DNA of 64,000 nucleotides from Lysobacter sp. M2-1 (lineage in GTDB: Bacteria; Pseudomonadota; Gammaproteobacteria; Xanthomonadales; Xanthomonadaceae). The notes under the pieces were generated by a model. It did not search any database and was not told the DNA's origin. It worked only from the letters and a program-made list of their open reading frames with translations. The stretch lies in assembly GCF_022662495.1 (NCBI RefSeq), contig NZ_JAKPBU010000001.1, forward strand, positions 1,426,001-1,490,000. Direction: 5' to 3'. A program made the translations under genes and the position numbers. Below, piece after piece: positions 1 through 64,000 of this stretch; the stretch's first letter is position 1, and every line of letters starts with the position of its first letter.

Positions 1-683
1 GTGCCGGGACGGATGCCGATCCATTCGTCGGCGATCGCGCCGTAGCCGGTGCGCACCGGGTTGACCGCGATGATCTTCGCGCCACGCCCCTTGAGCTTGC
101 CCAGGCCGAGCTTGATCGGATTCGAGTCGTGGTCCTCGGCCACGCCCCAGAGCATCAGCAGCCGGGTGTGCTCCCAGTCGGGTTCGCCGAATTCCCAGAA
201 GCTGCCGCCGAGCGTGTACAACCCGCCCGCGGCCATGTTCACCGAACAGAAGCCGCCATGCGCGGCGTAGTTGAGCGTGCCGAACTGCTGCGCCCACCAG
301 CCGGTCAGGGCCTGCGACTGGTCGCGGCCGGTGAAGAAGGCCAGCTCGTCGGGATTGCGCTCGCGGATCGGCGCCAGCCAGGCAGTCGCGATCTGCAGCG
401 CTTCTTCCCACTCGATTTCCCTGAACTCGCCGCTGCCGCGCTCGCCAGTGCGCAACAGTGGCTTGCTCAGCCGGGCGGGCGAATAGTGCTGCATGATCCC
501 GCTCGCGCCCTTGGCGCACAGCACGCCCTTGTTGACCGGGTGTGCGGGATTGCCCTGGATATAGCGGATCTGCCCGTCCTGCAGCCACACCTTGATGCCG
601 CAGCGGCATGCGCACATGTAGCAGGTCGTGGTCTTGACCTCGTCGCCGGGCGAAGGCGACAGATTGAGGATGGGCTGCCTCAT
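1..683 (-). CDS. Molybdopterin oxidoreductase (DMSO reductase superfamily), N-terminal part, cut by window edge
   Basis: This is the first 227 residues of a large molybdenum enzyme that runs off the left edge. Near the N-terminus it has the CxxCxxxC cysteine cluster (TTTCYMCACRCG) and a fourth cysteine about 27 residues later (GVLCAKG), the ligand pattern of the [4Fe-4S] domain that opens formate dehydrogenases and assimilatory nitrate-reductase-like enzymes. After it comes the usual start of the bis-MGD binding fold (GRDQSQALTGWW, GFCSVNMAAGG, AVNPVRTG). No Tat signal is visible, so it is probably cytoplasmic. The substrate cannot be told from this part. The start chosen is the ATG at 683-681. 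A second, near-identical start region lies just upstream (680-772), which makes the true start uncertain. Family assignment is firm; formate, nitrate or another substrate is open. Confidence 0.85.
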   Translation of the reverse strand, partial: MRQPILNLSPSPGDEVKTTTCYMCACRCGIKVWLQDGQIRYIQGNPAHPVNKGVLCAKGASGIMQHYSPARLSKPLLRTGERGSGEFREIEWEEALQIATAWLAPIRERNPDELAFFTGRDQSQALTGWWAQQFGTLNYAAHGGFCSVNMAAGGLYTLGGSFWEFGEPDWEHTRLLMLWGVAEDHDSNPIKLGLGKLKGRGAKIIAVNPVRTGYGAIADEWIGIRPG

Positions 684-757
684 GCGCACCTGCCGGCGCG
701 CGCACACACGCAGGTCGTGGTCTTGACCTCGTCGCCGGGCGAGGGCGACAGATTGAG
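621..757. repeat. 48-bp direct duplication covering the start region of the oxidoreductase
   Basis: Positions 621-668 and 710-757 are 48 bp long, differ at one base (654 versus 743) and lie 89 bp apart. On the minus strand each copy encodes LNLSPSPGDEVKTTTC. Outside the 48 bp the copies differ: the downstream one continues into the real enzyme, while the upstream one ends within ten codons. The offset of 89 is not a multiple of three, so the two copies are in different frames. Confidence 0.9.
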
Positions 758-772
758 CTGCGGTTTGCGCAT
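680..772 (-). pseudogene. Truncated 30-codon copy of the oxidoreductase N-terminus
   Basis: Reading on the minus strand from ATG 772, this ORF gives MRKPQLNLSPSPGDEV, KTTTC and nine unrelated residues, then a TGA at 682-680. That TGA overlaps the ATG of the downstream oxidoreductase (ATGA). It repeats residues 1-21 of the enzyme but loses the frame before the second iron-sulfur cysteine. It could be a dead duplication, a translated leader coupled to the real gene, or an assembly error. The N-terminus MRKPQ may be the ancestral one. Confidence 0.6.
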
Positions 773-814
773 GGTGCACATTGTGCCGCATGCGTCCCCG
801 GCGGGAGCGACCTT

Positions 815-840
815 GTGGGAGCGGCCAAGGCCGCTCCCAC
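815..840. repeat. REP-like palindrome (GTGGGAGCGGCC family)
   Basis: A perfect 12-bp inverted repeat (GTGGGAGCGGCC, spacer AA, GGCCGCTCCCAC) sits just beyond the 3' end of the lipoprotein gene at 855-1547. The same arm recurs at 11550, 12563, 46053 and 47610. It may act as an RNA hairpin at the end of the transcript; there is no T-run. Confidence 0.8.
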
Positions 841-854
841 AGGTTCCCGAATGA

Positions 855-1547
855 TTACTGCGGCGGGTCGATCGTGATCGCCGGGTCGTTGTAGCGGGTG
901 TAGCGGATCGTGGTGGTGATCGGCGTACCCTGGTAATCGCTCTGCATCCGCGCCTGGTGGACGAGATCGTCGCTGTTGATCCAGACCGTCACGTCACTGG
1001 GCTTGGGATCGGTCTGGTGGATCAGGTACTTGCGGGTGGGCACGCCGTCGATGGTTTCGCGGCCCTGCGCCTCCACGTCCATCGTTTCCTGGCTCTTGTG
1101 CATGATGTCCTGCCACTGGTCCATGGTCCCCGGCGGCATGGTGACCTTGCTGGTCCGGCCGTTCATGGTCATCCAGGTGTCGTTGCCGATACGCACGTTG
1201 TGCACTTCCATGCCGCGGCTCTTCATGGTGATGCGGTAGCGGTCCGGGGCGACGAAGTCCATTTCATTGGTCATCACCCCTTCCGGACCGCCCTCCATGC
1301 GCATGCTGGCGTGGTAACTGCGCACGTCGCGGAACGCCTTCATCGAGGCCAGCATCGCGTCCTTGGGCGTGGCCAGCGGGTTGAGCGCCTGCGCGGTGGC
1401 AGCCATGCCGGATTCGCGGCTTTCGCCGCTGGCTGCCGTCGCGGCCGTGCTGCCGTCCGCAACCGGTGCGGCGGGGGAGGAGGCCTTGCAGGCGCCCAGC
1501 GTGGCGATGAGGACGATCGCGCTCGTGGCGACGACATAGCGGGTCAT
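855..1547 (-). CDS. Putative lipoprotein of unknown function
   Basis: A protein of about 230 residues starting MTRYVVATSAIVLIATLGACK. The hydrophobic signal ends in the lipobox LGAC, so it is probably lipid-anchored in the cell envelope. A low-complexity Ala/Ser linker follows, then a domain from about residue 65 (TPKDAMLASMKAFRDVRSYH, later DRYRITMKSRGMEVHN, TRKYLIHQ and VTVWINSDDLVHQARM). That layout resembles LolA/LppX-type periplasmic lipid-binding sheets, but this is only a resemblance. The longer reading from 1601 adds 18 charged residues before the signal and is not preferred. It lies alone, transcribed away from the WYL regulator. Confidence 0.75.
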   Translation of the reverse strand: MTRYVVATSAIVLIATLGACKASSPAAPVADGSTAATAASGESRESGMAATAQALNPLATPKDAMLASMKAFRDVRSYHASMRMEGGPEGVMTNEMDFVAPDRYRITMKSRGMEVHNVRIGNDTWMTMNGRTSKVTMPPGTMDQWQDIMHKSQETMDVEAQGRETIDGVPTRKYLIHQTDPKPSDVTVWINSDDLVHQARMQSDYQGTPITTTIRYTRYNDPAITIDPPQ

Positions 1548-1633
1548 GGACTGCTCCGGCGGGCGTGGAACGCGACGATCGCGACCACCATCTCCCTTCA
1601 AACGGCAAAGCGGCTGCCTGGCGGCCGACGCGG

Positions 1634-1639
1634 CATAAT
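1634..1639 (+). promoter_or_regulatory. -10-like hexamer placed for a leaderless mRNA (WYL regulator)
   Basis: CATAAT lies six bases before the ATG at 1646, so transcription would begin at or next to the start codon. No Shine-Dalgarno sequence is visible and the -35 region is weak. Similar hexamers precede four other genes in the window. Confidence 0.45.
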
Positions 1640-1645
1640 CCGCGC

Positions 1646-2614
1646 ATGGACCGTTACGAACGCATCAACGCCCTGCATCGGATTCTCAAGGCCGCGCGTT
1701 ATCCGGTGACGGTGCCGCGGCTGCAGGAAGACCTCGGCTGCTCGCGCGCCACCGTGTACCGCGATCTGGCCTTCCTGCGCGATGCGCTGATGGCGCCGGT
1801 GGTGGGCGACGGTGAGGCCGGTTTCCGCTACGACCAGAAGGAAGGCGATCGCTTCGAGCTGCCGGGTCTGTGGCTCAGCTCGGAGGAGCTGCATGCCCTG
1901 CTTGCGGCGCAGCAGCTGCTCGCACGGACCGGCGGTGGGGTGCTCTCGAGCGCGCTCGCCCCGTTGCAGGGGCGGGTCGAGGCGCTGCTGGCCGAACAGG
2001 CCGGAGGCAAGCGCTGGCCGGTGGAGCGGGTGCGGGTGATCCCGCACCGCACCCGCAAGCTCGACGAGCACGCCTTCCGCGCGGTGGCCAGCGCGGTGCT
2101 GGACCGCAAGCAGCTCGCGTTCGACTATCGCGCGCGCTCCACCGACGAAAAGACCAGGCGCACGGTGTCGCCGCAGCGCGTCACCCATTACCGCGACAAC
2201 TGGTACCTGGACGCCTGGGACCATGAGCGCGACGCGCTGCGCAGCTTCTCGGTGGACCGCATCGCCGCGGCGCGGGTGCTCGACGCCGCCGCGCGTGACA
2301 TCGACGAGGCCGAACTCAACCAGCACCTGGCCGGCAGCTACGGCATCTTTTCCGGCGAACCCAAGGGCTGGGCCACCATCGTGTTCAGCCCCAAGGCCGC
2401 GCGCTGGGTGGCCGACGAGCACTGGCATTCGCAGCAGCAGGGCCGGATGCTGTCCGATGGCCGCTACGAGCTGAAGATCCCCTACAGCGCGCCCCGCGAA
2501 CTGCTGATGGATGTGCTGCATTACGGCAGCGACGCCGAGATCGTCGAGCCGCCCTCGCTGCGCGAACAGGCCAAGTCGCTGCTGGCGCTCGCGCTGTCCA
2601 ACTACGACCGCTGA
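1646..2614 (+). CDS. HTH/WYL-domain transcriptional regulator (YafY/DeoR type)
   Basis: A 322-residue regulator. Residues 1-60 form a winged helix (RINALHRILKAARYPVTVPRLQEDLGCSRATVYRDLAFLR) of the HTH_11 type. From about residue 145 comes a WYL domain (AFRAVASAVLDRKQLAFDYRARS, then VTHYRDNWYLDAWDHERDALRSFSVDRI), a ligand- or nucleic-acid-sensing fold. A C-terminal WCX-like segment follows (WATIVFSPKAARWVADEHWH, LLMDVLHYGSDAEIVEPPSLRE). The ATG at 1646 is chosen over the upstream GTG-type start because the HTH begins directly after it. Its stop overlaps the next start by one base (TGATG), so it is probably co-translated with the phospholipase gene. Family is secure; the signal and targets are unknown. 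Confidence 0.93.
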   Translation: MDRYERINALHRILKAARYPVTVPRLQEDLGCSRATVYRDLAFLRDALMAPVVGDGEAGFRYDQKEGDRFELPGLWLSSEELHALLAAQQLLARTGGGVLSSALAPLQGRVEALLAEQAGGKRWPVERVRVIPHRTRKLDEHAFRAVASAVLDRKQLAFDYRARSTDEKTRRTVSPQRVTHYRDNWYLDAWDHERDALRSFSVDRIAAARVLDAAARDIDEAELNQHLAGSYGIFSGEPKGWATIVFSPKAARWVADEHWHSQQQGRMLSDGRYELKIPYSAPRELLMDVLHYGSDAEIVEPPSLREQAKSLLALALSNYDR

Positions 2615-3519
2615 TGGCGGCCGAAGCCCCGAAGATCGCGCAGGGCGAAAAGGTCGCGCTCGCGCTCGGCGCCGGCGGCGCGCGCGGCCTGGCCCAGATC
2701 GGGGTGATCGAAGCCCTGCAGGCGCGCGGGCTGCGGATCAGCACGGTCGCCGGCTCCTCCAGCGGCGCGCTGGTCGGCGGCATCTTCGCCGCAGGCAAGC
2801 TGTCCGAATTCCGCGAGCAGCTCGAGCGCATGAGCCGCGCCGACTTCCTGCGCCTGCTCGCCGATCCTGCGCTGGGGCAAGGCGGGTTGTTCCATGGCCA
2901 GCGCCTGGTGCGGGCGATGCGCGATGTGGTGGGCGATCCCGATATCGAGACGCTGCCGATTCCGTTCGTCGCCGTGGCGGTCGACCTGCTGCGCCAGCGC
3001 GAGGTCTGGCTGCGCACCGGGCCATTGTGGCAGGCGATCCGGGCCTCGTTCGCCATCCCCGGCTTGTTCACTCCGGCCGAAGTGCACGGACGCGAACTGG
3101 TGGACGGCGGCCTGCTGGCGCCGTTGCCCATTGCGGCGACGCGCCTGTCGGACGCGCACCGGCTGATCGCGGTGGACATGCATGGCTGGCCGGCGCATCC
3201 GCCCGGATCTCCCGCGCCCGAGGGCGAAGCGGAAAACGGCGACCCCGGGCGCAACCGGTTCACCCGCTGGGTCGAGCGCCAGCTCGACCAGCGCCTGCGC
3301 GACGACGACGAGGCCATCAGCCTCACCGAGATCATGGCCCGCTCGCTCGACACCATGCAGGCCCAGATCTCGCGCGTGCAGCTGGCGCTGGACCCACCCG
3401 AACTGGTGATCCGGATTCCGCGCGACGCCTGCCTGTTCTACGAATTCTGGCGCGCACGCGAAGTCATCGCCATCGGCCGCGCCGAGGCGGACAAGGCGTT
3501 GGACGCGGCGGGTTATTGA
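2614..3519 (+). CDS. Patatin-like phospholipase (RssA family)
   Basis: A 301-residue protein with all patatin landmarks: the glycine-rich oxyanion loop GAGGARG near residue 20, the nucleophile elbow GSSSG (about residues 47-51) and the DGG motif (VDGGLLAP) carrying the catalytic aspartate. It should hydrolyse acyl chains of phospholipids or other lipids. No signal peptide is present, which fits the cytoplasmic RssA-like group rather than secreted patatins. The start overlaps the stop of the WYL regulator, so the two form a two-gene operon. The C-terminal half (FTRWVERQLDQRLRDDDEAISLTEIMARS) is typical of the bacterial family. Substrate is not predictable. Confidence 0.92.
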   Translation: MAAEAPKIAQGEKVALALGAGGARGLAQIGVIEALQARGLRISTVAGSSSGALVGGIFAAGKLSEFREQLERMSRADFLRLLADPALGQGGLFHGQRLVRAMRDVVGDPDIETLPIPFVAVAVDLLRQREVWLRTGPLWQAIRASFAIPGLFTPAEVHGRELVDGGLLAPLPIAATRLSDAHRLIAVDMHGWPAHPPGSPAPEGEAENGDPGRNRFTRWVERQLDQRLRDDDEAISLTEIMARSLDTMQAQISRVQLALDPPELVIRIPRDACLFYEFWRAREVIAIGRAEADKALDAAGY

Positions 3520-3537
3520 AGCCTGCGGGAGCGATCG

Positions 3538-3560
3538 TAGGAGCGACGTCAGTCGCGAGC
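3538..3560. repeat. Half of a GTAGGAGCG-type repeat
   Basis: GTAGGAGCGACGTCAGTCGC, with an internal GCGAC/GTCGC dyad, lies between the convergent phospholipase and lipocalin genes. It matches one arm of the element found complete at 13400-13476. The rest of the 196-base gap shows nothing else. Confidence 0.5.
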
Positions 3561-3715
3561 CTTCCGCCAATAGCCGCCCGAAGGCCGTGGAGCGTCTCAT
3601 GCGCGCTACCCGCTATTCGGTGGCGCGCAAGATCCAAATGTTCCAACCCAATCCATCTCCAAGCCGCTGCGCCGGCCTGGAAGCCGTCGCCGGCGGATAC
3701 ACGCCCGCGGCGCGG

Positions 3716-4297
3716 CTATTCGTTCTTCGGAATGTCGTAGCCGCGACGGCCGACTTCCTCGGCCGTATGCGGGACGCGCCAGACCTTGTCGGTATCGATC
3801 CCATGCGCCTGCATACGCTTGCGCAGCGCCAGGTACTGGGCGTCGTCCATGGTCGGCTTGCGCGAGAAGATCCACGCCAGGTCGCGTCCGGGCGAATCGA
3901 TCAGCGCCCACGAACCGTCCGGCGCGACCTCCAGGATCCTTTGCCGGGTCGGCACGATCTTGAAGAAGCGCATCCGCCACTCGCGGTTGCCGGTGCCGGG
4001 CAGCACGGTGGCCACGATGTCCAGCATCTTCTCCGGCTCCCGCGGTCCGGTGCGATACACGTAATGCACCGCGATCTTGCCGTCGGGCTGCAACGTGTAT
4101 ACGTCGCGACTGGCCATGTGGCCGCGTTCGAGCGCGTTGGGAATGCGCGCCATCACGTACCAGGTGCCCATGAACCGCGGCAGATCCACATAGGCCAGCG
4201 GCTCGGTATGCCGTTCGGGCGTACTGCCGCAGCCCGCCATCAGCAGACCCAGCAGCATGGCGGCGAACAGCAGGAGCAATCGGGGGCGTCGGGTCAT
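3716..4297 (-). CDS. blc: Outer-membrane lipoprotein lipocalin (Blc)
   Basis: A 193-residue bacterial lipocalin. The N-terminus MTRRPRLLLLFAAMLLGLLMAGC is a lipoprotein signal ending in the lipobox MAGC. The first lipocalin motif follows (FMGTWYVMARIPNALERG), and the rest matches Blc: YTLQPDGKIAVHYVYRTG, WRMRFFKIVP, SWALIDSPGRDLAWIFSRKPTMDD and a C-terminal helix. Blc proteins bind fatty acids or lysophospholipids at the outer membrane, which fits with the phospholipase gene next door, although the two genes converge. Longer upstream readings are rejected because the signal peptide begins at this ATG. Confidence 0.93.
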   Translation of the reverse strand: MTRRPRLLLLFAAMLLGLLMAGCGSTPERHTEPLAYVDLPRFMGTWYVMARIPNALERGHMASRDVYTLQPDGKIAVHYVYRTGPREPEKMLDIVATVLPGTGNREWRMRFFKIVPTRQRILEVAPDGSWALIDSPGRDLAWIFSRKPTMDDAQYLALRKRMQAHGIDTDKVWRVPHTAEEVGRRGYDIPKNE

Positions 4298-4415
4298 GGA
4301 GACGGGGTGCCTGGATCGGGAAACCGGGTGGATCGGCGATGCATAGCCTAAGTCGCAAGCTGTGAGATGGGGGTGCAGGAGTCTGAACGGCATCGCCAAC
4401 CGAAGGATCTTCGCC

Positions 4416-4751
4416 ATGTCCAGTGTCCTCGCCATGACACCCGCGGTGCGCCGTCCGCTGTTCCATTCGCCCGACCCCCGGCTCCGGGCTGCGGTGTTGC
4501 GGACGCTGTGGCTGGGCGCCACGCTCGTGCTGTTGTTCCCCGCGGCGCGCGGACACAACGCATGGCTGGGCTGGATGCCGTTATGGCTGCTGGGCATGCC
4601 GTTGAGCGCGCTCTGGGCATTGCATCGCTTCCGGATTCCGCATTGGCCGGCATCGGCCGCCGCGCGCCGGCAGCCGCGGCGCCGGCGGGGTGGCCAGGCG
4701 CGCCGGCGTCCGCTGCGTCCCGGTGCGCGGCGTTCGGTACGCGCGGCCTGA
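4416..4751 (+). CDS. Small basic membrane protein, unknown function
   Basis: An ORF of 111 residues from ATG 4416. After a short N-terminal part (RRPLFHSPDPRLRAAVLRT) it has two hydrophobic stretches (LWLGATLVLLFPAA and WLGWMPLWLLGMPLSALWAL), followed by a very Arg-rich C-terminus. A first ATG at 4434 is another possible start. It does not match any family I can name. Overlapping frames on both strands are also open, which is common at this GC, so it could be spurious; the tidy two-helix pattern favours a real gene. Confidence 0.55.
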   Translation: MSSVLAMTPAVRRPLFHSPDPRLRAAVLRTLWLGATLVLLFPAARGHNAWLGWMPLWLLGMPLSALWALHRFRIPHWPASAAARRQPRRRRGGQARRRPLRPGARRSVRAA

Positions 4752-4849
4752 GCGTCGCTTCGGCAAGGGCCGGAACGTGACCTTGGGCAGGCCAATGCGT
4801 GCGGACGCCTGTGCTAGCGTTGCCCGCCCTTGAACCGGAGCTCCGCCGC

Positions 4850-6964
4850 ATGTCCAAGCTTGCCCATGCCTGCCATGCCGTAGGGATCGCGGCGGGACTG
4901 GCCGCCGCCGGTGCGCATGCCCAAGCCCCCGCCAGCGACGACCCCTATGCCTGGCTGGAGGACGTCAGCGGCGACAAGGCCCTGGACTGGGTCCGCGCGC
5001 AGAACGCCAAGGCCGAAGCCGAGCTGGCCAGCACGCCGCAGTTCAAGCAGCTCGAGGCGGACATCCTCGCGATCCTGGACTCCGACGCCAAGATTCCCGG
5101 CGTGGAAAAGATCGGCGATTACTACTACAACTTCTGGAAGGACAAGCACCACCAGCGCGGCCTGTGGCGCCGCACCACGCTGGAGGAGTACCGCAAGGAC
5201 AAGCCTGCCTGGGAAACCGTCATCGATCTGGACGCGTTGAACGAAGCCGAGCAGATTCCCGACGGCAAGAAATGGGTCTGGCACGGCGCCGATTGCCTCA
5301 AGCCCGATTACAAGCGCTGTCTGATCGCGCTGTCGCCTGGCGGCTCGGATGCCGACGTCACCCGCGAATTCGACCTCGAGACCAAGCAGTGGGTGAGCGA
5401 CGGCTTCTTCCGCCCCGAAGCCAAGGGCGGCCTCGGCTGGATCGATGCCGACACGGTCTACGTCTATACCGATTTCGGCCCGGGTTCGATGACCTCATCG
5501 GGCTATCCGCGCATCGTCAAGCAGTGGAAGCGCGGGACCCCGCTGGAATCGGCCACCCTGGTGTACGAAGGCGGGCCGGGCGACATGTACATCGCCGCGC
5601 TGCGCGACCACACGCCGGGCTTCCAGCGCGATTTCGTCAGCCGCACCATCGCCTTCTACAACGACGAGCTGTACCTGCGCCGCGGCGACGGCACGCTGGC
5701 GAAGATCGAGGCGCCCAACTCGGCCAACAAGTCGGTGCATCGCGAATGGCTGACCCTGGAACTGCGCGAACCCTGGGAAGTCGGCGGCAGGACCTACCAG
5801 GCAGGCTCGCTGCTTGCGACTAGATTCGACGACTTCATGGCTGGCAAGCGCGAGTTCGAGGTGCTGTTCGAGCCCACCGCGAACAGTTCGCTCGCCGGTT
5901 TCGACTGGACCCGGTCGCATCTGGTGCTGAACGTGCTTCAGGACGTCAAGAACCAGCTGAGCGTGGTCACGCCGGGAGAGGGCGGCTGGACGCGCACCGA
6001 CTTCATCGGCGCGCCGGGCATCGGCACGCTGGCGGTGTCGGCGGTGGATCCGGACGAGAGCGAGGCGGTCTGGCTCACGGCCACCGATTTCCTCACCCCC
6101 ACTACGCTGTCGCTGGCGCAGGTCGGTGCAGCGCCGGAGAAACTCAAGTCCAACCCGGTGTTCTTCGATGGTTCGAAGCACACGATGGAGCAGCATTTCG
6201 CCACCTCGAAGGATGGCACCCGGGTCCCGTACTTCCTGGTGCGTCCGCGCGATCTCGCTCTGGACGGCACCGCGCCGACCCTGCTGTACGGCTATGGCGG
6301 CTTCGAGATATCGATGACGCCGTCCTACTCGGGTGGTGTCGGCAAAGGCTGGCTGGAGCAGGGCGGCGTGTTCGCGCTGGCCAATATCCGCGGCGGCGGC
6401 GAGTACGGCCCGCGCTGGCACCAGGCCGCGCTCAAGGCCAACCGGCACAAGGCTTACGAGGACTTCGCGGCCGTGGCGCAGGACCTGGTGGATCGCAAGA
6501 TCACCTCGCCCGCGCACCTGGGCACCCAGGGCGGCAGCAACGGCGGCCTGCTGATGGGCAATATGCTCACCCAGTATCCGGACCAGTTCGGCGCGATCGT
6601 GGTCCAGGTGCCGCTGCTGGACATGAAGCGTTACAACCAACTGCTCGCGGGCGCTTCATGGATGGCCGAGTACGGCGATCCGGACAAGCCGGAGGAGTGG
6701 GCCTTCATCCAGAAGTTCTCGCCCTACCACCTGTTCGATCCTGCAAAGGATTATCCGCCGGTGCTGTTCACCACCTCCACCCTGGACGACCGCGTCCATC
6801 CCGGCCATGCGCGCAAGATGATGGCGAAGATGGCGGCGGCGCAGAAGGACGTGCGCTACTACGAGAACATCGAAGGTGGGCATGGCGGCGCCGCCGACAA
6901 CAAGCAGGCCGCGCACATGCAGGCACTCGCCTATACCTTCCTCTGGCAACAGCTCGGCGAATGA
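4850..6964 (+). CDS. Secreted prolyl oligopeptidase (peptidase family S9A)
   Basis: A 704-residue serine peptidase that cuts short peptides after proline. Residues 1-25 are a signal peptide (MSKLAHACHAVGIAAGLAAAGAHAQA), so it is probably periplasmic or secreted. The N-terminal beta-propeller begins with DPYAWLEDVSGDKALDWVRAQN, the classic S9A opening. The C-terminal alpha/beta-hydrolase domain has the nucleophile GGSNGG (Ser563), the acid in LDDRVHPGHA (Asp646/647) and the catalytic His678 in EGGHGG. ATG 4850 is preferred to the in-frame upstream start because the signal peptide starts there. A second S9 peptidase follows 150 bases downstream in the same direction. Confidence 0.95.
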   Translation: MSKLAHACHAVGIAAGLAAAGAHAQAPASDDPYAWLEDVSGDKALDWVRAQNAKAEAELASTPQFKQLEADILAILDSDAKIPGVEKIGDYYYNFWKDKHHQRGLWRRTTLEEYRKDKPAWETVIDLDALNEAEQIPDGKKWVWHGADCLKPDYKRCLIALSPGGSDADVTREFDLETKQWVSDGFFRPEAKGGLGWIDADTVYVYTDFGPGSMTSSGYPRIVKQWKRGTPLESATLVYEGGPGDMYIAALRDHTPGFQRDFVSRTIAFYNDELYLRRGDGTLAKIEAPNSANKSVHREWLTLELREPWEVGGRTYQAGSLLATRFDDFMAGKREFEVLFEPTANSSLAGFDWTRSHLVLNVLQDVKNQLSVVTPGEGGWTRTDFIGAPGIGTLAVSAVDPDESEAVWLTATDFLTPTTLSLAQVGAAPEKLKSNPVFFDGSKHTMEQHFATSKDGTRVPYFLVRPRDLALDGTAPTLLYGYGGFEISMTPSYSGGVGKGWLEQGGVFALANIRGGGEYGPRWHQAALKANRHKAYEDFAAVAQDLVDRKITSPAHLGTQGGSNGGLLMGNMLTQYPDQFGAIVVQVPLLDMKRYNQLLAGASWMAEYGDPDKPEEWAFIQKFSPYHLFDPAKDYPPVLFTTSTLDDRVHPGHARKMMAKMAAAQKDVRYYENIEGGHGGAADNKQAAHMQALAYTFLWQQLGE

Positions 6965-7039
6965 CCGCCGGCGGAGCCGGGTCGTCGCCCCACGCAAGCT
7001 GCGTGCCGGCGTCTTGATGACCGTCTCAATCAACAGAAA

Positions 7040-7059
7040 ATCCCGGCCTGCGCCGGGAT
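7040..7059. repeat. Hairpin repeat between the two S9 peptidase genes
   Basis: ATCCCGGC-CTGC-GCCGGGAT is a perfect 8-bp stem with a four-base loop, 75 bases after the first peptidase gene. It looks like a dispersed intergenic repeat of the TCCCGGC..GCCGGGATGACG type and may also weaken read-through. Confidence 0.6.
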
Positions 7060-7114
7060 GACGGAACAAGGATCCGGCGAATGCCGTTGCGATCCCCACC
7101 CACGGACCCCATCC

Positions 7115-9289
7115 ATGAAGCCGACTCACTTCTTGCTCGCACTAGGCCTGATGACCACGACCACGCACGCCGCCGCACCGATACCGCCCACCCCGCCTGA
7201 CGCGGTCAAACAGCCGCACGTGGTCAAGGCTCCGTTCGGCGCCGAGCGCCAGGACGAGTACTACTGGCTGCGCGACGACAAGCGCGAAAACAAGCAGATG
7301 CTCGCCTACCTGCAGGCCGAAAACGCGTATACCGATACGGTGATGGCGCCGCTCAAGCCGGTGGAAGAGCGGCTGTACCAGGAGATCGTCGGCCGGATCA
7401 AGCAGGACGACAGCTCGGTGCCCTACCGCGAACGCGGCTGGTGGTACTACAGCCGCTTCGAGACCGGGCAGGACTATCCGGTGCACGCGCGGCGCAAGGA
7501 CGGCCCGGGCGTGGACGCGGCATCGATCCAGCAGGCCAACGCCGCCGGCGACTTCGATGGCGAAGAAGTGCTGCTCGACGTCAACGCCCTGGCGAAAGGC
7601 AAGGACTACTACCAGGTCGGCGACTACGAGGTCACCCAGGACAACACCATCCTGGCCTATGCCGACGACACCAACGGCCGCCGCCAGTACACGATCCGCT
7701 TCAAGAACCTGGCCACCGGCGAGACCTATCCCGAGCAGATCACCGGCGTGTCCGCCAATCTGGTCTGGGCGGACGACAACCGCACCCTGTTCTACGTCGA
7801 GAATGATCCCGAGACCCTGCTCACCAAGCGGGTGAAGAAGCATGTGCTGGGCACGCCCGTCGCCCAGGACGCGCTGGTGTACGAAGAACCCGACGACAGC
7901 TTCTACATGGGGATCGACCGCAGCCGCGACGACAAGTACATCTGCATCGGCGTGGAAAGCACGGTCTCGAGCGAGCAGCGCTGCGCGCCGGCCGCCGACC
8001 CGGCGCAGTTCGTGGTGCTCGCGCCGCGCCAGCGCGACGTGGAATACCAGGCCGAGCACCTCGGCGACCGCTGGGTGATCCGGACCAACGCCGACGGTGC
8101 GAAGAACTTCAAGATCGTCACCGCGCCGAGCGACTCCACCTCGCGCAAGGACTGGAAGGACTGGGTGCCGCACCGCGACGACGTCTACATCGAAGGTTTT
8201 GAGCTGTTCGACGGCTTCACCGCCGTGGCCGAGCGTTCCGACGGGCTCGAGCGCGTGCGCATCCTCAAGGCCAAGGGCGAGGAGGAATACGTCAAGGCCG
8301 ACGAGCCGGCGTATTCGATGGGCCTGGACGTCAATTCCGAGCCCGACAGCGACTGGCTGCGCTACAGCTACACCTCGCTGACCACGCCGGCCACCACCTA
8401 CGAGCTCAACGTCAGCTCGGGAGAACGCCGGCTGCTCAAGCGCCAGCCCGTGCTCGGCGGCTACGATCCCGCCCGCTATGTCACCGAGCGGGTGTGGGTG
8501 CCGGCGCGCGATGGCACCCGGATCCCGGTGTCGCTGGTCTACAAGAAGGGCTTCGAGAAGAACGGCAAGGCGGCGATGCTGCAGTACGGCTACGGCAGCT
8601 ACGGTGCGTCGATGGATCCGGGCTTCAGCGTCACCAACGTGAGCCTGCTCGACCGCGGCATGGTCTACGCGCTCGCCCATATCCGCGGCGGCCAGGAAAT
8701 GGGTCGCAAGTGGTACGACGACGGCAAGCTGCTGAACAAGAAGAACACCTTCACCGACTTCATCGACGTCACCGAGTATCTGGTGCGGCAGGGCTACGCG
8801 GCGCCCGATCGCGTCGCCGCGCTCGGCGGCAGCGCGGGCGGGCTGCTGATGGGCGCGATCGCCAACATGGCGCCGGACAAGTACCGCGTGATCCTGTCGC
8901 AGGTGCCGTTCGTGGACGTGGTCACAACCATGCTCGATCCGAGCATCCCGCTGACCACCAACGAATACGACGAATGGGGCAACCCGGAGCAGAAGGAGTA
9001 CTACGACTACATGCTCTCGTATTCGCCCTACGACAACCTCAAGGCCCAGGATTATCCGGCCATGTTCGTCGGCACCGGCCTGTGGGATTCGCAAGTGCAG
9101 TATTTCGAGCCGGCCAAATACGTCGCACGCCTGCGCGACCTCGACACCGGCAGCCAGCCGGTCGTGTTCCGGATCAACATGGAAGCCGGCCACGGCGGCA
9201 AGTCCGGTCGCTTCCGCAGGTATCGCGAAACGGCGGAAATGTACGCGTTCATGCTCGACCAGCTGGGAGTGGCCGAACCGGCGCCGTAA
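7115..9289 (+). CDS. ptrB: S9A peptidase, oligopeptidase B-like, with signal peptide
   Basis: A 724-residue enzyme of the oligopeptidase B group, which cuts peptides after Arg or Lys. It opens with a signal peptide (MKPTHFLLALGLMTTTTHAA) and then the OpB-type propeller start (HPHVVKAPFG-like, DEYYWLRDDKRENKQMLAYL). The catalytic domain carries GGSAGG (Ser573), the acid region GTGLWDSQVQYFEP and His693 in EAGHGGKSG. The stretch FEKNGKAAMLQYGYGSYGAS and HIRGGQEMGRKWYDDGK is strongly OpB-like. Typical OpB is cytoplasmic, so export is unusual here. The start at 7115 is favoured over 7058 because it begins the signal peptide. Oligopeptidase B versus general prolyl oligopeptidase is judged on sequence style only. 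Confidence 0.9.
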   Translation: MKPTHFLLALGLMTTTTHAAAPIPPTPPDAVKQPHVVKAPFGAERQDEYYWLRDDKRENKQMLAYLQAENAYTDTVMAPLKPVEERLYQEIVGRIKQDDSSVPYRERGWWYYSRFETGQDYPVHARRKDGPGVDAASIQQANAAGDFDGEEVLLDVNALAKGKDYYQVGDYEVTQDNTILAYADDTNGRRQYTIRFKNLATGETYPEQITGVSANLVWADDNRTLFYVENDPETLLTKRVKKHVLGTPVAQDALVYEEPDDSFYMGIDRSRDDKYICIGVESTVSSEQRCAPAADPAQFVVLAPRQRDVEYQAEHLGDRWVIRTNADGAKNFKIVTAPSDSTSRKDWKDWVPHRDDVYIEGFELFDGFTAVAERSDGLERVRILKAKGEEEYVKADEPAYSMGLDVNSEPDSDWLRYSYTSLTTPATTYELNVSSGERRLLKRQPVLGGYDPARYVTERVWVPARDGTRIPVSLVYKKGFEKNGKAAMLQYGYGSYGASMDPGFSVTNVSLLDRGMVYALAHIRGGQEMGRKWYDDGKLLNKKNTFTDFIDVTEYLVRQGYAAPDRVAALGGSAGGLLMGAIANMAPDKYRVILSQVPFVDVVTTMLDPSIPLTTNEYDEWGNPEQKEYYDYMLSYSPYDNLKAQDYPAMFVGTGLWDSQVQYFEPAKYVARLRDLDTGSQPVVFRINMEAGHGGKSGRFRRYRETAEMYAFMLDQLGVAEPAP

Positions 9290-9345
9290 ATGCGCATCGC
9301 TGCGCGATCGGGTGCCCGCGACCTCTCGTGCCGCGGTGGCGCTCC

Positions 9346-9351
9346 TACAAT
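9346..9351 (+). promoter_or_regulatory. -10-like hexamer before the YbaN-like gene
   Basis: TACAAT lies six bases before the ATG at 9358. This is the spacing expected if transcription starts at the start codon. No Shine-Dalgarno sequence or strong -35 box is seen. Confidence 0.45.
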
Positions 9352-9357
9352 CGGGCC

Positions 9358-9747
9358 ATGACGCGTTGGGTGTGGTGGCTGCTGGCCTACGCCAGCCTCG
9401 GGATCGGCATCGTCGGCATCTTCTTGCCGGTGCTGCCGACCACGGTGTTCGTGCTTCTGGCAGCCTACGCCGCCGCGCGCGGCTCCAGGCGCCTGCATCG
9501 CTGGCTGCTGCGGCACCGGACCTTCGGTCCGGCGATCCGCGACTGGCAACGGCATGGGGCGGTGAGCCGGCGTGCCAAGTGGTCGGCGACGCTGGCGATG
9601 CTGGGAAGCGCGTTGATCCTGCTCGCGATCATGACCCGCTTCCCCGCGCATCGCTGGTGGATGACCGTGCTGCCGATCGCCTGCATGGCGATCGTCGGTT
9701 TCTGGCTGTGGCGCCGGCCAGAACCGGCCCAGCAGCCACCCTCCTAG
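9358..9747 (+). CDS. DUF454 / YbaN-family inner-membrane protein
   Basis: A 129-residue membrane protein with the DUF454 signature: an N-terminal helix (WVWWLLAYASLGIGIVGIFLPVLPTTVFVLLAAYAAARG), then SRRLHRWLLRHRTFGPAIRDWQRHGAVSRRAKW, then two closely spaced helices (ATLAMLGSALILLAIM and WMTVLPIACMAIVGFWLW). The PVLPTTVFVLLAA and FGPAI-DW motifs define the family. Its function is not established. It stands alone before the lptM-dapF operon, with its own promoter-like hexamer. Confidence 0.9.
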   Translation: MTRWVWWLLAYASLGIGIVGIFLPVLPTTVFVLLAAYAAARGSRRLHRWLLRHRTFGPAIRDWQRHGAVSRRAKWSATLAMLGSALILLAIMTRFPAHRWWMTVLPIACMAIVGFWLWRRPEPAQQPPS

Positions 9748-9757
9748 CGTTCCGCGT

Positions 9758-9763
9758 TACCAT
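9758..9763 (+). promoter_or_regulatory. -10-like hexamer before lptM
   Basis: TACCAT lies six bases before the ATG at 9770, the same geometry as at 1634, 9346, 21832 and 39966. It would drive the lptM-dapF-DUF484 transcript. Confidence 0.4.
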
Positions 9764-9769
9764 GCGGAC

Positions 9770-10027
9770 ATGAACACGATCATGCGTTTACTGCTGTGCG
9801 CCGCGTTGCTGGCGGGTTTGTCGGCCTGCGGCAACAAGGGCCCGCTGGTGCAGGCCGATGCCCCCGAAGCGCAGGAATCCGACACCGCGCCGACCACGGA
9901 AACGCCGACCACGACCGAGTCAGCCACCCCCGTGGATCCGGCAACCGAGCCGACGGTGGAGGAGGACGAACCCGCGCCGGCCGATCCGGTCGAACCGCCG
10001 CCGCCCGCGGACGATGGCACACCCTGA
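9770..10027 (+). CDS. lptM: LptM/YifL-type small lipoprotein
   Basis: An 85-residue lipoprotein. Its signal [20 protein letters not shown] ends in the lipobox LSAC, followed by GNKGPL, the conserved core of the LptM (YifL) family. LptM assists folding of the LPS translocon LptDE in enterobacteria. The remaining 55 residues are a Pro/Glu/Thr-rich tail with little structure. Position directly before dapF matches the arrangement in E. coli (yifL-dapF). It overlaps the dapF start by 14 bases. Confidence 0.88.
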
Positions 10028-10865
10028 TCCCCGGCGCCTGCGCTTCACCAAGATGCATGGTGCGGGCAACGACTTCGTCGTGCTCGACCTGCGCAGCGGC
10101 GCCCCGGATCCTTCGCCCGAATTGTGCCGCGCGCTTGCCGACCGCCACACGGGCGTGGGCTGCGACCAGATCCTGACCATCGAGGCTGCGCGCAGCAGTG
10201 CGGCGGTCGCGGCTTACGGCATCTGGAATGCGGACGGCTCGACCTCGCGCCAATGCGGCAACGGCGCGCGCTGCGTGGCCGCCTGGCTGGCGCGCGATGG
10301 CGCCGCGCCGGGCGAGCGCTTCGTGCTCGATAGTCCTGCCGGCAGTCATGCCGTGCAGGCACTGGGTGCAGGCCGCTACCGGATCGCAATGGGCGTGCCG
10401 CAGTTCGCGCCGCAGGCCGTGCCGTTGCGCGGTTTCGCCGAAGCGCAGGACGAGTATGCGCTGGAGGTCCACGGCGAGCCGCTGCATTTCGGCGCGGTGT
10501 CGATGGGCAATCCGCACGCGGTGATCGAGGTGCTCGATGTGGACGCCGCGCAAGTGGCACGTATCGGCGCGTTGCTGCAGGCCGACCCGGCGTTCCCGCA
10601 GTCGGTCAACGTCGGCTTCGCACAACCGGTTGCGCGCGATCGCATCCGCCTGCGCGTCTACGAGCGCGGGGTGGGCGAGACCCAGGCCTGCGGCAGCGGC
10701 GCCTGCGCGGCAGCGGCGGTGCTGATGCGGCGCGGTCGCCTCGATCGCGAGGCCGTCGTATCGTTGCCGGGCGGCGAGCTCGACATCACCTGGCCCGACG
10801 ACACGTCGCCGATCCTGATGGGCGGCCCTGCTGCATTCGTTTTCGACGGGGAATGGCTGCAATGA
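10014..10865 (+). CDS. dapF: Diaminopimelate epimerase
   Basis: A 283-residue enzyme that converts LL- to meso-diaminopimelate for lysine and peptidoglycan synthesis. The start ([18 protein letters not shown]) and the two active-site cysteines, Cys81 in RQCGNGARC and Cys226 in [10 protein letters not shown], are diagnostic. The ATG at 10014 lies inside the end of lptM; longer readings would only add residues from the lptM shadow frame. Its stop overlaps the next start (ATGA), so translation of the following DUF484 gene is probably coupled. Confidence 0.97.
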
Positions 10866-11536
10866 TCGATTCAACCGAGAAGCTCGGCGCGCACGAGGTG
10901 GCTGCCTTCCTGCGCAGGCACCCGGAATTCCTGCGCCAGTTCCCGGACCTGGCCGTCAGCCTGGTGGTCCCGCGCGACGCAGGCCCGGCCGCGTCGCTGG
11001 CCAGCTACCAGCTGGAAGTCCTGCGCGACAAGAATCGTGAGCTCAACCGCCGCCTGCAGGAGCTGTTCGGCAATGCCCAGGTCAACGAACGTCTGGCCGT
11101 GCGCACCCACCAGCTCACGCTCGCGTTGCTGAAGCAGAACAGCGCCGCCGACACCCTGCGCGCGATGGCCGCCGCGCTGGCCGAGGATTTCCAGGGGGAT
11201 CTGGTGCGGATCGTGTCGTTCCGCCCGGTCGTCGGTCTTGACGACGCCGACTGGCTGCAGGTGATCGACCAGGGCGACAAGCATGTCGATCCGTTCCGCG
11301 ACTGCCTGGCCGATGGCGAACCGCTATGCGGCCGTCTGCAACCGGACAAGCACGCGCTGCTGTACGGCGCGCGCGCCGACGAGGTGCAGTCCAGCGCGTT
11401 GCTGCCGATGCCGGGCCAAGGGCTGATCGCCGTCGGCAGCCTCGATCCGAATCGGTTCTATCCCGGCATGGGCACCCTGTTCCTGCGGATGATGGCCGAG
11501 TCGCTGGCCACCGCGCTGCGCCGCTTCGATGGGTGA
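10862..11536 (+). CDS. DUF484 family protein (YigA)
   Basis: A protein of about 224 residues of the DUF484/YigA family, which has a GAF-like fold and no settled function. Conserved elements are [21 protein letters not shown] near the start, a predicted coiled coil ([28 protein letters not shown]), and the C-terminal [35 protein letters not shown]. The family is typically encoded between dapF and xerC, as here. ATG 10862 overlaps the dapF stop; an in-frame ATG at 10853 is also possible but less likely. Confidence 0.9.
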
Positions 11537-11549
11537 CATCGAAGCACTT

Positions 11550-11630
11550 GTGGGAGCGGCCTTGGCCGCGAATGCCTTGCCCTGCCGAGTCGGTGGCGCG
11601 AAAAGCATTCGCGGCCAAGGCCGCTCCCAC
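11550..11630. repeat. REP-like element with perfect 26-bp inverted arms
   Basis: The arms at 11550-11575 and 11605-11630 are exact reverse complements (starting GTGGGAGCGGCCTTGGCCGC) around a 29-base loop. The element fills the junction between the DUF484 gene and xerC, which abut in many relatives. In RNA it would form a very stable stem. Confidence 0.9.
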
Positions 11631-11662
11631 AGCGGGCTTCCCATGCATTGGCCGCGTCGACG

Positions 11663-12529
11663 ATGATCGACGATTACCTCGCGCATTTGCAGGTCGAGCG
11701 CCGCATGTCGGCGCATACGCTCGATGCCTACAAGCGCGATCTCGATGCGCTTGCCGCGTGGGCACAGGCGCAGGGCAGCGACGACCTGTCGGCGCTGCAA
11801 TCCGAGCAGCTGCGCGCCTTCATCGCCGCCGAGCACCGGCGCGGACTTTCGCCCAAGAGCCTGCAGCGGCGCCTGTCCGCGTGCCGCAGTTATTTCCAGT
11901 GGCTGCTCAAGCACGCGCGCATCCCCGCCAATCCCGCCGCCGGCGTGCGCGCGCCCAAGGCGCCGCGCAAGCTGCCACAGGTGCTCGATCCGGACGAGGC
12001 CGCGCGCCTGGTCGAGGTGCCCACCGACGTTCCGCTGGGGCTGCGCGATCGCGCGCTGCTGGAACTGTTCTATTCCTCCGGGCTGCGCCTGTCGGAGCTG
12101 TGCCAGCTGCGCTGGCACGACCTCGACCTCGACGGCGGCACGGTCACCGTGCTGGGCAAGGGCAGCAAGCAGCGCGTGGTGCCGGTGGGCTCGCACGCGC
12201 GCACGGCTTTGGCCGAATGGCGCGCGCACGCGCAGGTGGCAAGCGCTGCGCCGGTGTTCCCGGGCCGCAACGGCCCGATTACCCCGCGCGCGGTGCAGCT
12301 GCGCCTGCGCCAGCTGGCCCAGCGTCAGGGTCTGTTCAAGCGCGTGCACCCGCATCTGCTGCGGCATTCTTTCGCCAGCCATGTGCTCGAATCCTCCGGC
12401 GACCTGCGCGGCGTGCAGGAACTACTCGGCCATGCCGACATCGCCACCACCCAGATCTACACCCACCTCGACTTCCAGCATCTGGCCAAGGTCTACGACG
12501 CCGCGCATCCGCGGGCCAAACGGAAGTAG
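11663..12529 (+). CDS. xerC: Tyrosine recombinase XerC
   Basis: A 288-residue tyrosine recombinase that acts with XerD at the dif site to resolve chromosome dimers. The N-terminal SAM-like domain ([28 protein letters not shown]) is followed by the catalytic domain: Arg142 in SGLRLSEL, the beta-hairpin lysine in GKGSKQR, HLLRH (His231, Arg234), GHADI and the nucleophile Tyr266 in [10 protein letters not shown]. The linkage dapF-DUF484-xerC-hslVU supports XerC rather than XerD or an integrase. ATG 11663 is chosen; an upstream TTG in frame lies inside the repeat-flanking sequence. Confidence 0.96.
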
Positions 12530-12549
12530 GTCGGGGCTACGCCCCCGAC
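12530..12549 (+). terminator. Hairpin directly after xerC
   Basis: GTCGGGG and CCCCGAC pair around a six-base loop, starting one base after the xerC stop. No T-run follows, so it may be a repeat or a weak or Rho-dependent end rather than a classical terminator. Confidence 0.4.
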
Positions 12550-12562
12550 GCGCGATCTGTGC

Positions 12563-12588
12563 GTGGGAGCGGCCTTGGCCGCGAATGC
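12563..12588. repeat. Single arm of the GTGGGAGCGGCC repeat
   Basis: This is identical to the left 26-bp arm at 11550-11575 but has no matching right arm nearby. It abuts the point where the Rieske oxygenase remnant loses its reading sense. Confidence 0.85.
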
Positions 12589-12773
12589 CTTCCTGCGGCG
12601 TCAAGGAAAGCTTCGCCGCGCACCACCAGGATCGGTTCGCCGGCGATCTCGCAGGTGGCGTAGTCGCCCGCCCCGCGCACCTGGTCCGCGCGCCCGGCAA
12701 ACTGCCAGGTGCGGGCGAAGGTGCCCCTGTTCACGGCCCCCGCGGCGGCGCGAGGCTGATCGCGATGGACCAT
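12589..12773 (-). pseudogene. Remnant of a Rieske-type ring-hydroxylating oxygenase alpha subunit
   Basis: On the minus strand from ATG 12773 the reading is MVHRDQP.., then FARTWQFAGRADQVRG, then AGDYATCEIAGEPILVVRGE. This matches the opening of Rieske aromatic-ring-hydroxylase alpha subunits, where a Phe-x-x-x-Trp helix and a GDY....GEP-VVVR strand precede the CxH iron ligands. Here the similarity stops after about 55 residues, exactly where the half repeat at 12563-12588 begins, so the CxH/CxxH cluster and the catalytic domain are missing. It is probably a decaying gene fragment between xerC and hslV. This is inferred from motif style, not from an alignment. Confidence 0.6.
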
Positions 12774-12840
12774 CGATCGCGGCGCGGGCTTGCGTCGCCT
12801 CGACGGCATCCCCATCCATGGAGCTTCCGCAGGAGGCCGC

Positions 12841-13392
12841 ATGGATCCCAGCCGCAATCCCAACGTATTCCACGCCACCACCATCCTTTCGGTTCGCCGC
12901 GAGGGCCGGGTGGTAGTCGCGGGCGATGGCCAGGTCACGCTCGGCAACACGGTGATGAAAGCCAATGCGCGCAAGGTGCGCCGGCTCGGCAAGGACGGGC
13001 AGGTGCTGGCGGGGTTCGCCGGGGCTGCGGCCGATGCCTTCACCCTGTTCGAGCTGTTCGAATCGAAACTGGAAAAGCACGGCCAGCTGACCCGCGCCGC
13101 GGTGGAACTGGCCAAGGATTGGCGCACCGAACGCCGGTTCGGCAAGCTGGAGGCGCTGCTCGCGGTCGCCGACCGGGAAACCTCGCTGATCGTCTCAGGC
13201 ACCGGTGACGTCATCGAGCCCGAGGACGGGCTGGTCGCGATCGGTTCCGGCGGGCCGTACGCGCTGTCCGCGGCGCGGGCGCTGCTGGCGCATACCCAGT
13301 TGGATGCCAAAGCCATCGCCACCGCAGCGCTCAACATCGCCGGCGACGTGTGCATCTACACCAATCGCAACATCGTCGTCGAAGAACTTTGA
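12841..13392 (+). CDS. hslV: ATP-dependent protease HslVU, peptidase subunit
   Basis: A 183-residue proteasome-like peptidase of the HslVU complex. The catalytic threonine is exposed after a 12-residue propeptide ([12 protein letters not shown] followed by [10 protein letters not shown]), so Thr13 is the predicted nucleophile. The longer propeptide is usual for Xanthomonadaceae, where E. coli has only Met. Other conserved parts are [60 protein letters not shown] and ICIYTN-type C-terminus. A good Shine-Dalgarno (GCAGGAGG) precedes ATG 12841. hslU follows after a repeat-filled gap. Confidence 0.97.
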
Positions 13393-13399
13393 TGCCCTT

Positions 13400-13476
13400 G
13401 TAGGAGCGCCTCTTAGGCGCGACCGGTGCCGAATCTCCATCCGGAATAGCATGTCGCGCCTAAGAGGCGCTCCTAC
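13400..13476. repeat. Inverted repeat with 24-bp arms (GTAGGAGCGCC family)
   Basis: Arms 13400-13423 and 13453-13476 are perfect reverse complements (GTAGGAGCGCCTCTTAGGCG... and its complement) around a 29-base loop. The element lies between hslV and hslU, genes that need balanced expression, and could alter the mRNA between them. Confidence 0.9.
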
Positions 13477-13514
13477 AGGGAGCTCTTACGCAATCGCTCC
13501 CCACGCAGGATCCC

Positions 13515-14888
13515 ATGTCGAAGACCCAGAACAACTCCGCCACCATGACCCCGCGCGAGATCGTGCAGGAGCTCGACCGCCACATCGTCGGCCAGCAGGC
13601 CGCCAAGCGCGCGGTCGCCATCGCCCTGCGCAATCGCTGGCGGCGGATGCAGCTCGACGACGAGCTGCGCAACGAGGTGATGCCTAAGAACATCCTGATG
13701 ATCGGCCCCACCGGCGTGGGCAAGACCGAGATCGCGCGGCGCCTGGCCACGCTGGCCAATGCGCCGTTCGTGAAGGTGGAAGCCACGCGCTTCACCGAGG
13801 TCGGCTATGTCGGCAAGGACGTCGAGCAGATCATCCGCGACCTGGCCGACACCGCGGTCAAGCTCTACCGCGAGCAGGCCAAGGCGCGCGTGCGTCACCA
13901 GGCCGAGGAGCGGGCCGAGGACCGGATCCTCGATGCGCTGCTGCCGCGCCGCGCCGGCGGCTTCGGCTTCGGCGCGCCGAACGCGCAGGACATCGCGGCC
14001 GAGCCCTCGGCCGCCGACAGCGATACCCGCGCCAAGCTGCGCCGGCAGTTGCGCGCAGGCGAGCTGGACGAGCGCGAGATCGAGATCGAAACCGCGATCA
14101 ATGTCGGCGTCGACATCATGGCGCCGCCGGGCATGGAGGAAATGGGCCAGCAGCTGCGTTCGATGTTCTCGCAGCTGGCCGGCAGCAAGACCAACCGCAA
14201 GACCATGCCGGTGCGCGCAGCGCGCCCGCTGCTGATCGAGGAGGAAGCGGGCAAGCTGGTCAACGAGGATGAGGTGCGCGAAGCCGCGATCGAGGCCTGC
14301 GAACAGCATGGCATCGTCTTCATCGACGAGATCGACAAAGTCGCCAAGCGCAGCGAAGGCTACGGTGCCGACGTCAGCCGCGAAGGCGTGCAGCGCGACC
14401 TGCTGCCGCTGGTGGAAGGCTCCACCGTCAGCACCAAGTACGGCGCGGTCCGCACCGACCACATCCTGTTCATCGCCAGCGGCGCGTTCCATCTGGCCAA
14501 GCCGTCCGACCTGATCCCGGAGATGCAGGGCCGGTTCCCGATCCGGGTGGAACTGGGCGCGCTGGGCAAGCACGAGTTCGTGCGCATCCTGACCGAGCCC
14601 AAGGCATCGCTGACCCGGCAGTACGTGGAGCTGCTCAAGACCGAAGGCGTGGCGCTGTCGTTCTCGGCCGACGCGATCGATCTGCTCGCCGAGATCGCCG
14701 CCCAGGTCAACGAACGCCAGGAGAACATCGGCGCCCGCCGCCTGCATACCGTGCTCGAGCGGCTGCTCGACACCCTCAGCTTCGACGCGCCCGACAAGGG
14801 CGGCGAGGTCGTGATCGACCGCGCCTATGTCGACGCGCACCTGGGCGAGCTGGTCCAGGATCCGGACCTGAGCCGCTACATCCTCTGA
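13515..14888 (+). CDS. hslU: HslVU protease ATPase subunit
   Basis: A 457-residue AAA+ unfoldase that feeds proteins to HslV. It opens with [17 protein letters not shown], has Walker A GPTGVGKT, the pore loop GYVGKD, the inserted I-domain (about residues 110-230, [15 protein letters not shown] to [15 protein letters not shown]), Walker [10 protein letters not shown], sensor-1 region [12 protein letters not shown] and the C-terminal helical domain ([22 protein letters not shown]). The final residues DLSRYIL are the tail that docks into HslV. Start and length match the family. Confidence 0.97.
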
Positions 14889-14918
14889 ACGGCAGTCTCT
14901 GAACGGCAGCCTCTGAGC
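14883..14918. repeat. Short tandem repeat at the end of hslU
   Basis: Two 14-base units (CTCTGAACGGCAGT and CTCTGAACGGCAGC) and a partial third (CTCTGAGCG) run directly across the hslU stop codon. This looks like slippage duplication of the terminal codons. Confidence 0.7.
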
Positions 14919-14972
14919 GCCAGCGGACGGCGCGCCGGGGTCCGGAATCCGGCAGCGACCGGCAGGCGGCGG

Positions 14973-17132
14973 TCAGCCGCGCGAACGCGAGGTGCGTGCG
15001 GACGCGCCTGCAGCCGGCTTGCGCGCTGCTGCGTAGGTGCGCACGGGCAGCAATGCATGGCGTTCGACCGCGAAACGTTCGCTTGGATCCAGCCATGCAC
15101 GCAGGCGCAATACATCCGTGGGTCGCTCCAGCACCAGCGGCAGCGAGATCCTGCCCAGGGCGTCGGGCCGGACCCAGTGGGTCGCAACGATCTCACCTTG
15201 GGCGGAGACCGCTTCCAGCCAGAACGGCGTGCCCGGACGCTGCTGGGTCCACAGCTGCAGCAGGTAACGGCCGCGGTCGGCGTTCTCGATCCGGTTGGCG
15301 ATGGTCACCGGCTGGCGCGCGCGTGCGCCATGGCGTGCCGGTCGCCCGGAGACCGCATCCACGTGCACGCCGCGCCGCAGCTGGGTTTCACCGACCAGGC
15401 GTGCGCCACGCTCGCGGTCGACCAGTAGCGCGCACCACTCGTTGTCGAGCACCCGGTCCTCGAAGGCGATGCAGCGCTGCACATAGGCCGCAACGTTTCC
15501 AGGCCGCATGCGCGCGAGCTGGCGCACGGTGTCCTCCAGCGTGATTCCACTCAACCTGCCTTCGTCGTCGTACTGCAGCAGCACCGGCGGCTCGACCCGC
15601 TGTCCGCCGATCGCGATCCGGCCATCGCCGTCCATGCGCAGGTCGCCGCTGCTGTCCGGGGTCCATAGCGAGCGGGAATAGGCCAGATAGCGCGGATAGG
15701 CGTCATCGTCGCCCGCCCGTGCGGCCGCGCTGGCGCTGCGAGCCGGTCGGGCGGCCAGCAGCGAACGGCCGAAGCCGATCGCTTCGATCGAGGGGTCGAG
15801 CAGCTGCAGCAACGTGGCGCCGGCATCGAGCGGACTGCCCCGGCTGGCCGTGAACTGGCGTGGTGCGATGTCCTTGCCGAGGAACAGCAGCAGATTCTCG
15901 CGGTGCAGATCTGCCAGCACCGGACTGAGGTCATTGGGCATCGCCAAGTGGTCTGAGGACACCACGATCAGGGTGTCGTCGGCGTATGGGCTGTTGCGGA
16001 TCCGGTCGACCAGCGCCCCGATCAGGCGATCGCTGCATTTGAGCGCGTGCAGCAGGCCGATGTCGCCATGCCGGCTGCGATATGGCTGGCCGCGACATGA
16101 CACCGGCAGGTGCCCGGCCGGATGGTGGGTGTCCATGGTCAGCGCCACCAGCATGAACGGGCGCTCGGCACGCGACAGGCTCTGGAAGCGCTGCCAGGCG
16201 TCCTCGAGGAGCACATCGTCGTGCAGGCCCCATTCGGAGAAATGCGCGGGCGCGACGCCGCGGTCGCGGTAATAGGCCATGTCGCGCACGTCTTCGAAGC
16301 CGTGGCTGCGCAGGAACCGGCCCTTGCCGGCGAACGCGGAATCGGCCCCGCCGACGAAATGATTGCTGTACCCCTGCCGGCCCAGGTAGTCGGCCAGGCA
16401 GTCCGCGTCGGGGAGAAACCGGGCCATGCGCCCCATGCTGTTTTCGTCGCCGGGCGTGGTGGTCAAGGGCACGCCGCACATGGAAGCCACCATTCCGGCG
16501 ATGGTCCAGCCGGTGCCTTCGACCGAGTCCAGGTCGCGCACGTCCAGGCCCTGGGAGGCCAACCGGGTCAGGTTCGGCGTCAGCCCGGGAAAGGCCACCG
16601 GATCCAGATAGGTGCGCTCCAGGCTCTCGGCGTAGATCCACACGATGTTGCGGGGACGGCGGATCGGCTGGGATGGCTTGACGTATTCACCTGCGACCGC
16701 GCTGTAGTCGACCGGGCGCTGATTGCGGTACAGGCGCAGGGCATCGGACGGCAGCGGGCTGATCGCCACCGCCACCAGCAGTACGCAGGCGAAGGCCGCC
16801 AGCGCCCCGCCGCCATGCGCGATGTCGCGGAAGCGGCGCACGCGCGGGAGCAGCAACGCGCACAGTGACAGCACGACCAGCCCCAGGAAAGTCGCGATCA
16901 GGCCGCTGAATTCGCTGATCCCCGCGCCCTCCAGGTCGGCGTGCATGTGGTAGAGCGCGGCCGCATTGAAGCCATCGCCGCTCAGGCGATCGATCAGCCA
17001 CCAGCTGCTCAGCGCCAGCATGAGCAGCGACAGCGTCGCGGCCTTCCAGCGCACCGCCTTGCCGGAGACAACGACCAGCGCAACCAGGAGCGCCAGAACG
17101 GGGAACAGGGTCCAATGCATCGATCGATCCAC
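14973..17132 (-). CDS. Sulfatase-fold membrane protein, phosphoglycerol transferase (OpgB/MdoB)-like
   Basis: A 719-residue inner-membrane enzyme. Four hydrophobic segments occupy roughly residues 5-135, followed by a periplasmic alkaline-phosphatase/sulfatase-fold domain: NIVWIYAESLERTYLD, the nucleophile region EGTGWTIAGMVASMCGVPL, MDTHHPAGH, and VVSSDHLAMPNDL as metal-site motifs. This is the pattern of OpgB/MdoB, which moves phosphoglycerol onto osmoregulated periplasmic glucans, and of LTA synthase relatives. A further ~250-residue C-terminal region (DGDGRIAIGGQRVEPP and onward) carries no motif I recognise. Start at 17132; an internal ATG at 17120 is also possible. Confidence 0.85.
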   Translation of the reverse strand: MDRSMHWTLFPVLALLVALVVVSGKAVRWKAATLSLLMLALSSWWLIDRLSGDGFNAAALYHMHADLEGAGISEFSGLIATFLGLVVLSLCALLLPRVRRFRDIAHGGGALAAFACVLLVAVAISPLPSDALRLYRNQRPVDYSAVAGEYVKPSQPIRRPRNIVWIYAESLERTYLDPVAFPGLTPNLTRLASQGLDVRDLDSVEGTGWTIAGMVASMCGVPLTTTPGDENSMGRMARFLPDADCLADYLGRQGYSNHFVGGADSAFAGKGRFLRSHGFEDVRDMAYYRDRGVAPAHFSEWGLHDDVLLEDAWQRFQSLSRAERPFMLVALTMDTHHPAGHLPVSCRGQPYRSRHGDIGLLHALKCSDRLIGALVDRIRNSPYADDTLIVVSSDHLAMPNDLSPVLADLHRENLLLFLGKDIAPRQFTASRGSPLDAGATLLQLLDPSIEAIGFGRSLLAARPARSASAAARAGDDDAYPRYLAYSRSLWTPDSSGDLRMDGDGRIAIGGQRVEPPVLLQYDDEGRLSGITLEDTVRQLARMRPGNVAAYVQRCIAFEDRVLDNEWCALLVDRERGARLVGETQLRRGVHVDAVSGRPARHGARARQPVTIANRIENADRGRYLLQLWTQQRPGTPFWLEAVSAQGEIVATHWVRPDALGRISLPLVLERPTDVLRLRAWLDPSERFAVERHALLPVRTYAAARKPAAGASARTSRSRG

Positions 17133-17705
17133 GCTTGCGCGTCCGGCGGGAAGCCGGAAGCGGAATTCCGGGGGAGCGGAGCGCCAGGACGGGGGTCATG
17201 ACAGCCGCGTGACACGATCTTGCCGGAGCAATCCTGACTGAAATGTTGTCGCCCGCATTGCGTCCGCGGCCCTCGGCGTCGCGGCGACATCGATGCGCTC
17301 TCCCTATCGTCGGGCCACCGCCCGGTGCCGTCGGGGCGGGATGCCGACTGCTGCCAGGTGGATCCTCGTCGAAGTCCCGCCAGCCCCGGCAGCCTCTGCG
17401 ACCTGCCTGCCACGCATCAGCCCATGGGGAAGCTTGCCGGGTTGGCGACCGGGTCCGCCGCACCTGCAGCCCGGAAAACCCCGCCCCGTTGCCTTCTGCC
17501 GGCAGGATTGGGTGGTCCGGACAGGCCTGGAGTTGGCCCAGCACGCAGTCATTGAACGTGGTCAGCGCGTGCCGTGGCCGCCGCCGCTGAGGGGCCTGGC
17601 ACCGTCGGCTGGCTTGGACCGACCTCGATGTCCTCGCTCAGGAACAGGCGTCCATCGCGGTTGCCTCCAAGCCATTCGCTTGGCGCGCATCCGGGCCATA
17701 CCACT
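17133..17705. other. 573-base stretch without a recognisable gene
   Basis: Open frames exist on both strands, but all read as Arg/Pro/Gly-rich shadow translations with no motif or family resemblance. It holds the upstream region of the OpgB-like gene and the downstream region of the deaminase gene. I see no hairpin of note and no tRNA. Confidence 0.5.
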
Positions 17706-18161
17706 TCAAGCCTCGCCGATGTCCTCGTTCCACACGTCCGGATTGGCGGCGATCCAGTCGCCGAGCATCGCGATGCAGCGCTCGTCCGCCAGGTCGATCA
17801 CCCGCACCCCGGATTCGCGCAGCCAGTCGATCCCGCCGTGGAAGTTGACCGATTCTCCGACCACCACCGTACCGATGCCGAACTGCCGCACCAGGCCGCT
17901 GCAGTACCAGCACGGCGCCAGCGTGGTCACCATGATGGTGTCGCGGTAGCGTCGCTGCCGGCCCGCCTTGCGGAACGCGTCGGTTTCCCCGTGCACGGAC
18001 GGGTCGTTCTCCTGCACCCGGCGGTTATGGCCGCAGCCGAGCAGCCGGCCGTCGTCGTGATACAGCGCCGCGCCGATCGGAATACCGCCTTCGGCCAGGC
18101 CCTGCCGCGCCTCGGCGATGGCCGTATCGAGCAATGCGCGGTAATCGGGTGTCGCGATCAT
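17706..18161 (-). CDS. Cytosine/nucleoside deaminase, fungal FCY1-like
   Basis: A 151-residue zinc deaminase. Ligands and catalytic glutamate are visible as HGETDA (His57, Glu59) and PCWYC (Cys84, Cys87). The C-terminal half (VVVGESVNFHGGIDWLRESGV, DERCIAMLGDWIAANPDVWNEDIGE) resembles yeast cytosine deaminase Fcy1 (VGENVNF..., DERCKK..., W-EDIGE) much more than TadA or guanine deaminase. The likely reaction is cytosine to uracil, in pyrimidine salvage. Bacterial cytosine deaminases are usually of the unrelated CodA type, so this is of interest. It follows the sugar-transporter gene but is separated from it by a strong hairpin. Confidence 0.85.
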   Translation of the reverse strand: MIATPDYRALLDTAIAEARQGLAEGGIPIGAALYHDDGRLLGCGHNRRVQENDPSVHGETDAFRKAGRQRRYRDTIMVTTLAPCWYCSGLVRQFGIGTVVVGESVNFHGGIDWLRESGVRVIDLADERCIAMLGDWIAANPDVWNEDIGEA

Positions 18162-18228
18162 GCTTGGCGGGAATTCGTTCCCGGCGATGGCGCGATGATG
18201 CGCGGCCGGGTCTTTTCAATCGCAAACG

Positions 18229-18254
18229 GGAACCCCGGCCGCGGCCGGGGTTCC
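18229..18254 (-). terminator. Perfect palindrome after the sugar transporter gene
   Basis: GGAACCCCGGCC, spacer GC, GGCCGGGGTTCC form a 12-bp perfect stem, 25 bases beyond the transporter stop and 68 bases before the deaminase start. Only a short T-run (CGTTTGC) follows on the minus strand, so it may be a terminator or a processing hairpin. Confidence 0.6.
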
Positions 18255-18279
18255 ATGGACGAGGGCGCGGAACGACCGC

Positions 18280-19728
18280 TCAATGTCCGCCGCTGGTGGC
18301 GAGCTTGTCCAGGTCGATGCCCTGCTTCTTCAGCACGCCGCTGGCGCGCACCGCGTAGAAGGCCAGGTAGGCAAAGCAGGCGACGCCGACCCAGAAGCTC
18401 ATGTGGATGCCCACGCTGTCGGCCAGCGTGCCCTGCAGCCAGCTCACGATGCCCCCACCCATGATCATCATGATCAGCAGGCTGCTGCCCTGGTTGGTGT
18501 TGTGACCCAGGCCGGTGATCGCCAGGGCGAAGATGCACGGCCACATGGTGCTGCAGAACAGGCCCACGCTGATGAAGGCCACCGCGCTGGCCTTGCCGGT
18601 GGTGAACATGCCGATCAGCAATGCCGCGATGCCGCACAGCGCGAAGTAGAGCAGCATCCGCGCCGGGTTGCCGCGGCTGGCCAGGGTGGCCAGGATCATG
18701 GTCACGATGACGAAGACATAGCCGTAGAACTGCGACACCTCATGCTGGGCGATCCGGTTGACCGCCAGGAACACGCCGAAGGCGAGGTAGGGCAGGATCA
18801 GGGTGAGCATTCTCTTGGCGCCGGCGCCGATCTCGAACGCGCCGGCCGCGCCGGTCCAGCGGCCGATCATCAGGCTGGCCCAGTACAGCGACACGTAGGG
18901 CGCCAGCTGGCTGGTGGAGATGCCCAGGTCCTCCTCCAGATAGGCCGGCAGGTTGGCGATGGTCGAAACCTCCACGCCCACGTAAACGAAGATCGCGATC
19001 ATGCCCAGCACCAGCTGCGGATAGGCGAAGGCGGATTCCTTGTGGATCAGCTTGCCCTCGTCCTGCGCTTCGGATTCGGTCACCGCATCCAGGTCGATCT
19101 TGTTGGGGACGGATGAGAACTTGATGAACACCGCCACCAGGATGAAGGCCAGGCCCAGCACCAGGTACGGAGTCTTGACGCTTTCGATGCTGGCATCGGT
19201 GCCACCGGCTGCGACGCTGCCGAAGATCGCCACGCTGACCAGCAGCGGCCCGATGGTGGTGCCGAAGTTGTTGACGCCGCCGGCCATGGTCAGCCGCTGC
19301 GCGCCGGTGCTCGGGTTGCCCATCACGATCGCCAGCGGATTGGCTGCGATCTGCTGCAGCGAAAAGCCCAGCCCGACGATGAACAGCCCCGACAGCATCA
19401 GGCCGAACGAACCCGCGTTCGCCGCCGGATAGAACAGCAAGGTGCCCAACGCCGAGATCACCAGCCCCAGGCAGATGCCGTTCTTGTAGCCGATCCGGTT
19501 CAGCACGTCCTGGCCAATCGATTTGGAAATGCCGAAATAGATCAGCGAGCCGACCGTGTACGCCACGTAGAACGCCACCGACACCAGCTGGCTCTGGCCC
19601 TGCGTCAGGTCGAAGGCCTTCTTGAACACCGGGATCAGGATGTCGTTACTGGCGGCGACGAACCCCCAGAAAAAGAACACCGTGATGAGCACACCGAACT
19701 GCGACCAGCGGGTTTGTTGTGTCGTCAT
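18280..19728 (-). CDS. Sugar:H+ symporter of the FucP family (MFS)
   Basis: A 482-residue major-facilitator transporter with about 12 hydrophobic segments. The opening WSQFGVLITVFFFWGFVAASNDILIPVFKKAF and later GLGFSLQQIAANPLAIVMGNP and AGGVNNFGTTIGPLL are typical of the FHS/FucP group, which imports fucose, glucose, galactose or similar sugars with protons. There is a long central loop (NKIDLDAVTESEAQDEGKLIHKES). ATG 19728 is preferred over a longer reading that adds a charged non-hydrophobic N-terminus. No sugar catabolic gene lies next to it, so the substrate is unknown. Confidence 0.92.
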   Translation of the reverse strand: MTTQQTRWSQFGVLITVFFFWGFVAASNDILIPVFKKAFDLTQGQSQLVSVAFYVAYTVGSLIYFGISKSIGQDVLNRIGYKNGICLGLVISALGTLLFYPAANAGSFGLMLSGLFIVGLGFSLQQIAANPLAIVMGNPSTGAQRLTMAGGVNNFGTTIGPLLVSVAIFGSVAAGGTDASIESVKTPYLVLGLAFILVAVFIKFSSVPNKIDLDAVTESEAQDEGKLIHKESAFAYPQLVLGMIAIFVYVGVEVSTIANLPAYLEEDLGISTSQLAPYVSLYWASLMIGRWTGAAGAFEIGAGAKRMLTLILPYLAFGVFLAVNRIAQHEVSQFYGYVFVIVTMILATLASRGNPARMLLYFALCGIAALLIGMFTTGKASAVAFISVGLFCSTMWPCIFALAITGLGHNTNQGSSLLIMMIMGGGIVSWLQGTLADSVGIHMSFWVGVACFAYLAFYAVRASGVLKKQGIDLDKLATSGGH

Positions 19729-19945
19729 GAAGGTTGCCGTGCCAGAGGAGGGAATGCGTCGCGCCATGTCCCATGCCGCGCGCGTCCGGGGGAGATCCGC
19801 ACCGGACGTGTCCTTGCGTCCGCGCCGACACCATACTGGCTGCCGTCCCGTTGCGGAACCCTGTCCCGTCGCGATGCCGATCCGTGCGGTGCGCGCGGCG
19901 CCGCATCCCATGGTCCCCGCTGCGACGCAGCTTCGTCTGGCGCGG

Positions 19946-21001
19946 CTACTTCCCGCCCGGCTCTCGGCGCGCGCTGTCGGTGAGCAGCTCGGCGCGCGCT
20001 GCCGCCTGCAGATCCGGTACCGGCACTGTGTCCGGGGCACGTCCCAGACGCGCCGTCAACGCCGCGATCAGGCGCTTGTTGGCATAGGTATGCGGCGAAT
20101 CGATGTTGTCGCTCTGGGCGGTCATGAAACCGCGCAGCCGCTTGCCGCTGACCGTTTCGGCCTGCGCCAGCTCGACCAGCTTCGCGCGGTACTCCAGCTC
20201 CCACGACGCCATGCCCGGATAACGGTTCTGGTCGGCGAAGTGCTGGGTTTCGTGCCCCAGGAACACCACCTGGAACGCCTCCGATGCGAGACCTCCATCC
20301 TTGTCGTAGGCCGGCACGATCGCGTAGAGCTTTTCGGCCGTGGCCCAGCCGCCGCTGGAGCCGCGTTCGCAGCGGCCGTAGGCCGACCAGCCGCGGGTGA
20401 CGAAATCATCGAGCAGTTCCACGTGCACGGTATGCGGCCCCTCGGGCAAGCGCACGTCGTAGCTGCGGCTGTCCTGCCGCCGCCACAGCATCAGTTCGCG
20501 CAGTGGCGGGGTCCGGCCAAGCTGTGCGTGGAAGCCGCGCCGCTCCAGTTCGGCCGTGAGGATCGGTTCGAGCGCGTCGAAATCCGCAGCACCCTCCGCC
20601 GCGGAACCCAGCAGTGCCTGCAGCTGGGCGTGCAAGCGCTGTTCGAGCGATTGGCGTTGCGCCGGCGCCTGCAGTGCGTGCCACCAATAGTCCCGGTACA
20701 GGCGCAGGACTTCCACGACGAATTCGTCCTCGATGCTTTCGACCAGGCGCGGCGGTGCGGAGCGCTGCAGGCGGGCGAACATGCAGGCGCGATAGCCGGC
20801 ATCCTTGGCGGAAAACTCTGCTGCCGGCACGGGTTCGAGCGCGGCGAGCGCTTGGCCGGCATCGCCTTGCAGAATGGCGCTGGTCGACGCGGCGATGGCG
20901 TCCTGGGCTGCAGGCGAGCTTTCATGGCGGCTGGCGGCAGCCGTACCGGCGATCAGGGCGGCCAGCAGGCAGCTGCCGGGAAGCGAGCGAATCGTTGACA
21001 T
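19946..21001 (-). CDS. Exported protein with HExxH motif, putative metallopeptidase
   Basis: A 351-residue protein with an N-terminal signal peptide (MSTIRSLPGSCLLAALIAGTAAA). The C-terminal half contains HETQH (His250, Glu251, His254), an HExxH zinc motif, in the setting FQVVFLGHETQHFADQNRYPG, followed by acidic residues (SWELEYRAKLVEL) that could supply the third ligand. The middle carries TVHVELLDDFVTRGWSAYGR. I recognise no named family. It follows the AraC regulator gene by 34 bases on the same strand, so the two may be co-transcribed. Zinc binding and protease activity are inferred from the motif alone. Confidence 0.75.
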   Translation of the reverse strand: MSTIRSLPGSCLLAALIAGTAAASRHESSPAAQDAIAASTSAILQGDAGQALAALEPVPAAEFSAKDAGYRACMFARLQRSAPPRLVESIEDEFVVEVLRLYRDYWWHALQAPAQRQSLEQRLHAQLQALLGSAAEGAADFDALEPILTAELERRGFHAQLGRTPPLRELMLWRRQDSRSYDVRLPEGPHTVHVELLDDFVTRGWSAYGRCERGSSGGWATAEKLYAIVPAYDKDGGLASEAFQVVFLGHETQHFADQNRYPGMASWELEYRAKLVELAQAETVSGKRLRGFMTAQSDNIDSPHTYANKRLIAALTARLGRAPDTVPVPDLQAAARAELLTDSARREPGGK

Positions 21002-21035
21002 GGGGTTTCCGGCGATGGTGGCCGTGGAGCGGCCG

Positions 21036-21749
21036 TCATGCCGATTGCGCCATGCGCGAACCGGAAGCGTCTTGTACGCATTTGATCTGGGCGCGCAGCC
21101 GCGCCGGGGTCAGCCCGCTGCAGCCCCGGACCACCCGGTTGAAATGGCTCTGGTCCGCGAAGCCTGCCAGCGCAGCGACGTCGGCCAGGGAAGCCGCCCC
21201 GCCCAACAGGCCCAGCGCGCGCCGCCAGCGCAGCTCCAGGCGCAGCGCCCGCGGACCCATGCCGTGCGAGCGCCGGAATGCGCGGCTGGCGTGGGCGGCG
21301 CTCACCCCGAGCCGGGCGGCGATGGCACCGCAGGACTCATCGGAGTCGCGCAATGCCGACAGGAAGGCCGCCTGCCAGTCCGAGGCGGCCGGTTGCAGGG
21401 GCTCGGAGGCTTCGAACAGCGCGCGGACCGCCCGGGGGCCGGCCATGCGTAGGACCTGCTGCGCCTCGGACAGGCTCGGCACCGTGCAGGCCACCGCGCG
21501 ATGGAGCTTGAGGTCGGCTTCCAGCGGCAGGTTGAGCACGCGCGCGCCCTGCCGGCCGAAGGTATTGCCATGCGCATGGAAAGCCGGATGCAGCAGCAGC
21601 GTGCCGGGTTCGCACAGGATCGGTCCGTCGATGCTGGCTTCGACATGGCTGCCGTCCACCACCAGCGCCGCGTAAGGTCGGGTATGGCGATGCGTGTCAA
21701 GAGCGTTCCCGCCGCCGTGACGGGTCTCGTAGCAGCCGGCTGAGTCCAT
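21036..21749 (-). CDS. AraC-family transcriptional regulator
   Basis: A 237-residue regulator. The N-terminal half looks like a cupin sensor (THRHTRPYAALVVDGS, CEPGTLLLHPAFHAHGN). The C-terminal ~100 residues hold two helix-turn-helix motifs of the AraC type: CGAIAARLGVSAAHASRAFRRSHGMGPRALRLELRWRRAL, then SLADVAALAGFADQSHFNRVVRGCSGLTPARLR. The gene lies upstream of the HExxH protein gene and diverges from ubiE with a 93-base gap. The ligand is unknown. Confidence 0.92.
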   Translation of the reverse strand: MDSAGCYETRHGGGNALDTHRHTRPYAALVVDGSHVEASIDGPILCEPGTLLLHPAFHAHGNTFGRQGARVLNLPLEADLKLHRAVACTVPSLSEAQQVLRMAGPRAVRALFEASEPLQPAASDWQAAFLSALRDSDESCGAIAARLGVSAAHASRAFRRSHGMGPRALRLELRWRRALGLLGGAASLADVAALAGFADQSHFNRVVRGCSGLTPARLRAQIKCVQDASGSRMAQSA

Positions 21750-21831
21750 CGTCCGGATCGTACGGCGCGAGTCTGGAAGGTCACGCCCCGAAAGTCACGG
21801 CGCAGGGCCGGGATCGGCCGCAAAGGGGTGC

Positions 21832-21837
21832 GATAAT
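21832..21837 (+). promoter_or_regulatory. -10-like hexamer before ubiE
   Basis: GATAAT lies five bases before the ATG at 21843, in the spacing for a leaderless transcript. No Shine-Dalgarno sequence is present between them. Confidence 0.45.
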
Positions 21838-21842
21838 GCGGT

Positions 21843-22607
21843 ATGGGTACCGACCAGACCACCAGGCCAGCCACCACCCACTTCGGCTACCGCGAAGTGC
21901 CTGCGGCCGAGAAGCAGAAGCTGGTCGGCGAGGTGTTCTCCTCGGTGGCCGGGCGCTATGACCTGATGAACGACCTGATGTCGCTCGGCATCCATCGGGT
22001 GTGGAAGCGGTATTACGTCGCGACCGCGCCGGTGAAGCGCGGCGACCGCGTGCTCGACCTCGCGGGCGGTACCGGCGACATCGCCGCGCTGCTCAGGGAT
22101 CGCGTCGGTGAGACCGGCGAGATCGTGCTGGGCGACATCAACGGCGCCATGCTGCGCACCGGCCGCGATCGCATGACCGACCGCGGCAACGTGCGCGGCT
22201 TCGAGTACGTGCAGTGCAATGCCGAGGCGCTGCCGTTTCCCGACGCCAGCTTCGACCTGGTCACCATCGCCTTCGGCCTGCGCAACGTCACCGACAAGGA
22301 CGCCGCCCTGGCCGAGATGCGGCGCGTGCTCAAGGTCGGCGGACAGGCGCGGGTGCTGGAGTTTTCCGAGGTGAAGGCCGAGTGGTTCAAGCCGGTTTAT
22401 GATTTCCATTCGTTCAACATCCTGCCGCGGCTGGGCAAGCTGTTCGCGAACGATGCCGGCAGCTACCAGTACCTCGCCGAATCGATCCGCAAGCATCCCT
22501 CGCAGGAAGCCCTCAAGGGGATGATGGAAGCCGCCGGATTCGATCGCTGCAGCTACCGGAACCTGTCCGGCGGCATCGTGGCGATCCATATGGGGTATCG
22601 CGTCTGA
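21843..22607 (+). CDS. ubiE: Ubiquinone/menaquinone C-methyltransferase UbiE
   Basis: A 254-residue SAM-dependent methyltransferase that adds the C-methyl group in ubiquinone (and, where present, menaquinone) synthesis. Signature regions are [42 protein letters not shown] at the N-terminus, the SAM-binding [19 protein letters not shown], and the C-terminal [36 protein letters not shown]. Length and start are typical. It stands as a single gene with a promoter-like hexamer immediately upstream. Confidence 0.97.
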
Positions 22608-22795
22608 CCAGGGCTTGAAACAGGCGGTGAGCCAGGGTGATACCGGCATCGGCCGGACTTCCTGACAGACACTTTTCGGGGGACCCGGATTTGCCGGGTG
22701 CGGCGCAGTGGTTTGCGCAAAGGGGGGGAGATGCACGTAGCAACGTGGACGCGCCGGGCGGCCTGCATCAGGCCCCGCGCGCATGGGCTGCCGCG

Positions 22796-23707
22796 ATGAA
22801 GACATATGCGGTCTTCTCGCACCTGTTTCCGCATTCCTACCGGGCCAAGATCATGGCGGTGATGCTGGTGTGCATCGCCCTGCCGATGCTGGCGCTGGTG
22901 GCGTGGCTGGCCAGCAACAACGACGCGGCGCCGGAGCGCATCCTGCTCGGCATCGGCATCGGGCTCGCCGCGACGCTGGTGGGCACGGTGGTGGCGCTGC
23001 TGCTGGTCTACCACCTGCTGCAGCCGTTGCGCCGCGCCGTTGCGGCGCTGGACGATTACGAAGGCCAGCGCGTGCTGCCCCGGCTCGTGCCGCACGAGCT
23101 GGGCCAGGATGAGATGAGTCGCCTGCTCAACGGGATCCAACGGGTCCTGCATAACGTCGACGGGGCGCGACGCCACCTCGAACAGTACGCGCTGGAAGAC
23201 CCGTTGACCGAAGCGATGAACCGTCGCGGCTGCACCAACGCCCTCAATGCCTCGGTGGAGGAAGCCCGGACCGGCCGTACCCCGTTCACGCTGTTCGTCG
23301 TCGACCTCGACAACCTCAAGACCATCAACGACGAACACGGGCACGCCGCAGGCGACTTCGCGCTGGTCTCGCTGGTGCGGATCGCACGCGAATGCTGCCT
23401 GGGCGAGCGCGACTGGATCGGCCGCTGGGGCGGAGACGAGTTCGTGCTCGGCATGCACGCCGATCCCGACATCGCGCTGGACCGGATGCGGGTCTGGATC
23501 GAAGTGCTGTCGCGGCCGGTCGATGGCATGCGGCCCGTGCATGTGAGCGTGGGCGCCGCCGCGTGGCGTCCCGGGCTGGAGGCGGGCCAGCTGTATCGCA
23601 TGGCCGACGCGGTGATGTACCAGGCGAAGTTCGCGGGCGGGCGCAGGGTGCTGGTGCACGAAGCGCAGGACGAAGACAGCGAGATCGCGAGCCCGCTCCG
23701 CGCCTGA
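22796..23707 (+). CDS. Membrane diguanylate cyclase (GGDEF domain)
   Basis: A 303-residue protein. Two hydrophobic segments near the N-terminus (IMAVMLVCIALPMLALVAWLA and LLGIGIGLAATLVGTVVALLLVYHLL) are followed by a short HAMP-like linker and a GGDEF domain (DPLTEAMNRRGCTNAL, LFVVDLDNLKTINDEHGHAAGD, GRWGGDEF, MADAVMYQAKFAGGRR). The active-site GGDEF is intact, so it should make cyclic di-GMP. The RxxD product-inhibition site normally just upstream of GGDEF is missing (the sequence is ERDWIGRW). ATG 22796 is preferred; a longer reading from 22637 adds 53 residues without conserved features. Confidence 0.9.
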   Translation: MKTYAVFSHLFPHSYRAKIMAVMLVCIALPMLALVAWLASNNDAAPERILLGIGIGLAATLVGTVVALLLVYHLLQPLRRAVAALDDYEGQRVLPRLVPHELGQDEMSRLLNGIQRVLHNVDGARRHLEQYALEDPLTEAMNRRGCTNALNASVEEARTGRTPFTLFVVDLDNLKTINDEHGHAAGDFALVSLVRIARECCLGERDWIGRWGGDEFVLGMHADPDIALDRMRVWIEVLSRPVDGMRPVHVSVGAAAWRPGLEAGQLYRMADAVMYQAKFAGGRRVLVHEAQDEDSEIASPLRA

Positions 23708-23768
23708 CCGGCGCGCGGGGGCAAGGCCTTACACTGCGGGTTTCCCGATCACGCAGGCCAATCGCCCG

Positions 23769-25823
23769 ATGCGCCATCCGATCCTGATGCTGTCCCTCGC
23801 CGCCATTCTCGCCGCCGGTTGCAACCGCGATCCGGCACCGGCCACTGAAACCGCCCAACCCGCCGCGCCTGCCACGGCAGCGGCGCCCGCCGCGGCCGCG
23901 ATCACCGACGAATTCTCGTACGCGCAGCCGGACAAGGTGCGGATCGCCGACCTGGCGCTGGACCTGGCGCTCGACTTCGCCGCGAAGCAGCTGTCGGGAA
24001 CCGCCACCTACACCCTCGAGTGGAAGGACCAGTCCGCGACCGAACTGGTGCTGGACACGCGTGCGCTGACCATCGACAAGGTCGAGGCCGAGGGCGCCGG
24101 CGGCGCCTGGGCCCCGCTGCAGTTCGCGCTCGCACCGGAGGACAAGACCCTGGGCAGCAAGCTCACCATTCAGACGCCGCAGCGCCCGGCCAAGGTGCGG
24201 GTCACTTACAAGACCTCGCCGGAGGCCTCGGGCCTGCAGTGGCTGGAAGCCTCGATGACCGCAGGCAAGCAGCATCCCTTCATGTTCAGCCAGTCGCAGC
24301 AGATCCACGCGCGTTCCTGGGTGCCGCTGCAGGACACGCCGCAGGTGCGCTTCACCTACACCGCGCACGTCACCGCACCGGCGGAGGCGATGGTGCTGAT
24401 GAGCGCCGACAACGATCCCAAGGCGGTACGCGACGGCGACTACAGCTTCAAGATGCCGCAGAAGATCCCGTCCTACCTGCTCGCCATCGCCGCGGGTGAC
24501 CTGGTGTTCGAGCCGATCTCGCAGCGTGCGGGCGTGTGGGCCGAGCCGGACATGGCATCGAGGGCGGCGGAAGAATTCTCGGACACCGAGAAGATGATCC
24601 AGACCGCCGAGAAGCTGTACGGCCCCTACCGCTGGGACCGCTACGACATCCTGGTGCTGCCGCCCTCGTTTCCCTACGGCGGCATGGAGAACCCGCGCCT
24701 GACCTTCGCCACGCCCACGGTGGTTACCGGCGACAAGTCGCTGGTCTCGCTCGTGGCCCACGAGCTGGCCCATAGCTGGTCGGGCAACCTGGTCACCTTC
24801 GCCACGCCCAACGACGCCTGGTTGAACGAAGGGTTCACCAGCTACGTCGAGAACCGCCTGATCGAGGCGCTGTACGGCCAGGAGCGTGCGGCGCAGGAAA
24901 CGGTCATTGGCCGCAACGAGCTGAAGGCGGAATACAAGACCATCGACCCGAAGCTGCAGGTGCTCTCGCTCAAGCCCGGCGCGGTGGCCGATCCGGACGA
25001 GGCCTCCAGCTCCACCGTGTACACCAAGGGCGCGTGGTTGCTGCAGTTCCTGGAGCAGCGCTTCGGGCGCGCGGATTTCGATGCGTTCCTGCGCGGCTAC
25101 TTCGACCACTACGCGTTCCAGAGCATTCCCACCACCGAGTTCCTGAAGTACGCCAAGGCCAATCTGCTCGACAAGCATCCGGGCAAGCTGACCATGCAGG
25201 AACTGGAGCAGTGGGTGTACGAGCCCGGCATTCCGCCCGGCGCACCGCAGGTGCAATCGCGCGGGTTCAGCGTGGTCGATGCCGCGCGCGTGGCCTGGCT
25301 CGGCAGCGCGCAGCTGCCGGCGCCGGCGGTGACCTCCGCCTGGAGCACACAGGAGTGGGTGCACTTCATCGAAAGCATGCCCGAGACGCTCACCCCCGAG
25401 CAGCTCAAGCAGCTCGACGATGCCTACAAGTTCACCGGTACGCCCAACGGCGAGATCGCCCAGCGCTGGTATCCGCTCACCGTGCGCAGCGGTTATGCCG
25501 AAGCGCGCCCGGCCATTGCCGAATTCCTGCAGCGCATCGGCCGGCGCAAGCTGATCATGCCCACCTACGAGGCGCTGGTGAAAACCGACGACGGCCTGGC
25601 CTTCGCCAAGGACGTGTTCGCCAAGGCCAGGCCCGGCTACCACCCGATCACCACAGCTTCGGTGGAAGCGACGATCGCGCAGGCCAAGCCGGCAGCGGCC
25701 AGTGCGACGCCTGCGTCCGATGCTGCGGCGGCGGAAGACAAGCCGACCGCAGATGACGCGGAGAAGAACGCTACCCACACCGACGGCACCTCCGGAACGG
25801 CGGAGCCCGCCGAAACGAACTAG
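23769..25823 (+). CDS. M1-family metallopeptidase lipoprotein (leukotriene A4 hydrolase-like aminopeptidase)
   Basis: A 684-residue zinc aminopeptidase. The signal MRHPILMLSLAAILAAGC ends in the lipobox AAGC, so it is lipid-anchored in the envelope. An Ala/Pro/Thr-rich linker leads to the M1 fold: substrate-binding YGGMENP, zinc ligands HELAH (His331, His335) and Glu354 in NEGFTSYVENR. The C-terminal helical domain resembles LTA4-hydrolase-type aminopeptidases. The last ~50 residues are a low-complexity Ala/Asp/Thr tail. The alpha/beta-hydrolase gene starts two bases after its stop, so the genes are probably in one transcript. Confidence 0.95.
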   Translation: MRHPILMLSLAAILAAGCNRDPAPATETAQPAAPATAAAPAAAAITDEFSYAQPDKVRIADLALDLALDFAAKQLSGTATYTLEWKDQSATELVLDTRALTIDKVEAEGAGGAWAPLQFALAPEDKTLGSKLTIQTPQRPAKVRVTYKTSPEASGLQWLEASMTAGKQHPFMFSQSQQIHARSWVPLQDTPQVRFTYTAHVTAPAEAMVLMSADNDPKAVRDGDYSFKMPQKIPSYLLAIAAGDLVFEPISQRAGVWAEPDMASRAAEEFSDTEKMIQTAEKLYGPYRWDRYDILVLPPSFPYGGMENPRLTFATPTVVTGDKSLVSLVAHELAHSWSGNLVTFATPNDAWLNEGFTSYVENRLIEALYGQERAAQETVIGRNELKAEYKTIDPKLQVLSLKPGAVADPDEASSSTVYTKGAWLLQFLEQRFGRADFDAFLRGYFDHYAFQSIPTTEFLKYAKANLLDKHPGKLTMQELEQWVYEPGIPPGAPQVQSRGFSVVDAARVAWLGSAQLPAPAVTSAWSTQEWVHFIESMPETLTPEQLKQLDDAYKFTGTPNGEIAQRWYPLTVRSGYAEARPAIAEFLQRIGRRKLIMPTYEALVKTDDGLAFAKDVFAKARPGYHPITTASVEATIAQAKPAAASATPASDAAAAEDKPTADDAEKNATHTDGTSGTAEPAETN

Positions 25824-25825
25824 GC

Positions 25826-26809
25826 GTGCACCTGGAGCGAACACTCCGTCGGATCCTGATCGCGGCCGCCGTCATGGCGGCCGCGCTGTTCGCGATCGCG
25901 GCGATCGTGGTCTGGCGCGATCCGTACGCCGTGGTTCGCACCGAGTACGCGCGCCAGCGCATCGCCGCGGGCCTGTCGCAGGCTGTCGTGCATGCTGCCG
26001 GACACCGATGGGTGTATGCCTACAGAGACAGCGCGTCCACGGGCGCCCCGACCGTGGTGATGCTGCATGGCTTCACCGGCAGCAAGGAGAACTGGTATCC
26101 GGTCGCGAAACGCCTGCAGGGGCGCTACCGGCTGCTGATCCCGGACCTGCCCGGCTGGGGTCAGAGCGAACGCAGGCGTGGCGTCGACTATGGCTACATC
26201 GCAGAGGCCGAGCGCGTCGCTGCGTTCCTGCGCGCGATCTCGCCCGGCAAACCCGTCGTGCTGCTCGGGCATTCCATGGGAGGCGGCATCGCGCCGCTGG
26301 TCGCGGCGCGCCATCCCGACCTGGTGTCGCATGTGGGCCTGCTCGCTGCGGCCGGCGTGCGCTTCCGCGACAACCAGTTCGGCAAGGATGTCCTGGCCGG
26401 GGAGAATCCGTTCGGCGTGCAGGACGCCGGGTCGCTGCAGCACTACGTGGACATCCTGTTCCAGTCCGACGCAGCCAAGCCGTGGATTCCGTGGCCGGTG
26501 TCGGAAATCGTGATCGCGCGACGTCGCGCCGATGCGCGTTTCGAGCAATCCGTGCTCGACCGGATCGGGCGCAGCAACGAGCGCTTCGCACCCGGCAATG
26601 CCGCACGCGAAGCGCACCAGCCGGCGCTGCTGCTATGGTGCCGCCAGGATCAGGTCATCGACGCCAGCGCGATGGAGTTGTATGCCGCGGACATGCCGCA
26701 GGCGCGCAAGGTGCTGCTGGAAGGCTGCGGGCACATGTCGCTGGTCGAGCAGCCGGACAATGTCGCGCACGCCATCATGGAACTGATCGAAGAGGGCAAG
26801 CCCAGATGA
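25826..26809 (+). CDS. Membrane-anchored alpha/beta hydrolase (lipase-like)
   Basis: A 327-residue protein starting at GTG 25826, two bases after the M1 peptidase gene. One N-terminal helix (ILIAAAVMAAALFAIAAIVVW) anchors it to the inner membrane. The hydrolase fold follows: oxyanion region MLHGFTGSKENW, nucleophile elbow GHSMGG, the acid in CRQDQVID and the catalytic histidine in EGCGHMSLVEQP. This triad pattern is that of esterases, lipases and related enzymes; the substrate is unknown. No ATG is available before residue 17, so the GTG start is accepted. Its stop overlaps the next start (ATGA). Confidence 0.9.
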   Translation: MHLERTLRRILIAAAVMAAALFAIAAIVVWRDPYAVVRTEYARQRIAAGLSQAVVHAAGHRWVYAYRDSASTGAPTVVMLHGFTGSKENWYPVAKRLQGRYRLLIPDLPGWGQSERRRGVDYGYIAEAERVAAFLRAISPGKPVVLLGHSMGGGIAPLVAARHPDLVSHVGLLAAAGVRFRDNQFGKDVLAGENPFGVQDAGSLQHYVDILFQSDAAKPWIPWPVSEIVIARRRADARFEQSVLDRIGRSNERFAPGNAAREAHQPALLLWCRQDQVIDASAMELYAADMPQARKVLLEGCGHMSLVEQPDNVAHAIMELIEEGKPR

Positions 26810-27660
26810 AATCCACATCTCTACCTGATTCCGTTTGCCCTGAGCGTAGCGCCGCAGGCGCGGAGTCGAAGGGCGGTTCTTGCGAAACTCCGGACGGATC
26901 CTTCGACTTCGGCGCTGCGCGCCTACGCTCAGGACGAGCGGTGATCCTGGCGCTCGCGGTCTGTGGCGCGATCCTGTTGCCCGCCTGCAAACGCAGTGAC
27001 CCGCAGGCCGAGGCCGCAGCCGCCGCCGCGAAAACCGCCGCCGCAGAAGATGCGGCCAGGCAGTCCGCCGCCGCCTTCGATGATGCGGTCTCCAAACAGA
27101 ACTGGCCGCTCGCCAAGGCCCAGGGCGACGTGCTGCTGGCGCAGTATCCCGATACCGAAGCGGCCAGGCGCGTGCGCGCGCAGTTCGATGAAGTGAAAGC
27201 CAAGGCCGACGCGATGCGCGAGCAGACGCGCATGGCCTCGCTGTGGAGCTACAACAGCGAAACGGTCGAGGGCGGACAGCAGCTGTCGGCATCGATCTAC
27301 GCGAAGGAGGACATCGACACCGACGGCAGCGGCGCGAAGCCGGTCCGCCTGATCTTCCGCGACCATCCTTCCTGGGGAAAGAGCGCCTACCTGGTGCTGC
27401 AGGCCGGCGACTTCGACTGCTACGGCGGCTGCCGCGTGCCGGTGACGCTGGACGACAAGCCGGCAAAGACCCTGCCGGCCTCCCGCCCGAAGACCGACGA
27501 GGCCATCGCCATGTTCATCGACGACGAGCGCGCGCTTTGGCGGATGACCAAGGGCGCCAAGGTCATGCGCATCGAGTTCCCGACCAAGGCCGTGGGCAAG
27601 AAGACCGCGGTGTTTGAAGTGGGTGGGTTGGACCGGAGCAAATTACCCGGTTGGGATTAA
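26806..27660 (+). CDS. Putative lipoprotein with a repeat inserted before its signal sequence
   Basis: From ATG 26806 (overlapping the hydrolase stop) this gives 284 residues. Residues 1-10 are followed by about 33 residues encoded by a dispersed inverted repeat (26838-26934), and only then by a lipoprotein signal, AVILALAVCGAILLPAC. The mature part starts KRSDPQAEAAAAAAKTAAAEDAARQ, a helical region, then LWSYNSETVEGGQQLSASIYAKEDID and a C-terminal domain (VRLIFRDHPSWGKSAYLVLQAGDFDCYGGCRV). No family is recognised. Either translation now begins at GTG 26941 or the signal is internal and impaired. Frame is kept across the insertion. Confidence 0.75.
   Translation: MKSTSLPDSVCPERSAAGAESKGGSCETPDGSFDFGAARLRSGRAVILALAVCGAILLPACKRSDPQAEAAAAAAKTAAAEDAARQSAAAFDDAVSKQNWPLAKAQGDVLLAQYPDTEAARRVRAQFDEVKAKADAMREQTRMASLWSYNSETVEGGQQLSASIYAKEDIDTDGSGAKPVRLIFRDHPSWGKSAYLVLQAGDFDCYGGCRVPVTLDDKPAKTLPASRPKTDEAIAMFIDDERALWRMTKGAKVMRIEFPTKAVGKKTAVFEVGGLDRSKLPGWD
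26838..26934. repeat. CCTGAGCGTAGCG-type inverted repeat inside a coding region
   Basis: The left arm (CCCTGAGCGTAGCGCC to GAGTCGAAGGG, about 35 bases) and the right arm (CCTTCGACTTCGGCGC to GCGCCTACGCTCAGGA) are imperfect reverse complements around a loop of about 28 bases. It has the look of a dispersed intergenic repeat, but here it sits in frame within the start region of a lipoprotein gene. Confidence 0.8.
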
Positions 27661-27661
27661 C

Positions 27662-27726
27662 GTAGGGCGGATCTCGACCCGTCTAACCATGTTGCTTCTT
27701 GCAAGGCGGGTCGAGACCCGCCCTAC
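27662..27726. repeat. GTAGGGCGG-type inverted repeat
   Basis: The 20-base arms at 27662-27681 and 27707-27726 (GTAGGGCGG-A/G-TCTCGACCCG and its complement) differ at one position and surround a 25-base loop. The element begins one base after the lipoprotein stop and may end the M1-hydrolase-lipoprotein transcript. Confidence 0.85.
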
Positions 27727-27756
27727 AGGGTTGAGTGCGACAATCTGGACCGGCGA

Positions 27757-28035
27757 TTAATCATGGTCGCGAGCTTTTCGAAATCTGCATGCAATCCAGA
27801 TGCAGATCGCAATCCCAGCGCCTGAAGCGACTAGGACCCACCAGCCACCTGCGTATATCAGCCATTCCCACGTCTGATCAGCGCTGCAATAACGACCCGG
27901 TTTCCAGCCATTGCAGAGTCGTGCCGCAACGTTCCATGCCAAGAAACAGCATAGGGCGATGGCGATGACAATCAGGCCGAAGCTACCCGTTTCTACGTGT
28001 TTCGGAAAAGCGGATCGTTTGCCGCGCCGCTTCAT
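27757..28035 (-). CDS. Small two-helix membrane protein, unknown
   Basis: A 92-residue ORF starting nine bases after the kinase stop on the same strand. It has two hydrophobic segments (GSFGLIVIAIALCCFLAWNVAA and LIYAGGWWVLVASGAGIAICIWIAC), a basic start (MKRRGKRSAF) and a basic end (CRFRKARDHD). The DNA here is clearly richer in A and T than its neighbours. No Shine-Dalgarno is obvious and no family is recognised. The membrane pattern makes a real gene more likely than a chance ORF. Confidence 0.5.
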   Translation of the reverse strand: MKRRGKRSAFPKHVETGSFGLIVIAIALCCFLAWNVAARLCNGWKPGRYCSADQTWEWLIYAGGWWVLVASGAGIAICIWIACRFRKARDHD

Positions 28036-28044
28036 TGGTATCGA

Positions 28045-28977
28045 TTACAACGCATACCCGAACTGCTGCTTGAACTGCTCGGCGAATTCGTCGTAGTCGA
28101 AGCGCTGGTTCTGGGTGCCGGGATGTTCCACTTTCAGCGCGCCCATCAGGTTGCCGATGCGGCCGATGGTCATCCAGTCGCAGCCGCGTTCGATGCCGAA
28201 GATCAGGCCGGCGCGGAAAGCGTCGCCGCAGCCGGTGGGATCGGTGACCCGGCGCTCGTGCGCAGGCGGGACGTCGTAGGTCCTGCCGTCGGCGTAGATC
28301 ACCGCGCCCTTGGGGCCGCGGGTGGCGATGTAGGCCTTCACCTTGCCGGCGATTTCGGCCTCGCTCCAGCCGGTGCGTTCGACCAGCAGGTTGGATTCGT
28401 AGTCGTTGACGGTGACGTAATCGGCCTGCTCGATGAACTCGCGCAGCTCGGCGCCGTTGAACAGCGGCATCGCCTGGCCGGGATCGAAGATGAAGGGGAT
28501 GCCGCCTTCGGCGAATTCCTTCGCGTTCTGCAGCATGCCCTCGCGGCCATCGGGGCTGACGATGCCGATGCTGACGTCGGCCACGTCGCGCACGTGGTTC
28601 TCGTAGCTGCGCATCATCGCCCCGGGGTGGAAGGCGGTGATCTGGTTGTTGTCGTGATCGGTGGTGATGAACGCCTGCGGGGTGAACAGCTCGTCGATGA
28701 CCTTGACGTGGTCGAGCACGATCTCGTGCTCGGTGAACCACTCGCGATACGGCCCGAAGTCCTGGCCGACGGTCGCCATCGGGATCGGATGGCCGCCGAG
28801 CAGCTTGAGGTTGTAGGCGATGTTGCCGGCGCAGCCGCCGAACTCGCGCCGCATCCGCGGCACCAGGAACGACACGTTGAGGATGTGCACCTTGTCCGGG
28901 AGGATGTGGTTCTTGAACTGGTCGGGAAACACCATGATGGTGTCGTAGGCCAGGGAACCGCAGATCAGGGCTGCCAT
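28045..28977 (-). CDS. PfkB-family carbohydrate/adenosine kinase
   Basis: A 310-residue ribokinase-fold kinase. Landmarks are GSLAYDTIMVFPDQF at the N-terminus, FGGCAGNIAYNLKLLG (the GG sugar-binding region) and the ATP/anion-hole motif DPTGCGDAFRAGLIFG with its catalytic aspartate. Proteins of this type in proteobacteria are annotated as adenosine kinase or as general sugar kinase; the sequence alone does not decide. It diverges from mreB with a 270-base gap. The stop is followed closely by the small membrane ORF. Confidence 0.9.
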   Translation of the reverse strand: MAALICGSLAYDTIMVFPDQFKNHILPDKVHILNVSFLVPRMRREFGGCAGNIAYNLKLLGGHPIPMATVGQDFGPYREWFTEHEIVLDHVKVIDELFTPQAFITTDHDNNQITAFHPGAMMRSYENHVRDVADVSIGIVSPDGREGMLQNAKEFAEGGIPFIFDPGQAMPLFNGAELREFIEQADYVTVNDYESNLLVERTGWSEAEIAGKVKAYIATRGPKGAVIYADGRTYDVPPAHERRVTDPTGCGDAFRAGLIFGIERGCDWMTIGRIGNLMGALKVEHPGTQNQRFDYDEFAEQFKQQFGYAL

Positions 28978-29207
28978 CGGAATCGGACTCGGTCGGGTGC
29001 GTCAGGGCCGGGTAGGGTAGCCGGGCGGGCGCAGGCGGGCCAGTTGCGTCCCGCTGCACAAGCACCGTGCCGGATCGGAAGCAGCGGTGGCAGGGCGTCG
29101 TACCGCATGTCGATCGCACCCGGTCGCGCAACCGACTCTGGCGCCGCCTGGCAGTCTCGCGCCGGGCTCGGCCGGTGGGAGGGAAGGAGGTAAAGCTGCT
29201 AGGCTAA

Positions 29208-30290
<1,083 letters not shown>

Positions 30291-30493
30291 GCGCGTGCGG
30301 GCACCGGACGCTCGACCCTAGGCCCTGAAACGAGCTGCGGGAGGGGGCAGGGTGAGCCGCGTGGTCCCGCCAGTTCCAGGCGCGTCCGGAAAGGGGAGGG
30401 CGCAACGCCCGGTGTCCAGCGTCGAGCCTCGCCACCGTCCGCGTCGCCCGCGTTCCAATCGTTTCAATCCGTCGCCGAGTCTTCGCCCCTGAC

Positions 30494-31522
30494 ATGCCCC
30501 GATACGCCGGCCCCACTGCCAAGCGCACCGGCGACGTCGCCGGCACCCTGCGATTGCTGGCCTATCTGGCGGCGGCGATCACCCTGATGGTCGTGGACCA
30601 CCGCGGCGGCTGGCTCGGCCAGCTGCGCGCGCAGGGTGAGGTCGTGATGCAGCCGGTGTGGTGGCTGGCCGGACTGCCCGGCCGCATCGGCGACAGTGCC
30701 CGCGGGACCGCGCGGACCCATTCCAGCCTGACCGCGGAAAACCGCACGCTGCGCAACGCGCTGCTGGTCAGCGGCGCGCGCGTGGCCCGGCTGCAGGCGG
30801 CGGCGGACGAAAACCAGCGCATCCGCGACCTGCTGGGGGCCGCCCGACGCGGCCGGCTGGACGTGCAGCTGGTGCCGATCCTGGACATCGACCTGGACCC
30901 GAGCCGCCAGCGCGTGGTCCTGGATGGCGGTGAGCGCGACGGGGTGCGCCTGGGTCAGCCGGTGATCGATGCCGGCGGAGTGGTAGGCCAGATCATCGCG
31001 GTCACCCCCACCACGGCCACGGTGCTGCTGATCACCGATCCGGCGCATGCCATGCCGGTGGAAGTGGCGCGCAGCGGTGTTCGACTGATCGTGTACGGCA
31101 ACGGCCGCAGCGACCAGCTCAGCCTGGTCAACGTGCCGCTCTCGAGCGAGGTGAAGGTGGGCGACACCATCGTGACCTCCGGGCTGGGCGGCCGCTTCCC
31201 GGGCGGCTTCGCGGTCGGCACGATCACTGCGCTGCGCCCGGACGAGAGCCGCGCGTTCCTGGTCGGCGAGGTGAAGCCCGCAGCGCGGCTCGATCGCGGC
31301 CGCGACGTGCTGCTGCTGCGCGAATCCGCCATCGCCGCGCGCGCAGCGACGACCGGTGCCAGCCGTCCCGCCGGTGCTGGTGTCGACGCGCCGGCCACGG
31401 CGATCGGTGCGGAAGCCTTCGCCCGCCCGGCCGATGCGCCGACCCGTCCCGCGCCCGACGGTGCAGGCAGCCAACCCGCCGCTGCGCAGCCGCCCGCGCC
31501 CACCACGGAGCCCGCGCCATGA
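30494..31522 (+). CDS. mreC: Rod-shape determining protein MreC
   Basis: A 342-residue inner-membrane protein linking MreB to the wall-synthesis enzymes. An N-terminal helix (TLRLLAYLAAAITLMVVDHRGG) leads to a coiled coil (SSLTAENRTLRNALLVSGARVARLQAAADENQRIRDLLG) and the two-barrel periplasmic domain (VVLDGGERDGVRLGQPVIDAGGVVGQII, TIVTSGLGGRFPGGFAVGTI). The last ~65 residues are an unusual Ala/Pro/Arg-rich tail (from RAATTGASRPAGAG). Its stop overlaps mreD. Confidence 0.96.
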   Translation: MPRYAGPTAKRTGDVAGTLRLLAYLAAAITLMVVDHRGGWLGQLRAQGEVVMQPVWWLAGLPGRIGDSARGTARTHSSLTAENRTLRNALLVSGARVARLQAAADENQRIRDLLGAARRGRLDVQLVPILDIDLDPSRQRVVLDGGERDGVRLGQPVIDAGGVVGQIIAVTPTTATVLLITDPAHAMPVEVARSGVRLIVYGNGRSDQLSLVNVPLSSEVKVGDTIVTSGLGGRFPGGFAVGTITALRPDESRAFLVGEVKPAARLDRGRDVLLLRESAIAARAATTGASRPAGAGVDAPATAIGAEAFARPADAPTRPAPDGAGSQPAAAQPPAPTTEPAP

Positions 31523-31995
31523 GCCGCACCCGCAACAGCTGGCTGCTGCCGGTGAGCCTGCTGCTGGCGTTGCTGCTGGGCCTGTTGCCGCTGCCCACGT
31601 CGTTGCAGCCGTTCCGGCCGTATTGGCTGGCGCTGGTGCTGGCGTACTGGGTCCTCGAGGAAGAGGACCGTGCCGGCCTGGGTCTGGCGTTCCTGGTCGG
31701 GGTGGCCGCCGACATCGCCTACGGCGGCCTGCTCGGCGAACAATCGCTACGGCTGGTGGTCATGGTGTTCATCCTGCAGCGTTTCCGGACCCAGCTGCGC
31801 TTCTTTCCGATGCCGCAGCAGGCCCTGGTGGTGGGCGGACTGCTGCTGAACGACCGCGTGATCAGCGCTGGCCTGCGCCTGGCGCTGGGCGAACCGCAGC
31901 TGCCGTGGAGCTACTGGTGGGCGCCGCTCGCCGGCCTGCTGCTGTGGACGCCGCTGTTCGTGCTGCTTGATTCGCTGCGGCGGGAACGGCGATAG
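31519..31995 (+). CDS. mreD: Rod-shape determining protein MreD
   Basis: A 158-residue membrane protein with about five hydrophobic segments (SWLLPVSLLLALLLGLLPL, YWLALVLAYWVLEE, AFLVGVAADIAYGGLLGEQSLRLVVMVFIL and so on), as expected for MreD of the elongasome. It starts inside the mreC stop (ATGA), which implies translational coupling. PBP2 follows after a 10-base gap. Confidence 0.95.
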   Translation: MSRTRNSWLLPVSLLLALLLGLLPLPTSLQPFRPYWLALVLAYWVLEEEDRAGLGLAFLVGVAADIAYGGLLGEQSLRLVVMVFILQRFRTQLRFFPMPQQALVVGGLLLNDRVISAGLRLALGEPQLPWSYWWAPLAGLLLWTPLFVLLDSLRRERR

Positions 31996-32005
31996 GCAGG
32001 CCCTG

Positions 32006-33973
32006 ATGATCCAGCGCCGCCAGCGCAAGGCGTTGAAGAACCCGCGTGCCGAAGCGGACCTGTTCCGGGTACGCGCGGCGATCGGTTTCGGCGTAGTGTT
32101 GCTGTCGCTGGTGGGGCTGGGCCTGTGGTATTTCCGCCTGCAGGTGCTCGAGCACGAGGACTACGCCACGCGCTCGGAAGCCAACCGGATCAAGCCGCGC
32201 CCGGTGGTGCCCGGACGCGGTCTGATCTACGACCGCAAGGGCCGGATCCTGGCGGACAACGTGCCCGCGTACCGGCTCGACGTAGTCCCCGACGATGCCG
32301 GCGACATCACTCGCCTGCTCGCCTCGCTCTCCAGGATCGTCTCGCTCACGCCCGAGGACATCGCCCGCTTCCAGGAGGCGCGCAGGGCGGGGCGTGGCTT
32401 CCGTCCGATCACGCTCAAGCTGCGCCTGAGCGATGCCGAGGTCGCACGGTTCGCGGTGGACCGCTGGCGCTATCCGGGCGTCGAGATCGTGCCCTACCTG
32501 AGCCGGGTCTATCCCTACGGTGAGCTGCTGGCGCACGTGGTCGGCTACGTCGCCCGGATCGACAAGCAGGACATGGCGCGCTTCGGCGAAAGCACGCCGT
32601 TCACCCATATCGGCAAGACCGGACTGGAGCGCTATTACGAAGACGCGCTGCGCGGCAAGCCGGGTTTCCAGCAGATCGAAACCAACGTGGACGGGCGTGC
32701 GATCCGCTCGCTGGGAACCGTGCCGGCGGTGCCGGGCACCGACCTGCGGCTGTCGATCGACGTCGACCTGCAGCGCGCGATGGTGCTCTCGTTCGGCGAG
32801 CTGGAAGGCACCGCGATCGCGGTGGATCCGCGCACCGGCGAGATTCTGGCCATGGCCAGTCTGCCGTCCTACGACCCCAACCTGTTCGTCAACGGCATCT
32901 CGCACGCCGACTTCAAACGGCTCAACGAAAATCCTTCGCGTCCCCAGTTCAACCGCGCGGTGCTCGGTGGGGTCGCACCGGGCTCCACCATAAAGCCGTT
33001 CTTCGGCCTGGCCGGCCTGGACAGCGGCGCGCGCAGGGCCGAAGACCGGACCCTGTCGACCGGCATGTTCTACATCGGCGGCCAGCGCCGCGGCTACGGC
33101 GACTCGCACCGCGGCGGCCACGGCTGGACCGACCTGCGCAAGTCGATCTACGAATCGGTCAACACCTATTACTACAGGCTGGCGCTGGACATGGGCATCG
33201 CGCGCGTCGATGAGTACATGGCGCGCTATGGCTTCGGCCAGCCCACCGGGGTCGATCTGGCCGGCGAGATCCCCGGCATCCTGCCATCGCCGGCATGGAA
33301 GCAGAAGAATGCGGGCAGCCAGGGGCGCTGGTACCCCGGCGATACCGCGATCACCGGCATCGGCCAGGGCTTCTGGAAGGTCACGCCGCTACAGCTGGTG
33401 CAGGCGACCGCGGCGCTCGCGAACGACGGCTGGTTGCGGCGTCCGCACCTGGTGCGCGATGTGCGCACCGGTTACGCCGCGGCCTGGACGCCCGCGCCGC
33501 AGCCCGAACCGAGGCGGATCAGCGACAACCCCGCGCACCTGGCTGCCGTACGCGAAGGGATGATCGCGACCGTGCACGGGCCAGGCACCGCCACCAATAT
33601 CCGTCCCGGCCTGACCTATCTCATCGCGAGCAAAACCGGCACCGCGCAGGTGGTCAGCCGCCGCAGCCAGGGTGCGATCAACCCGCGAAGCCTGCCCATG
33701 CATCTGCGCCATCGCGCGCTGTTCATCGCCTACGCGCCCGCGGACCAGCCGACCATCGCGGTGGCGGTGGCGATCGAAGGCGGTGGTTACGGCAGCGCCA
33801 CCGCAGCGCCGATCGCGCGCAAGATCCTCGACGCGTGGGTCGTGGGCAAGATGCCGGAGGTGCCGGACGACACCCGGATCCAGGTCGGCACGATCGCCGT
33901 GGAAGAGGCCGCACCGCCCGCCGACGACGTGCCCTCGGCCTCGACGGCGCCTGCGGCGACCTCCCGGCAATGA
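32006..33973 (+). CDS. mrdA: Penicillin-binding protein 2 (elongation transpeptidase)
   Basis: A 655-residue class B PBP that crosslinks lateral-wall peptidoglycan with RodA. One N-terminal helix (AAIGFGVVLLSLVGLGLWYFRLQVLEHEDY) is followed by the dimerisation domain (PGRGLIYDRKGRILADNVPAYRLD) and the transpeptidase: SxxK in GSTIKPF (Ser327), SVNTYYY as SxN, and KTGTAQ. The C-terminus ends in an acidic and Ala/Pro tail. ATG 32006 is preferred to an upstream in-frame start inside mreD. Its stop overlaps the rodA start (ATGA). Confidence 0.98.
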   Translation: MIQRRQRKALKNPRAEADLFRVRAAIGFGVVLLSLVGLGLWYFRLQVLEHEDYATRSEANRIKPRPVVPGRGLIYDRKGRILADNVPAYRLDVVPDDAGDITRLLASLSRIVSLTPEDIARFQEARRAGRGFRPITLKLRLSDAEVARFAVDRWRYPGVEIVPYLSRVYPYGELLAHVVGYVARIDKQDMARFGESTPFTHIGKTGLERYYEDALRGKPGFQQIETNVDGRAIRSLGTVPAVPGTDLRLSIDVDLQRAMVLSFGELEGTAIAVDPRTGEILAMASLPSYDPNLFVNGISHADFKRLNENPSRPQFNRAVLGGVAPGSTIKPFFGLAGLDSGARRAEDRTLSTGMFYIGGQRRGYGDSHRGGHGWTDLRKSIYESVNTYYYRLALDMGIARVDEYMARYGFGQPTGVDLAGEIPGILPSPAWKQKNAGSQGRWYPGDTAITGIGQGFWKVTPLQLVQATAALANDGWLRRPHLVRDVRTGYAAAWTPAPQPEPRRISDNPAHLAAVREGMIATVHGPGTATNIRPGLTYLIASKTGTAQVVSRRSQGAINPRSLPMHLRHRALFIAYAPADQPTIAVAVAIEGGGYGSATAAPIARKILDAWVVGKMPEVPDDTRIQVGTIAVEEAAPPADDVPSASTAPAATSRQ

Positions 33974-35073
33974 GCGCCATCCTGCGCTGGCTGCTGGACA
34001 TCTTCGTGCGTCTGACGCGCACCCTGGACTGGCCGCTGTGCGCGGCGCTGATCGCGCTGATGGCGATCGGTCTGGCGGTGCTGTACAGCGCCGGTGGCGA
34101 AAGCCCGCGCCTGGTCTACGCGCAGGGCGCGCGCTATGCGGTCGGCTTCGGTGCGATGTGGCTGCTGTCGCGCCTGTCGCCGCACAGACTGCGCAACGCC
34201 ACCCCGCTGGTGTATGCGCTGACCCTGGTGCCGTTGCTGCTGGTGCTGGTGATCGGCGAAGGACGCAGCGGCGCGCACTGGATCAACCTGGGCGTGTTCT
34301 ATTTCCAGCCCGCCGAGCTGCTCAAGCTCAGCCTGCCGATGATGGCCGCCTGGACCCTCAACCGCGGCCGCTTGCCGCCCGGTTTCGGCACCGTGCTGGT
34401 GAGCTCGGCGATCATCGCCCTGCCCACGGGGCTGATCCTGCTGCAGCCCGATTTCGGCACTGCGATGCTGGTCGCCGCCAGCGGCGCATTCGCCCTGTTC
34501 CTGGCCGGGCTGTCCTGGTGGTGGTTCGTGGCCGGCGCGGCCGGGATCGCCGCGGCCGCGCCGGTGGCGTGGTTCTGGCTACTGCGTCCCTACCAGAAGG
34601 ACCGCATCCTGACCTTCCTCAACCCAGAATCCGATCCGCTCGGGACCGGATGGAACATCATCCAGTCGAAGATCGCGATCGGCGCGGGCGGGTTGAGCGG
34701 CAAAGGCTGGGGGCAAGGCTCCCAGTCGCACCTGGATTACCTGCCCGAGCACACCACCGACTTCATTTTCGCGGTGCTGAGCGAGGAATTCGGCTGGATC
34801 GGCGTGGCCACGGTGCTGACCCTGTACCTGTTCGTGATCGGCCGCTGCCTGTGGATCGCCAGCGAGGCGCGCGATGGCTATTCGCGCCTGCTCGCCGGCG
34901 CGCTGGGGCTGGCCATGTTCGTGTACGTGATCGTCAACGGCGGCATGATCTCGGGCCTGCTGCCGGTGGTGGGCGTGCCGATGCCGCTGCTCAGCTACGG
35001 GGGGACGGCGGCGGTGTCGCTGCTGGCGGGGTTGGGGGTGGTGATGTCGGTGCGGGCGCACGCGGTGCGGTAA
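33970..35073 (+). CDS. rodA: Rod-shape determining glycosyltransferase RodA
   Basis: A 367-residue SEDS-family peptidoglycan polymerase with about ten membrane segments. Family motifs are GEGRSGAHWINLGVFYFQPAELLKLSLPM, LLQPDFGTAML, PYQKDRILTFLNPESDPLGTGWNIIQSKIAIGAGG, HTTDFIFAVLSEEFGWIG and GMISGLLPVVGVPMPLLSYGGTA. The start overlaps the PBP2 stop, so the pair is translated together. It ends the tight part of the elongasome operon; a repeat-rich gap of 884 bases follows. Confidence 0.98.
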   Translation: MSAILRWLLDIFVRLTRTLDWPLCAALIALMAIGLAVLYSAGGESPRLVYAQGARYAVGFGAMWLLSRLSPHRLRNATPLVYALTLVPLLLVLVIGEGRSGAHWINLGVFYFQPAELLKLSLPMMAAWTLNRGRLPPGFGTVLVSSAIIALPTGLILLQPDFGTAMLVAASGAFALFLAGLSWWWFVAGAAGIAAAAPVAWFWLLRPYQKDRILTFLNPESDPLGTGWNIIQSKIAIGAGGLSGKGWGQGSQSHLDYLPEHTTDFIFAVLSEEFGWIGVATVLTLYLFVIGRCLWIASEARDGYSRLLAGALGLAMFVYVIVNGGMISGLLPVVGVPMPLLSYGGTAAVSLLAGLGVVMSVRAHAVR

Positions 35074-35208
35074 GAGACCGCAACTCCCTGCGCGTCTCCG
35101 GAGTGCGGGGTCGCGCGACTGATCAACGTGTGGGGCATATCGAATTTTGCTTCGGGCGTGAGCAGCTTTGATTTTCGGCGGCTACTGCAAGACTTGGAAT
35201 TCCTTGTC

Positions 35209-35228
35209 ATCCCCGCGCAGGCGGGGAT
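35209..35228. repeat. ATCCCCGC palindrome
   Basis: ATCCCCGC-GCAG-GCGGGGAT is a perfect 8-bp stem, 135 bases after rodA. It resembles a common dispersed repeat and may contribute to the end of the rodA transcript. Confidence 0.65.
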
Positions 35229-35288
35229 CCAAGGACGTTGCTGCTTGCCCTGCTCGTGGGTTTCGCGCTGATTACCTTTAAGAGCAGG

Positions 35289-35784
35289 GCTTTCGCCTAC
35301 CGGCGAGTTACTTTTCTTTGCTGGTGCAAAGAAAAGTAACCAAAAGAAAGCACCTTTCTCGTGAGATCAAACTCGCTCAAGGAATGTGCGGTGTCGACGC
35401 CATTTTCGCAGCGGACATCCGTGTCCGCTCCGAAAACGGCCGGCATCCATGCCGGCCGCCCTCCGGGTGTCCGGGTGCGGATCGCTTGCACAGGGTTGGG
35501 AAGGTCAAGGGCCCGGTCGAGCCATGAACCGCAGGCGCGTTCGGCGAATGCATTGCTTCTGCTTTTCAGCTTTTGACTTTCTTGCCCCGCCAGCAGCCAT
35601 CAGCGTTCGGAAACCCCGGAGGGGCGGCGGCCATGGATGGCCGCCGTTTTCGGACCGAGGCAGGATGCCGAGTCCGAAAATTCCTTGGCCACCCAGAGAC
35701 CTTGAGCGACTTGTCGAGGAAGGTGCTTTCTTTGGTTACTTTCTTTGCACCAGCAAAGAAAGTAACTCGCCTTCAGGCGAAAGC
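35289..35784. repeat. About 500-bp nested inverted-repeat element between rodA and mltB
   Basis: The two ends mirror each other: GCTTTCGCC... at 35289 and ...GGCGAAAGC ending at 35784. Each arm itself holds hairpins. The left arm has a perfect 14-bp stem (35307-35320 with 35327-35340), an 8-bp stem (35410-35417 with 35422-35429) and a 9-bp stem (35438-35446 with 35449-35457). The right arm has a 13-bp stem (35735-35766) and a 9-bp stem (35626-35645). The matching hairpins occur in mirror order, and the sequences between them (GAAAGCACCTT.CTCG, CCGAAAACGG) also pair across the element. ORFs inside it are frames through the repeat and are not believed. No transposase is present, so it is MITE-like. 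Confidence 0.8.
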
Positions 35785-35957
35785 TCTTTCATAAATTGCC
35801 GGTGGACGACGCAACTCATGATTTCCAGCTGTCTTGGATGGGCGCACTTAGGCGCCTCCACGATCCAAGAACCCACCACAACAACCCTGTATAAGCCCCT
35901 GATGTGATTGGGGTCCGTGGCTTTACAAAGGGGCGGGTCGTGCTACCCTCGCCGCCG

Positions 35958-37091
35958 ATGATCCGACGCGCCGCCATCGCCTCCGCGCCCGCCGTGATCG
36001 CAGCGCTGCTGCTGGCGGCCTGCGCGACGCAGGTGCCTCCGCCCTCGCCGCAGCCGCAGGCGTCCGTGCCGCCATCGCAGCCCGTGGCGCCGGCCCTGTT
36101 GCCGCCCGTCCCGCAACCGCCCGAGCGACCGGTCGCCCCGCCGTCGGTCACCGATCCGGCGATTCCGCAGCCACAGCGCGAGGCCGCCTTCGTCGAATAC
36201 GCGGCCAGCACCTATGGCGTGCCGCCCGAGACGATTCGCGCCACGCTGGCCCAGGCGGTGTACCAGCAGAAGATCATCGACGCGATGACCCGTCCGGCCG
36301 AGGCGGTGCGGCCATGGCGCGACTACCGGCCGATCTTCCTCAACGATGCACGCATCAACGGCGGTCGCCAGTTCTACCTCGACAACCGCGTCGCCCTGGA
36401 TCGCGTCGCCGCCGAGACCGGCGTGCCCGCCGAATACATCGTCGCGATCATCGGCGTGGAAACCAGTTACGGGAAGATCACCGGCAACTACCGGGTGCTC
36501 GATGCGCTCTACACCCTGGCCTTTTCCTATCCCAAGCGCGCGCCGTTCTTCGCTGGCGAACTCGCGCAGCTGTTCGGGCTGGTCAAGGCCGAGCCGCAGC
36601 TGGACCCGCTCACGCTCAAGGGCAGCTACGCCGGCGCCATGGGCATGGGCCAGTTCATGCCGTCCAGCTACCGCCTGTGGGCGAAGGACGGCGACGGCGA
36701 CGGGCGCCGCGACCTGCTGACGCATACGCCGGATGTGTTCGCCTCGATCGCCAACTATTTCGTGCTGCACGGCTGGCAGCGCGGCGCGCCCGTCGTGGCG
36801 CGGGCACAGCGCGCGCCGAGTGCCGCAGACTTCGTGCCCGAGGGCGATCCGAAGTCGCTGGAACCGAACAACCCGCTAGCGCTGCTGGCGCAGCGCGGCT
36901 ACACGCCGATGGCGGGAGAGCCAACCGCGGAAGGCGCCACCGTCATCTCGCTCGATGGCGACGCCGGCCGCGAATACTGGCTGGGATACCGGAATTTCTA
37001 CGTGATCAGCCGTTACAACCGTTCGCCCATGTACTCGCTGGCGGTGCATCAGCTGGCCCAGGCGATCCGCGCGGGAGTGCCCTCGCAATGA
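35958..37091 (+). CDS. mltB: Membrane-bound lytic murein transglycosylase B
   Basis: A 377-residue lipoprotein that cleaves peptidoglycan glycan strands. The signal (MIRRAAIASAPAVIAALLLAAC) ends in the lipobox LAAC and is followed by a long Pro-rich linker (about residues 25-70). The SLT fold carries IIGVETSYGKITGNYRVLDALYTLAFSYPKRAPFF, with the catalytic Glu in GVETSYG, and AGAMGMGQFMPSSYRLWAKDGDGDGRRDLLTHTPDVFASIANYF. ATG 35958 is preferred to GTG 35904, which adds residues outside the signal. Its stop overlaps the rlpA start. Confidence 0.96.
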   Translation: MIRRAAIASAPAVIAALLLAACATQVPPPSPQPQASVPPSQPVAPALLPPVPQPPERPVAPPSVTDPAIPQPQREAAFVEYAASTYGVPPETIRATLAQAVYQQKIIDAMTRPAEAVRPWRDYRPIFLNDARINGGRQFYLDNRVALDRVAAETGVPAEYIVAIIGVETSYGKITGNYRVLDALYTLAFSYPKRAPFFAGELAQLFGLVKAEPQLDPLTLKGSYAGAMGMGQFMPSSYRLWAKDGDGDGRRDLLTHTPDVFASIANYFVLHGWQRGAPVVARAQRAPSAADFVPEGDPKSLEPNNPLALLAQRGYTPMAGEPTAEGATVISLDGDAGREYWLGYRNFYVISRYNRSPMYSLAVHQLAQAIRAGVPSQ

Positions 37092-38518
37092 ACCGTCTCG
37101 CTCTGGGCGCGTGCATCGCGCTCGCGCTGTCGGCGTGCGCGAGCGCGCCGAAGAAATCGGACTCCCAGGCCGTCGCGCTGGGCGACCCGGGCAGCATCGC
37201 CCGCGCGGAGCTTCCGCCGGCGCAGCGCAAGCGTTCGCCCTACGCGCCCGCGCAGGAAGACATCGGCAAGCGCGGCAACTACACGAGCGGCGGACTGTAT
37301 GCGCCGCATATCCAGGACAGTGCGCCGGACGACCCGCTCCACGACGTGGACCAGATTCCGGAACCCGACGTGGTCGACGAACCGCGCTCGCGCTACGGCA
37401 ACCGGTCTCCGTACAAGGTGCTGGGCAAGTCGTATTCGGTGCGCGATTCGGCCGAAGGCTATGTCGAGCAGGGCCAGGCCTCCTATTACGGCAACAAGTT
37501 CCATGGGCGCCGCACCTCCAACCTGGAGGTGTACGACATGTACGCCCTCACCGCGGCGCACAAGACCCTGCCGCTGCCCAGCTTCGCGCGCGTGACCAAC
37601 CTGGAGAACGGCAAGTCGGTGGTGGTGCGGGTCAACGATCGCGGGCCGTTCCACGCCGGGCGGGTCATCGATTTGAGCTATGCCGCCGCGGTCAAGCTCG
37701 GCTACCGCAGCAAGGGCACAGCACGGGTGGAAGTGCGCGGATTGAGCGCCGGCGAGAACGCGCGCGAGCGCTACGACGGCGTCGCGAAAGCCCCTTCCTC
37801 CGCACCCGCCAGAACGGCCCCGGCGGAATTGACCCTGCCACCGGGCGTGCGCATCGCCACCGGCCGGCCTGCGACCATCCCGGCTGCGGCGCAGACCACG
37901 GCCTCGACCGCGATGGACCGCCTGGTCGGCATGTTGCCGGTCGCGGCTGCCAATGCCGGTGAGCGCCCGCCGCAGGGGCAATCGGGGGGCGCAACGTCGG
38001 CCGCCAGCCGCACCGTGGCGGCTTCCGCGCCCGTCACCGCCAAGCCCGGCACCGAATGGCGCTTCGATATGCTCCAGGACGGCAAGGCGATGACCGCCGA
38101 CGAGTTCGACGCCTGGATGAAGTCGCGCAAGGCACGGGTCGCGACCGGCAAGGCCGGCACCCCCGATCCGACCGGGTCTGCCGCGCCGGGCTCCGCCGTC
38201 GCCGCTGCTTCCTCGCCTGCCGCACCGCCACCGCCGACACCGCAGGCGGCCGCCGCGCGCGTCGCCGCCGTCGCGCCGGCCGGCAGCGGCCTGGTCACCT
38301 TGCAGGTTGCCGCCTTCGCCAACCAGCAGAACGCCGGACAGGCCCTGGCCATGCTCCGCGATGCCGATATCGCCAATGCGCGCCTGCTGGACGCCAGCGT
38401 CAACGGCAAGCAGGTCTGGCGCCTGCGGGTGGGGCCGGTGGATGCGGCGCGCGCGCCGGAACTCGCCGCCCGCGTCGTGGGTCTGGGCTTCGACCAGCCG
38501 CAACGCGTTCGCGAATAG
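37088..38518 (+). CDS. rlpA: Septal ring/rare lipoprotein A with SPOR domain
   Basis: A 476-residue lipoprotein (signal MNRLALGACIALALSAC, lipobox LSAC). A double-psi beta-barrel domain lies at about residues 120-215: GQASYYGNKFHGRRTSNLEVYDMYALTAAHKTLPLPSFARVTNLENGKSVVVRVNDRGPFHAGRVIDLSYAAA, with the catalytic-type Asp of RVNDRGPF. RlpA proteins cut denuded glycan strands. A long Ala/Thr/Pro linker leads to a C-terminal SPOR domain (VTLQVAAFANQQNAGQALAMLRDADIANARLL) that binds such strands at the septum. It is translationally coupled to mltB. Confidence 0.95.
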   Translation: MNRLALGACIALALSACASAPKKSDSQAVALGDPGSIARAELPPAQRKRSPYAPAQEDIGKRGNYTSGGLYAPHIQDSAPDDPLHDVDQIPEPDVVDEPRSRYGNRSPYKVLGKSYSVRDSAEGYVEQGQASYYGNKFHGRRTSNLEVYDMYALTAAHKTLPLPSFARVTNLENGKSVVVRVNDRGPFHAGRVIDLSYAAAVKLGYRSKGTARVEVRGLSAGENARERYDGVAKAPSSAPARTAPAELTLPPGVRIATGRPATIPAAAQTTASTAMDRLVGMLPVAAANAGERPPQGQSGGATSAASRTVAASAPVTAKPGTEWRFDMLQDGKAMTADEFDAWMKSRKARVATGKAGTPDPTGSAAPGSAVAAASSPAAPPPPTPQAAAARVAAVAPAGSGLVTLQVAAFANQQNAGQALAMLRDADIANARLLDASVNGKQVWRLRVGPVDAARAPELAARVVGLGFDQPQRVRE

Positions 38519-38612
38519 CGTTCAGACTAGAATTCCGGGCTGCCGCACGCGGCATCCACCTGTCGAAACCACCGCCCGGCGCAGATCGGGCGCTCCGGAG
38601 CCTCTCCAGTCG

Positions 38613-39857
38613 ATGAAGTCCCTTGCCCCGAAGTCGAGCCTGCTCGCTGGTATTGGCGCCAGCCTCATAGTCACCGCCACTCTTGGGCTCGCCTTCGCGC
38701 AGACGCCATCCACGCCCCGCCCGGCCACCCCGAAACCCGCCGCCGCCGCGCTGAGCGACAACCTGCCGGTGCCGCCGGCGCCGGCGCCTGAGACCTCAAA
38801 ATCCTGGGTGCTCATGGACTACGCCACCGGTCAGATCCTGGCGGGCGAGAACGCGGATACGCCGGTCGAGCCGGCCAGCATCACCAAGGTCATGACCAGC
38901 TACGTGATCGCCGCAGAGATGGCCGCCGGCAAGGTCAAGGCCACCGATCCGGTGATGATGAGCGAGAACGCCTGGCGCAGCGGCGGCGCCGGCACCGACG
39001 GCAGCTACAGCGGCTTCGAGGTCAACAAGACCGCGCCGCTGGAACAGATGGAAAAGGGCATGGTGGTGCAGTCGGGCAACGATGCGGCGATCGCGCTGGC
39101 CGAACACATCGCCGGCAGCGAATCCGCCTTCGCCGCGCTGATGAACGCGTATGCGAAGAAGATCGGCATGCGCAACAGCCACTTCGTCAATCCGCATGGC
39201 CTGCCCGCGGAGGGACACATCACCACCGCGCGCGACCTGGCGCTGCTCGGACGCGCGCTGATCCGCGATTACCCGGTGGCGTATTCGTACAACAAGATCA
39301 AGGAATTCACGGTCGGGCCGATCACCCAGCCCAACCGCAACCTGCTGCTGTGGCGCGACCCGTCGGTGGACGGCATCAAGACCGGGCACACCTCCAGCGC
39401 CGGATACTGCCTGATGGCGTCGGCCAAGCGCGGCGACCAGCGCCTGATCAGCGTGGTGATGGGCGATACCAGCGAGAACCAGCGCGCGGTGGATTCGCAG
39501 GCGCTGCTCAACTGGGGCTTCCGCTTCTACGAAACCCACCAGCTCTACCCGGCTAACAAGCAGGTCACCCAGCAGAAGGTCTGGAAAGGCCAGGCCGACG
39601 CGGTCTCGCTCGGCGTCGCCGAGCCGCTGCTGGTCAGCACGCCGCGCGGCAAGTACGGCCAGCTCAAGGCGACCATGGACGTGCCCAAGGTGCTGGAAGC
39701 GCCGATCGCCAAGGGCCAGAAGATCGGCACGGTCAAGGTCAACCTTGGCAACCAGGTGGTCGCGCAGCAGCCGCTGATCGCCCTGGAAGGCATCGAGCAG
39801 GCCGGCTTCTTCAAGCGCCTGTGGCATGCGTTCCTGATGTGGTGGGATTCGGTGTAG
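38613..39857 (+). CDS. dacC: D-alanyl-D-alanine carboxypeptidase (PBP5/6 type)
   Basis: A 414-residue low-molecular-weight PBP that trims the terminal D-Ala of peptidoglycan peptides. A signal peptide (LLAGIGASLIVTATLGLAFAQ) is followed by a Pro-rich stretch, then SxxK in ASITKVMT (Ser89, Lys92), SGN in VQSGNDAAIAL and KTG in GIKTGHTSSAGYCLMAS. The C-terminal domain ends in an amphipathic membrane anchor (GFFKRLWHAFLMWWDSV). It follows rlpA by 94 bases and precedes the DUF493-lip genes, as in E. coli rlpA-dacA-ybeD-lipB. Confidence 0.96.
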   Translation: MKSLAPKSSLLAGIGASLIVTATLGLAFAQTPSTPRPATPKPAAAALSDNLPVPPAPAPETSKSWVLMDYATGQILAGENADTPVEPASITKVMTSYVIAAEMAAGKVKATDPVMMSENAWRSGGAGTDGSYSGFEVNKTAPLEQMEKGMVVQSGNDAAIALAEHIAGSESAFAALMNAYAKKIGMRNSHFVNPHGLPAEGHITTARDLALLGRALIRDYPVAYSYNKIKEFTVGPITQPNRNLLLWRDPSVDGIKTGHTSSAGYCLMASAKRGDQRLISVVMGDTSENQRAVDSQALLNWGFRFYETHQLYPANKQVTQQKVWKGQADAVSLGVAEPLLVSTPRGKYGQLKATMDVPKVLEAPIAKGQKIGTVKVNLGNQVVAQQPLIALEGIEQAGFFKRLWHAFLMWWDSV

Positions 39858-39965
39858 GCACCGGTCCATCGAGGGCGCGCGGTGTTCGGCTCTGCGCGCC
39901 AGCGTTCACCGATCGCAGCTGCGGGGCGCCATCTGGCCGGAACTTGGCTTTGATGCGCCGGACCC

Positions 39966-39971
39966 CATAAT
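39966..39971 (+). promoter_or_regulatory. -10-like hexamer before the DUF493 gene
   Basis: CATAAT lies six bases before the ATG at 39978, consistent with a leaderless mRNA for the DUF493-lipB-lipA group. No Shine-Dalgarno is present. Confidence 0.45.
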
Positions 39972-39977
39972 CCGGCG

Positions 39978-40256
39978 ATGGAGATCAAATCCGACAATCC
40001 CCAACACGGCTTCCAGTTTCCCGGCACGTTCGAACTCTCGGCCATGGGCGCGGCGGAGAAGGACCTGGAAACGGTGCTGCCGACCCTGTTGATGGACGCC
40101 GGGATCGAGGTGCTGCACGAATCGGTGACCTGGAAGCATTCGTCCAACGGGCGCTACGTGTCGGTGCGCATCGCCTTCCGCGCCGATTCGCGCGAACAGT
40201 ACGACGCTGCGCATGCCGCGCTGCGCGCGCATCCCGAGGTGAAGTGGACGCTGTAG
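39978..40256 (+). CDS. DUF493 family protein (YbeD)
   Basis: A 92-residue protein of the DUF493/YbeD family, which has an ACT-like fold and lies beside lipB in many proteobacteria. Conserved parts are [59 protein letters not shown] role in regulating lipoate attachment has been suggested for the family but is not shown by sequence. It overlaps lipB by 13 bases. Confidence 0.93.
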
Positions 40257-40933
40257 CCCCCGGCGCCCTGGAGGTGGTCCCGGCTCCGGGCGCGGCCGAA
40301 ACCGGCATCGTGCGCGACCTGGGACGCCAGCCCTACGAGCCGGTCTGGCGGGCGATGCAGGCCTTCACCGATGCGCGCGATGAGGCGACGCCCGACGAGC
40401 TGTGGCTGGTCGAACACGAACCGGTGTTCACCCTCGGCCAGGCCGGCAAGCCCGAACACGTGCTGATGCCGGGCGACATCCCGGTGCTGCACGTGGACCG
40501 CGGCGGGCAGGTGACCTACCACGGCCCCGGGCAGATCGTCGCGTATCCGCTGCTCGACCTGAGACGGCTGAAGATCGGGGTGCGCGAATACGTGCATCGC
40601 ATCGAGCAGGCGGTGATCGACACATTGGCCGAATGGAACATCGAAGGCGCGCGCCGCGAAGGCGCGCCCGGCGTGTACGTCGCCGACGCCAAGGTGGCTG
40701 CGCTCGGGATCCGGGTGCGACGCGGCTGTACCTTCCACGGCCTGGCCTTCAACGTCGCGATGGATCTGGAGCCGTTCGGACGGATCAATCCCTGCGGTTA
40801 CCAAGGGCTGCAGGTGGTGGCCATGGCCGACCTGGGCGGGCCGTCGAGCCCGGACGCGGTCAAGCCGGTGTTGCTGGAGGCGCTCGCCAGGCAGTTCGGA
40901 TTGCGGCTGCCGTCGGCCCGGGCCAGCGGCTGA
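40244..40933 (+). CDS. lipB: Octanoyltransferase LipB
   Basis: A 229-residue enzyme that moves octanoyl groups from acyl carrier protein to lipoyl domains of the 2-oxoacid dehydrogenases and GcvH. Motifs are [17 protein letters not shown], the signature [21 protein letters not shown], the active-site lysine region [24 protein letters not shown] and the cysteine in INPCGYQGL. The start is GTG 40244, inside the end of the DUF493 gene. No better in-frame ATG exists before the conserved region. Confidence 0.96.
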
Positions 40934-40939
40934 ACCGCG

Positions 40940-41461
40940 ATGGCGACGCCGGTCCGCGCCTCGTCGCTGCCGCCCGGTGCGTTGTTGGCCGCCTATCACA
41001 GCGCGGGGCATTACACCGACTGCTACCAGACGCGTATCGACGCGCGGCCCTCCCAGGCCGCCTACGTCGAGGCCTTCTACACCTCGTGGCTGTTCAAGCT
41101 CGAGCGCCGGATCCTGGCGCTTGCGTCGATGCCGTCCACGGATGTCGAAGCGGCGGAACTCGCCGCAGGCACGCGCGAACATTTCGCCGCCTGGCGGGTC
41201 GAGGCACGGACTCCGGAACAACTGCTGCTGTGCGACGTGCAGGGGCGCACGCGCTCCTGGCTGATGAGGGCGGACGCCGCGCCTGGCACCGGCAGAACGC
41301 TGTATTTCGGTTCCGCCATCGTGCCCGCCCCAGACGCCCGGCCCGGCGCGGCGGCGCTGGATTTCCCCTACGGCGCGCTGCTCGGCTTCCACCGGCTCTA
41401 TTCGCGGCTGCTGCTGGCGGCGGCGGCGCGTCTGGAACGCGGCGCCAGCCGACTACAATGA
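40940..41461 (+). CDS. Unknown protein between lipB and lipA
   Basis: A 173-residue protein six bases after lipB and seven before lipA, on the same strand. It starts [31 protein letters not shown] and has a mid-region [31 protein letters not shown] and a C-terminal part LYFGSAIVP...[27 protein letters not shown]. There is no signal peptide or clear membrane segment and I do not recognise the family. Its tight placement suggests a link to lipoylation, but that is inference from context only. Confidence 0.75.
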
Positions 41462-41468
41462 GGCCCTC

Positions 41469-42494
41469 ATGAGCACCACGTCCTCCCGCAGCATCCCCCT
41501 GCAGATCCTCGGCGAGACAGCGTCCGCCGGTACCCAAACCGCCCCGCTGCAACCGGGGGCGAAGCAGGTCGCGGGCGACAAGATCGCGCGCTCGCCGGTG
41601 CAGTTCGCCGACGCGCCAGTGCTGCGCAAGCCGTCCTGGATCCGGGTGCGGATCCCGTCGGACAACTCGGTGGCCCGACTCAAGGCGAAGCTGCGCGAGA
41701 ACCGGCTGGTGACGGTGTGCGAGGAAGCCAGCTGTCCGAACATCCATGAGTGCTTCGGCCACGGCACGGCCACCTTCATGATCCTCGGCGAGGTCTGCAC
41801 CCGGCGCTGCAGTTTCTGCGACGTGGCCCACGGACGGCCCAAGCCGCCCGATCCGGCCGAGCCCCTGCACCTGGCGCAGACCATCAAGGACATGGGCCTG
41901 CGCTACGTGGTGGTGACCAGCGTCGACCGCGACGACCTGCGCGACGGCGGCGCCACCCATTTCGTCGACTGCATCAGCGCGATCCGCGAGTTCAGCCCGG
42001 CGACGAAGATCGAAATCCTGACCCCCGACTTCCGCGGCAAGGGCCGCATGGAACGCGCGCTGGAAATCCTGGCGGCGAATCCGCCGGATGTGTTCAACCA
42101 CAATATCGAGACGGTGCCCGACCTGTATCCGAACGTGCGTCCGGGCGCCGATTACCAGTGGTCGCTGACCCTGCTGCAGAAGTTCAAGGCGCAGCATCCC
42201 GGTCTTCCGACCAAGTCCGGGATCATGCTCGGCCTGGGCGAGACCATGGAACAGGTGCAGGAAACCCTGCGCGACCTGCGCGCGCACGATGTGAACATGG
42301 TCACCATCGGCCAGTACCTGCAGCCCAGCGCGCACCACCATCCGGTGATGCGCTACTGGACGCCCGACGAATTCAAGGCGCTCGAGGAATTCGGCATGGC
42401 GCTGGGGTTTACCCACGTGGCGTCCGGCCCGCTGGTGCGCTCCTCCTATCACGCCGACCGGCAGGCGGCCGAGGCCGGCGTCGCCGCCGCGTAG
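41469..42494 (+). CDS. lipA: Lipoyl synthase (radical SAM)
   Basis: A 341-residue iron-sulfur enzyme that inserts two sulfur atoms into protein-bound octanoate. The auxiliary-cluster cysteines appear as [15 protein letters not shown], the radical-SAM cluster as [13 protein letters not shown], and the conserved serine as RSSYHAD at the C-terminus. Further landmarks are [15 protein letters not shown] and FNHNIETV. The first ~50 residues are a longer leader than in E. coli. It completes the DUF493-lipB-unknown-lipA set. A TACAAT hexamer nine bases before the start codon could add a second promoter. Confidence 0.98.
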
Positions 42495-42746
42495 GACGCC
42501 CGGCCGGCTTGAAACACACGCTCGCTTCCTGCGTGCCCCCAAGACCGCCCTCCACCACCCTGAATAGCAGCGGACCGGCGGTACCGGGGCGCCGACGATT
42601 CGTTCACATCCGCACCGTTTGCCGCGGTTAGAGTGAATCCGACGCTGGCGAAGCAACTTCCGGCACTGTCGTGTGGTCCGAGGCCTTCCCAAGCTGTCCT
42701 TGACGTTCAGACCGATGCGACGGCCGTATGGCCGCGAGAGAACTAG

Positions 42747-45002
42747 ATGAAGACGCAACAAACCTTGCTGTTCCTGTCCCTGACCCTCTCCGCCGCCCTG
42801 TTGTCCTCGGCCAGCGGCCAGCAGACGTCTCCGACCAGTCCGGCCGAAACGCCGGCCGGAGTCGACAAGTCGCTGATCAAGGACATTCCGCCGGCGCGCG
42901 CGGTCGATGCGCCGGAAGTCAGCGCCGCGCAGACCACCACCTCCAAGCTGGTCTACGGCCTGCTCTCGGACAGCCGCTACGCCTACCGTCCACGCGCGCT
43001 CGACGATGCGCTGTCGCAGAACATCTTCACCGATTATTTCGAAGCGCTCGACGGCGCCAAGCTCTATTTCACAGCCCAGGACGTAGAACAGCACGCCGCG
43101 CTGCGGACCGGCTTCGACGAGGCGATCAAGGAGGGCAACGTCGGCCCGGCCAACGAGATCTTCGCCCTGTACCAGAAGCGCGCGGTCGAGCGCATGGACT
43201 ACGCGCGCAGCCTGCTCAAGCAGGACATCTTCGATTTCACCGGCAACGAAAAGTGGTACTACGACCGCGAGGATGCGCCCTGGGCGAAGGACACGGCCGA
43301 ACTCGACGGGTTGTGGAAGCAGGCGGTCCGCAACGACTGGCTGCGTCTGAAGCTGGCCGGCAAGCAGCCGGCGGAGATCGTCAAGACCCTGGACAAGCGT
43401 TACGCGAACCAGGCCAAGTCGGCGCTGGAACTCGACGGCGAGGATTCGTTCCAGCTGTTCATCAACGCCTACGCCAACGCGATCGATCCGCATACCGATT
43501 ATTTCAACCCGCGCGCGGCCGAGCGCTTCAACCAGAGCATGTCGCTCTCGCTCGAGGGCATCGGCGCCGTGCTGCAGAAGCAGGACGACGTGGTGGTGAT
43601 CCGCGAAATCGTGCCAGGCGGTCCTGCCGACCTGAGCAAGAAGCTCAAGCCCGGCGATCGCGTGGTCGGCGTGGGTCAGGGCGCCGGTGGCGCGATGGAA
43701 GACGTGATCGGCTGGCGCATCGATGACGTGGTCGAAAAGATCAAGGGCCCCAAGGGCACCCAGGTGCGGTTGGACGTGGTGCCGGCCGAGGCCATGCTCG
43801 ACAGCAAGCCGGCGCGGCTGCTGATCACCCGCGCCAAGGTGCGGCTGGAAGAGCAGGCGGCCAAGTCCAAGGTGATCGAGATTCCGGCCAATGGCGACAT
43901 GCCAGAGCGCCGGATCGGCGTGATCGAGCTGCCCGCGTTCTACCAGGATTTCGAGGGCCGCCGGAACAGCAATGGCGACTATGCCTCCGCCACCCGCGAC
44001 GTGGGCAATCTGCTCGAGCAGTTCAAGCAGCAGAAGCTCGACGGCGTGGTCCTGGACCTGCGCAACAACGGTGGCGGTTCGCTGAACGAGGCGGTGGAAC
44101 TGACCGGCTTGTTCATCGACCAGGGGCCGGTGGTGCAGGTGCGCGAATCCGGCGGTCGGGTCGCTGTGGAAGGCGACCGCAATGCCGGCGTCGCCTGGGA
44201 AGGGCCGCTGGCGGTGCTGATCAATCGCGGCTCGGCGTCGGCGTCGGAAATCTTCGCTGGCGCGATCCAGGACTACGGGCGCGGCCTGGTGATCGGCGAG
44301 ACCACTTTCGGCAAGGGCACCGTGCAGAACCTGGTGGACCTGGATCGCTGGCCGGCGAACGAAGGCCAGCAGTTCGGCCAGGTGAAGCTGACCATCGCCC
44401 AGTTCTTCCTGCCCGGCGGCAGCAGCACCCAGAACAAGGGTGTGGTGCCCGACATCGCCTTCCCGGTGACGGTGGACGCGAGCGAGTTCGGCGAGAGCAC
44501 CTACGACAACGCGCTGCCGTGGTCGAAGATCGCGGCCGTCGAGCACACCCGCTACGGCAATTTCGAGCCGCTGCTGCCCAAGCTGGACGCACTGCACGAT
44601 GCGCGCGTGGCCAAGGACAAGGAATTCCAATGGACGCTGGAGGACGTGGCCGAGTTCAAGGCCGAGCGCGACAAGAAATACGTCAGCCTCAACGAAACCG
44701 AGCGTCGCGCCGAACGCGACAAGCAGTCGAGCAAGACCAAGCAACGCCAGGCCGAACGCAAGGCGCTGGGGCTGCCGCTCGATCCGCTGGCCGACGACTC
44801 GGATGACGACGGCCTGACCGCGAACGAGCGCGACGTGGCCAAGGACGCCGCGCGCGAAAAGGCAGCCGAGGACCGTCCCGATCCGCTGCTGCGCGAGTCG
44901 GCCGCGATCCTGGCCGACGCGACCACCCTGCTGCAGACCGATCGCGCGCTGTCGGCGCAGGTGCTGACTGCGGCGAAGACGCCGGGGCACTGGGCAGATT
45001 GA
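42747..45002 (+). CDS. prc: Carboxy-terminal (tail-specific) protease Prc
   Basis: A 751-residue periplasmic S41 serine protease. A signal peptide (MKTQQTLLFLSLTLSAALLSSASGQ) is followed by the Prc N-terminal domain, a PDZ domain (SLSLEGIGAVLQKQDDVVVIREIVPGGPADLSKKLKPGDRVVGVGQG) and the protease core with catalytic Ser in INRGSASASEIFAGA and Lys in GETTFGKGTVQNLVDL. The region VVLDLRNNGGGSLNEAV is also diagnostic. The C-terminal DUF3340-type extension is very charged (KAERDKKYVSLNETERRAERDK). Prc trims penicillin-binding proteins and degrades tagged proteins, so it fits after the wall-synthesis block. The 252-base upstream region could hold a promoter but no clear boxes are seen. Confidence 0.97.
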   Translation: MKTQQTLLFLSLTLSAALLSSASGQQTSPTSPAETPAGVDKSLIKDIPPARAVDAPEVSAAQTTTSKLVYGLLSDSRYAYRPRALDDALSQNIFTDYFEALDGAKLYFTAQDVEQHAALRTGFDEAIKEGNVGPANEIFALYQKRAVERMDYARSLLKQDIFDFTGNEKWYYDREDAPWAKDTAELDGLWKQAVRNDWLRLKLAGKQPAEIVKTLDKRYANQAKSALELDGEDSFQLFINAYANAIDPHTDYFNPRAAERFNQSMSLSLEGIGAVLQKQDDVVVIREIVPGGPADLSKKLKPGDRVVGVGQGAGGAMEDVIGWRIDDVVEKIKGPKGTQVRLDVVPAEAMLDSKPARLLITRAKVRLEEQAAKSKVIEIPANGDMPERRIGVIELPAFYQDFEGRRNSNGDYASATRDVGNLLEQFKQQKLDGVVLDLRNNGGGSLNEAVELTGLFIDQGPVVQVRESGGRVAVEGDRNAGVAWEGPLAVLINRGSASASEIFAGAIQDYGRGLVIGETTFGKGTVQNLVDLDRWPANEGQQFGQVKLTIAQFFLPGGSSTQNKGVVPDIAFPVTVDASEFGESTYDNALPWSKIAAVEHTRYGNFEPLLPKLDALHDARVAKDKEFQWTLEDVAEFKAERDKKYVSLNETERRAERDKQSSKTKQRQAERKALGLPLDPLADDSDDDGLTANERDVAKDAAREKAAEDRPDPLLRESAAILADATTLLQTDRALSAQVLTAAKTPGHWAD

Positions 45003-45110
45003 TCCGCGCTGCGCACGGATCAATCCCCAAAATTTGCTACGCAAATCTTGGGTCCCGGCCTGCGCTGCCAATCCCCCGCCCCTTCGGGGCCCCCCCTTTA
45101 CCAAGGGGGC
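44999..45110. repeat. Row of hairpins after prc
   Basis: Several stems follow each other: TTGATCCG/CGGATCAA (44999-45023, overlapping the prc stop), CCCAAAATTTGC/GCAAATCTTGGG (45026-45052, one mismatch), GCCCC-TTC-GGGGC (45078-45090) and CCCCCTT/AAGGGGG (45092-45109). The first probably ends the prc transcript. The others look like dispersed repeats. Confidence 0.6.
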
Positions 45111-45223
45111 TTTCCTCCAGCAAGCGCATGGAGCGCGGCAATAGGTTCGAACTCGCCGAACCCGCATGACAAGGCGCAAGAATCGGATAGCGGGCGCCCT
45201 GGGCGCCCGCTATCGTTTTCGCC

Positions 45224-46045
45224 ATGGACAAGAACACTGACAAACTCGAACGCGTCCGCCAGCTGCTCGACGGCGGAGAGCCGACGCTGACCGAGCTCGG
45301 CAAGGCGGTCGGCATCAGCCCCTCGCACCTGCAGCGCCAGTTCAGCGCGCGCTACGGACTGAGCCCGGCCGAGTATCTGCGCCAGCGCAAGCTCGGCACG
45401 CTCAAGGCGCAGCTGCGCGAAGGAAGCGACGTGACCACCGCGCTCTACGACGCGGGCTACGGCTCGCCTTCGCGGGTGTACCAGGACGGCGCCGCGCAGC
45501 TGGGCATGACGCCTGGCCGCTATCGCGCCGGAGCGCCCGACGAAGACATCCGCTGGAGCCTGATCGATACCGCGTTGGGCACCGCGCTGGTAGCGACCAC
45601 TGCCCGCGGCATCTGCATGGTCGAGCTGGGCACGGATCCGCGCGCGCTGGAAGCCGGGCTTCGCCGCGAGTTTCCGCACGCGCGTCTGCAGCGCGTCGAC
45701 GCCGGCCGCGACGAGTTCCTGGCGCCGCGCGTGCGCGCCGTTGCTCAGCGGCTGGCCGGACGGGGCGACGAGGTCGAGCTGGATCTGGTCGGGACCGCGT
45801 TCCAGAAGCGGGTCTGGGATGCGCTGATGAAGATTCCCCGCGGCCAGACCCGCAGCTACGCCGAACTGGCCGCCGCGCTCGATGCGCCGCAGGCCACGCG
45901 CGCGGTCGCGAGCGCCTGCGCGCGCAACAAGGTGGCGGTGGTGGTGCCTTGTCACCGCGTGGTGCGCGGCGACGGCTCGCTCGGCGGCTACCGCTGGGGC
46001 CTGCCGCTCAAGCAGCAGCTGCTCGAGCGTGAGCGCGCGGCGTGA
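45224..46045 (+). CDS. AraC-HTH/methylated-DNA-protein-cysteine methyltransferase fusion (Ada-like, no zinc domain)
   Basis: A 273-residue protein with two domains. Residues 10-100 form an AraC-type HTH (LTELGKAVGISPSHLQRQFSARYGLSPAEYLRQRKLG, then VTTALYDAGYGSPSRVYQ). The rest is a methylguanine-DNA methyltransferase: FQKRVWDALMKIPRGQTRSYAELAAALDAPQATRAVASACARN and the acceptor Cys243 in VVPCHRVV. The N-terminal Ada domain, whose cysteine senses methyl phosphotriesters, is absent. It should repair O6-methylguanine; whether it still activates transcription is unclear. Confidence 0.93.
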   Translation: MDKNTDKLERVRQLLDGGEPTLTELGKAVGISPSHLQRQFSARYGLSPAEYLRQRKLGTLKAQLREGSDVTTALYDAGYGSPSRVYQDGAAQLGMTPGRYRAGAPDEDIRWSLIDTALGTALVATTARGICMVELGTDPRALEAGLRREFPHARLQRVDAGRDEFLAPRVRAVAQRLAGRGDEVELDLVGTAFQKRVWDALMKIPRGQTRSYAELAAALDAPQATRAVASACARNKVAVVVPCHRVVRGDGSLGGYRWGLPLKQQLLERERAA

Positions 46046-46052
46046 CCCGACG

Positions 46053-46134
46053 GTGGGAGCGCGCTTGCTCGCGAATGCCTTTGAATTCCTGCCGGAGTGT
46101 GGGGAAGAGCAATCGCGGCCAAGGCCGCTCCCAC
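46053..46134. repeat. REP-like element between ada-like gene and Lrp regulator
   Basis: It has a GTGGGAGC left end and a right arm ending GGCCAAGGCCGCTCCCAC, with a 30-base or so loop. The left arm has diverged (GCGCGCTTGCTCGCG) relative to the copy at 11550. It lies between two genes that converge. Confidence 0.8.
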
Positions 46135-46142
46135 GTGTCGAT

Positions 46143-46631
46143 TTACTTCCGCGGCGCCGCACGCGTGGGCAGGGCCAATCCGCGCTTGACGGTGTCGAAC
46201 ACCAGATGGGTGTCGTAACGACGGATGTTGCCGTCGTCCTTGAACAGGCGTTCGGCGGCTTGCCGGTATTCGGCCAGGCTGGTGGTGGCCATGATCACCA
46301 GATAGTCCTGCTCGCCCGCCAGCTGGTAACACTGCTGGACTTCAGGCGCGGCGCGCATGCGGGCATAGAAAGCCTTGAGCTGGCGCGTGGACTCGCGCTC
46401 CATCGTTACCCACACGGTGGCGAGCACCAGATTGCCGAGCAGCTCCGGTTCGAGCACCGCCATTTCCCGCATCAGTCCACTGCTGCGATAGCGGGTCAGG
46501 CGCCGCTGCACGGCGCTGGCCGACAGGCCCACGGCGTCGCCAAGCGCAGTCAGCGTTTGTCCGGCATCGGCCTGCAGCAGGTCGAGCAGGCGGTGATCGA
46601 AATCGTCGAGCAGAAGGGGAGCGTCGGGCAC
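46143..46631 (-). CDS. Lrp/AsnC-family transcriptional regulator
   Basis: A 162-residue regulator starting at GTG 46631. The N-terminal HTH (DDFDHRLLDLLQADAGQTLTALGDAVGLSASAVQRRLTRYRSSGLM) is followed by the AsnC/RAM ligand-binding domain (VTMERESTRQLKAFYARMRAAPEVQQCYQLAGEQDYLVIMATTSLAEYRQ). It diverges from the YedA-type exporter gene, with a palindrome between the two, so it probably controls that exporter in response to an amino acid. No Shine-Dalgarno is visible. Confidence 0.92.
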   Translation of the reverse strand: MPDAPLLLDDFDHRLLDLLQADAGQTLTALGDAVGLSASAVQRRLTRYRSSGLMREMAVLEPELLGNLVLATVWVTMERESTRQLKAFYARMRAAPEVQQCYQLAGEQDYLVIMATTSLAEYRQAAERLFKDDGNIRRYDTHLVFDTVKRGLALPTRAAPRK

Positions 46632-46644
46632 GCAAAATTTTTGC
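46632..46644. promoter_or_regulatory. Palindromic operator candidate for the Lrp/AsnC regulator
   Basis: GCAAAA-T-TTTTGC is a perfect 13-base palindrome in the 68-base gap between the divergent regulator and exporter genes, next to the regulator's start codon. AT-rich dyads of this kind are typical AsnC/Lrp binding sites. Binding at this place would repress the regulator itself. Confidence 0.45.
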
Positions 46645-46699
46645 GCGTTTGCGCAGGAATTTTCAAGCGACTTCCGTCATTCAACGCTAATCTGATCGC

Positions 46700-47608
46700 A
46701 TGAATACGATCACGGCAGCCTCCGCCCAGCCCACGCCGGCGCGCTGGAGCGTGCCGCTCGCGCTCGCCGCCGTGTACCTGATCTGGGGGTCGACCTACCT
46801 GGCGATCCGCTTCGCGCTGGAGGGCGGTTTCCCGCCGTTCCTGCTCGGCGGGATCCGCTTCACCCTCGCGGGCGTGCTGATGTTCGGCTATCTGCGCCTG
46901 CGCGGTGCGGCGGTGCCCACCCGCGCGCAGTGGGGCAACGCCGCGGTGATGGGCGTGCTGCTGCTGCTGCTGGGCAACGGCATGGTGAACGTGGCGGAGA
47001 AGACCGTCTCCTCCGGCATGACCGCAGTCGCGGTGGCGTCCGCTCCGCTGTGGATGGGCATCTTCGCCGCGATGCGCGGCGAGCGCCCGACCCGGATGGA
47101 ATGGACCGGCCTGGGCGTCGGCTTTCTCGGGGTGCTGTGGCTCAACGCCGGCAGCAGCCTGACCGCCTCGCCGGTCGGCCTGGTCTGCCTGCTGGTGGCG
47201 TCGGTGGCGTGGTCGTTCGGTTCGATCTGGAGCCGCGGACGCGACATGGCGCCTCCGTTCATGGGTGCGGCCGCGCAGATGCTGTGCGGCGGTGTGGCGA
47301 TGCTGGTGGTGGGTGTGGCGACCGGCGAGCGCCTGCACGCGATGCCCACACCGGGTGGGCTGGCGGCGTTCGCCTATCTGGTCGTGCTCGGCTCGCTGAT
47401 GGGTTTCACCGCCTACATCTGGCTGCTCAACCACGTGCGGCCGGCGTTGGCCGGCAGCTACGCCTACGTCAATCCGGCGATCGCGGTGCTGCTGGGCGCG
47501 TTGCTGGCCAACGAGCGTTTCGGCGCAGGCGAACTGGTGGCGATGGGCGTGATCCTGCTGGGCGTGGTCGCGATCACATTCGCCAAGGCGGCCAAGGCCA
47601 AACAATGA
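46700..47608 (+). CDS. yedA: EamA-family transporter, YedA-like
   Basis: A 302-residue drug/metabolite transporter with ten membrane segments in two EamA repeats. The opening VPLALAAVYLIWGSTYLAIRFALEGGFPPFLLGGIRFTLAG and later WGNAAVMGVLLLLLGNGMVNVAEKTVSSGMTAVAVASAPLWM are typical of YedA. The second repeat ends SYAYVNPAIAVLLGALLANERFGAGELVAMGVILLGV. It probably exports amino acids or similar metabolites, in keeping with the divergent Lrp/AsnC gene. Confidence 0.9.
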   Translation: MNTITAASAQPTPARWSVPLALAAVYLIWGSTYLAIRFALEGGFPPFLLGGIRFTLAGVLMFGYLRLRGAAVPTRAQWGNAAVMGVLLLLLGNGMVNVAEKTVSSGMTAVAVASAPLWMGIFAAMRGERPTRMEWTGLGVGFLGVLWLNAGSSLTASPVGLVCLLVASVAWSFGSIWSRGRDMAPPFMGAAAQMLCGGVAMLVVGVATGERLHAMPTPGGLAAFAYLVVLGSLMGFTAYIWLLNHVRPALAGSYAYVNPAIAVLLGALLANERFGAGELVAMGVILLGVVAITFAKAAKAKQ

Positions 47609-47609
47609 T

Positions 47610-47690
47610 GCGGGAGCGGCCCTGGCCGCGACTGCTTTCCCTGCGTCGCCAGTAAAGTCGATGGCAATCGCGGCCAAGGCCGCTCCCTCA
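47610..47690. repeat. REP-like element between yedA and rarD
   Basis: The left arm (GCGGGAGCGGCCCTGGCCGCG) and right arm (CGCGGCCAAGGCCGCTCCCTC) pair with few mismatches around a loop of about 35 bases. The element starts directly after the yedA stop. Confidence 0.8.
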
Positions 47691-47744
47691 GGCTCTCGCG
47701 AGACGCCCGACGCTTCGGCGCTCCGCTTGTTACGGACCGTATCC

Positions 47745-48656
47745 ATGTCCTCGAATCGACGCGACACCATCGCCGGCCTCTGGGTCGCCGCGGCCACCTT
47801 CGCGGTCTGGGGCCTGATGCCGTTGTACTGGCATCTGCTCAAGTCGGTCCCTTCGCTGCAGATCGTGCTGCACCGGATCGCATGGAGCGCGGTCTTCGTG
47901 TGCGGCTGGCTGCTCTGGAAACACGGCCGCGGCTGGTTGCGCAACGCATTGTCGCAGCCGCGCCTGGCCTGGATGCTGGCCTGCAGCGGCGTGCTGATCG
48001 CGTTCAACTGGGGCCTGTACATCTGGGCGGTGAATGCCGGGCACGTGGTCGAGACCAGCCTGGGCTATTTCATCAATCCGCTGCTCAACGTGGTGATCGG
48101 CGTGCTGTTCCTGCGCGAGCGGCTGTCGACACTGCAGTGGCTGTCGGTGGGCATCGCCGCGGCCGGGGTGCTGTGGCTCACCTTCAACTACGGCAGTTTT
48201 CCGTGGATCGCCATGGCCCTGGCGCTGTCGTTCGCGCTGTACGGCCTGATCCGCAAGCTGGCGGCGGTCGACTCGGTCGTCGGGATGGGCGTGGAAAGCG
48301 CCTACCTCTTCGTGCCGACGCTGGCCTGGCTGCTGTGGAACGAAAGCCACGGCATGGGCGGTTTCGGCGCAGGCTACGGTGCGTGGACCAGCGCATTGCT
48401 GGTGTTCGCCGGCATCCTCACCGCGCTGCCGCTGGTCGGCTTCGCCTTCGCGGTGCGCCGGATTCCGCTGTCGACCGTGGGCCTGATGCAGTACATCGCG
48501 CCGACCCTGCAGTTCCTGATCGGCGTGTTCGTGTTCCACGAGCCGTTCGACCGCGACCGCGCGATCGGCTTCGCCTTCATCTGGCTCGCGCTGGCGGTGT
48601 TCGCGGGCGATGGCCTGCTGCGCTCGCGCAGGGTCGCGTTGCCGGCCGCCGCATGA
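47745..48656 (+). CDS. rarD: EamA-family transporter RarD
   Basis: A 303-residue membrane protein of the RarD family. It has the signature opening GLWVAAATFAVWGLMPLYWHLLKSVPSLQIVLHRIAWSAVFV and later NWGLYIWAVNAGHVVETSLGYFINPLLNVVIGVLFLRERLS. About ten hydrophobic segments are present. RarD was named for chloramphenicol sensitivity but its substrate is not settled. ATG 47745 is chosen because the longer reading runs back into the upstream repeat. Confidence 0.93.
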   Translation: MSSNRRDTIAGLWVAAATFAVWGLMPLYWHLLKSVPSLQIVLHRIAWSAVFVCGWLLWKHGRGWLRNALSQPRLAWMLACSGVLIAFNWGLYIWAVNAGHVVETSLGYFINPLLNVVIGVLFLRERLSTLQWLSVGIAAAGVLWLTFNYGSFPWIAMALALSFALYGLIRKLAAVDSVVGMGVESAYLFVPTLAWLLWNESHGMGGFGAGYGAWTSALLVFAGILTALPLVGFAFAVRRIPLSTVGLMQYIAPTLQFLIGVFVFHEPFDRDRAIGFAFIWLALAVFAGDGLLRSRRVALPAAA

Positions 48657-48682
48657 GCGGCGCGGGCGAAAAGGACCGCACC

Positions 48683-49189
48683 ATGATCGACGCCACCACG
48701 CTCCAGGCCCTGCGCGACTTTCCCCGCCAACTGCAGGCGCACTACCGCGCGATTCCGGAAGGTCGCGCGCACTGGGCGCCGCGCTCCTGGGACGGCATTC
48801 CCAGCGAGCGCTTCACCGCGCACGAGCAGGTGTGGCACGTGCATGACATCGAGCTCGAGGGTTACCGGGAACGCTTCCGCCGCACCCTGCATGAGCATGC
48901 ACCGGTGCTGGTGGACATCGACAGCGAGGCGGTCACCCCGGCGCGCAACTACGCGGCGCGCGATATCGAAGCGGCGTTCGCCGGTTTCGCGCAGGCGCGC
49001 GCCGAGACGGTCGGGATGATCGCCGCCTGGGACGACGCCACGCTCGCGCGGCCGGCGGTGTTCGAAGGCTATGGCCCGACCACGCTGCGCGGTCTCGTGC
49101 ACTTCCTGTGCAGCCACGATCAACAGCATCTCGCGGGGTTGCAGTGGTTGGCTGGGAAGATCGCCGCGGAGGGCATGCAACGCGGCTAG
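48683..49189 (+). CDS. DinB-superfamily (DfsB-like) protein
   Basis: A 168-residue four-helix protein of the DinB/YfiT superfamily, which often binds a metal through three histidines. Here they appear as EQVWHVHDIELEGYRERF and CSHDQQHLAGLQWL. Members act as thiol-dependent enzymes or have unknown roles. The ATG at 48683 has a good Shine-Dalgarno (AAGGA, 7 bases upstream). An in-frame ATG at 48653 overlaps the rarD stop and is an alternative. It is probably co-transcribed with rarD. Confidence 0.85.
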   Translation: MIDATTLQALRDFPRQLQAHYRAIPEGRAHWAPRSWDGIPSERFTAHEQVWHVHDIELEGYRERFRRTLHEHAPVLVDIDSEAVTPARNYAARDIEAAFAGFAQARAETVGMIAAWDDATLARPAVFEGYGPTTLRGLVHFLCSHDQQHLAGLQWLAGKIAAEGMQRG

Positions 49190-49287
49190 CGCGGCAGTAA
49201 GGCAACGGTGGACACTTTTTTCATACCCCCGTGCCGGGTCATGTGGTTGGGCAGGGCGACATCGGCGGGACTGCCATGGCGGCCGCC

Positions 49288-51477
49288 TCAGGCTTTGCCC
49301 GGTTGGGTCGCCGCGGGTTCCAGTGGCAATTCGCGCAGGCGTTGGCCGGTCAGCGCGAAGACCGCGTTCGCCACCGCCGGCGCGATCGGCGGCACGCCGG
49401 GCTCGCCGATGCCGGAGGGTTTCTCGGTGCTCGGCACGATGTGCACCTCTACCTGCGGCATCTCGTTGAAGCGCAGCACGCGGAAGTCGTGGAAGTTCGA
49501 CTGCTGTACGCGGCCGTCCTTGAAGCTGAGCCGGCTGTGCAGCGCGGCCGCCAATCCAAAGGCGATGGAGGATTCCATTTGCGCACGGACGCCCTCCGGA
49601 TTGACCACGATGCCACAGTCTACCGCGCACACGACGCGATGCACGCGGATCGCGCGGCCGGCGACCGGGTCGTCTTCCATCGATACCTCCGCCACTTCGG
49701 CGACGTAACTGCCGGCAGTTTCGAATACCGCCACGCCGCGCGCGCGGCCCTGCGCCCGTGGCGTCTTCCAGCCGGCCTTTTCCACGGCCAGGTCGAGTAC
49801 GCCCAGGTGGCGCGGATAATCCTTCAGCAGCAAGCGTCGGTATTCGACCGGGTCCTTGCCGGCCGCGTGCGCGAGTTCGTCGATGAGGCTTTCCATCACG
49901 AACACGTTGTAGCTGGGCCCGACCGAGCGCCACACCAGCACAGGTATGCCCGTCGCGGGCGAATGCAGGTCGACGCGATGGTCCGGGATGGCCTTGAGAT
50001 AGGGCGCATCGATGACGCCACCGACCGAAAAGGCGTCGACGCCGTTCCTCACCATCATCGGTTCGAGCGGCGTGCCGGCGGCGAGCGACTGCCCGACCAG
50101 CGTGTGCTGCCAAGCGACCGGCAAGCCGCCGGCGCCGAGTCCGACATGCACCTGTTGCACGAACATCGGCCGGTAGTAGCCGCCCCGAATGTCGTCCTCG
50201 CGCGTCCACACCGTCTTGACCGGCGCACCGGCGGCCTTGGCGACATGCACGGCCTCGATGACGAAATCCGACGGCAAGCGCCGGCCGAAACCGCCGCCGA
50301 GGAACATCGTGTGGAGCCGGACCTGCTCGGGATTGAGGCCAGTGATCTTCGCGGCGGCCAGCTGGTCACCGGTCTGGGACTGGGTGCCGGTCCAGAGCTC
50401 GCAGCCATCCTTGTCGATCTTCACCGTGCAGTTGAGGGGTTCCATCGGCGCGTGTGCGAGATAGGGCACGGCGTACTCCACGTCCAGCGTCTTCGCCGCC
50501 TTCGCGAGTGCGGCCTCCACGTCGCCTGCCTGTGCCGCCACGTTGCCGGGCGTCGCCGCGAGCCTGCGGAATTCCTCGCGCAGCTGCGCAGTGTCGAGGC
50601 CGGCATTCGGGCCGAGGTTCCAATCGATCTTCAGCGCATCGCGGCCGAGTTTGGCGGCCCAGAAGTGATCGGCGACAACCGCCACGCCACTGGGCACTTG
50701 CACCACATTGCGTACGCCGGGGATGGCCTTGGCCGCGGCGTCGTCGAACGATTTCACCGTGCCGCCGAACACCGGCGAGCGCGCGACCAACGCGGTCAGC
50801 AGGCCAGGAAACTGCACGTCCATGCCGAACTGCGCGCGGCCACTGGTCTTCTCCGGCGTGTCGAGGCGTTTGGTGGGCTTGCCGATGAACTTCCAGTCCT
50901 CCGGGTCCTTGAGCTTGAGCGAGGCCGGGTCGGGCGGTGCGAGCTTGCCGGCATCGTCGGCAAGCTCGCCATAGCGAATGCGCTGCGTGCCGGCGACGAC
51001 TGTGCCGTTCTCGGTGCGCAGTCGTTCGACCGGCAGGTTCAAGCGCATGGCCGCGGCCTGCAGCAGCATCGCGCGCGCGCCGGCGCCGGCCTGGCGGTAA
51101 CGATCGAACTCCGACCAGGTGGAGCTCGAACCGAAGGTAGTCTGGCCGCCGAACGCGGAGTGCATGTAGGCCGGCGCAACCGGCGCGTGCTCGACCCTGA
51201 TCCTCGACCAGTCGGCGTCGAGTTCCTCGGCGATCAGCATCGGCAGCATGGTCCAGATGCCCTGGCCCATTTCCGAATGCGCGCTCAGCACGGTGATACT
51301 GTCGTCAGCGGCGATGCGCAGGAAAGCGTTGGGGGCGAAGGCGGCCAAGGCCTGCGCTTCCTGCGCGAGCGCAAACCGCTTCGCCACTGGGATGGCGATG
51401 CCGATGACCAGGCCGCCGCCGGCCAGCGTGGCGGTTTTGAGTAAATTGCGGCGGGACAGCTTGCTTGCGGCGTTCAC
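49288..51477 (-). CDS. Periplasmic molybdenum hydroxylase large subunit (IorB-like), copy 2
   Basis: A 729-residue xanthine-dehydrogenase-family molybdopterin-binding subunit. It starts at GTG 51477 behind a Shine-Dalgarno GGAGG. The N-terminus has a Tat signal ([19 protein letters not shown]). Cofactor motifs are GQGIWT near residue 70, the molybdopterin loop FLGGGFGRR and the catalytic glutamate in GIGEPGVPP near the C-terminus. The overall style is that of isoquinoline 1-oxidoreductase beta and membrane aldehyde dehydrogenase subunits. It is a paralogue of the subunit at 52373-54589, but slightly shorter. Its partner [2Fe-2S] subunit is presumably the one at 54600-55055. Confidence 0.93.
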   Translation of the reverse strand: MNAASKLSRRNLLKTATLAGGGLVIGIAIPVAKRFALAQEAQALAAFAPNAFLRIAADDSITVLSAHSEMGQGIWTMLPMLIAEELDADWSRIRVEHAPVAPAYMHSAFGGQTTFGSSSTWSEFDRYRQAGAGARAMLLQAAAMRLNLPVERLRTENGTVVAGTQRIRYGELADDAGKLAPPDPASLKLKDPEDWKFIGKPTKRLDTPEKTSGRAQFGMDVQFPGLLTALVARSPVFGGTVKSFDDAAAKAIPGVRNVVQVPSGVAVVADHFWAAKLGRDALKIDWNLGPNAGLDTAQLREEFRRLAATPGNVAAQAGDVEAALAKAAKTLDVEYAVPYLAHAPMEPLNCTVKIDKDGCELWTGTQSQTGDQLAAAKITGLNPEQVRLHTMFLGGGFGRRLPSDFVIEAVHVAKAAGAPVKTVWTREDDIRGGYYRPMFVQQVHVGLGAGGLPVAWQHTLVGQSLAAGTPLEPMMVRNGVDAFSVGGVIDAPYLKAIPDHRVDLHSPATGIPVLVWRSVGPSYNVFVMESLIDELAHAAGKDPVEYRRLLLKDYPRHLGVLDLAVEKAGWKTPRAQGRARGVAVFETAGSYVAEVAEVSMEDDPVAGRAIRVHRVVCAVDCGIVVNPEGVRAQMESSIAFGLAAALHSRLSFKDGRVQQSNFHDFRVLRFNEMPQVEVHIVPSTEKPSGIGEPGVPPIAPAVANAVFALTGQRLRELPLEPAATQPGKA

Positions 51478-51778
51478 GGAGGCCTCCGTCGCTGGTCTTG
51501 TCCTTCTCCCTCCGTGAGAAGGTGCCCGGAGAGCTTGCCCCGGACTCGATCCGGGGGCGGATGGGGGTTTGCCTTCGACAACGTGATTGGAGGGCGAGAC
51601 CGGTTGTTGTCGCTGCGTCAGGCATGACGGGCTTCTGCAGGGCCGGGCTTGCCTGGAACCCAGGAGCTAGCTGTCCGGGCAGACTCGGATCTACAGACAA
51701 GCTGCGGCTTGCCGGGCGTATTCAATCGATCGCGCGGCGGGCACATGAACGTGCCCGCCCTGCGCCGTTCGAAGTCAC
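51478..51778. other. 301-base gap in the Mo-hydroxylase operon, with repeat fragments
   Basis: No gene is seen. It holds a fragment CTTCTCCCTCCGTGAGAAGG and a palindrome CCCCGGACTCGATCCGGGG (51538-51556), both of which look like dispersed intergenic repeats. The gap separates the cytochrome gene from the downstream large subunit, which may lower expression of the latter. Confidence 0.5.
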
Positions 51779-52360
51779 TCAAGCGCCGGGGCAGGGGGCG
51801 CCTGCGTCCATCCAGGTCTTGAATGCGGCCACGAAGCGCTCGTGCGGCACCGGCACCGGCTTGCGCTCGCCGCCCGGCTCCCAGCCCCACAGCACCAGCT
51901 TGTCCTCGCTGACATGCTTGAACATGGCGTCGAGGTCGCGATCGCCGTTGCGCTTCTTGTCCTTGATCATCGCGCACAGCTCCGCCGCGGGCACGCCGAT
52001 CCAGGCCATCTTCTGGTCCGGCGGCGGCAGGCCCCAGTGCGGGGCGCCGGGCGGCGCGTGCGGGCCGTAGCTGGCCGGCGAATTCTTCTCGCCATGGCAG
52101 GTGCTGCACGGCAGGCCGGGCGCGCCGTGTCCGTCGGGGCCGCGCACCACGTTCATCGCATGTGGCGTCTGCGTATCGAACTGCAGCGGCGCGTCGCCGG
52201 GGATGTGGCAGTTGCTGCAGCGCGGGTGCTGGAACACCTGCTCCACGGTCTTGAACGCCTCCAGCCCCTGTGCCTGCTGCTCGGGGCTCGCGCGCTTGCA
52301 GGCAGCGGGCGCGAGGGCGAGAAGGATTGTCGCGGGAAGGATCGCGAGTAACCGGCGCAT
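51779..52360 (-). CDS. Di-haem c-type cytochrome lipoprotein
   Basis: A protein of about 193 residues between the two Mo-hydroxylase large subunits. The signal ([21 protein letters not shown]) ends in a lipobox-like PAAC. Two haem c sites are visible: CSNCH and CSTCH, about 40 residues apart. Distal ligands may come from later His or Met residues ([11 protein letters not shown]). It probably carries electrons from the molybdenum enzymes to the respiratory chain. ATG 52360 is preferred because its Shine-Dalgarno (GAGGAGG) is seven bases away; ATG 52366 is only one base from it. Confidence 0.88.
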
Positions 52361-52372
52361 GCGCATGCCTCC

Positions 52373-54589
52373 TCAGGACTTCGCCGCGGAAGTGGCGGCG
52401 GTGTCATTGGCGGCGAGCCGCAGCGGCAGCTCGCGCAGGCGCTGTCCGGTCAGCGCGAACACCGCGTTCGCAACCGCCGGCGCGATCGGCGGCGTGCCCG
52501 GTTCGCCGACGCCGCCCATCTTTTCGCTGCTCGGCACGATGTGGACCTCGACCTTCGGCATTTCCGACATGCGCAGCACCCGGTAGTCGTGGTAGTTGGA
52601 TTCCTGCACGCGGCCGTCCCTGAAGGTCAGCTTCGAGTACAGCGCCGCGCCAAGACCGAATGCGATCCCGGATTCCATCTGCGCGGCCACGGTCAGCGGG
52701 TTCACCACCGGACCGCAGTCGATCGCGCAGACCACGCGATGCACCTTGATCGCACGGCTGCCATCGCGCATGTCCTCGACCGAGACTTCCGCCGCCTGGG
52801 CGACGAAGCTGCCGAAGGACTCATGCACGGCGATGCCCTTGCCGCGGCCCTTGGCGAGTGGCGTGTCCCAGCCGAATTTTTCCGCCGCCAGGTTGAGCGC
52901 GGCCAGATGGCGCGGATGGTCCTTGAGCAGCTGGCGTCGGTATGCGAGCGGATCCTTGCCGGCGGCATGGGCGAGCTCATCGACCAGGCTCTCCATCACG
53001 AAGCCGTTGTAGCTGTGCCCGACCGAGCGCCACCACAGCACCGGGATGCCGGTCTTGGGCGAATGCAGGTCGACCCGATGCGCCGGCGTGCCCTTGACGT
53101 AGGGCGAGTCGGCGACGCCCTCGACCGAGGTGGCATCGATGCCGTTCTTCACCATCATCGGCTCGAACGGCGTGCCGGCGAGGATCGACTGTCCGACCAT
53201 CACCTGCTGCCAGGCAACCGGAACACCATCGGCGTCCAGCCCGACCTTCGCCTTCTGCACGTAGGCCGGTCGGTAGTAGCCGCCGCGCATGTCGTCCTCG
53301 CGCGACCACACCGTCTTGACCGGCACCTTGGCGGCCTTCGCCACTTCCACCGCCTCGTTGACGAAATCCGACGTCGGCGTGGCGCGCCGGCCGAAGCCGC
53401 CGCCGAGGAAGGTGGTGTGAATGAGGATCTGCTCGGGCTTCAGACCGGTGATCTTCGCGGCGACCTGCTGATCGATGGTCTGGAACTGGGTGCCGGTCCA
53501 GATCTCGCACTGGTCGGCATCGATCTTCACCGTGCAGTTCAACGGCTCCATCGTTGCGTGCGCGAGATAGGGCACGGTGTATTCGGCTTCCACCGTCTTC
53601 GCCGCCGTGGCCATTGCCGCGGCGGCGTCGCCGGCCTGCACGGCGACCGCGCCGGGCGTGCCGGCGAGCTTCGCGAACTCGGCGTGCAGGGCCTGCGTGT
53701 CGAGCGCGGCGTTCGGGCCCGGATCCCAGTCGACTTTGAGCGCGTCGCGGCCGAGCTTCGCGGCCCAGTAATGGTCGGCGATCACCGCGACGCCGCTGGG
53801 CACCTGCACCACGTCGCGCACGCCGGGCACGGCTTTCGCGGCCGTGGCGTCGAAGGATTTCACGCTGCCGCCGAACACCGGTGCGCGCGCGACCATCGCG
53901 GTCTTCAGGCCATCGAACTGCACGTCGATGCCGAAGATCGCACGGCCGCTGATCTTTTCCGGCGTGTCCAGGCGCCGGGTCGGCTTGCCGATGAGTTTCC
54001 AGGCCTTCGGGTCCTTGAGGGCCAGGGACTTCGGATCCGGCGCGGCGAGTTTGCCGGCGTCGTCGGCGAGCGCTCCGTAGCGCACGCGCTGATCGCCGGC
54101 GACGACTTCGCCGTTCTCGGTTCGGATCTCCGCCGCCGGCACGCCGAGCCGCGCGGCGGCGGCCTGCACCAGCATCGCGCGCGCCGCAGCCCCAGCCTGG
54201 CGATAGCGGTCGAACTCGCTCCAGGTCGTGGTCGAACCGCCGGTCATCTGCATGCCGAAGCCGGTATGCGCATAAGCCTGCGCGGCGGGCGCATGCTCGA
54301 CCGTGATCCTGGACCAGTCGGCGTCGAGCTCCTCGGCGATCAGCATCGGCAACGCGGTCCAGATGCCCTGGCCCATCTCGGAATGCGCCAGCAGCACGGT
54401 GATGCTGTCGTCGCCCGCGATACGCAGGAAGGCATTGGGCGCGAAAGAAGCCGTGGTGGCGGCTTGCGCCTGCTGCGCCAACGCCATGCGCGCGGCGACG
54501 GGCACCACGAAACCGATCACGAGTCCGCCGCCGGCGAGCGCGCCGGCCTTGAGGAACCCACGCCGGCTGGTTTTCTGGATGGCGTTCAT
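52373..54589 (-). CDS. Periplasmic molybdenum hydroxylase large subunit (IorB-like), copy 1
   Basis: A 738-residue molybdopterin-binding subunit ten bases after the [2Fe-2S] subunit. It has a Tat signal ([19 protein letters not shown]), [24 protein letters not shown] and the catalytic GVGEPGTPP glutamate. Substrates of this group are N-heterocycles and aldehydes. It is very similar throughout to copy 2 at 49288-51477, with shared blocks such as [38 protein letters not shown] and [12 protein letters not shown]-like stretches. The cytochrome gene starts 6-12 bases downstream, so the first three genes of the operon are tightly packed. Confidence 0.94.
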
Positions 54590-54599
54590 CGCGCGGTCC

Positions 54600-55055
54600 T
54601 CAGGCCTTGGACAGTTCGGCCGCGCGATGCACCGCCGCGCGGATACGCGGATAGGTGCCGCAGCGGCAGATGTTTCCGCTCAGCGCATGGTCGATGTCGG
54701 CATCGCTGGGGGTCGGTACCTGCGCCAGCAGCGCCACGGCCGACATGATCTGCCCGGACTGGCAGTAGCCGCACTGGACCACGTCGAGTTCGGCCCATGC
54801 CTTCTGCACCGGATGGCTGCCGTCGGCCGACAGGCCCTCGATGGTGGTGATCTTCTTGCCGGCGACTGCTTCGACCGGGGTCACGCAGCTGCGCAATGGC
54901 GCCCCGTCCACATGCACCGTACAGGCGCCGCATTGCGCGATGCCGCAACCGAACTTGGTGCCGGTCATGCCCATCAGGTCGCGCAGCACCCAGAGCAAGG
55001 GCATGTCGGCCGGGGCGTCGACCTCGTGCGTACTGCCGTTGACGATCAGTTTCAT
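54600..55055 (-). CDS. [2Fe-2S] subunit of the molybdenum hydroxylase (IorA-like)
   Basis: A 151-residue small subunit with two [2Fe-2S] clusters. The plant-type ferredoxin domain has [17 protein letters not shown] with a further cysteine in LRSC. The C-terminal helical domain has [11 protein letters not shown] and [12 protein letters not shown]. It passes electrons from the molybdenum centre to an acceptor. No signal peptide is present, so export presumably depends on the Tat signal of the large subunit. ATG 55055 has a Shine-Dalgarno GGGAG six bases upstream. It opens the four-gene operon. Confidence 0.95.
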
Positions 55056-55226
55056 GCACAACTCCCTGGCGGCGGCTGGGGGTGCTTGCAGCTTACTCCC
55101 GACAGGATGCGGACCGTAACCGGGGTTTCGTTCAAACCGGATGACGCAGCCGGCACCGTCCCTCGACCTGTGAGGGCTCGACCGCGCAGCCGCGGCGGCC
55201 CGGCCTGCGGGCAGCGGACCGCAAGC

Positions 55227-55526
55227 TCAGCGCTGCAACAGCAGCCAGCCGACCAATGCCGCGATCAGCGCGCTGGCGCACGACACCACGGCCCATGCCC
55301 GGCGTGCGCGCAAACGCGCGCGTGCGATCAGTTCGTCGCGCAGCCTGGCGCCCTGTGCCACCAAGGGCGCCGCTTCGGCTTCGGCCCGGGCGAAGTGGGC
55401 CTGCGCGCGCTGCGGTTGCGCGTGCGCGCGCAGGGCGGCGTCGTCGTGGATCTCGAGGATCCGCGCCTGCAGCTCCGCCAGCTGTCGGCCCTGTTCGGCC
55501 AGCGATGGCCTGCGCGCGCCGCTCAC
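55227..55526 (-). CDS. Small coiled-coil protein with C-terminal membrane helix
   Basis: A 99-residue ORF from GTG 55526, which overlaps the stop of the permease (GTGA). The N-terminal ~65 residues are helical and charged (SLAEQGRQLAELQARILEIHDDAALRAHAQ). A single C-terminal helix follows (WAVVSCASALIAALVGWLLLQR). No family is recognised. The overlap and operon position suggest that it belongs to the ABC export system. A non-coding reading is possible but less likely. Confidence 0.6.
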   Translation of the reverse strand: MSGARRPSLAEQGRQLAELQARILEIHDDAALRAHAQPQRAQAHFARAEAEAAPLVAQGARLRDELIARARLRARRAWAVVSCASALIAALVGWLLLQR

Positions 55527-56848
55527 GCCGCGCGCAGGGCCTCGGTCACCGGCATCCGCGCCGCGCGGATCGCCGGGAACAGGCCGCCGACGAAACCGAT
55601 CGCCAGCGCCCACTTCAGTCCCGTCCACAGCACCTCGGGCGAAACCTGGAACGCGAACGTAAGCTGGCCCACGCCGCCGGCGATGGTCGAGGCGGTGTAG
55701 CCGTTGAAGATCAGCCAGGCGATGAGCCCGCCGATCAGCCCGCCGAGCAGGGCCAGCAGCATCGTCTCCAGCATCACCGCAACGACCACGGGCACGCCGC
55801 GGAAGCCGATCGCGCGCAAGGTGGCGATCTCGCGCGCGCGCGAGGCGACCGTGGCGAACATGGTGTTGAGCGCACCGAACACCGCGCCGATCGCCATGAT
55901 CGCCCCGACCACGATGCCGATGATGCGGATGATCTTGGTCATCTGCTCGGACTGCTTGCTGAAATAGTCCAGCGTGGTCTGGGTGTCCACCTCCACCCGC
56001 GGATCGGAGGCGAGGTTCGCCTTGAAGGTCTTGAACGCGTTGGCGTCGGCCAGCTTGACGGTCACCGAGGTGCGGGTACTGCCGCGGCGATAGGTGGCCG
56101 CGACGATGTCGGCGTCGCCCCACACCTCCGAATCCATCGCGTCGCCGGCATGGAACACGCCCGCCACCGTCCACAGTTCGCTGCCCAGACGGATCTGCTT
56201 GCCGACCTCGAGGCCGCGGAACTGGCCCTGCGCGCCGGTGCCGACCACGACCTCGCGCCGGCCGGATTCGAACTTGCGGCCCTGCACGATCTTCAGGTCA
56301 GGACGCACGGCCCACGCCTGCGGACCGACGCCGCGCAGCTGCACGCTGCCGTCCTCGTCCGGGCCACCGTCCTTCAGCGGCAGGTTGGCCGCCACCACGA
56401 TCTCGGGCGAGGCGATCGCACGGCCGTCGGCATCGCGCGCGATGCCGGGCGCCTGCTCGATGACCTTCACCGCATCGTTCATCAGCGTCGACATCACCTC
56501 GGCCGCCGAAGCACCGCGCATCACGATCGCGGTGTCCTCGCTGCCGCTGGCCCGCAGGGTCTGGCGGTAGCCCTCGGCCATCGCCAGCATCGCCACCAGC
56601 ACGCCGACCACGCCGGCGATGCCGAGCACGATCACCGACGAGGCGCCCAGCCGCTGGCGCAGCGTGCTGATGCCCACGCCGGTCACCGAGGCCGCCTGGC
56701 GGCCGCGCCGGGTGACCAGCATCCACACCGCAAACAGCGCCGCGATGCCCAGCAGCACGAACCACGGCAGTACCAGCCAGGCGACGATGCCGGCGAGCAC
56801 CGCCAGGAACAGTCCGAAGCCGCCGAAAAAGTTTTTCACGCGATTCAT
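55523..56848 (-). CDS. ABC transporter permease (MacB/FtsX type), second permease
   Basis: A 441-residue permease with two N-terminal hydrophobic segments before the usual MacB-like start (GISTLRQRLGASSVIVLGIAGVVGVLVAMLAMAEGYRQTL). A periplasmic domain of about 190 residues follows, then three C-terminal helices of the FtsX fold (IIRIIGIVVGAIMAIGAVFGALNTMFATVASRAREIATLRAIGF, LLALLGGLIGGLIAWLIF, WALAIGFVGGLFPAIRAARMPVTEALR). It pairs with the permease at 56958-58124. This kind of ABC system moves lipoproteins, peptides or signals across or out of the membrane rather than importing solutes. Confidence 0.9.
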   Translation of the reverse strand: MNRVKNFFGGFGLFLAVLAGIVAWLVLPWFVLLGIAALFAVWMLVTRRGRQAASVTGVGISTLRQRLGASSVIVLGIAGVVGVLVAMLAMAEGYRQTLRASGSEDTAIVMRGASAAEVMSTLMNDAVKVIEQAPGIARDADGRAIASPEIVVAANLPLKDGGPDEDGSVQLRGVGPQAWAVRPDLKIVQGRKFESGRREVVVGTGAQGQFRGLEVGKQIRLGSELWTVAGVFHAGDAMDSEVWGDADIVAATYRRGSTRTSVTVKLADANAFKTFKANLASDPRVEVDTQTTLDYFSKQSEQMTKIIRIIGIVVGAIMAIGAVFGALNTMFATVASRAREIATLRAIGFRGVPVVVAVMLETMLLALLGGLIGGLIAWLIFNGYTASTIAGGVGQLTFAFQVSPEVLWTGLKWALAIGFVGGLFPAIRAARMPVTEALRAA

Positions 56849-56957
56849 TGCAATGTCCTCATTGAGTCCGCGTTATCCATCCGGCCGGCCCGGCCCGGCA
56901 CGCCGGGTGTTCGCCATGACCGTGCGGCGATGCCGCGCAAACGGTCGCTGTCCATCT

Positions 56958-58124
56958 TCAGCGTCCGGCCAGTGCGTCGACGATGTTCAGGCGCATCGCC
57001 CGCAGCGCGGGCAGCGCCCCCACCAGCAGGCCGATCGCGACCATCAGGGCCAGGCCGAGCAGCCAGCTGCTCAGCCCGATCGGCGGCAGGTTGATCATGC
57101 CGCCCGAACCCGCACCCACGATCGGCCCGAGCACGGCCGCGAGTGCGAGTCCCAGCACCCCACCGATCAGCACCAGCAGCACCGATTCGGCCAGCACCAG
57201 TCCCAGCACGCTGCCGTCGCGGAAGCCGATCGTCTTGAGCACGGCCAGTTCCGGGATGCGCTCGCGCACCGCCTGCGCCATCGTGTTGCCGGTGAGCAGC
57301 AGCAGGGTGAAGAACACCGCGCCCATGATCGAACCCACGATCAGGCCGATATCGGCGGTCTGCTTCATCCACGCCGCGGTCGCGGCGGCTTCGGTCTGGG
57401 TCTTGGTTTCGTTGGCCGAATTGGCTGACAGCGCATCGATCGCCTTGGCCACGCGGTCGGCCTGGCTGGCGTCGTTGACGCGGACCACGTACCAGCCGGC
57501 CTGGCCCTGGTTGTAGGGCGTGGACTCGTCGAAGTACTTCCATTGCAGCAGCAGCATCTGGTCGTACCAGCCGCCGCTCTTCTTGTCGGTGGCGCTCAGA
57601 GTGCCGACGATGTCGAAGTCCCAGTTCTTGCTGCCGTCGCGGTTGGGGAAGATGGTCGACTGCAGCGGGATCTTCTGCCCCACCTTCCAGCCGAAGCGCT
57701 TCATCAGGCCTTCGCCGACCAGCACGCCGGTGCGGGTGCTGTTGAACGCAGCGCGCTGCTTGGGATCGACCGCGATCTCCGGATACACGTCGAGATAGTT
57801 CGGTGCCACGGCGAAGCTGAAGATCTGGTTGCGCGGATCCTGGTAGGCGCCGCCGAACCAGTTGGCGTAGGTGACGGTCTTGACGCCGTCCACCTGCGCG
57901 ATCCGGCTGTTGAGGGCCATCGGCAGCGCCTGGATGAAGGACAGGCGCGAGCCGACCTGCAGGCGCTCGGCGCCCTGCGCGCTGCGCCCGGCCTCGGCAA
58001 AGCTCTCGCGTACGCCATTGAGCAGGCCGAACAGCAGGAACGCCGCCAGGATCGACAGCAGGGTGAGCACGGTACGGGTCTTGCGCCGGAACAGCTCGGC
58101 CCAGATCAGATGCAGGTATTTCAT
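56958..58124 (-). CDS. ABC transporter permease (MacB/FtsX type), first permease
   Basis: A 388-residue permease. It starts MKYLHLIWAELFRRKTRTVLTLLSILAAFLLFGLLNGV, continues with a periplasmic domain, and ends with three FtsX-type helices (ADIGLIVGSIMGAVFFTLLLLTGNTMAQAVRERIPELAVLKTIGF, SVLLVLIGGVLGLALAAVLG, WLLGLALMVAIGLLVGALPALRAMRLNIVDALAG). It lies just downstream of the ATPase gene and upstream of the second permease, from which it is separated by 109 bases. Confidence 0.92.
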   Translation of the reverse strand: MKYLHLIWAELFRRKTRTVLTLLSILAAFLLFGLLNGVRESFAEAGRSAQGAERLQVGSRLSFIQALPMALNSRIAQVDGVKTVTYANWFGGAYQDPRNQIFSFAVAPNYLDVYPEIAVDPKQRAAFNSTRTGVLVGEGLMKRFGWKVGQKIPLQSTIFPNRDGSKNWDFDIVGTLSATDKKSGGWYDQMLLLQWKYFDESTPYNQGQAGWYVVRVNDASQADRVAKAIDALSANSANETKTQTEAAATAAWMKQTADIGLIVGSIMGAVFFTLLLLTGNTMAQAVRERIPELAVLKTIGFRDGSVLGLVLAESVLLVLIGGVLGLALAAVLGPIVGAGSGGMINLPPIGLSSWLLGLALMVAIGLLVGALPALRAMRLNIVDALAGR

Positions 58125-58149
58125 GTCGGTATCCCGTTGTCGGAAAACA

Positions 58150-58233
58150 GGAACTAGGGGCTAGAAACTAGGAACTAGCGAGGACGGATGCGGCAGCTTC
58201 CCCTCTAGTTTCTGGTTCCTCATCACTAGTTCC
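58150..58233. repeat. GGAACTAG-type inverted repeat overlapping the ATPase stop codon
   Basis: GGAACTAG and CTAGAAACTAG blocks on the left (58150-58178) reappear in reverse complement on the right (58203-58233), imperfectly. The ATPase's last codons and stop (AGG AAC TAG) come from the right end, so the repeat has changed or supplied the C-terminus. Confidence 0.6.
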
Positions 58234-58927
58234 TTTCCACTGCGTGCTCGACCTGTTCCACCAGCACACCCTTGTCCAGGTGCAGCGTGTGGGTCGCGTA
58301 CTCGGCGGCCTTCGGATCGTGGGTCACCATCACGATCGTCTTGCCGTGCTCGCGGTTGAGGGTCTGCAGCAGGCCCAGGATCTCCTCGGCCGACTGGCGA
58401 TCCAGGTCGCCGGTGGGCTCGTCGCAGATCAGCAGGGTCGGGTCGGACACGATCGCGCGCGCGATCGCCACGCGCTGCTGCTGGCCGCCGGACAGTTCGT
58501 TCGGCTTGTGTTTGATACGGTCGCCCAGGCCGACCAGCTTGAGCGCGGTTTCCGCGTTCTGCTTGCGCTGCGATGCGCCCAGCGGCGTGAGCAGCAGCGG
58601 CAGCTCCACGTTCTTCTGCGCGCTCAGCATCGGCATCAGGTTGTAGAACTGGAACACGAAGCCGACATGGTCGCTGCGCCACTGCGCCAGCTGGCCGCCG
58701 CGCATCTGGTCGATGCGTGCCCCGTCCACGGTGATCTCGCCCGCGGTCGGCGCGTCCAGCCCGCCGATCAGATTGAGCAGGGTGCTCTTGCCGGAGCCCG
58801 AAGGTCCCATCAGCGCGATGAAATCGCCGCGGTCGATCTCCAGGTCCACGCCGTGCAGCACCTCGATCCTTTCCGGGCCGCGCTGATAGGTCTTGCTCAG
58901 GTTGCGGGTCGATACCAGGGTTGCCAT
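58226..58927 (-). CDS. ABC transporter ATP-binding protein (MacB/LolD type)
   Basis: A 233-residue ATPase with Walker A GPSGSGKST, Q-loop FQFYNLMPMLSAQKN, signature LSGGQQQRVAIARA, Walker B LLICDEPTGDLD and switch histidine in VTHDP. It begins VSTRNLSKTYQRGPERIEVLHGVDLEI, the style of the LolD/MacB group, which works with FtsX-type permeases. The C-terminal end lies in a repeat (58150-58233). It follows the adaptor gene by 73 bases. Confidence 0.95.
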   Translation of the reverse strand: MATLVSTRNLSKTYQRGPERIEVLHGVDLEIDRGDFIALMGPSGSGKSTLLNLIGGLDAPTAGEITVDGARIDQMRGGQLAQWRSDHVGFVFQFYNLMPMLSAQKNVELPLLLTPLGASQRKQNAETALKLVGLGDRIKHKPNELSGGQQQRVAIARAIVSDPTLLICDEPTGDLDRQSAEEILGLLQTLNREHGKTIVMVTHDPKAAEYATHTLHLDKGVLVEQVEHAVERN

Positions 58928-59000
58928 TGCGTCACTCCGTTAGGTAGTCCTGCGTTGCTGTTTGCATTGCCGTACAAGGGTGCCGACGGATGGGGAGGCG

Positions 59001-60257
59001 TCATTTCGACGCTTCCGCCTCCGCCTTGCGTACCTTCCCGCCGTCCTGCAGCTCTGCCGGCGGATCCAGCACCACGGTCTCGCCGGCGCTCAGGCCGGAC
59101 AGCACCTCGCGGTCCCCGCCCAGCGCGCGGCCCAGCTTGAGCGTGCGCAGTTCGGCGCGATCCGCGTCCTCGCCGGTGACCGCGAAGGCCACGTCGCCAC
59201 CATCGCGCTGCACGATCGCGTCCGACGGCACGCGCACGCCACGGCGCGCGGGTGCGTCGGCCGGGCGCGCGGCCTCGAGGAAGCTGACGTTGACGCCCAT
59301 GTCCGGCACGATCCGCGGGTCCTTCTGTTTCAGCGCCACCCGCACCTTGACCGTGGCCTTGCCGCGGTCGGCGGCGGGAATGATCGCGATCACCTCGGCC
59401 GGGATCTTCCAGTCCGGATACGCATTGAGCGTGGCTTCCACCGGCATCTTCGGCTTGACCCGGCCGATGAAGGCCTCGCCGACTTCCACCTCGATCTCCA
59501 GCGAATCCATGTCGACCACGGTGCCGATGCCGGTGCGGGTGAAACCGCCGCCTGCGGACAGCGGCGAAACGATCTCGCCCGGCTGCGCGGCCTTGGCCGT
59601 CACCACGCCTGCGAACGGCGCACGCACGATGGTGTTGTCCACGCCGAGGTCGGAGATGTGCAGCGAGTCCGCCGCCACCTTCGCGTTGCGCTGCGCGGTG
59701 ACCAGTTCGGCACGCAGGGCATCGCGCTCCGCCACCGCCTGGTCGTACTGCGCCTTCGACACCAGCTGCTGGCCGACCAGGCGCGACAGCCGCGCGGCAT
59801 TCGCCTCGGCCTCGCGCAGGCGTGCCTGCACGCCGGTCGCCTGGCTGCGCGCCGCCTGCAGCTGCGAGGCGCTGAGTTCGCGCTGGGCATCGGCATCGAT
59901 CGGGTCGAGCGTGGCCATGACCTGGCCTTCCTCGACGCGCTGGCCTTCCTCGATCAGCACTTCACGCACCTTGCCGGTGATCTTGGCCGAGACCGTGGCC
60001 ATGCGCCGCGCCACCACATAGCCGCTGGCATCCAGTACCGACGCCGCCGCGCCGCCATTGCCACCCGTGGCGGTGACCGTCGCGGTTTCCACCACGACGC
60101 CCTGGTCGCGGGTGAAGAACAGCCACGCCGCCGTGGCGATGAGCACGAGCGTTGCGACCACCGCCAGCGCGATCCACAGGCCCTTGCGCGATGCGGGCGG
60201 TGGCGGGGCGCTGCGGTCGATCCTGAGCGAATTGAGCAGGTCGGCGTTCGAACTCAT
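59001..60257 (-). CDS. HlyD/MacA-type periplasmic adaptor of the ABC exporter
   Basis: A 418-residue membrane-fusion protein. One N-terminal helix (GLWIALAVVATLVLIATAAWLFF) is followed by the lipoyl-like barrel (MATVSAKITGKVREVLIEEGQRVEEGQVMATLD), a long coiled-coil hairpin (SASQLQAARSQATGVQARLREAEANAARLSRLV) and the beta-barrel domain (TIVRAPFAGVVTAKAAQPGEIVSPLS, DSLEIEVEVGEAFIGRV). It would link the ABC permeases to an outer-membrane channel or mediate substrate delivery. ATG 60257 begins MSSNADLLNSLRID; a longer reading from 60350 adds a non-conserved leader. Confidence 0.92.
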   Translation of the reverse strand: MSSNADLLNSLRIDRSAPPPPASRKGLWIALAVVATLVLIATAAWLFFTRDQGVVVETATVTATGGNGGAAASVLDASGYVVARRMATVSAKITGKVREVLIEEGQRVEEGQVMATLDPIDADAQRELSASQLQAARSQATGVQARLREAEANAARLSRLVGQQLVSKAQYDQAVAERDALRAELVTAQRNAKVAADSLHISDLGVDNTIVRAPFAGVVTAKAAQPGEIVSPLSAGGGFTRTGIGTVVDMDSLEIEVEVGEAFIGRVKPKMPVEATLNAYPDWKIPAEVIAIIPAADRGKATVKVRVALKQKDPRIVPDMGVNVSFLEAARPADAPARRGVRVPSDAIVQRDGGDVAFAVTGEDADRAELRTLKLGRALGGDREVLSGLSAGETVVLDPPAELQDGGKVRKAEAEASK

Positions 60258-60430
60258 CGGCACAGCGCTCCTTGCAGCCTCCGGTCGCGGGGCGGGGCGT
60301 AGTTTGACTACCCACCCGACGGTGGGGAAGGGCCACTTTCGACCCGGCATTGCCCGCGCGCTCGTGCGCTGCGGCCATCCCCAGGCTGTCCGTGGTTCGC
60401 GTCAGGGCACGGTTTCTCACAGGTTCGCAC

Positions 60431-60727
60431 TCATCCGGCGGCGGCGATCACATCGCGCAGCGCACGCAGGTGGCGGTCGAGCGCCTTGCGCCCCGGTTTC
60501 GTCAGCGCGTACCAGGTCACCGGTTTGCGCTCGACGAAATCACGCCGCAGCGATATGTAGCCGGCATCCTCGAGCTTGCGCAGCTGCGCGCCCAGGTTGC
60601 CGTCGCTCATGTCGAGCTGCTGCTTGAAGCTGGCGAAGCTGATCTCGCCGTGCCGCGCCAGCAGCACCGCGATCGCCAGCCGGGCGCGGTGTTCCAGCAC
60701 TGTATCGAGCCCCTCCAGGGCTTTCAT
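60431..60727 (-). CDS. Winged-helix transcriptional regulator
   Basis: A 98-residue regulator with a winged-helix fold: ARLAIAVLLARHGEISFASFKQQLDMSDGNLGAQLRKLEDAGYISLRRDFVERKPVTWYALTKPGRKALDRHLRALR. This is the pattern of the HTH_45/MarR-PadR-like small family often written next to a membrane protein gene and an ABC transporter. It overlaps the stop of the membrane protein gene (ATGA). It probably binds the dyad at 61333-61349 and controls its own operon and perhaps the exporter genes downstream. Confidence 0.88.
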   Translation of the reverse strand: MKALEGLDTVLEHRARLAIAVLLARHGEISFASFKQQLDMSDGNLGAQLRKLEDAGYISLRRDFVERKPVTWYALTKPGRKALDRHLRALRDVIAAAG

Positions 60728-61299
60728 GCACCCGCGTCCTGCGCGAGCGCGCGCTGCGCCGCCAGGCCCGCCCACACCAGCGACAGCGCGATGACGACAC
60801 CCGTGATGGTCCAGGCATAAGGCGGCACGAACACGGTCATGACGCCGTAGGCGGCGAGCATGAGCACGCCGCTCCACAGCAACGGGCGTTCCAGGTGCAC
60901 GCCCGCCAGCGCATACAGCAGGCCTGTGGTGAACAGGAAACCGGCACCGCCCTGCTGCGGGCTCACCCGGCCCATGAACATCGGCAACGCGGTGAGCAGG
61001 AAGGCGATGCCGCCGATGCCCCAGTGCAGGCCGTAGCGCAGGCCCAGCTCGCGGTCGTTGATGCCGCTGCGCTGTTCCGCGCGCGCGCCCAGCCACCAGC
61101 TCAGCAGTCCGCCGCCGACGCCGGCCGCGAGCCAGAATAGGTTGGTGGCCCGTGGCGCGAAGTCGGGCAGGGCGAATCCCACCGCAATGATCGCGGCCCA
61201 CAGGAAATAGATCGCCGGCACGCCCATCGGCCGGTCGCGGCGGCGCACGGCGCCGGCGATGTAGTCGAGATCCTGCTGCAGCTGCTCGTGACTGGGCAT
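60724..61299 (-). CDS. Membrane protein partner of the winged-helix regulator
   Basis: A 191-residue protein with about six hydrophobic segments (YFLWAAIIAVGFALPDFA, LFWLAAGVGGGLLSWWLG, WGIGGIAFLLTALPMFMG, GFLFTTGLLYALAGV, LWSGVLMLAAYGVMTVFV, WTITGVVIALSLVWAGLAA). No named family is recognised. It is the first gene of a two-gene unit with the regulator and has its own TTGACA promoter and Shine-Dalgarno (CGGAG about nine bases upstream). It may sense membrane or signal state for the regulator; that is inference. Confidence 0.85.
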   Translation of the reverse strand: MPSHEQLQQDLDYIAGAVRRRDRPMGVPAIYFLWAAIIAVGFALPDFAPRATNLFWLAAGVGGGLLSWWLGARAEQRSGINDRELGLRYGLHWGIGGIAFLLTALPMFMGRVSPQQGGAGFLFTTGLLYALAGVHLERPLLWSGVLMLAAYGVMTVFVPPYAWTITGVVIALSLVWAGLAAQRALAQDAGA

Positions 61300-61327
61300 G
61301 TGTGTGCTCCGTTCGTGGAGATATCGC

Positions 61328-61355
61328 AGAGTACTCTATAAACTAGAGTTGTCAA
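61328..61355 (-). promoter_or_regulatory. Sigma-70 promoter with operator dyad for the regulator/membrane-protein unit
   Basis: On the minus strand TTGACA (61355-61350) is followed after 16 bases by TACTCT (61333-61328), 28 bases before ATG 61299. The spacer holds a perfect 17-base dyad ACTCTA-TAAAC-TAGAGT (61333-61349). Its position covers the polymerase site, as expected for autorepression by the winged-helix regulator. Confidence 0.65.
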
Positions 61356-61420
61356 GGGTATCAATGGCGCATATGCACGCGGATAGCCGCGCCGTGCGCC
61401 GCTGTCGATTGCGTATGATT

Positions 61421-61493
61421 CCGGCGGCAGGCGATGGCCTGCTCCGGCAAGCGCGAACCGCCACCATGGCGGATGCCTGCCCCCGGCGCCGGG
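61421..61493 (+). promoter_or_regulatory. Structured leader before crcB, possible fluoride riboswitch variant
   Basis: Three foldable parts lie 80-150 bases before crcB. A hairpin GCAGGC-GATG-GCCTGC (61427-61442) is flanked by CCGG/CCGG. A second hairpin CCGCC-ACCAT-GGCGG (61458-61472) is followed by GATGCCTGCC, whose GCCTGCC (61475-61481) can pair with GGCAGGC (61426-61432) instead of the local partner. A palindrome CCCGGCGCCGGG follows (61482-61493). AGGCGATGGC, GAACCGCC and GGATGCC resemble parts of the fluoride (crcB) riboswitch, but the order and spacing do not clearly match the consensus. Confidence 0.35.
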
Positions 61494-61570
61494 TGCGTGC
61501 TGGCGCAACGCCGGCTGGGCGAAGAAGTGTTGCGGCAGCGGTATGCGCCGAAGCCGTAGAGGAGACCCGC

Positions 61571-61972
61571 GTGGATGCGATGGCAGCGTTGAGCGTATTC
61601 GTCGGGGCGGGCCTCGGGGCGCTGTTGCGATGGGGTCTGGGCAGCGCGTTGAATCCGCTGTTTCCGAACGTCCCGCTGGGCACCCTGGCCGCGAACCTGG
61701 TCGGCGGTTTCCTGATGGGCCTGGTGCTTGGCCTGTTCGTGCAGTTCGAGACCCTGCCGCCGGCGCTGCGGCTGGCGGTGACGACGGGCTTTCTCGGCGG
61801 CCTGACCACGTTCTCGACGTTCTCGGCGGAAACCACGACCCTGCTCCTGCGCGGTCAGTACGGCTGGGCTTCCGTCGCCGTCGCTGCGCACGTGGTCGGT
61901 TCGCTGCTGGCCACGCTGGCCGGCATCCTCGCCGTGCGCATGTTGCTGCGATATTCGGGAGGTGGCGCATGA
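61571..61972 (+). CDS. crcB: Fluoride channel CrcB/Fluc
   Basis: A 133-residue membrane protein with four helices. Family motifs are FVGAGLGALLRWGLGSALN, PLGTLAANLVGGFLMGLVLGLF, the Na+-site and pore region TTGFLGGLTTFSTFSAETTTLL, and the C-terminal helix. It exports fluoride as a dimer. GTG 61571 is preferred because a Shine-Dalgarno AGGAG lies six bases upstream; ATG 61580 is the alternative. Its stop overlaps the DUF190 gene (ATGA). Confidence 0.95.
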   Translation: MDAMAALSVFVGAGLGALLRWGLGSALNPLFPNVPLGTLAANLVGGFLMGLVLGLFVQFETLPPALRLAVTTGFLGGLTTFSTFSAETTTLLLRGQYGWASVAVAAHVVGSLLATLAGILAVRMLLRYSGGGA

Positions 61973-62313
61973 AGGGCGTGCATCTGCGGCTGTACACCTA
62001 CGAGTACCGCAAGCATCACGGCGAGCCGGTCTACGCCTGGCTGCTCGACCACGCGCGCAAGCTCGGCATCCCGGGCGGCTCGGCCTACCGCGCGATGGCC
62101 GGTTACGGCCGGCATGGCCTGCGCCACGAACAGCATTTTTTCGAGCTTGCGGGGCAGGAACCGGTGCTGGTCGAGTTCATCGTGTCGGCGCAACAGGCGG
62201 ACGCGTTTATCGCGGCACTCGAAGCCGAAGGCCTGGATCTGTTCTACGCCTGCCTGCCGGTCGAATATGGCGTGACCGGTGCGCGCGAGGCGCCGCCACG
62301 AGATGACGACTAG
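61969..62313 (+). CDS. DUF190 family protein
   Basis: A 114-residue protein of the DUF190 family, which is often encoded beside crcB. Sequence landmarks are GVHLRLYTYEYRKHHGEPVYAWLLDHARKLGIPGGSAYRAMAGYGRHG and PVLVEFIVSAQQADAFIAALEAEGL. The fold is ferredoxin-like (PII-like). It probably supports or regulates fluoride export, but its role is not established. It starts inside the crcB stop codon. Confidence 0.93.
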   Translation: MKGVHLRLYTYEYRKHHGEPVYAWLLDHARKLGIPGGSAYRAMAGYGRHGLRHEQHFFELAGQEPVLVEFIVSAQQADAFIAALEAEGLDLFYACLPVEYGVTGAREAPPRDDD

Positions 62314-62361
62314 CCTGCGACGCCTGCGATCCGGCCGCCGGCGCCGGCCTGGTCGTGCCGC

Positions 62362-63732
62362 TTAGGCGTAGCGCGCTTTCAGCATTGCGAACGCGGCGCG
62401 CAGCGCCTGCGCCTCGCCGCCCACCGGGCGGCCCGCACGCTCGCTGTCGTTCCAGCTGTACACGTCCAGATGCGCCCAGGCCTGGCCCTTGGGCACGAAG
62501 CGCTGCAGGTAGATCGCGGCGGTGATGCTGCCGGCCATGGTCGAACTGCTGGCGTTGGCGATGTCGGCCACGTGGCTGGTCAGATAACGCACGTACGGCT
62601 GCCATAGCGGCATCCGCCACAGCGGATCGCGGGTCTGCGTGCCGGCCGCCAGCCAGTCGTGCGCCAGCGCATCGTCGTTGCTGTACAGCGCCGGCAACTC
62701 GGGGCCCAGTGCGATGCGCGCCGCGCCGGTGAGGGTGGCGAAGTCCAGCAGCAGTGCGGGCGATTGCTCGCCGGCGTAGGCCAGCGCATCGCACAGCACC
62801 ATCCGGCCTTCGGCATCGGTGTTGTCGATTTCCACGCTCACGCCCTTGCGCGTGGCGACCACCTCACCGGGGCGGAAGGCGTTGGGTCCGATCGCGTTCT
62901 CCACCGCCGGCACCAGCAGGGTCAGCCGCAGCGGCAGCCTGCGCGCCATGACCAGCTCGGCCAGCGCGATTGCATGCGCCGCGCCGCCCATGTCCTTCTT
63001 CATGTTGCGCATGCCGGCGGCGGCCTTGATGTCCAAACCGCCGGTGTCGAAGCACACGCCTTTGCCGACCAGGGCCAGATGCGGATGGCTGGCATCGCCC
63101 CAGCGCAGTTCGATCAGGCGCGGTGCGCGGTGCGAGGCCCGTCCCACCGCATGGATCGCCGGGAAATTGGCCTCCAGCAGCGCATCGCCTTCCACCACCT
63201 CGACTTCAGCGCCGTGGGCCAGCGCGATCTCGCGCACCACCTGCTCGAGCTCCTGCGGGCCCATGTGCTCGGTCGGGGTGTTGACCAGGTCGCGCACCCG
63301 CGTGCAGGCCGCGATCAGGTCGGCGGTTTCGGCATCCGCATCGTCCAGCACCAGCCGCGCGGGTGCGCGCGTGGCCGCCTTGTAGCGGGTGAACCGGTAC
63401 GCGCCCAGGCCCCAGCCGAGCTGCAGCGCACGGCGCGCGTCATCGTCCAGTTCGCCCTGCAGGCGCCAGTCGCCCGGCGGCAGCGCATAGGGCGCGTGCG
63501 CGTAGGCGAATGGATCGTGCGGGTCCGCAACGCCGAGCACCGCGCCGCCGATGCCGTTGCCACCCGGCAGCAGCACCAGGCTGCCCGTGCCCGCGCTGAA
63601 GGTCTGCGCGTCCAGCCACTGTCCGATTTCCGGCAGCTGCGCCTGGCGCCATTCGTCCAGTCCGGCCTGCTGCACGCAGTGCAGCGGACGGGCGTCGGCG
63701 GAGCTGGCGGCGAATGCGTCGGCTGGATTCAT
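62362..63732 (-). CDS. Leucyl-aminopeptidase family protein (peptidase M17)
   Basis: A 456-residue M17 aminopeptidase. The metal-site motifs are clear: LALVGKGVCFDTGGLDIK, NMKKDMGGAAHAIAL, and the family signature NTDAEGRMVLCDALAYA. The N-terminal ~160 residues form the variable domain. ATG 63732 is preferred; the longer reading from 63834 adds 34 charged residues. It removes N-terminal residues from peptides in the cytoplasm. It is not the typical PepA size class (about 500 residues) and lacks PepA's DNA-binding features as far as can be seen. Confidence 0.93.
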   Translation of the reverse strand: MNPADAFAASSADARPLHCVQQAGLDEWRQAQLPEIGQWLDAQTFSAGTGSLVLLPGGNGIGGAVLGVADPHDPFAYAHAPYALPPGDWRLQGELDDDARRALQLGWGLGAYRFTRYKAATRAPARLVLDDADAETADLIAACTRVRDLVNTPTEHMGPQELEQVVREIALAHGAEVEVVEGDALLEANFPAIHAVGRASHRAPRLIELRWGDASHPHLALVGKGVCFDTGGLDIKAAAGMRNMKKDMGGAAHAIALAELVMARRLPLRLTLLVPAVENAIGPNAFRPGEVVATRKGVSVEIDNTDAEGRMVLCDALAYAGEQSPALLLDFATLTGAARIALGPELPALYSNDDALAHDWLAAGTQTRDPLWRMPLWQPYVRYLTSHVADIANASSSTMAGSITAAIYLQRFVPKGQAWAHLDVYSWNDSERAGRPVGGEAQALRAAFAMLKARYA

Positions 63733-63917
63733 GTCGATGCGCTGCGGAAGGGCCGTTGGTCGGCCACGGAGCCATTCTAGCCGGGCGCCGCGGTGCCGGT
63801 TTGGCGCGCGCGTGTGGATGCGCGAGGCGCTCACGCGGTCGCATGACTGTCGCCACTGCCTGCGGCAGGCGTGCCCATGATGGAATCCGGGCGGATTTTT
63901 TACCGAGGTGATGCGTG

Positions 63918-64000
63918 ATGCGTTGGCGCTGCTTGCTGTCGACCGTGCTGCTGCTGTGTGTGTGCGTCGCTGCGCGCGCTGAAGGCCCGCAGGCCCCGGC
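63918..64000 (+). CDS. Start of a secreted protein, cut by the window edge
   Basis: The first 27 codons are visible from ATG 63918: MRWRCLLSTVLLLCVCVAAR then AEGPQAP. This is a signal peptide with a likely cleavage at ARA-E. A Shine-Dalgarno-like GAGGTG lies about eight bases upstream. Nothing about the function can be said. Confidence 0.7.
   Translation, partial: MRWRCLLSTVLLLCVCVAARAEGPQAP

Follow-up and report, generated by a model that had tools for sequence, protein, structure and literature searches.

A locus at which two large molybdenum-cofactor subunits are encoded beside a single small electron-transfer subunit raises the question of how both large subunits are served, and of where the second one came from. 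We addressed it in a window of 64,000 nucleotides from the genome of Lysobacter sp. M2-1.

Layout of the locus

The minus strand carries four genes in the order S, L1, CYT and L2, as the initial annotation had described it from the sequence. S (54600..55055) encodes a small subunit with the Fer2 and Fer2_2 domains of [2Fe-2S] clusters; it begins with ATG, an alternative start of the same reading frame being TTG at 55061, and no signal peptide was seen in it. L1 (52373..54589) is the usual large molybdenum-cofactor subunit of S-L-CYT operons and carries a Tat signal. CYT (51779..52366) is a putative di-haem c-type cytochrome of 195 amino acids with the motifs CSNCH and CSTCH and a lipoprotein-like N-terminus. 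L2 (49288..51477), an additional large molybdenum-cofactor subunit with a Tat signal, begins with GTG, and GGAGG stands five bases 5' of this start. None of the four products, all of which were scanned for domains, is a FAD subunit.

The small, large and cytochrome genes are clustered as in S-L-cytochrome dehydrogenases, with gaps of 10 bp between S and L1 and 6 bp between L1 and CYT. The order is that of the earlier description, but L2 is set 301 bp off CYT, so that its co-transcription with the other three genes is at most possible. The spacer (51478..51778, minus strand) contains a predicted 9-bp stem past the CYT stop codon, its fold as a whole is predicted to be only modestly stable (z -1.66), and short stretches of 24–33 bases within it recur at 10 other places in the genome. 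A scan for sigma-70-like promoters found none in the spacer and none upstream of S. On its other side L2 is flanked by a convergent DinB-like gene (48665..49189, plus strand), named from its sequence rather than from a domain scan. The 467-bp interval between S and an ABC permease gene (55056..55522) holds most of a 100-amino-acid open reading frame, which together with the four genes makes up the contents of the region from the DinB-like gene to the permease.

Domains and family assignment

Both large subunits match MoCoBD_1 and MoCoBD_2 above the Pfam cut-offs. They are of the permuted type, with MoCoBD_2 split into two stretches and its front part N-terminal: the best stretch covers residues 22–177 of L2 on profile positions 22–171, and residues 563–678 of L1 on positions 173–283. 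The claims of intact catalytic motifs and of Tat signals in both proteins are borne out, as the GEPG motif with the catalytic glutamate and the GGGFGRR loop are retained in each, and the Tat-signal scores (19.4 bits for L2, 20.1 bits for L1) pass the NCBIfam cut-off of 16.7 bits. Among solved structures, S, L1 and L2 match the aldehyde dehydrogenase 8GY3 best, S its small chain (8gy3_B, E 6.4e-57) and both large subunits its large chain (8gy3_C, colinear over residues 4–723 of L2 and 6–726 of L1). Judged by sequence, the core S-L1-CYT is a standard operon for a periplasmic molybdenum dehydrogenase of the IorAB/aldehyde-dehydrogenase branch of the xanthine oxidase family.

Two CxxCH motifs are present in CYT and throughout its family alignment (52 of 52 sequences, CYT included), in line with the proposed di-haem cytochrome. 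CYT has no match in Pfam or NCBIfam at E 0.001, and just five weak matches among PDB chains (E 0.43–0.45). The residue that follows the lipobox cysteine steers a lipoprotein to the inner or the outer membrane, according to the Lol +2 rule. In CYT the residue after the presumed lipobox cysteine is lysine, so that CYT is possibly an outer-membrane protein; this weakens the suggestion that a membrane-anchored cytochrome provides direct respiratory coupling.

Distribution of the operon and of the additional subunit

S-L-CYT alone is a common operon, found at 75 fetched loci besides the window; these are not independent, as near-identical genomes are included (for instance the loci L043/L085, L064/L065 and L081/L082). 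A large subunit following CYT without its own S was seen at none of the 75, and the four-gene order, proposed earlier as something to look for elsewhere, occurs at no other fetched locus. No orthologue of L2 was found in the searched genomes when the best two candidates per genome were scored, a procedure that a third copy could escape; the nearest relative is 76% identical, and on this basis L2 is seen in one genome only. When genome_contigs was scanned with L2, two distant matches came up, at 45% and 49%, and its relatives in plasmid records are all below 60% identity. Other full-length large subunits at the fetched loci adjoin an S, the exception being a solo copy in genome G098, which lies inside a gene cluster reading as kynurenine-type.

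The Lysobacter genome as a whole encodes two Fer2_2 proteins and three MoCoBD_1 proteins. The second small and the third large subunit belong to one Pao-like cluster, together with a FAD-type subunit read from sequence. The Pao-type small subunit is only 40% identical to S, and the locus departs from the pattern of one large subunit per small one, since a single S stands there for two large subunits, as the initial annotation had noted. An xdhC-mocA pair is present near S in all 63 fetched own-family loci with a CYT match of at least 66%, and none was found near S in the window. The XdhC/MocA pair of this genome is encoded beside the Pao-like cluster; with no operon-linked pair, maturation of L1 and L2 would depend on it. 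Among the papers that searches of open-licence PMC text listed, nothing relevant on a shared small subunit was found.

Origin of L2

L1 and L2 are identical at 534 of 728 positions (73%), but the trees do not support a reading of them as local paralogues, since the two are not sisters. L2 groups with the large subunits of genomes G008, G077 and G037 with support of 98/96, and sisterhood of L1 and L2 is rejected by the AU test (p 0.006). By rpoB the host groups with G143, G069, G207 and G254 (98/97 for protein, 99/99 for DNA), and G008, G077 and G037 fall in another clade. A DinB-like gene was found in 3 of 67 searched loci, namely those of G008, G077 and G037, and it directly adjoins CYT in the first two; this distribution fits a donor akin to the three genomes, short of proving one. 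The tree grouping, the AU test, the rpoB clade and the DinB-like neighbour together argue for a foreign L2, and transfer is its most plausible origin. Large-subunit trees conflict with rpoB elsewhere in the family as well, so that they are not a clean record of descent. In the trees of the left flank and of S with CYT, the window lies in an unresolved fork, the nearest relative by path in the latter being G031.

Adjacency, a common strand and 73% identity would also be expected if L2 had arisen by recent tandem duplication of L1 and were starting to diverge, but the AU test and the tree support contradict this origin and make it very improbable; it would require trees distorted by the faster change of L2. 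Compared segment by segment with L1 and 12 other copies, L2 nowhere favours L1 over the best of the others by more than 2 points, which speaks against duplication and also against gene conversion between the two. A native L2 joined by an invading S-L1-CYT is not supported by the rpoB placement of the host.

Sequence divergence of L2

The L2 frame is open over 729 codons, and differences from the nearest relative are concentrated at third codon positions (0.164, 0.139 and 0.361 for positions 1, 2 and 3), which indicates that L2 has been kept by selection. Its GC3 of 0.856 is near that of L1 (0.889). At the same time, L2 carries private changes at 14 of the 220 columns that are invariant in 57 other sequences; the count was made after seven of the 66 aligned rows, distant or partial ones, had been set aside. 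L1 has none, S none in 75 columns and CYT none in 63, and four relatives with longer tip branches have 2 to 5. One further sequence (L076, from G172) was also counted at 14, 12 of which are gaps at the alignment end, leaving 2.

Eleven of the 14 changes lie inside active-site loops that contain 42 of the 220 columns; the loop limits were drawn post hoc, and the p values of 9e-7 unpadded and 4e-5 with padding by 4 are optimistic. The active-site changes comprise G115F, F367S, A401L with a two-residue deletion, E486G, S491A, W515V, H521P, H585F, S587T, F588A and G688S. Such sharp divergence from L1 fits an altered substrate, as had been proposed for the pair. Where L2 has phenylalanine, at position 115, all 57 close relatives and 24 of the 26 distant ones have glycine, and G115F could block the cofactor or the substrate. 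Positions of L2 were equated with those of xanthine oxidase by motif alignment, and the correspondence is presumed. The pocket of xanthine oxidase is reported to be lined by Glu802, Arg880, Phe914, Phe1009 and Ala1079 (PMC9864848). An AlphaFold model of L2 built with three sequences has a mean pLDDT of 50 and a pTM of 0.38.

Proposed function and alternative readings

We consider it somewhat probable, at roughly 0.55, that L2, probably acquired by transfer, serves as a plug-in catalytic subunit with a changed specificity and borrows the S of a standard S-L1-CYT operon. This reading builds directly on the content and order of the genes, their conservation, their positions in the trees and the sequence changes, from which we infer assembly of L2 with S, its export and activity, the route of the electrons and the class of substrate. 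L1 and L2 would each be loaded with molybdenum cofactor in the cytoplasm by XdhC/MocA from the Pao-like cluster, and each would bind one copy of S. The folded S-L pair would then be exported through the Tat signal of its large subunit, and the substrate oxidised at molybdenum in the periplasm. Electrons would presumably leave through the [2Fe-2S] clusters of S, reach the di-haem cytochrome and enter the respiratory chain from there. With its pocket rebuilt, L2 would most likely act on a substrate other than that of L1, probably an aldehyde or a compound related to one, with its electrons leaving by the same exit.

The same pocket changes can be read as damage, in an inactive or decaying leftover of recombination, with L1 doing all the work. 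The lack of a detected orthologue among the two candidates scored per genome, the replacement of highly conserved residues by G115F and F588A, the 301-bp spacer and the lack of S, CYT and maturation genes of its own would suit such a remnant. It is nevertheless rather unlikely in view of the intact frame with third-position bias and GC3 near that of L1, the retained catalytic glutamate, GGGFGRR loop and Tat signal, and the clustering of changes in the loops, post hoc as these are. Many molybdenum hydroxylases dimerise, and neighbouring genes, 73% identity and a single S gene would also accord with a mixed L1-L2 complex with two S, where L2 is regulatory or a second site; we regard this as improbable, as no fetched S-L-CYT relative has, at its operon, a second large subunit that lacks a dedicated S. 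No more credit is due to a partnership of L2 with the second small subunit of the genome, or with none: the Pao-type protein differs strongly from S and has large and FAD-type subunits of its own next to it, and the G098 copy is the sole other full-length large subunit at the fetched loci that stands apart from an S.

Beyond the plug-in role of L2 itself, S and the di-haem cytochrome may form a fixed electron-transfer chassis for interchangeable, horizontally acquired catalytic subunits, L2 being a plug-in for a new substrate and the G098 solo copy a second independent case; we put this forward tentatively, as possible rather than probable. If S serves two catalytic subunits, specificity could be changed by acquiring a single gene, with no need for an entire operon. 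With 73% identity and about a dozen differences at positions fixed elsewhere, L1 and L2 would then offer a natural pair in which to study substrate choice in this branch. Among the substrates of its relatives are furfural-type and aromatic aldehydes, which are of industrial interest.

Comparison with known systems

Among the closest counterparts are the S-L-CYT operons of the window's own family, which share S, L1, CYT and, in many loci, the flanking genes; they have no L2 and have xdhC-mocA near S, whereas in the window L2 is present and no such pair was found near S. PaoABC-type aldehyde oxidoreductases belong to the same superfamily, and the cluster of this genome (L086) is of that type. 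Pao enzymes have a FAD subunit and carry the Tat signal on the small subunit; here it is the large subunits that bear Tat signals, and the operon has no FAD subunit. S, L1 and L2 all find their best PDB match in the aldehyde dehydrogenase 8GY3, which comes from an acetic acid bacterium and whose large subunit is colinear with ours over almost the full length; its entry lists a single large and a single small chain, and CYT matches no 8GY3 chain at E up to 1.

IorAB-like enzymes of Pseudomonas have the same set of 2Fe-2S, molybdenum and cytochrome c subunits (PMC6365646, PMC12064950). There, oxidation of deoxyribose and vanillin by IorAB-like S-L-cytochrome enzymes was proposed from mutant fitness, for the deoxyribose dehydrogenase PS417_10890-10880 and the vanillin dehydrogenase PP_3621-3623 (PMC6365646), and PaoEFG was reported as an oxidiser of HMF (PMC12064950). 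In the P. simiae enzyme, as in the present locus, the Tat signal belongs to the large subunit (PMC6365646). As described, the Pseudomonas enzymes have one large subunit each, against the two encoded here.

Gene arrangement at the locus and among relatives

The genes of the locus all lie on the minus strand. Those of the [2Fe-2S] small subunit S (54600-55055; Fer2 and Fer2_2 domains), the large molybdenum-cofactor subunit L1 (52373-54589) and the putative di-haem cytochrome lipoprotein CYT (51779-52366; two CxxCH motifs) are closely set, with gaps of 10 and 6 bp, and a second large subunit, L2 (49288-51477), follows after 301 bp. L1 and L2 both contain MoCoBD_1 and MoCoBD_2 domains and carry Tat signals; none is seen on S. 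A 9-bp stem is predicted 3' of the CYT stop codon, and the fold of the CYT-L2 spacer as a whole has only modest stability (z -1.66). Short stretches of this spacer recur at 10 other sites in the genome. A promoter scan upstream of L2 returned nothing, as did the same scan upstream of S.

The S-L-cytochrome arrangement is already known. We searched for the four proteins in three sets of stretches fetched around relatives, and the order S-L-CYT was found in 44 of 47, 14 of 20 and 17 of 30 loci, or 75 apart from the window, near-identical genomes among them. The exceptions in the first set are L087, L086, which is the Pao-like cluster located elsewhere in the host genome, and L080, a distant relative (39% in the large subunit) with the order L-S-CYT (G032:C1, 7746-11072). 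In none of the 75 loci is CYT followed by a large subunit that lacks an S of its own (L189, where the contig stops 0.6 kb past CYT, is uninformative). Every full-length large subunit in the fetched loci has an adjoining S, save L2 and a solo copy in genome G098; that of L119 is truncated by the contig end. In a survey scoring two candidates per genome, across 395 genomes of the family and an overlapping set of 398 of the order, two separate large-subunit copies above 60% identity occur only in G098 and the host (G000), while G209 and G350 have what is apparently a single gene in two pieces.

Other layouts were also seen. One locus (L052; G143:C88, 3542-10524) bears a tandem pair of complete S-L-CYT operons, the large subunit of the first being 51% identical to L1. 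In genus g42 (L101-L104, L192-L194) S and L have no CYT found alongside, and mocA and xdhC are co-directional with S in 5 of 7 loci. The solo copy of G098 (L100; G098:C1, 7532-9703) is 70% identical to L1, and neither S nor CYT was found within the 18-kb stretch; the cluster around it reads, from sequence, as kynureninase, ACMSD-like, 3-hydroxyanthranilate dioxygenase-like, RidA-like and semialdehyde dehydrogenase genes. It is thus the second large subunit seen to stand alone, and its substrate is perhaps a compound of the kynurenine pathway.

The cytochrome belongs to a well-conserved family for which neither Pfam nor NCBIfam yields a match at E 0.001; weak Pfam matches, from E 0.057 upward, are mostly to cytochromes. 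Two CxxCH motifs are present in all 52 aligned sequences, the window CYT counted, and the lipobox cysteine is absent in three (L075, L076, L111). This set omits L077 (G064:C1, 8159-8664), where CYT comes in two pieces that overlap, which points to a frameshift either in the gene or in the assembly.

Many relatives share the flanks of the operon, with Ada-, Lrp-, EamA- and RarD-like genes at one end and ABC permeases, an ATPase and a HlyD-like protein at the other (all named from sequence). The window departs from this layout in that L2 sits between CYT and a DinB-like gene, also named from sequence, which was seen in 3 of 67 loci searched (G008, G077 and G037). A second difference is that no xdhC-mocA pair was found near the window S. 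The pair occurs in the fetched stretch of all 63 own-family loci with CYT at 66% or above (52 and 11 from two sets), mostly directly upstream of S and divergent, at 3.6 kb in L056 and past the other operon in L052. It was not found in L196-L199 of another family (CYT above 70% in three of the four) or in seven distant loci (L078-L084). The single XdhC_CoxI match and single strong MocA match of the host genome are adjacent, at the Pao-like cluster, which also holds its only other small subunit and only other large subunit.

Presumed active-site changes in L2

L2 deviates at 14 of 220 columns invariant in 57 other large subunits (F12L, A17T, G115F, I211T, F367S, A401L, E486G, S491A, W515V, H521P, H585F, S587T, F588A and G688S), and has a two-residue deletion following the GGGFGRR motif. 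The next-highest counts are 6, 5 and 5, and 5, 3, 3 and 2 changes are seen in those counted large subunits whose tip branches are longer; L1 has no such change, S 0 of 75 and CYT 0 of 63. Eleven of the 14 fall in presumed active-site loops; with their bounds drawn post hoc, these loops account for 42 of the 220 columns. Three of the positions are nearly fixed in distant relatives as well: G115 (57 of 57 close, 24 of 26 distant), F588 (57 of 57, 23 of 26) and F12 (57 of 57, 25 of 26). The remainder are invariant in close relatives and variable in distant ones, as would be expected of specificity positions. Together with the deletion, A401L resembles the aldehyde dehydrogenase 8GY3 and distant relatives, 13 of 26 of which have Leu. 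A pattern search, in which one motif was missed or misplaced in six rows, found the motif set of L2 in none of 30 further loci. By motif alignment, a matching not based on structure, A401 presumably corresponds to Glu802 of xanthine oxidase, and G115 to the position adjoining Ala1079. Both xanthine oxidase residues are named as pocket residues in PMC9864848.

Origin of L2

A tree of 66 large subunits places L2 apart from L1 and together with G008, G077 and G037 (support 86); the same group receives 98/96 in a bootstrapped tree of 30 rows. There, L1 joins G031, G098, G143, G069, G090 and G340 (80/75), within a wider group of 11 rows (93/99). An AU test rejects L1 and L2 as sisters (p 0.00587). 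In rpoB the host groups with G143, G069, G207 and G254 (98/97 protein, 99/99 DNA), and G008, G077 and G037 form a separate clade (86/93 and 100/99). Taken together, these placements broadly fit vertical descent of L1 and fit a transfer of L2 from a G008-like lineage; L2 may also stem from an old duplication lost in other lineages. The large-subunit and rpoB trees conflict elsewhere too, for example at G207, G254 and G090; these genes may thus be transferred frequently.

Proposed function and comparison with known enzymes

The main rival to a working L2 is that it is by now catalytically inactive, a view that the G115F change and the missing partner genes favour. Against this, its reading frame is intact, and its divergence from the closest relative, 0.164 at first, 0.139 at second and 0.361 at third codon positions, indicates that purifying selection has acted on it. 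We read L1 and L2 as two catalytic subunits that probably share one electron exit, through S and then CYT, a reading suggested by the Tat layout and by related S-L-cytochrome enzymes. Such enzymes are proposed to oxidise deoxyribose and vanillin (PMC6365646) and HMF (PMC12064950), those for deoxyribose and HMF being described as periplasmic. Gene content, conservation, tree positions and the residue changes are observed directly; that S is shared, that L2 is active and what class of substrate it takes are inferred. The S-L-cytochrome arrangement takes a new form here, with an extra catalytic subunit that appears to be of foreign origin, has a rebuilt pocket and lacks a partner of its own; no comparable added-subunit case was found in open-licence PMC text.

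With Tat signals on the large subunits and none on S, S should leave the cytoplasm bound to a large subunit, as a hitchhiker on its signal. In E. coli PaoABC the Tat signal is carried by PaoA, whereas in the window it is on the large subunits. The hitchhiker route itself, reported for PaoABC (PMC4273604), would be alike in the two systems.
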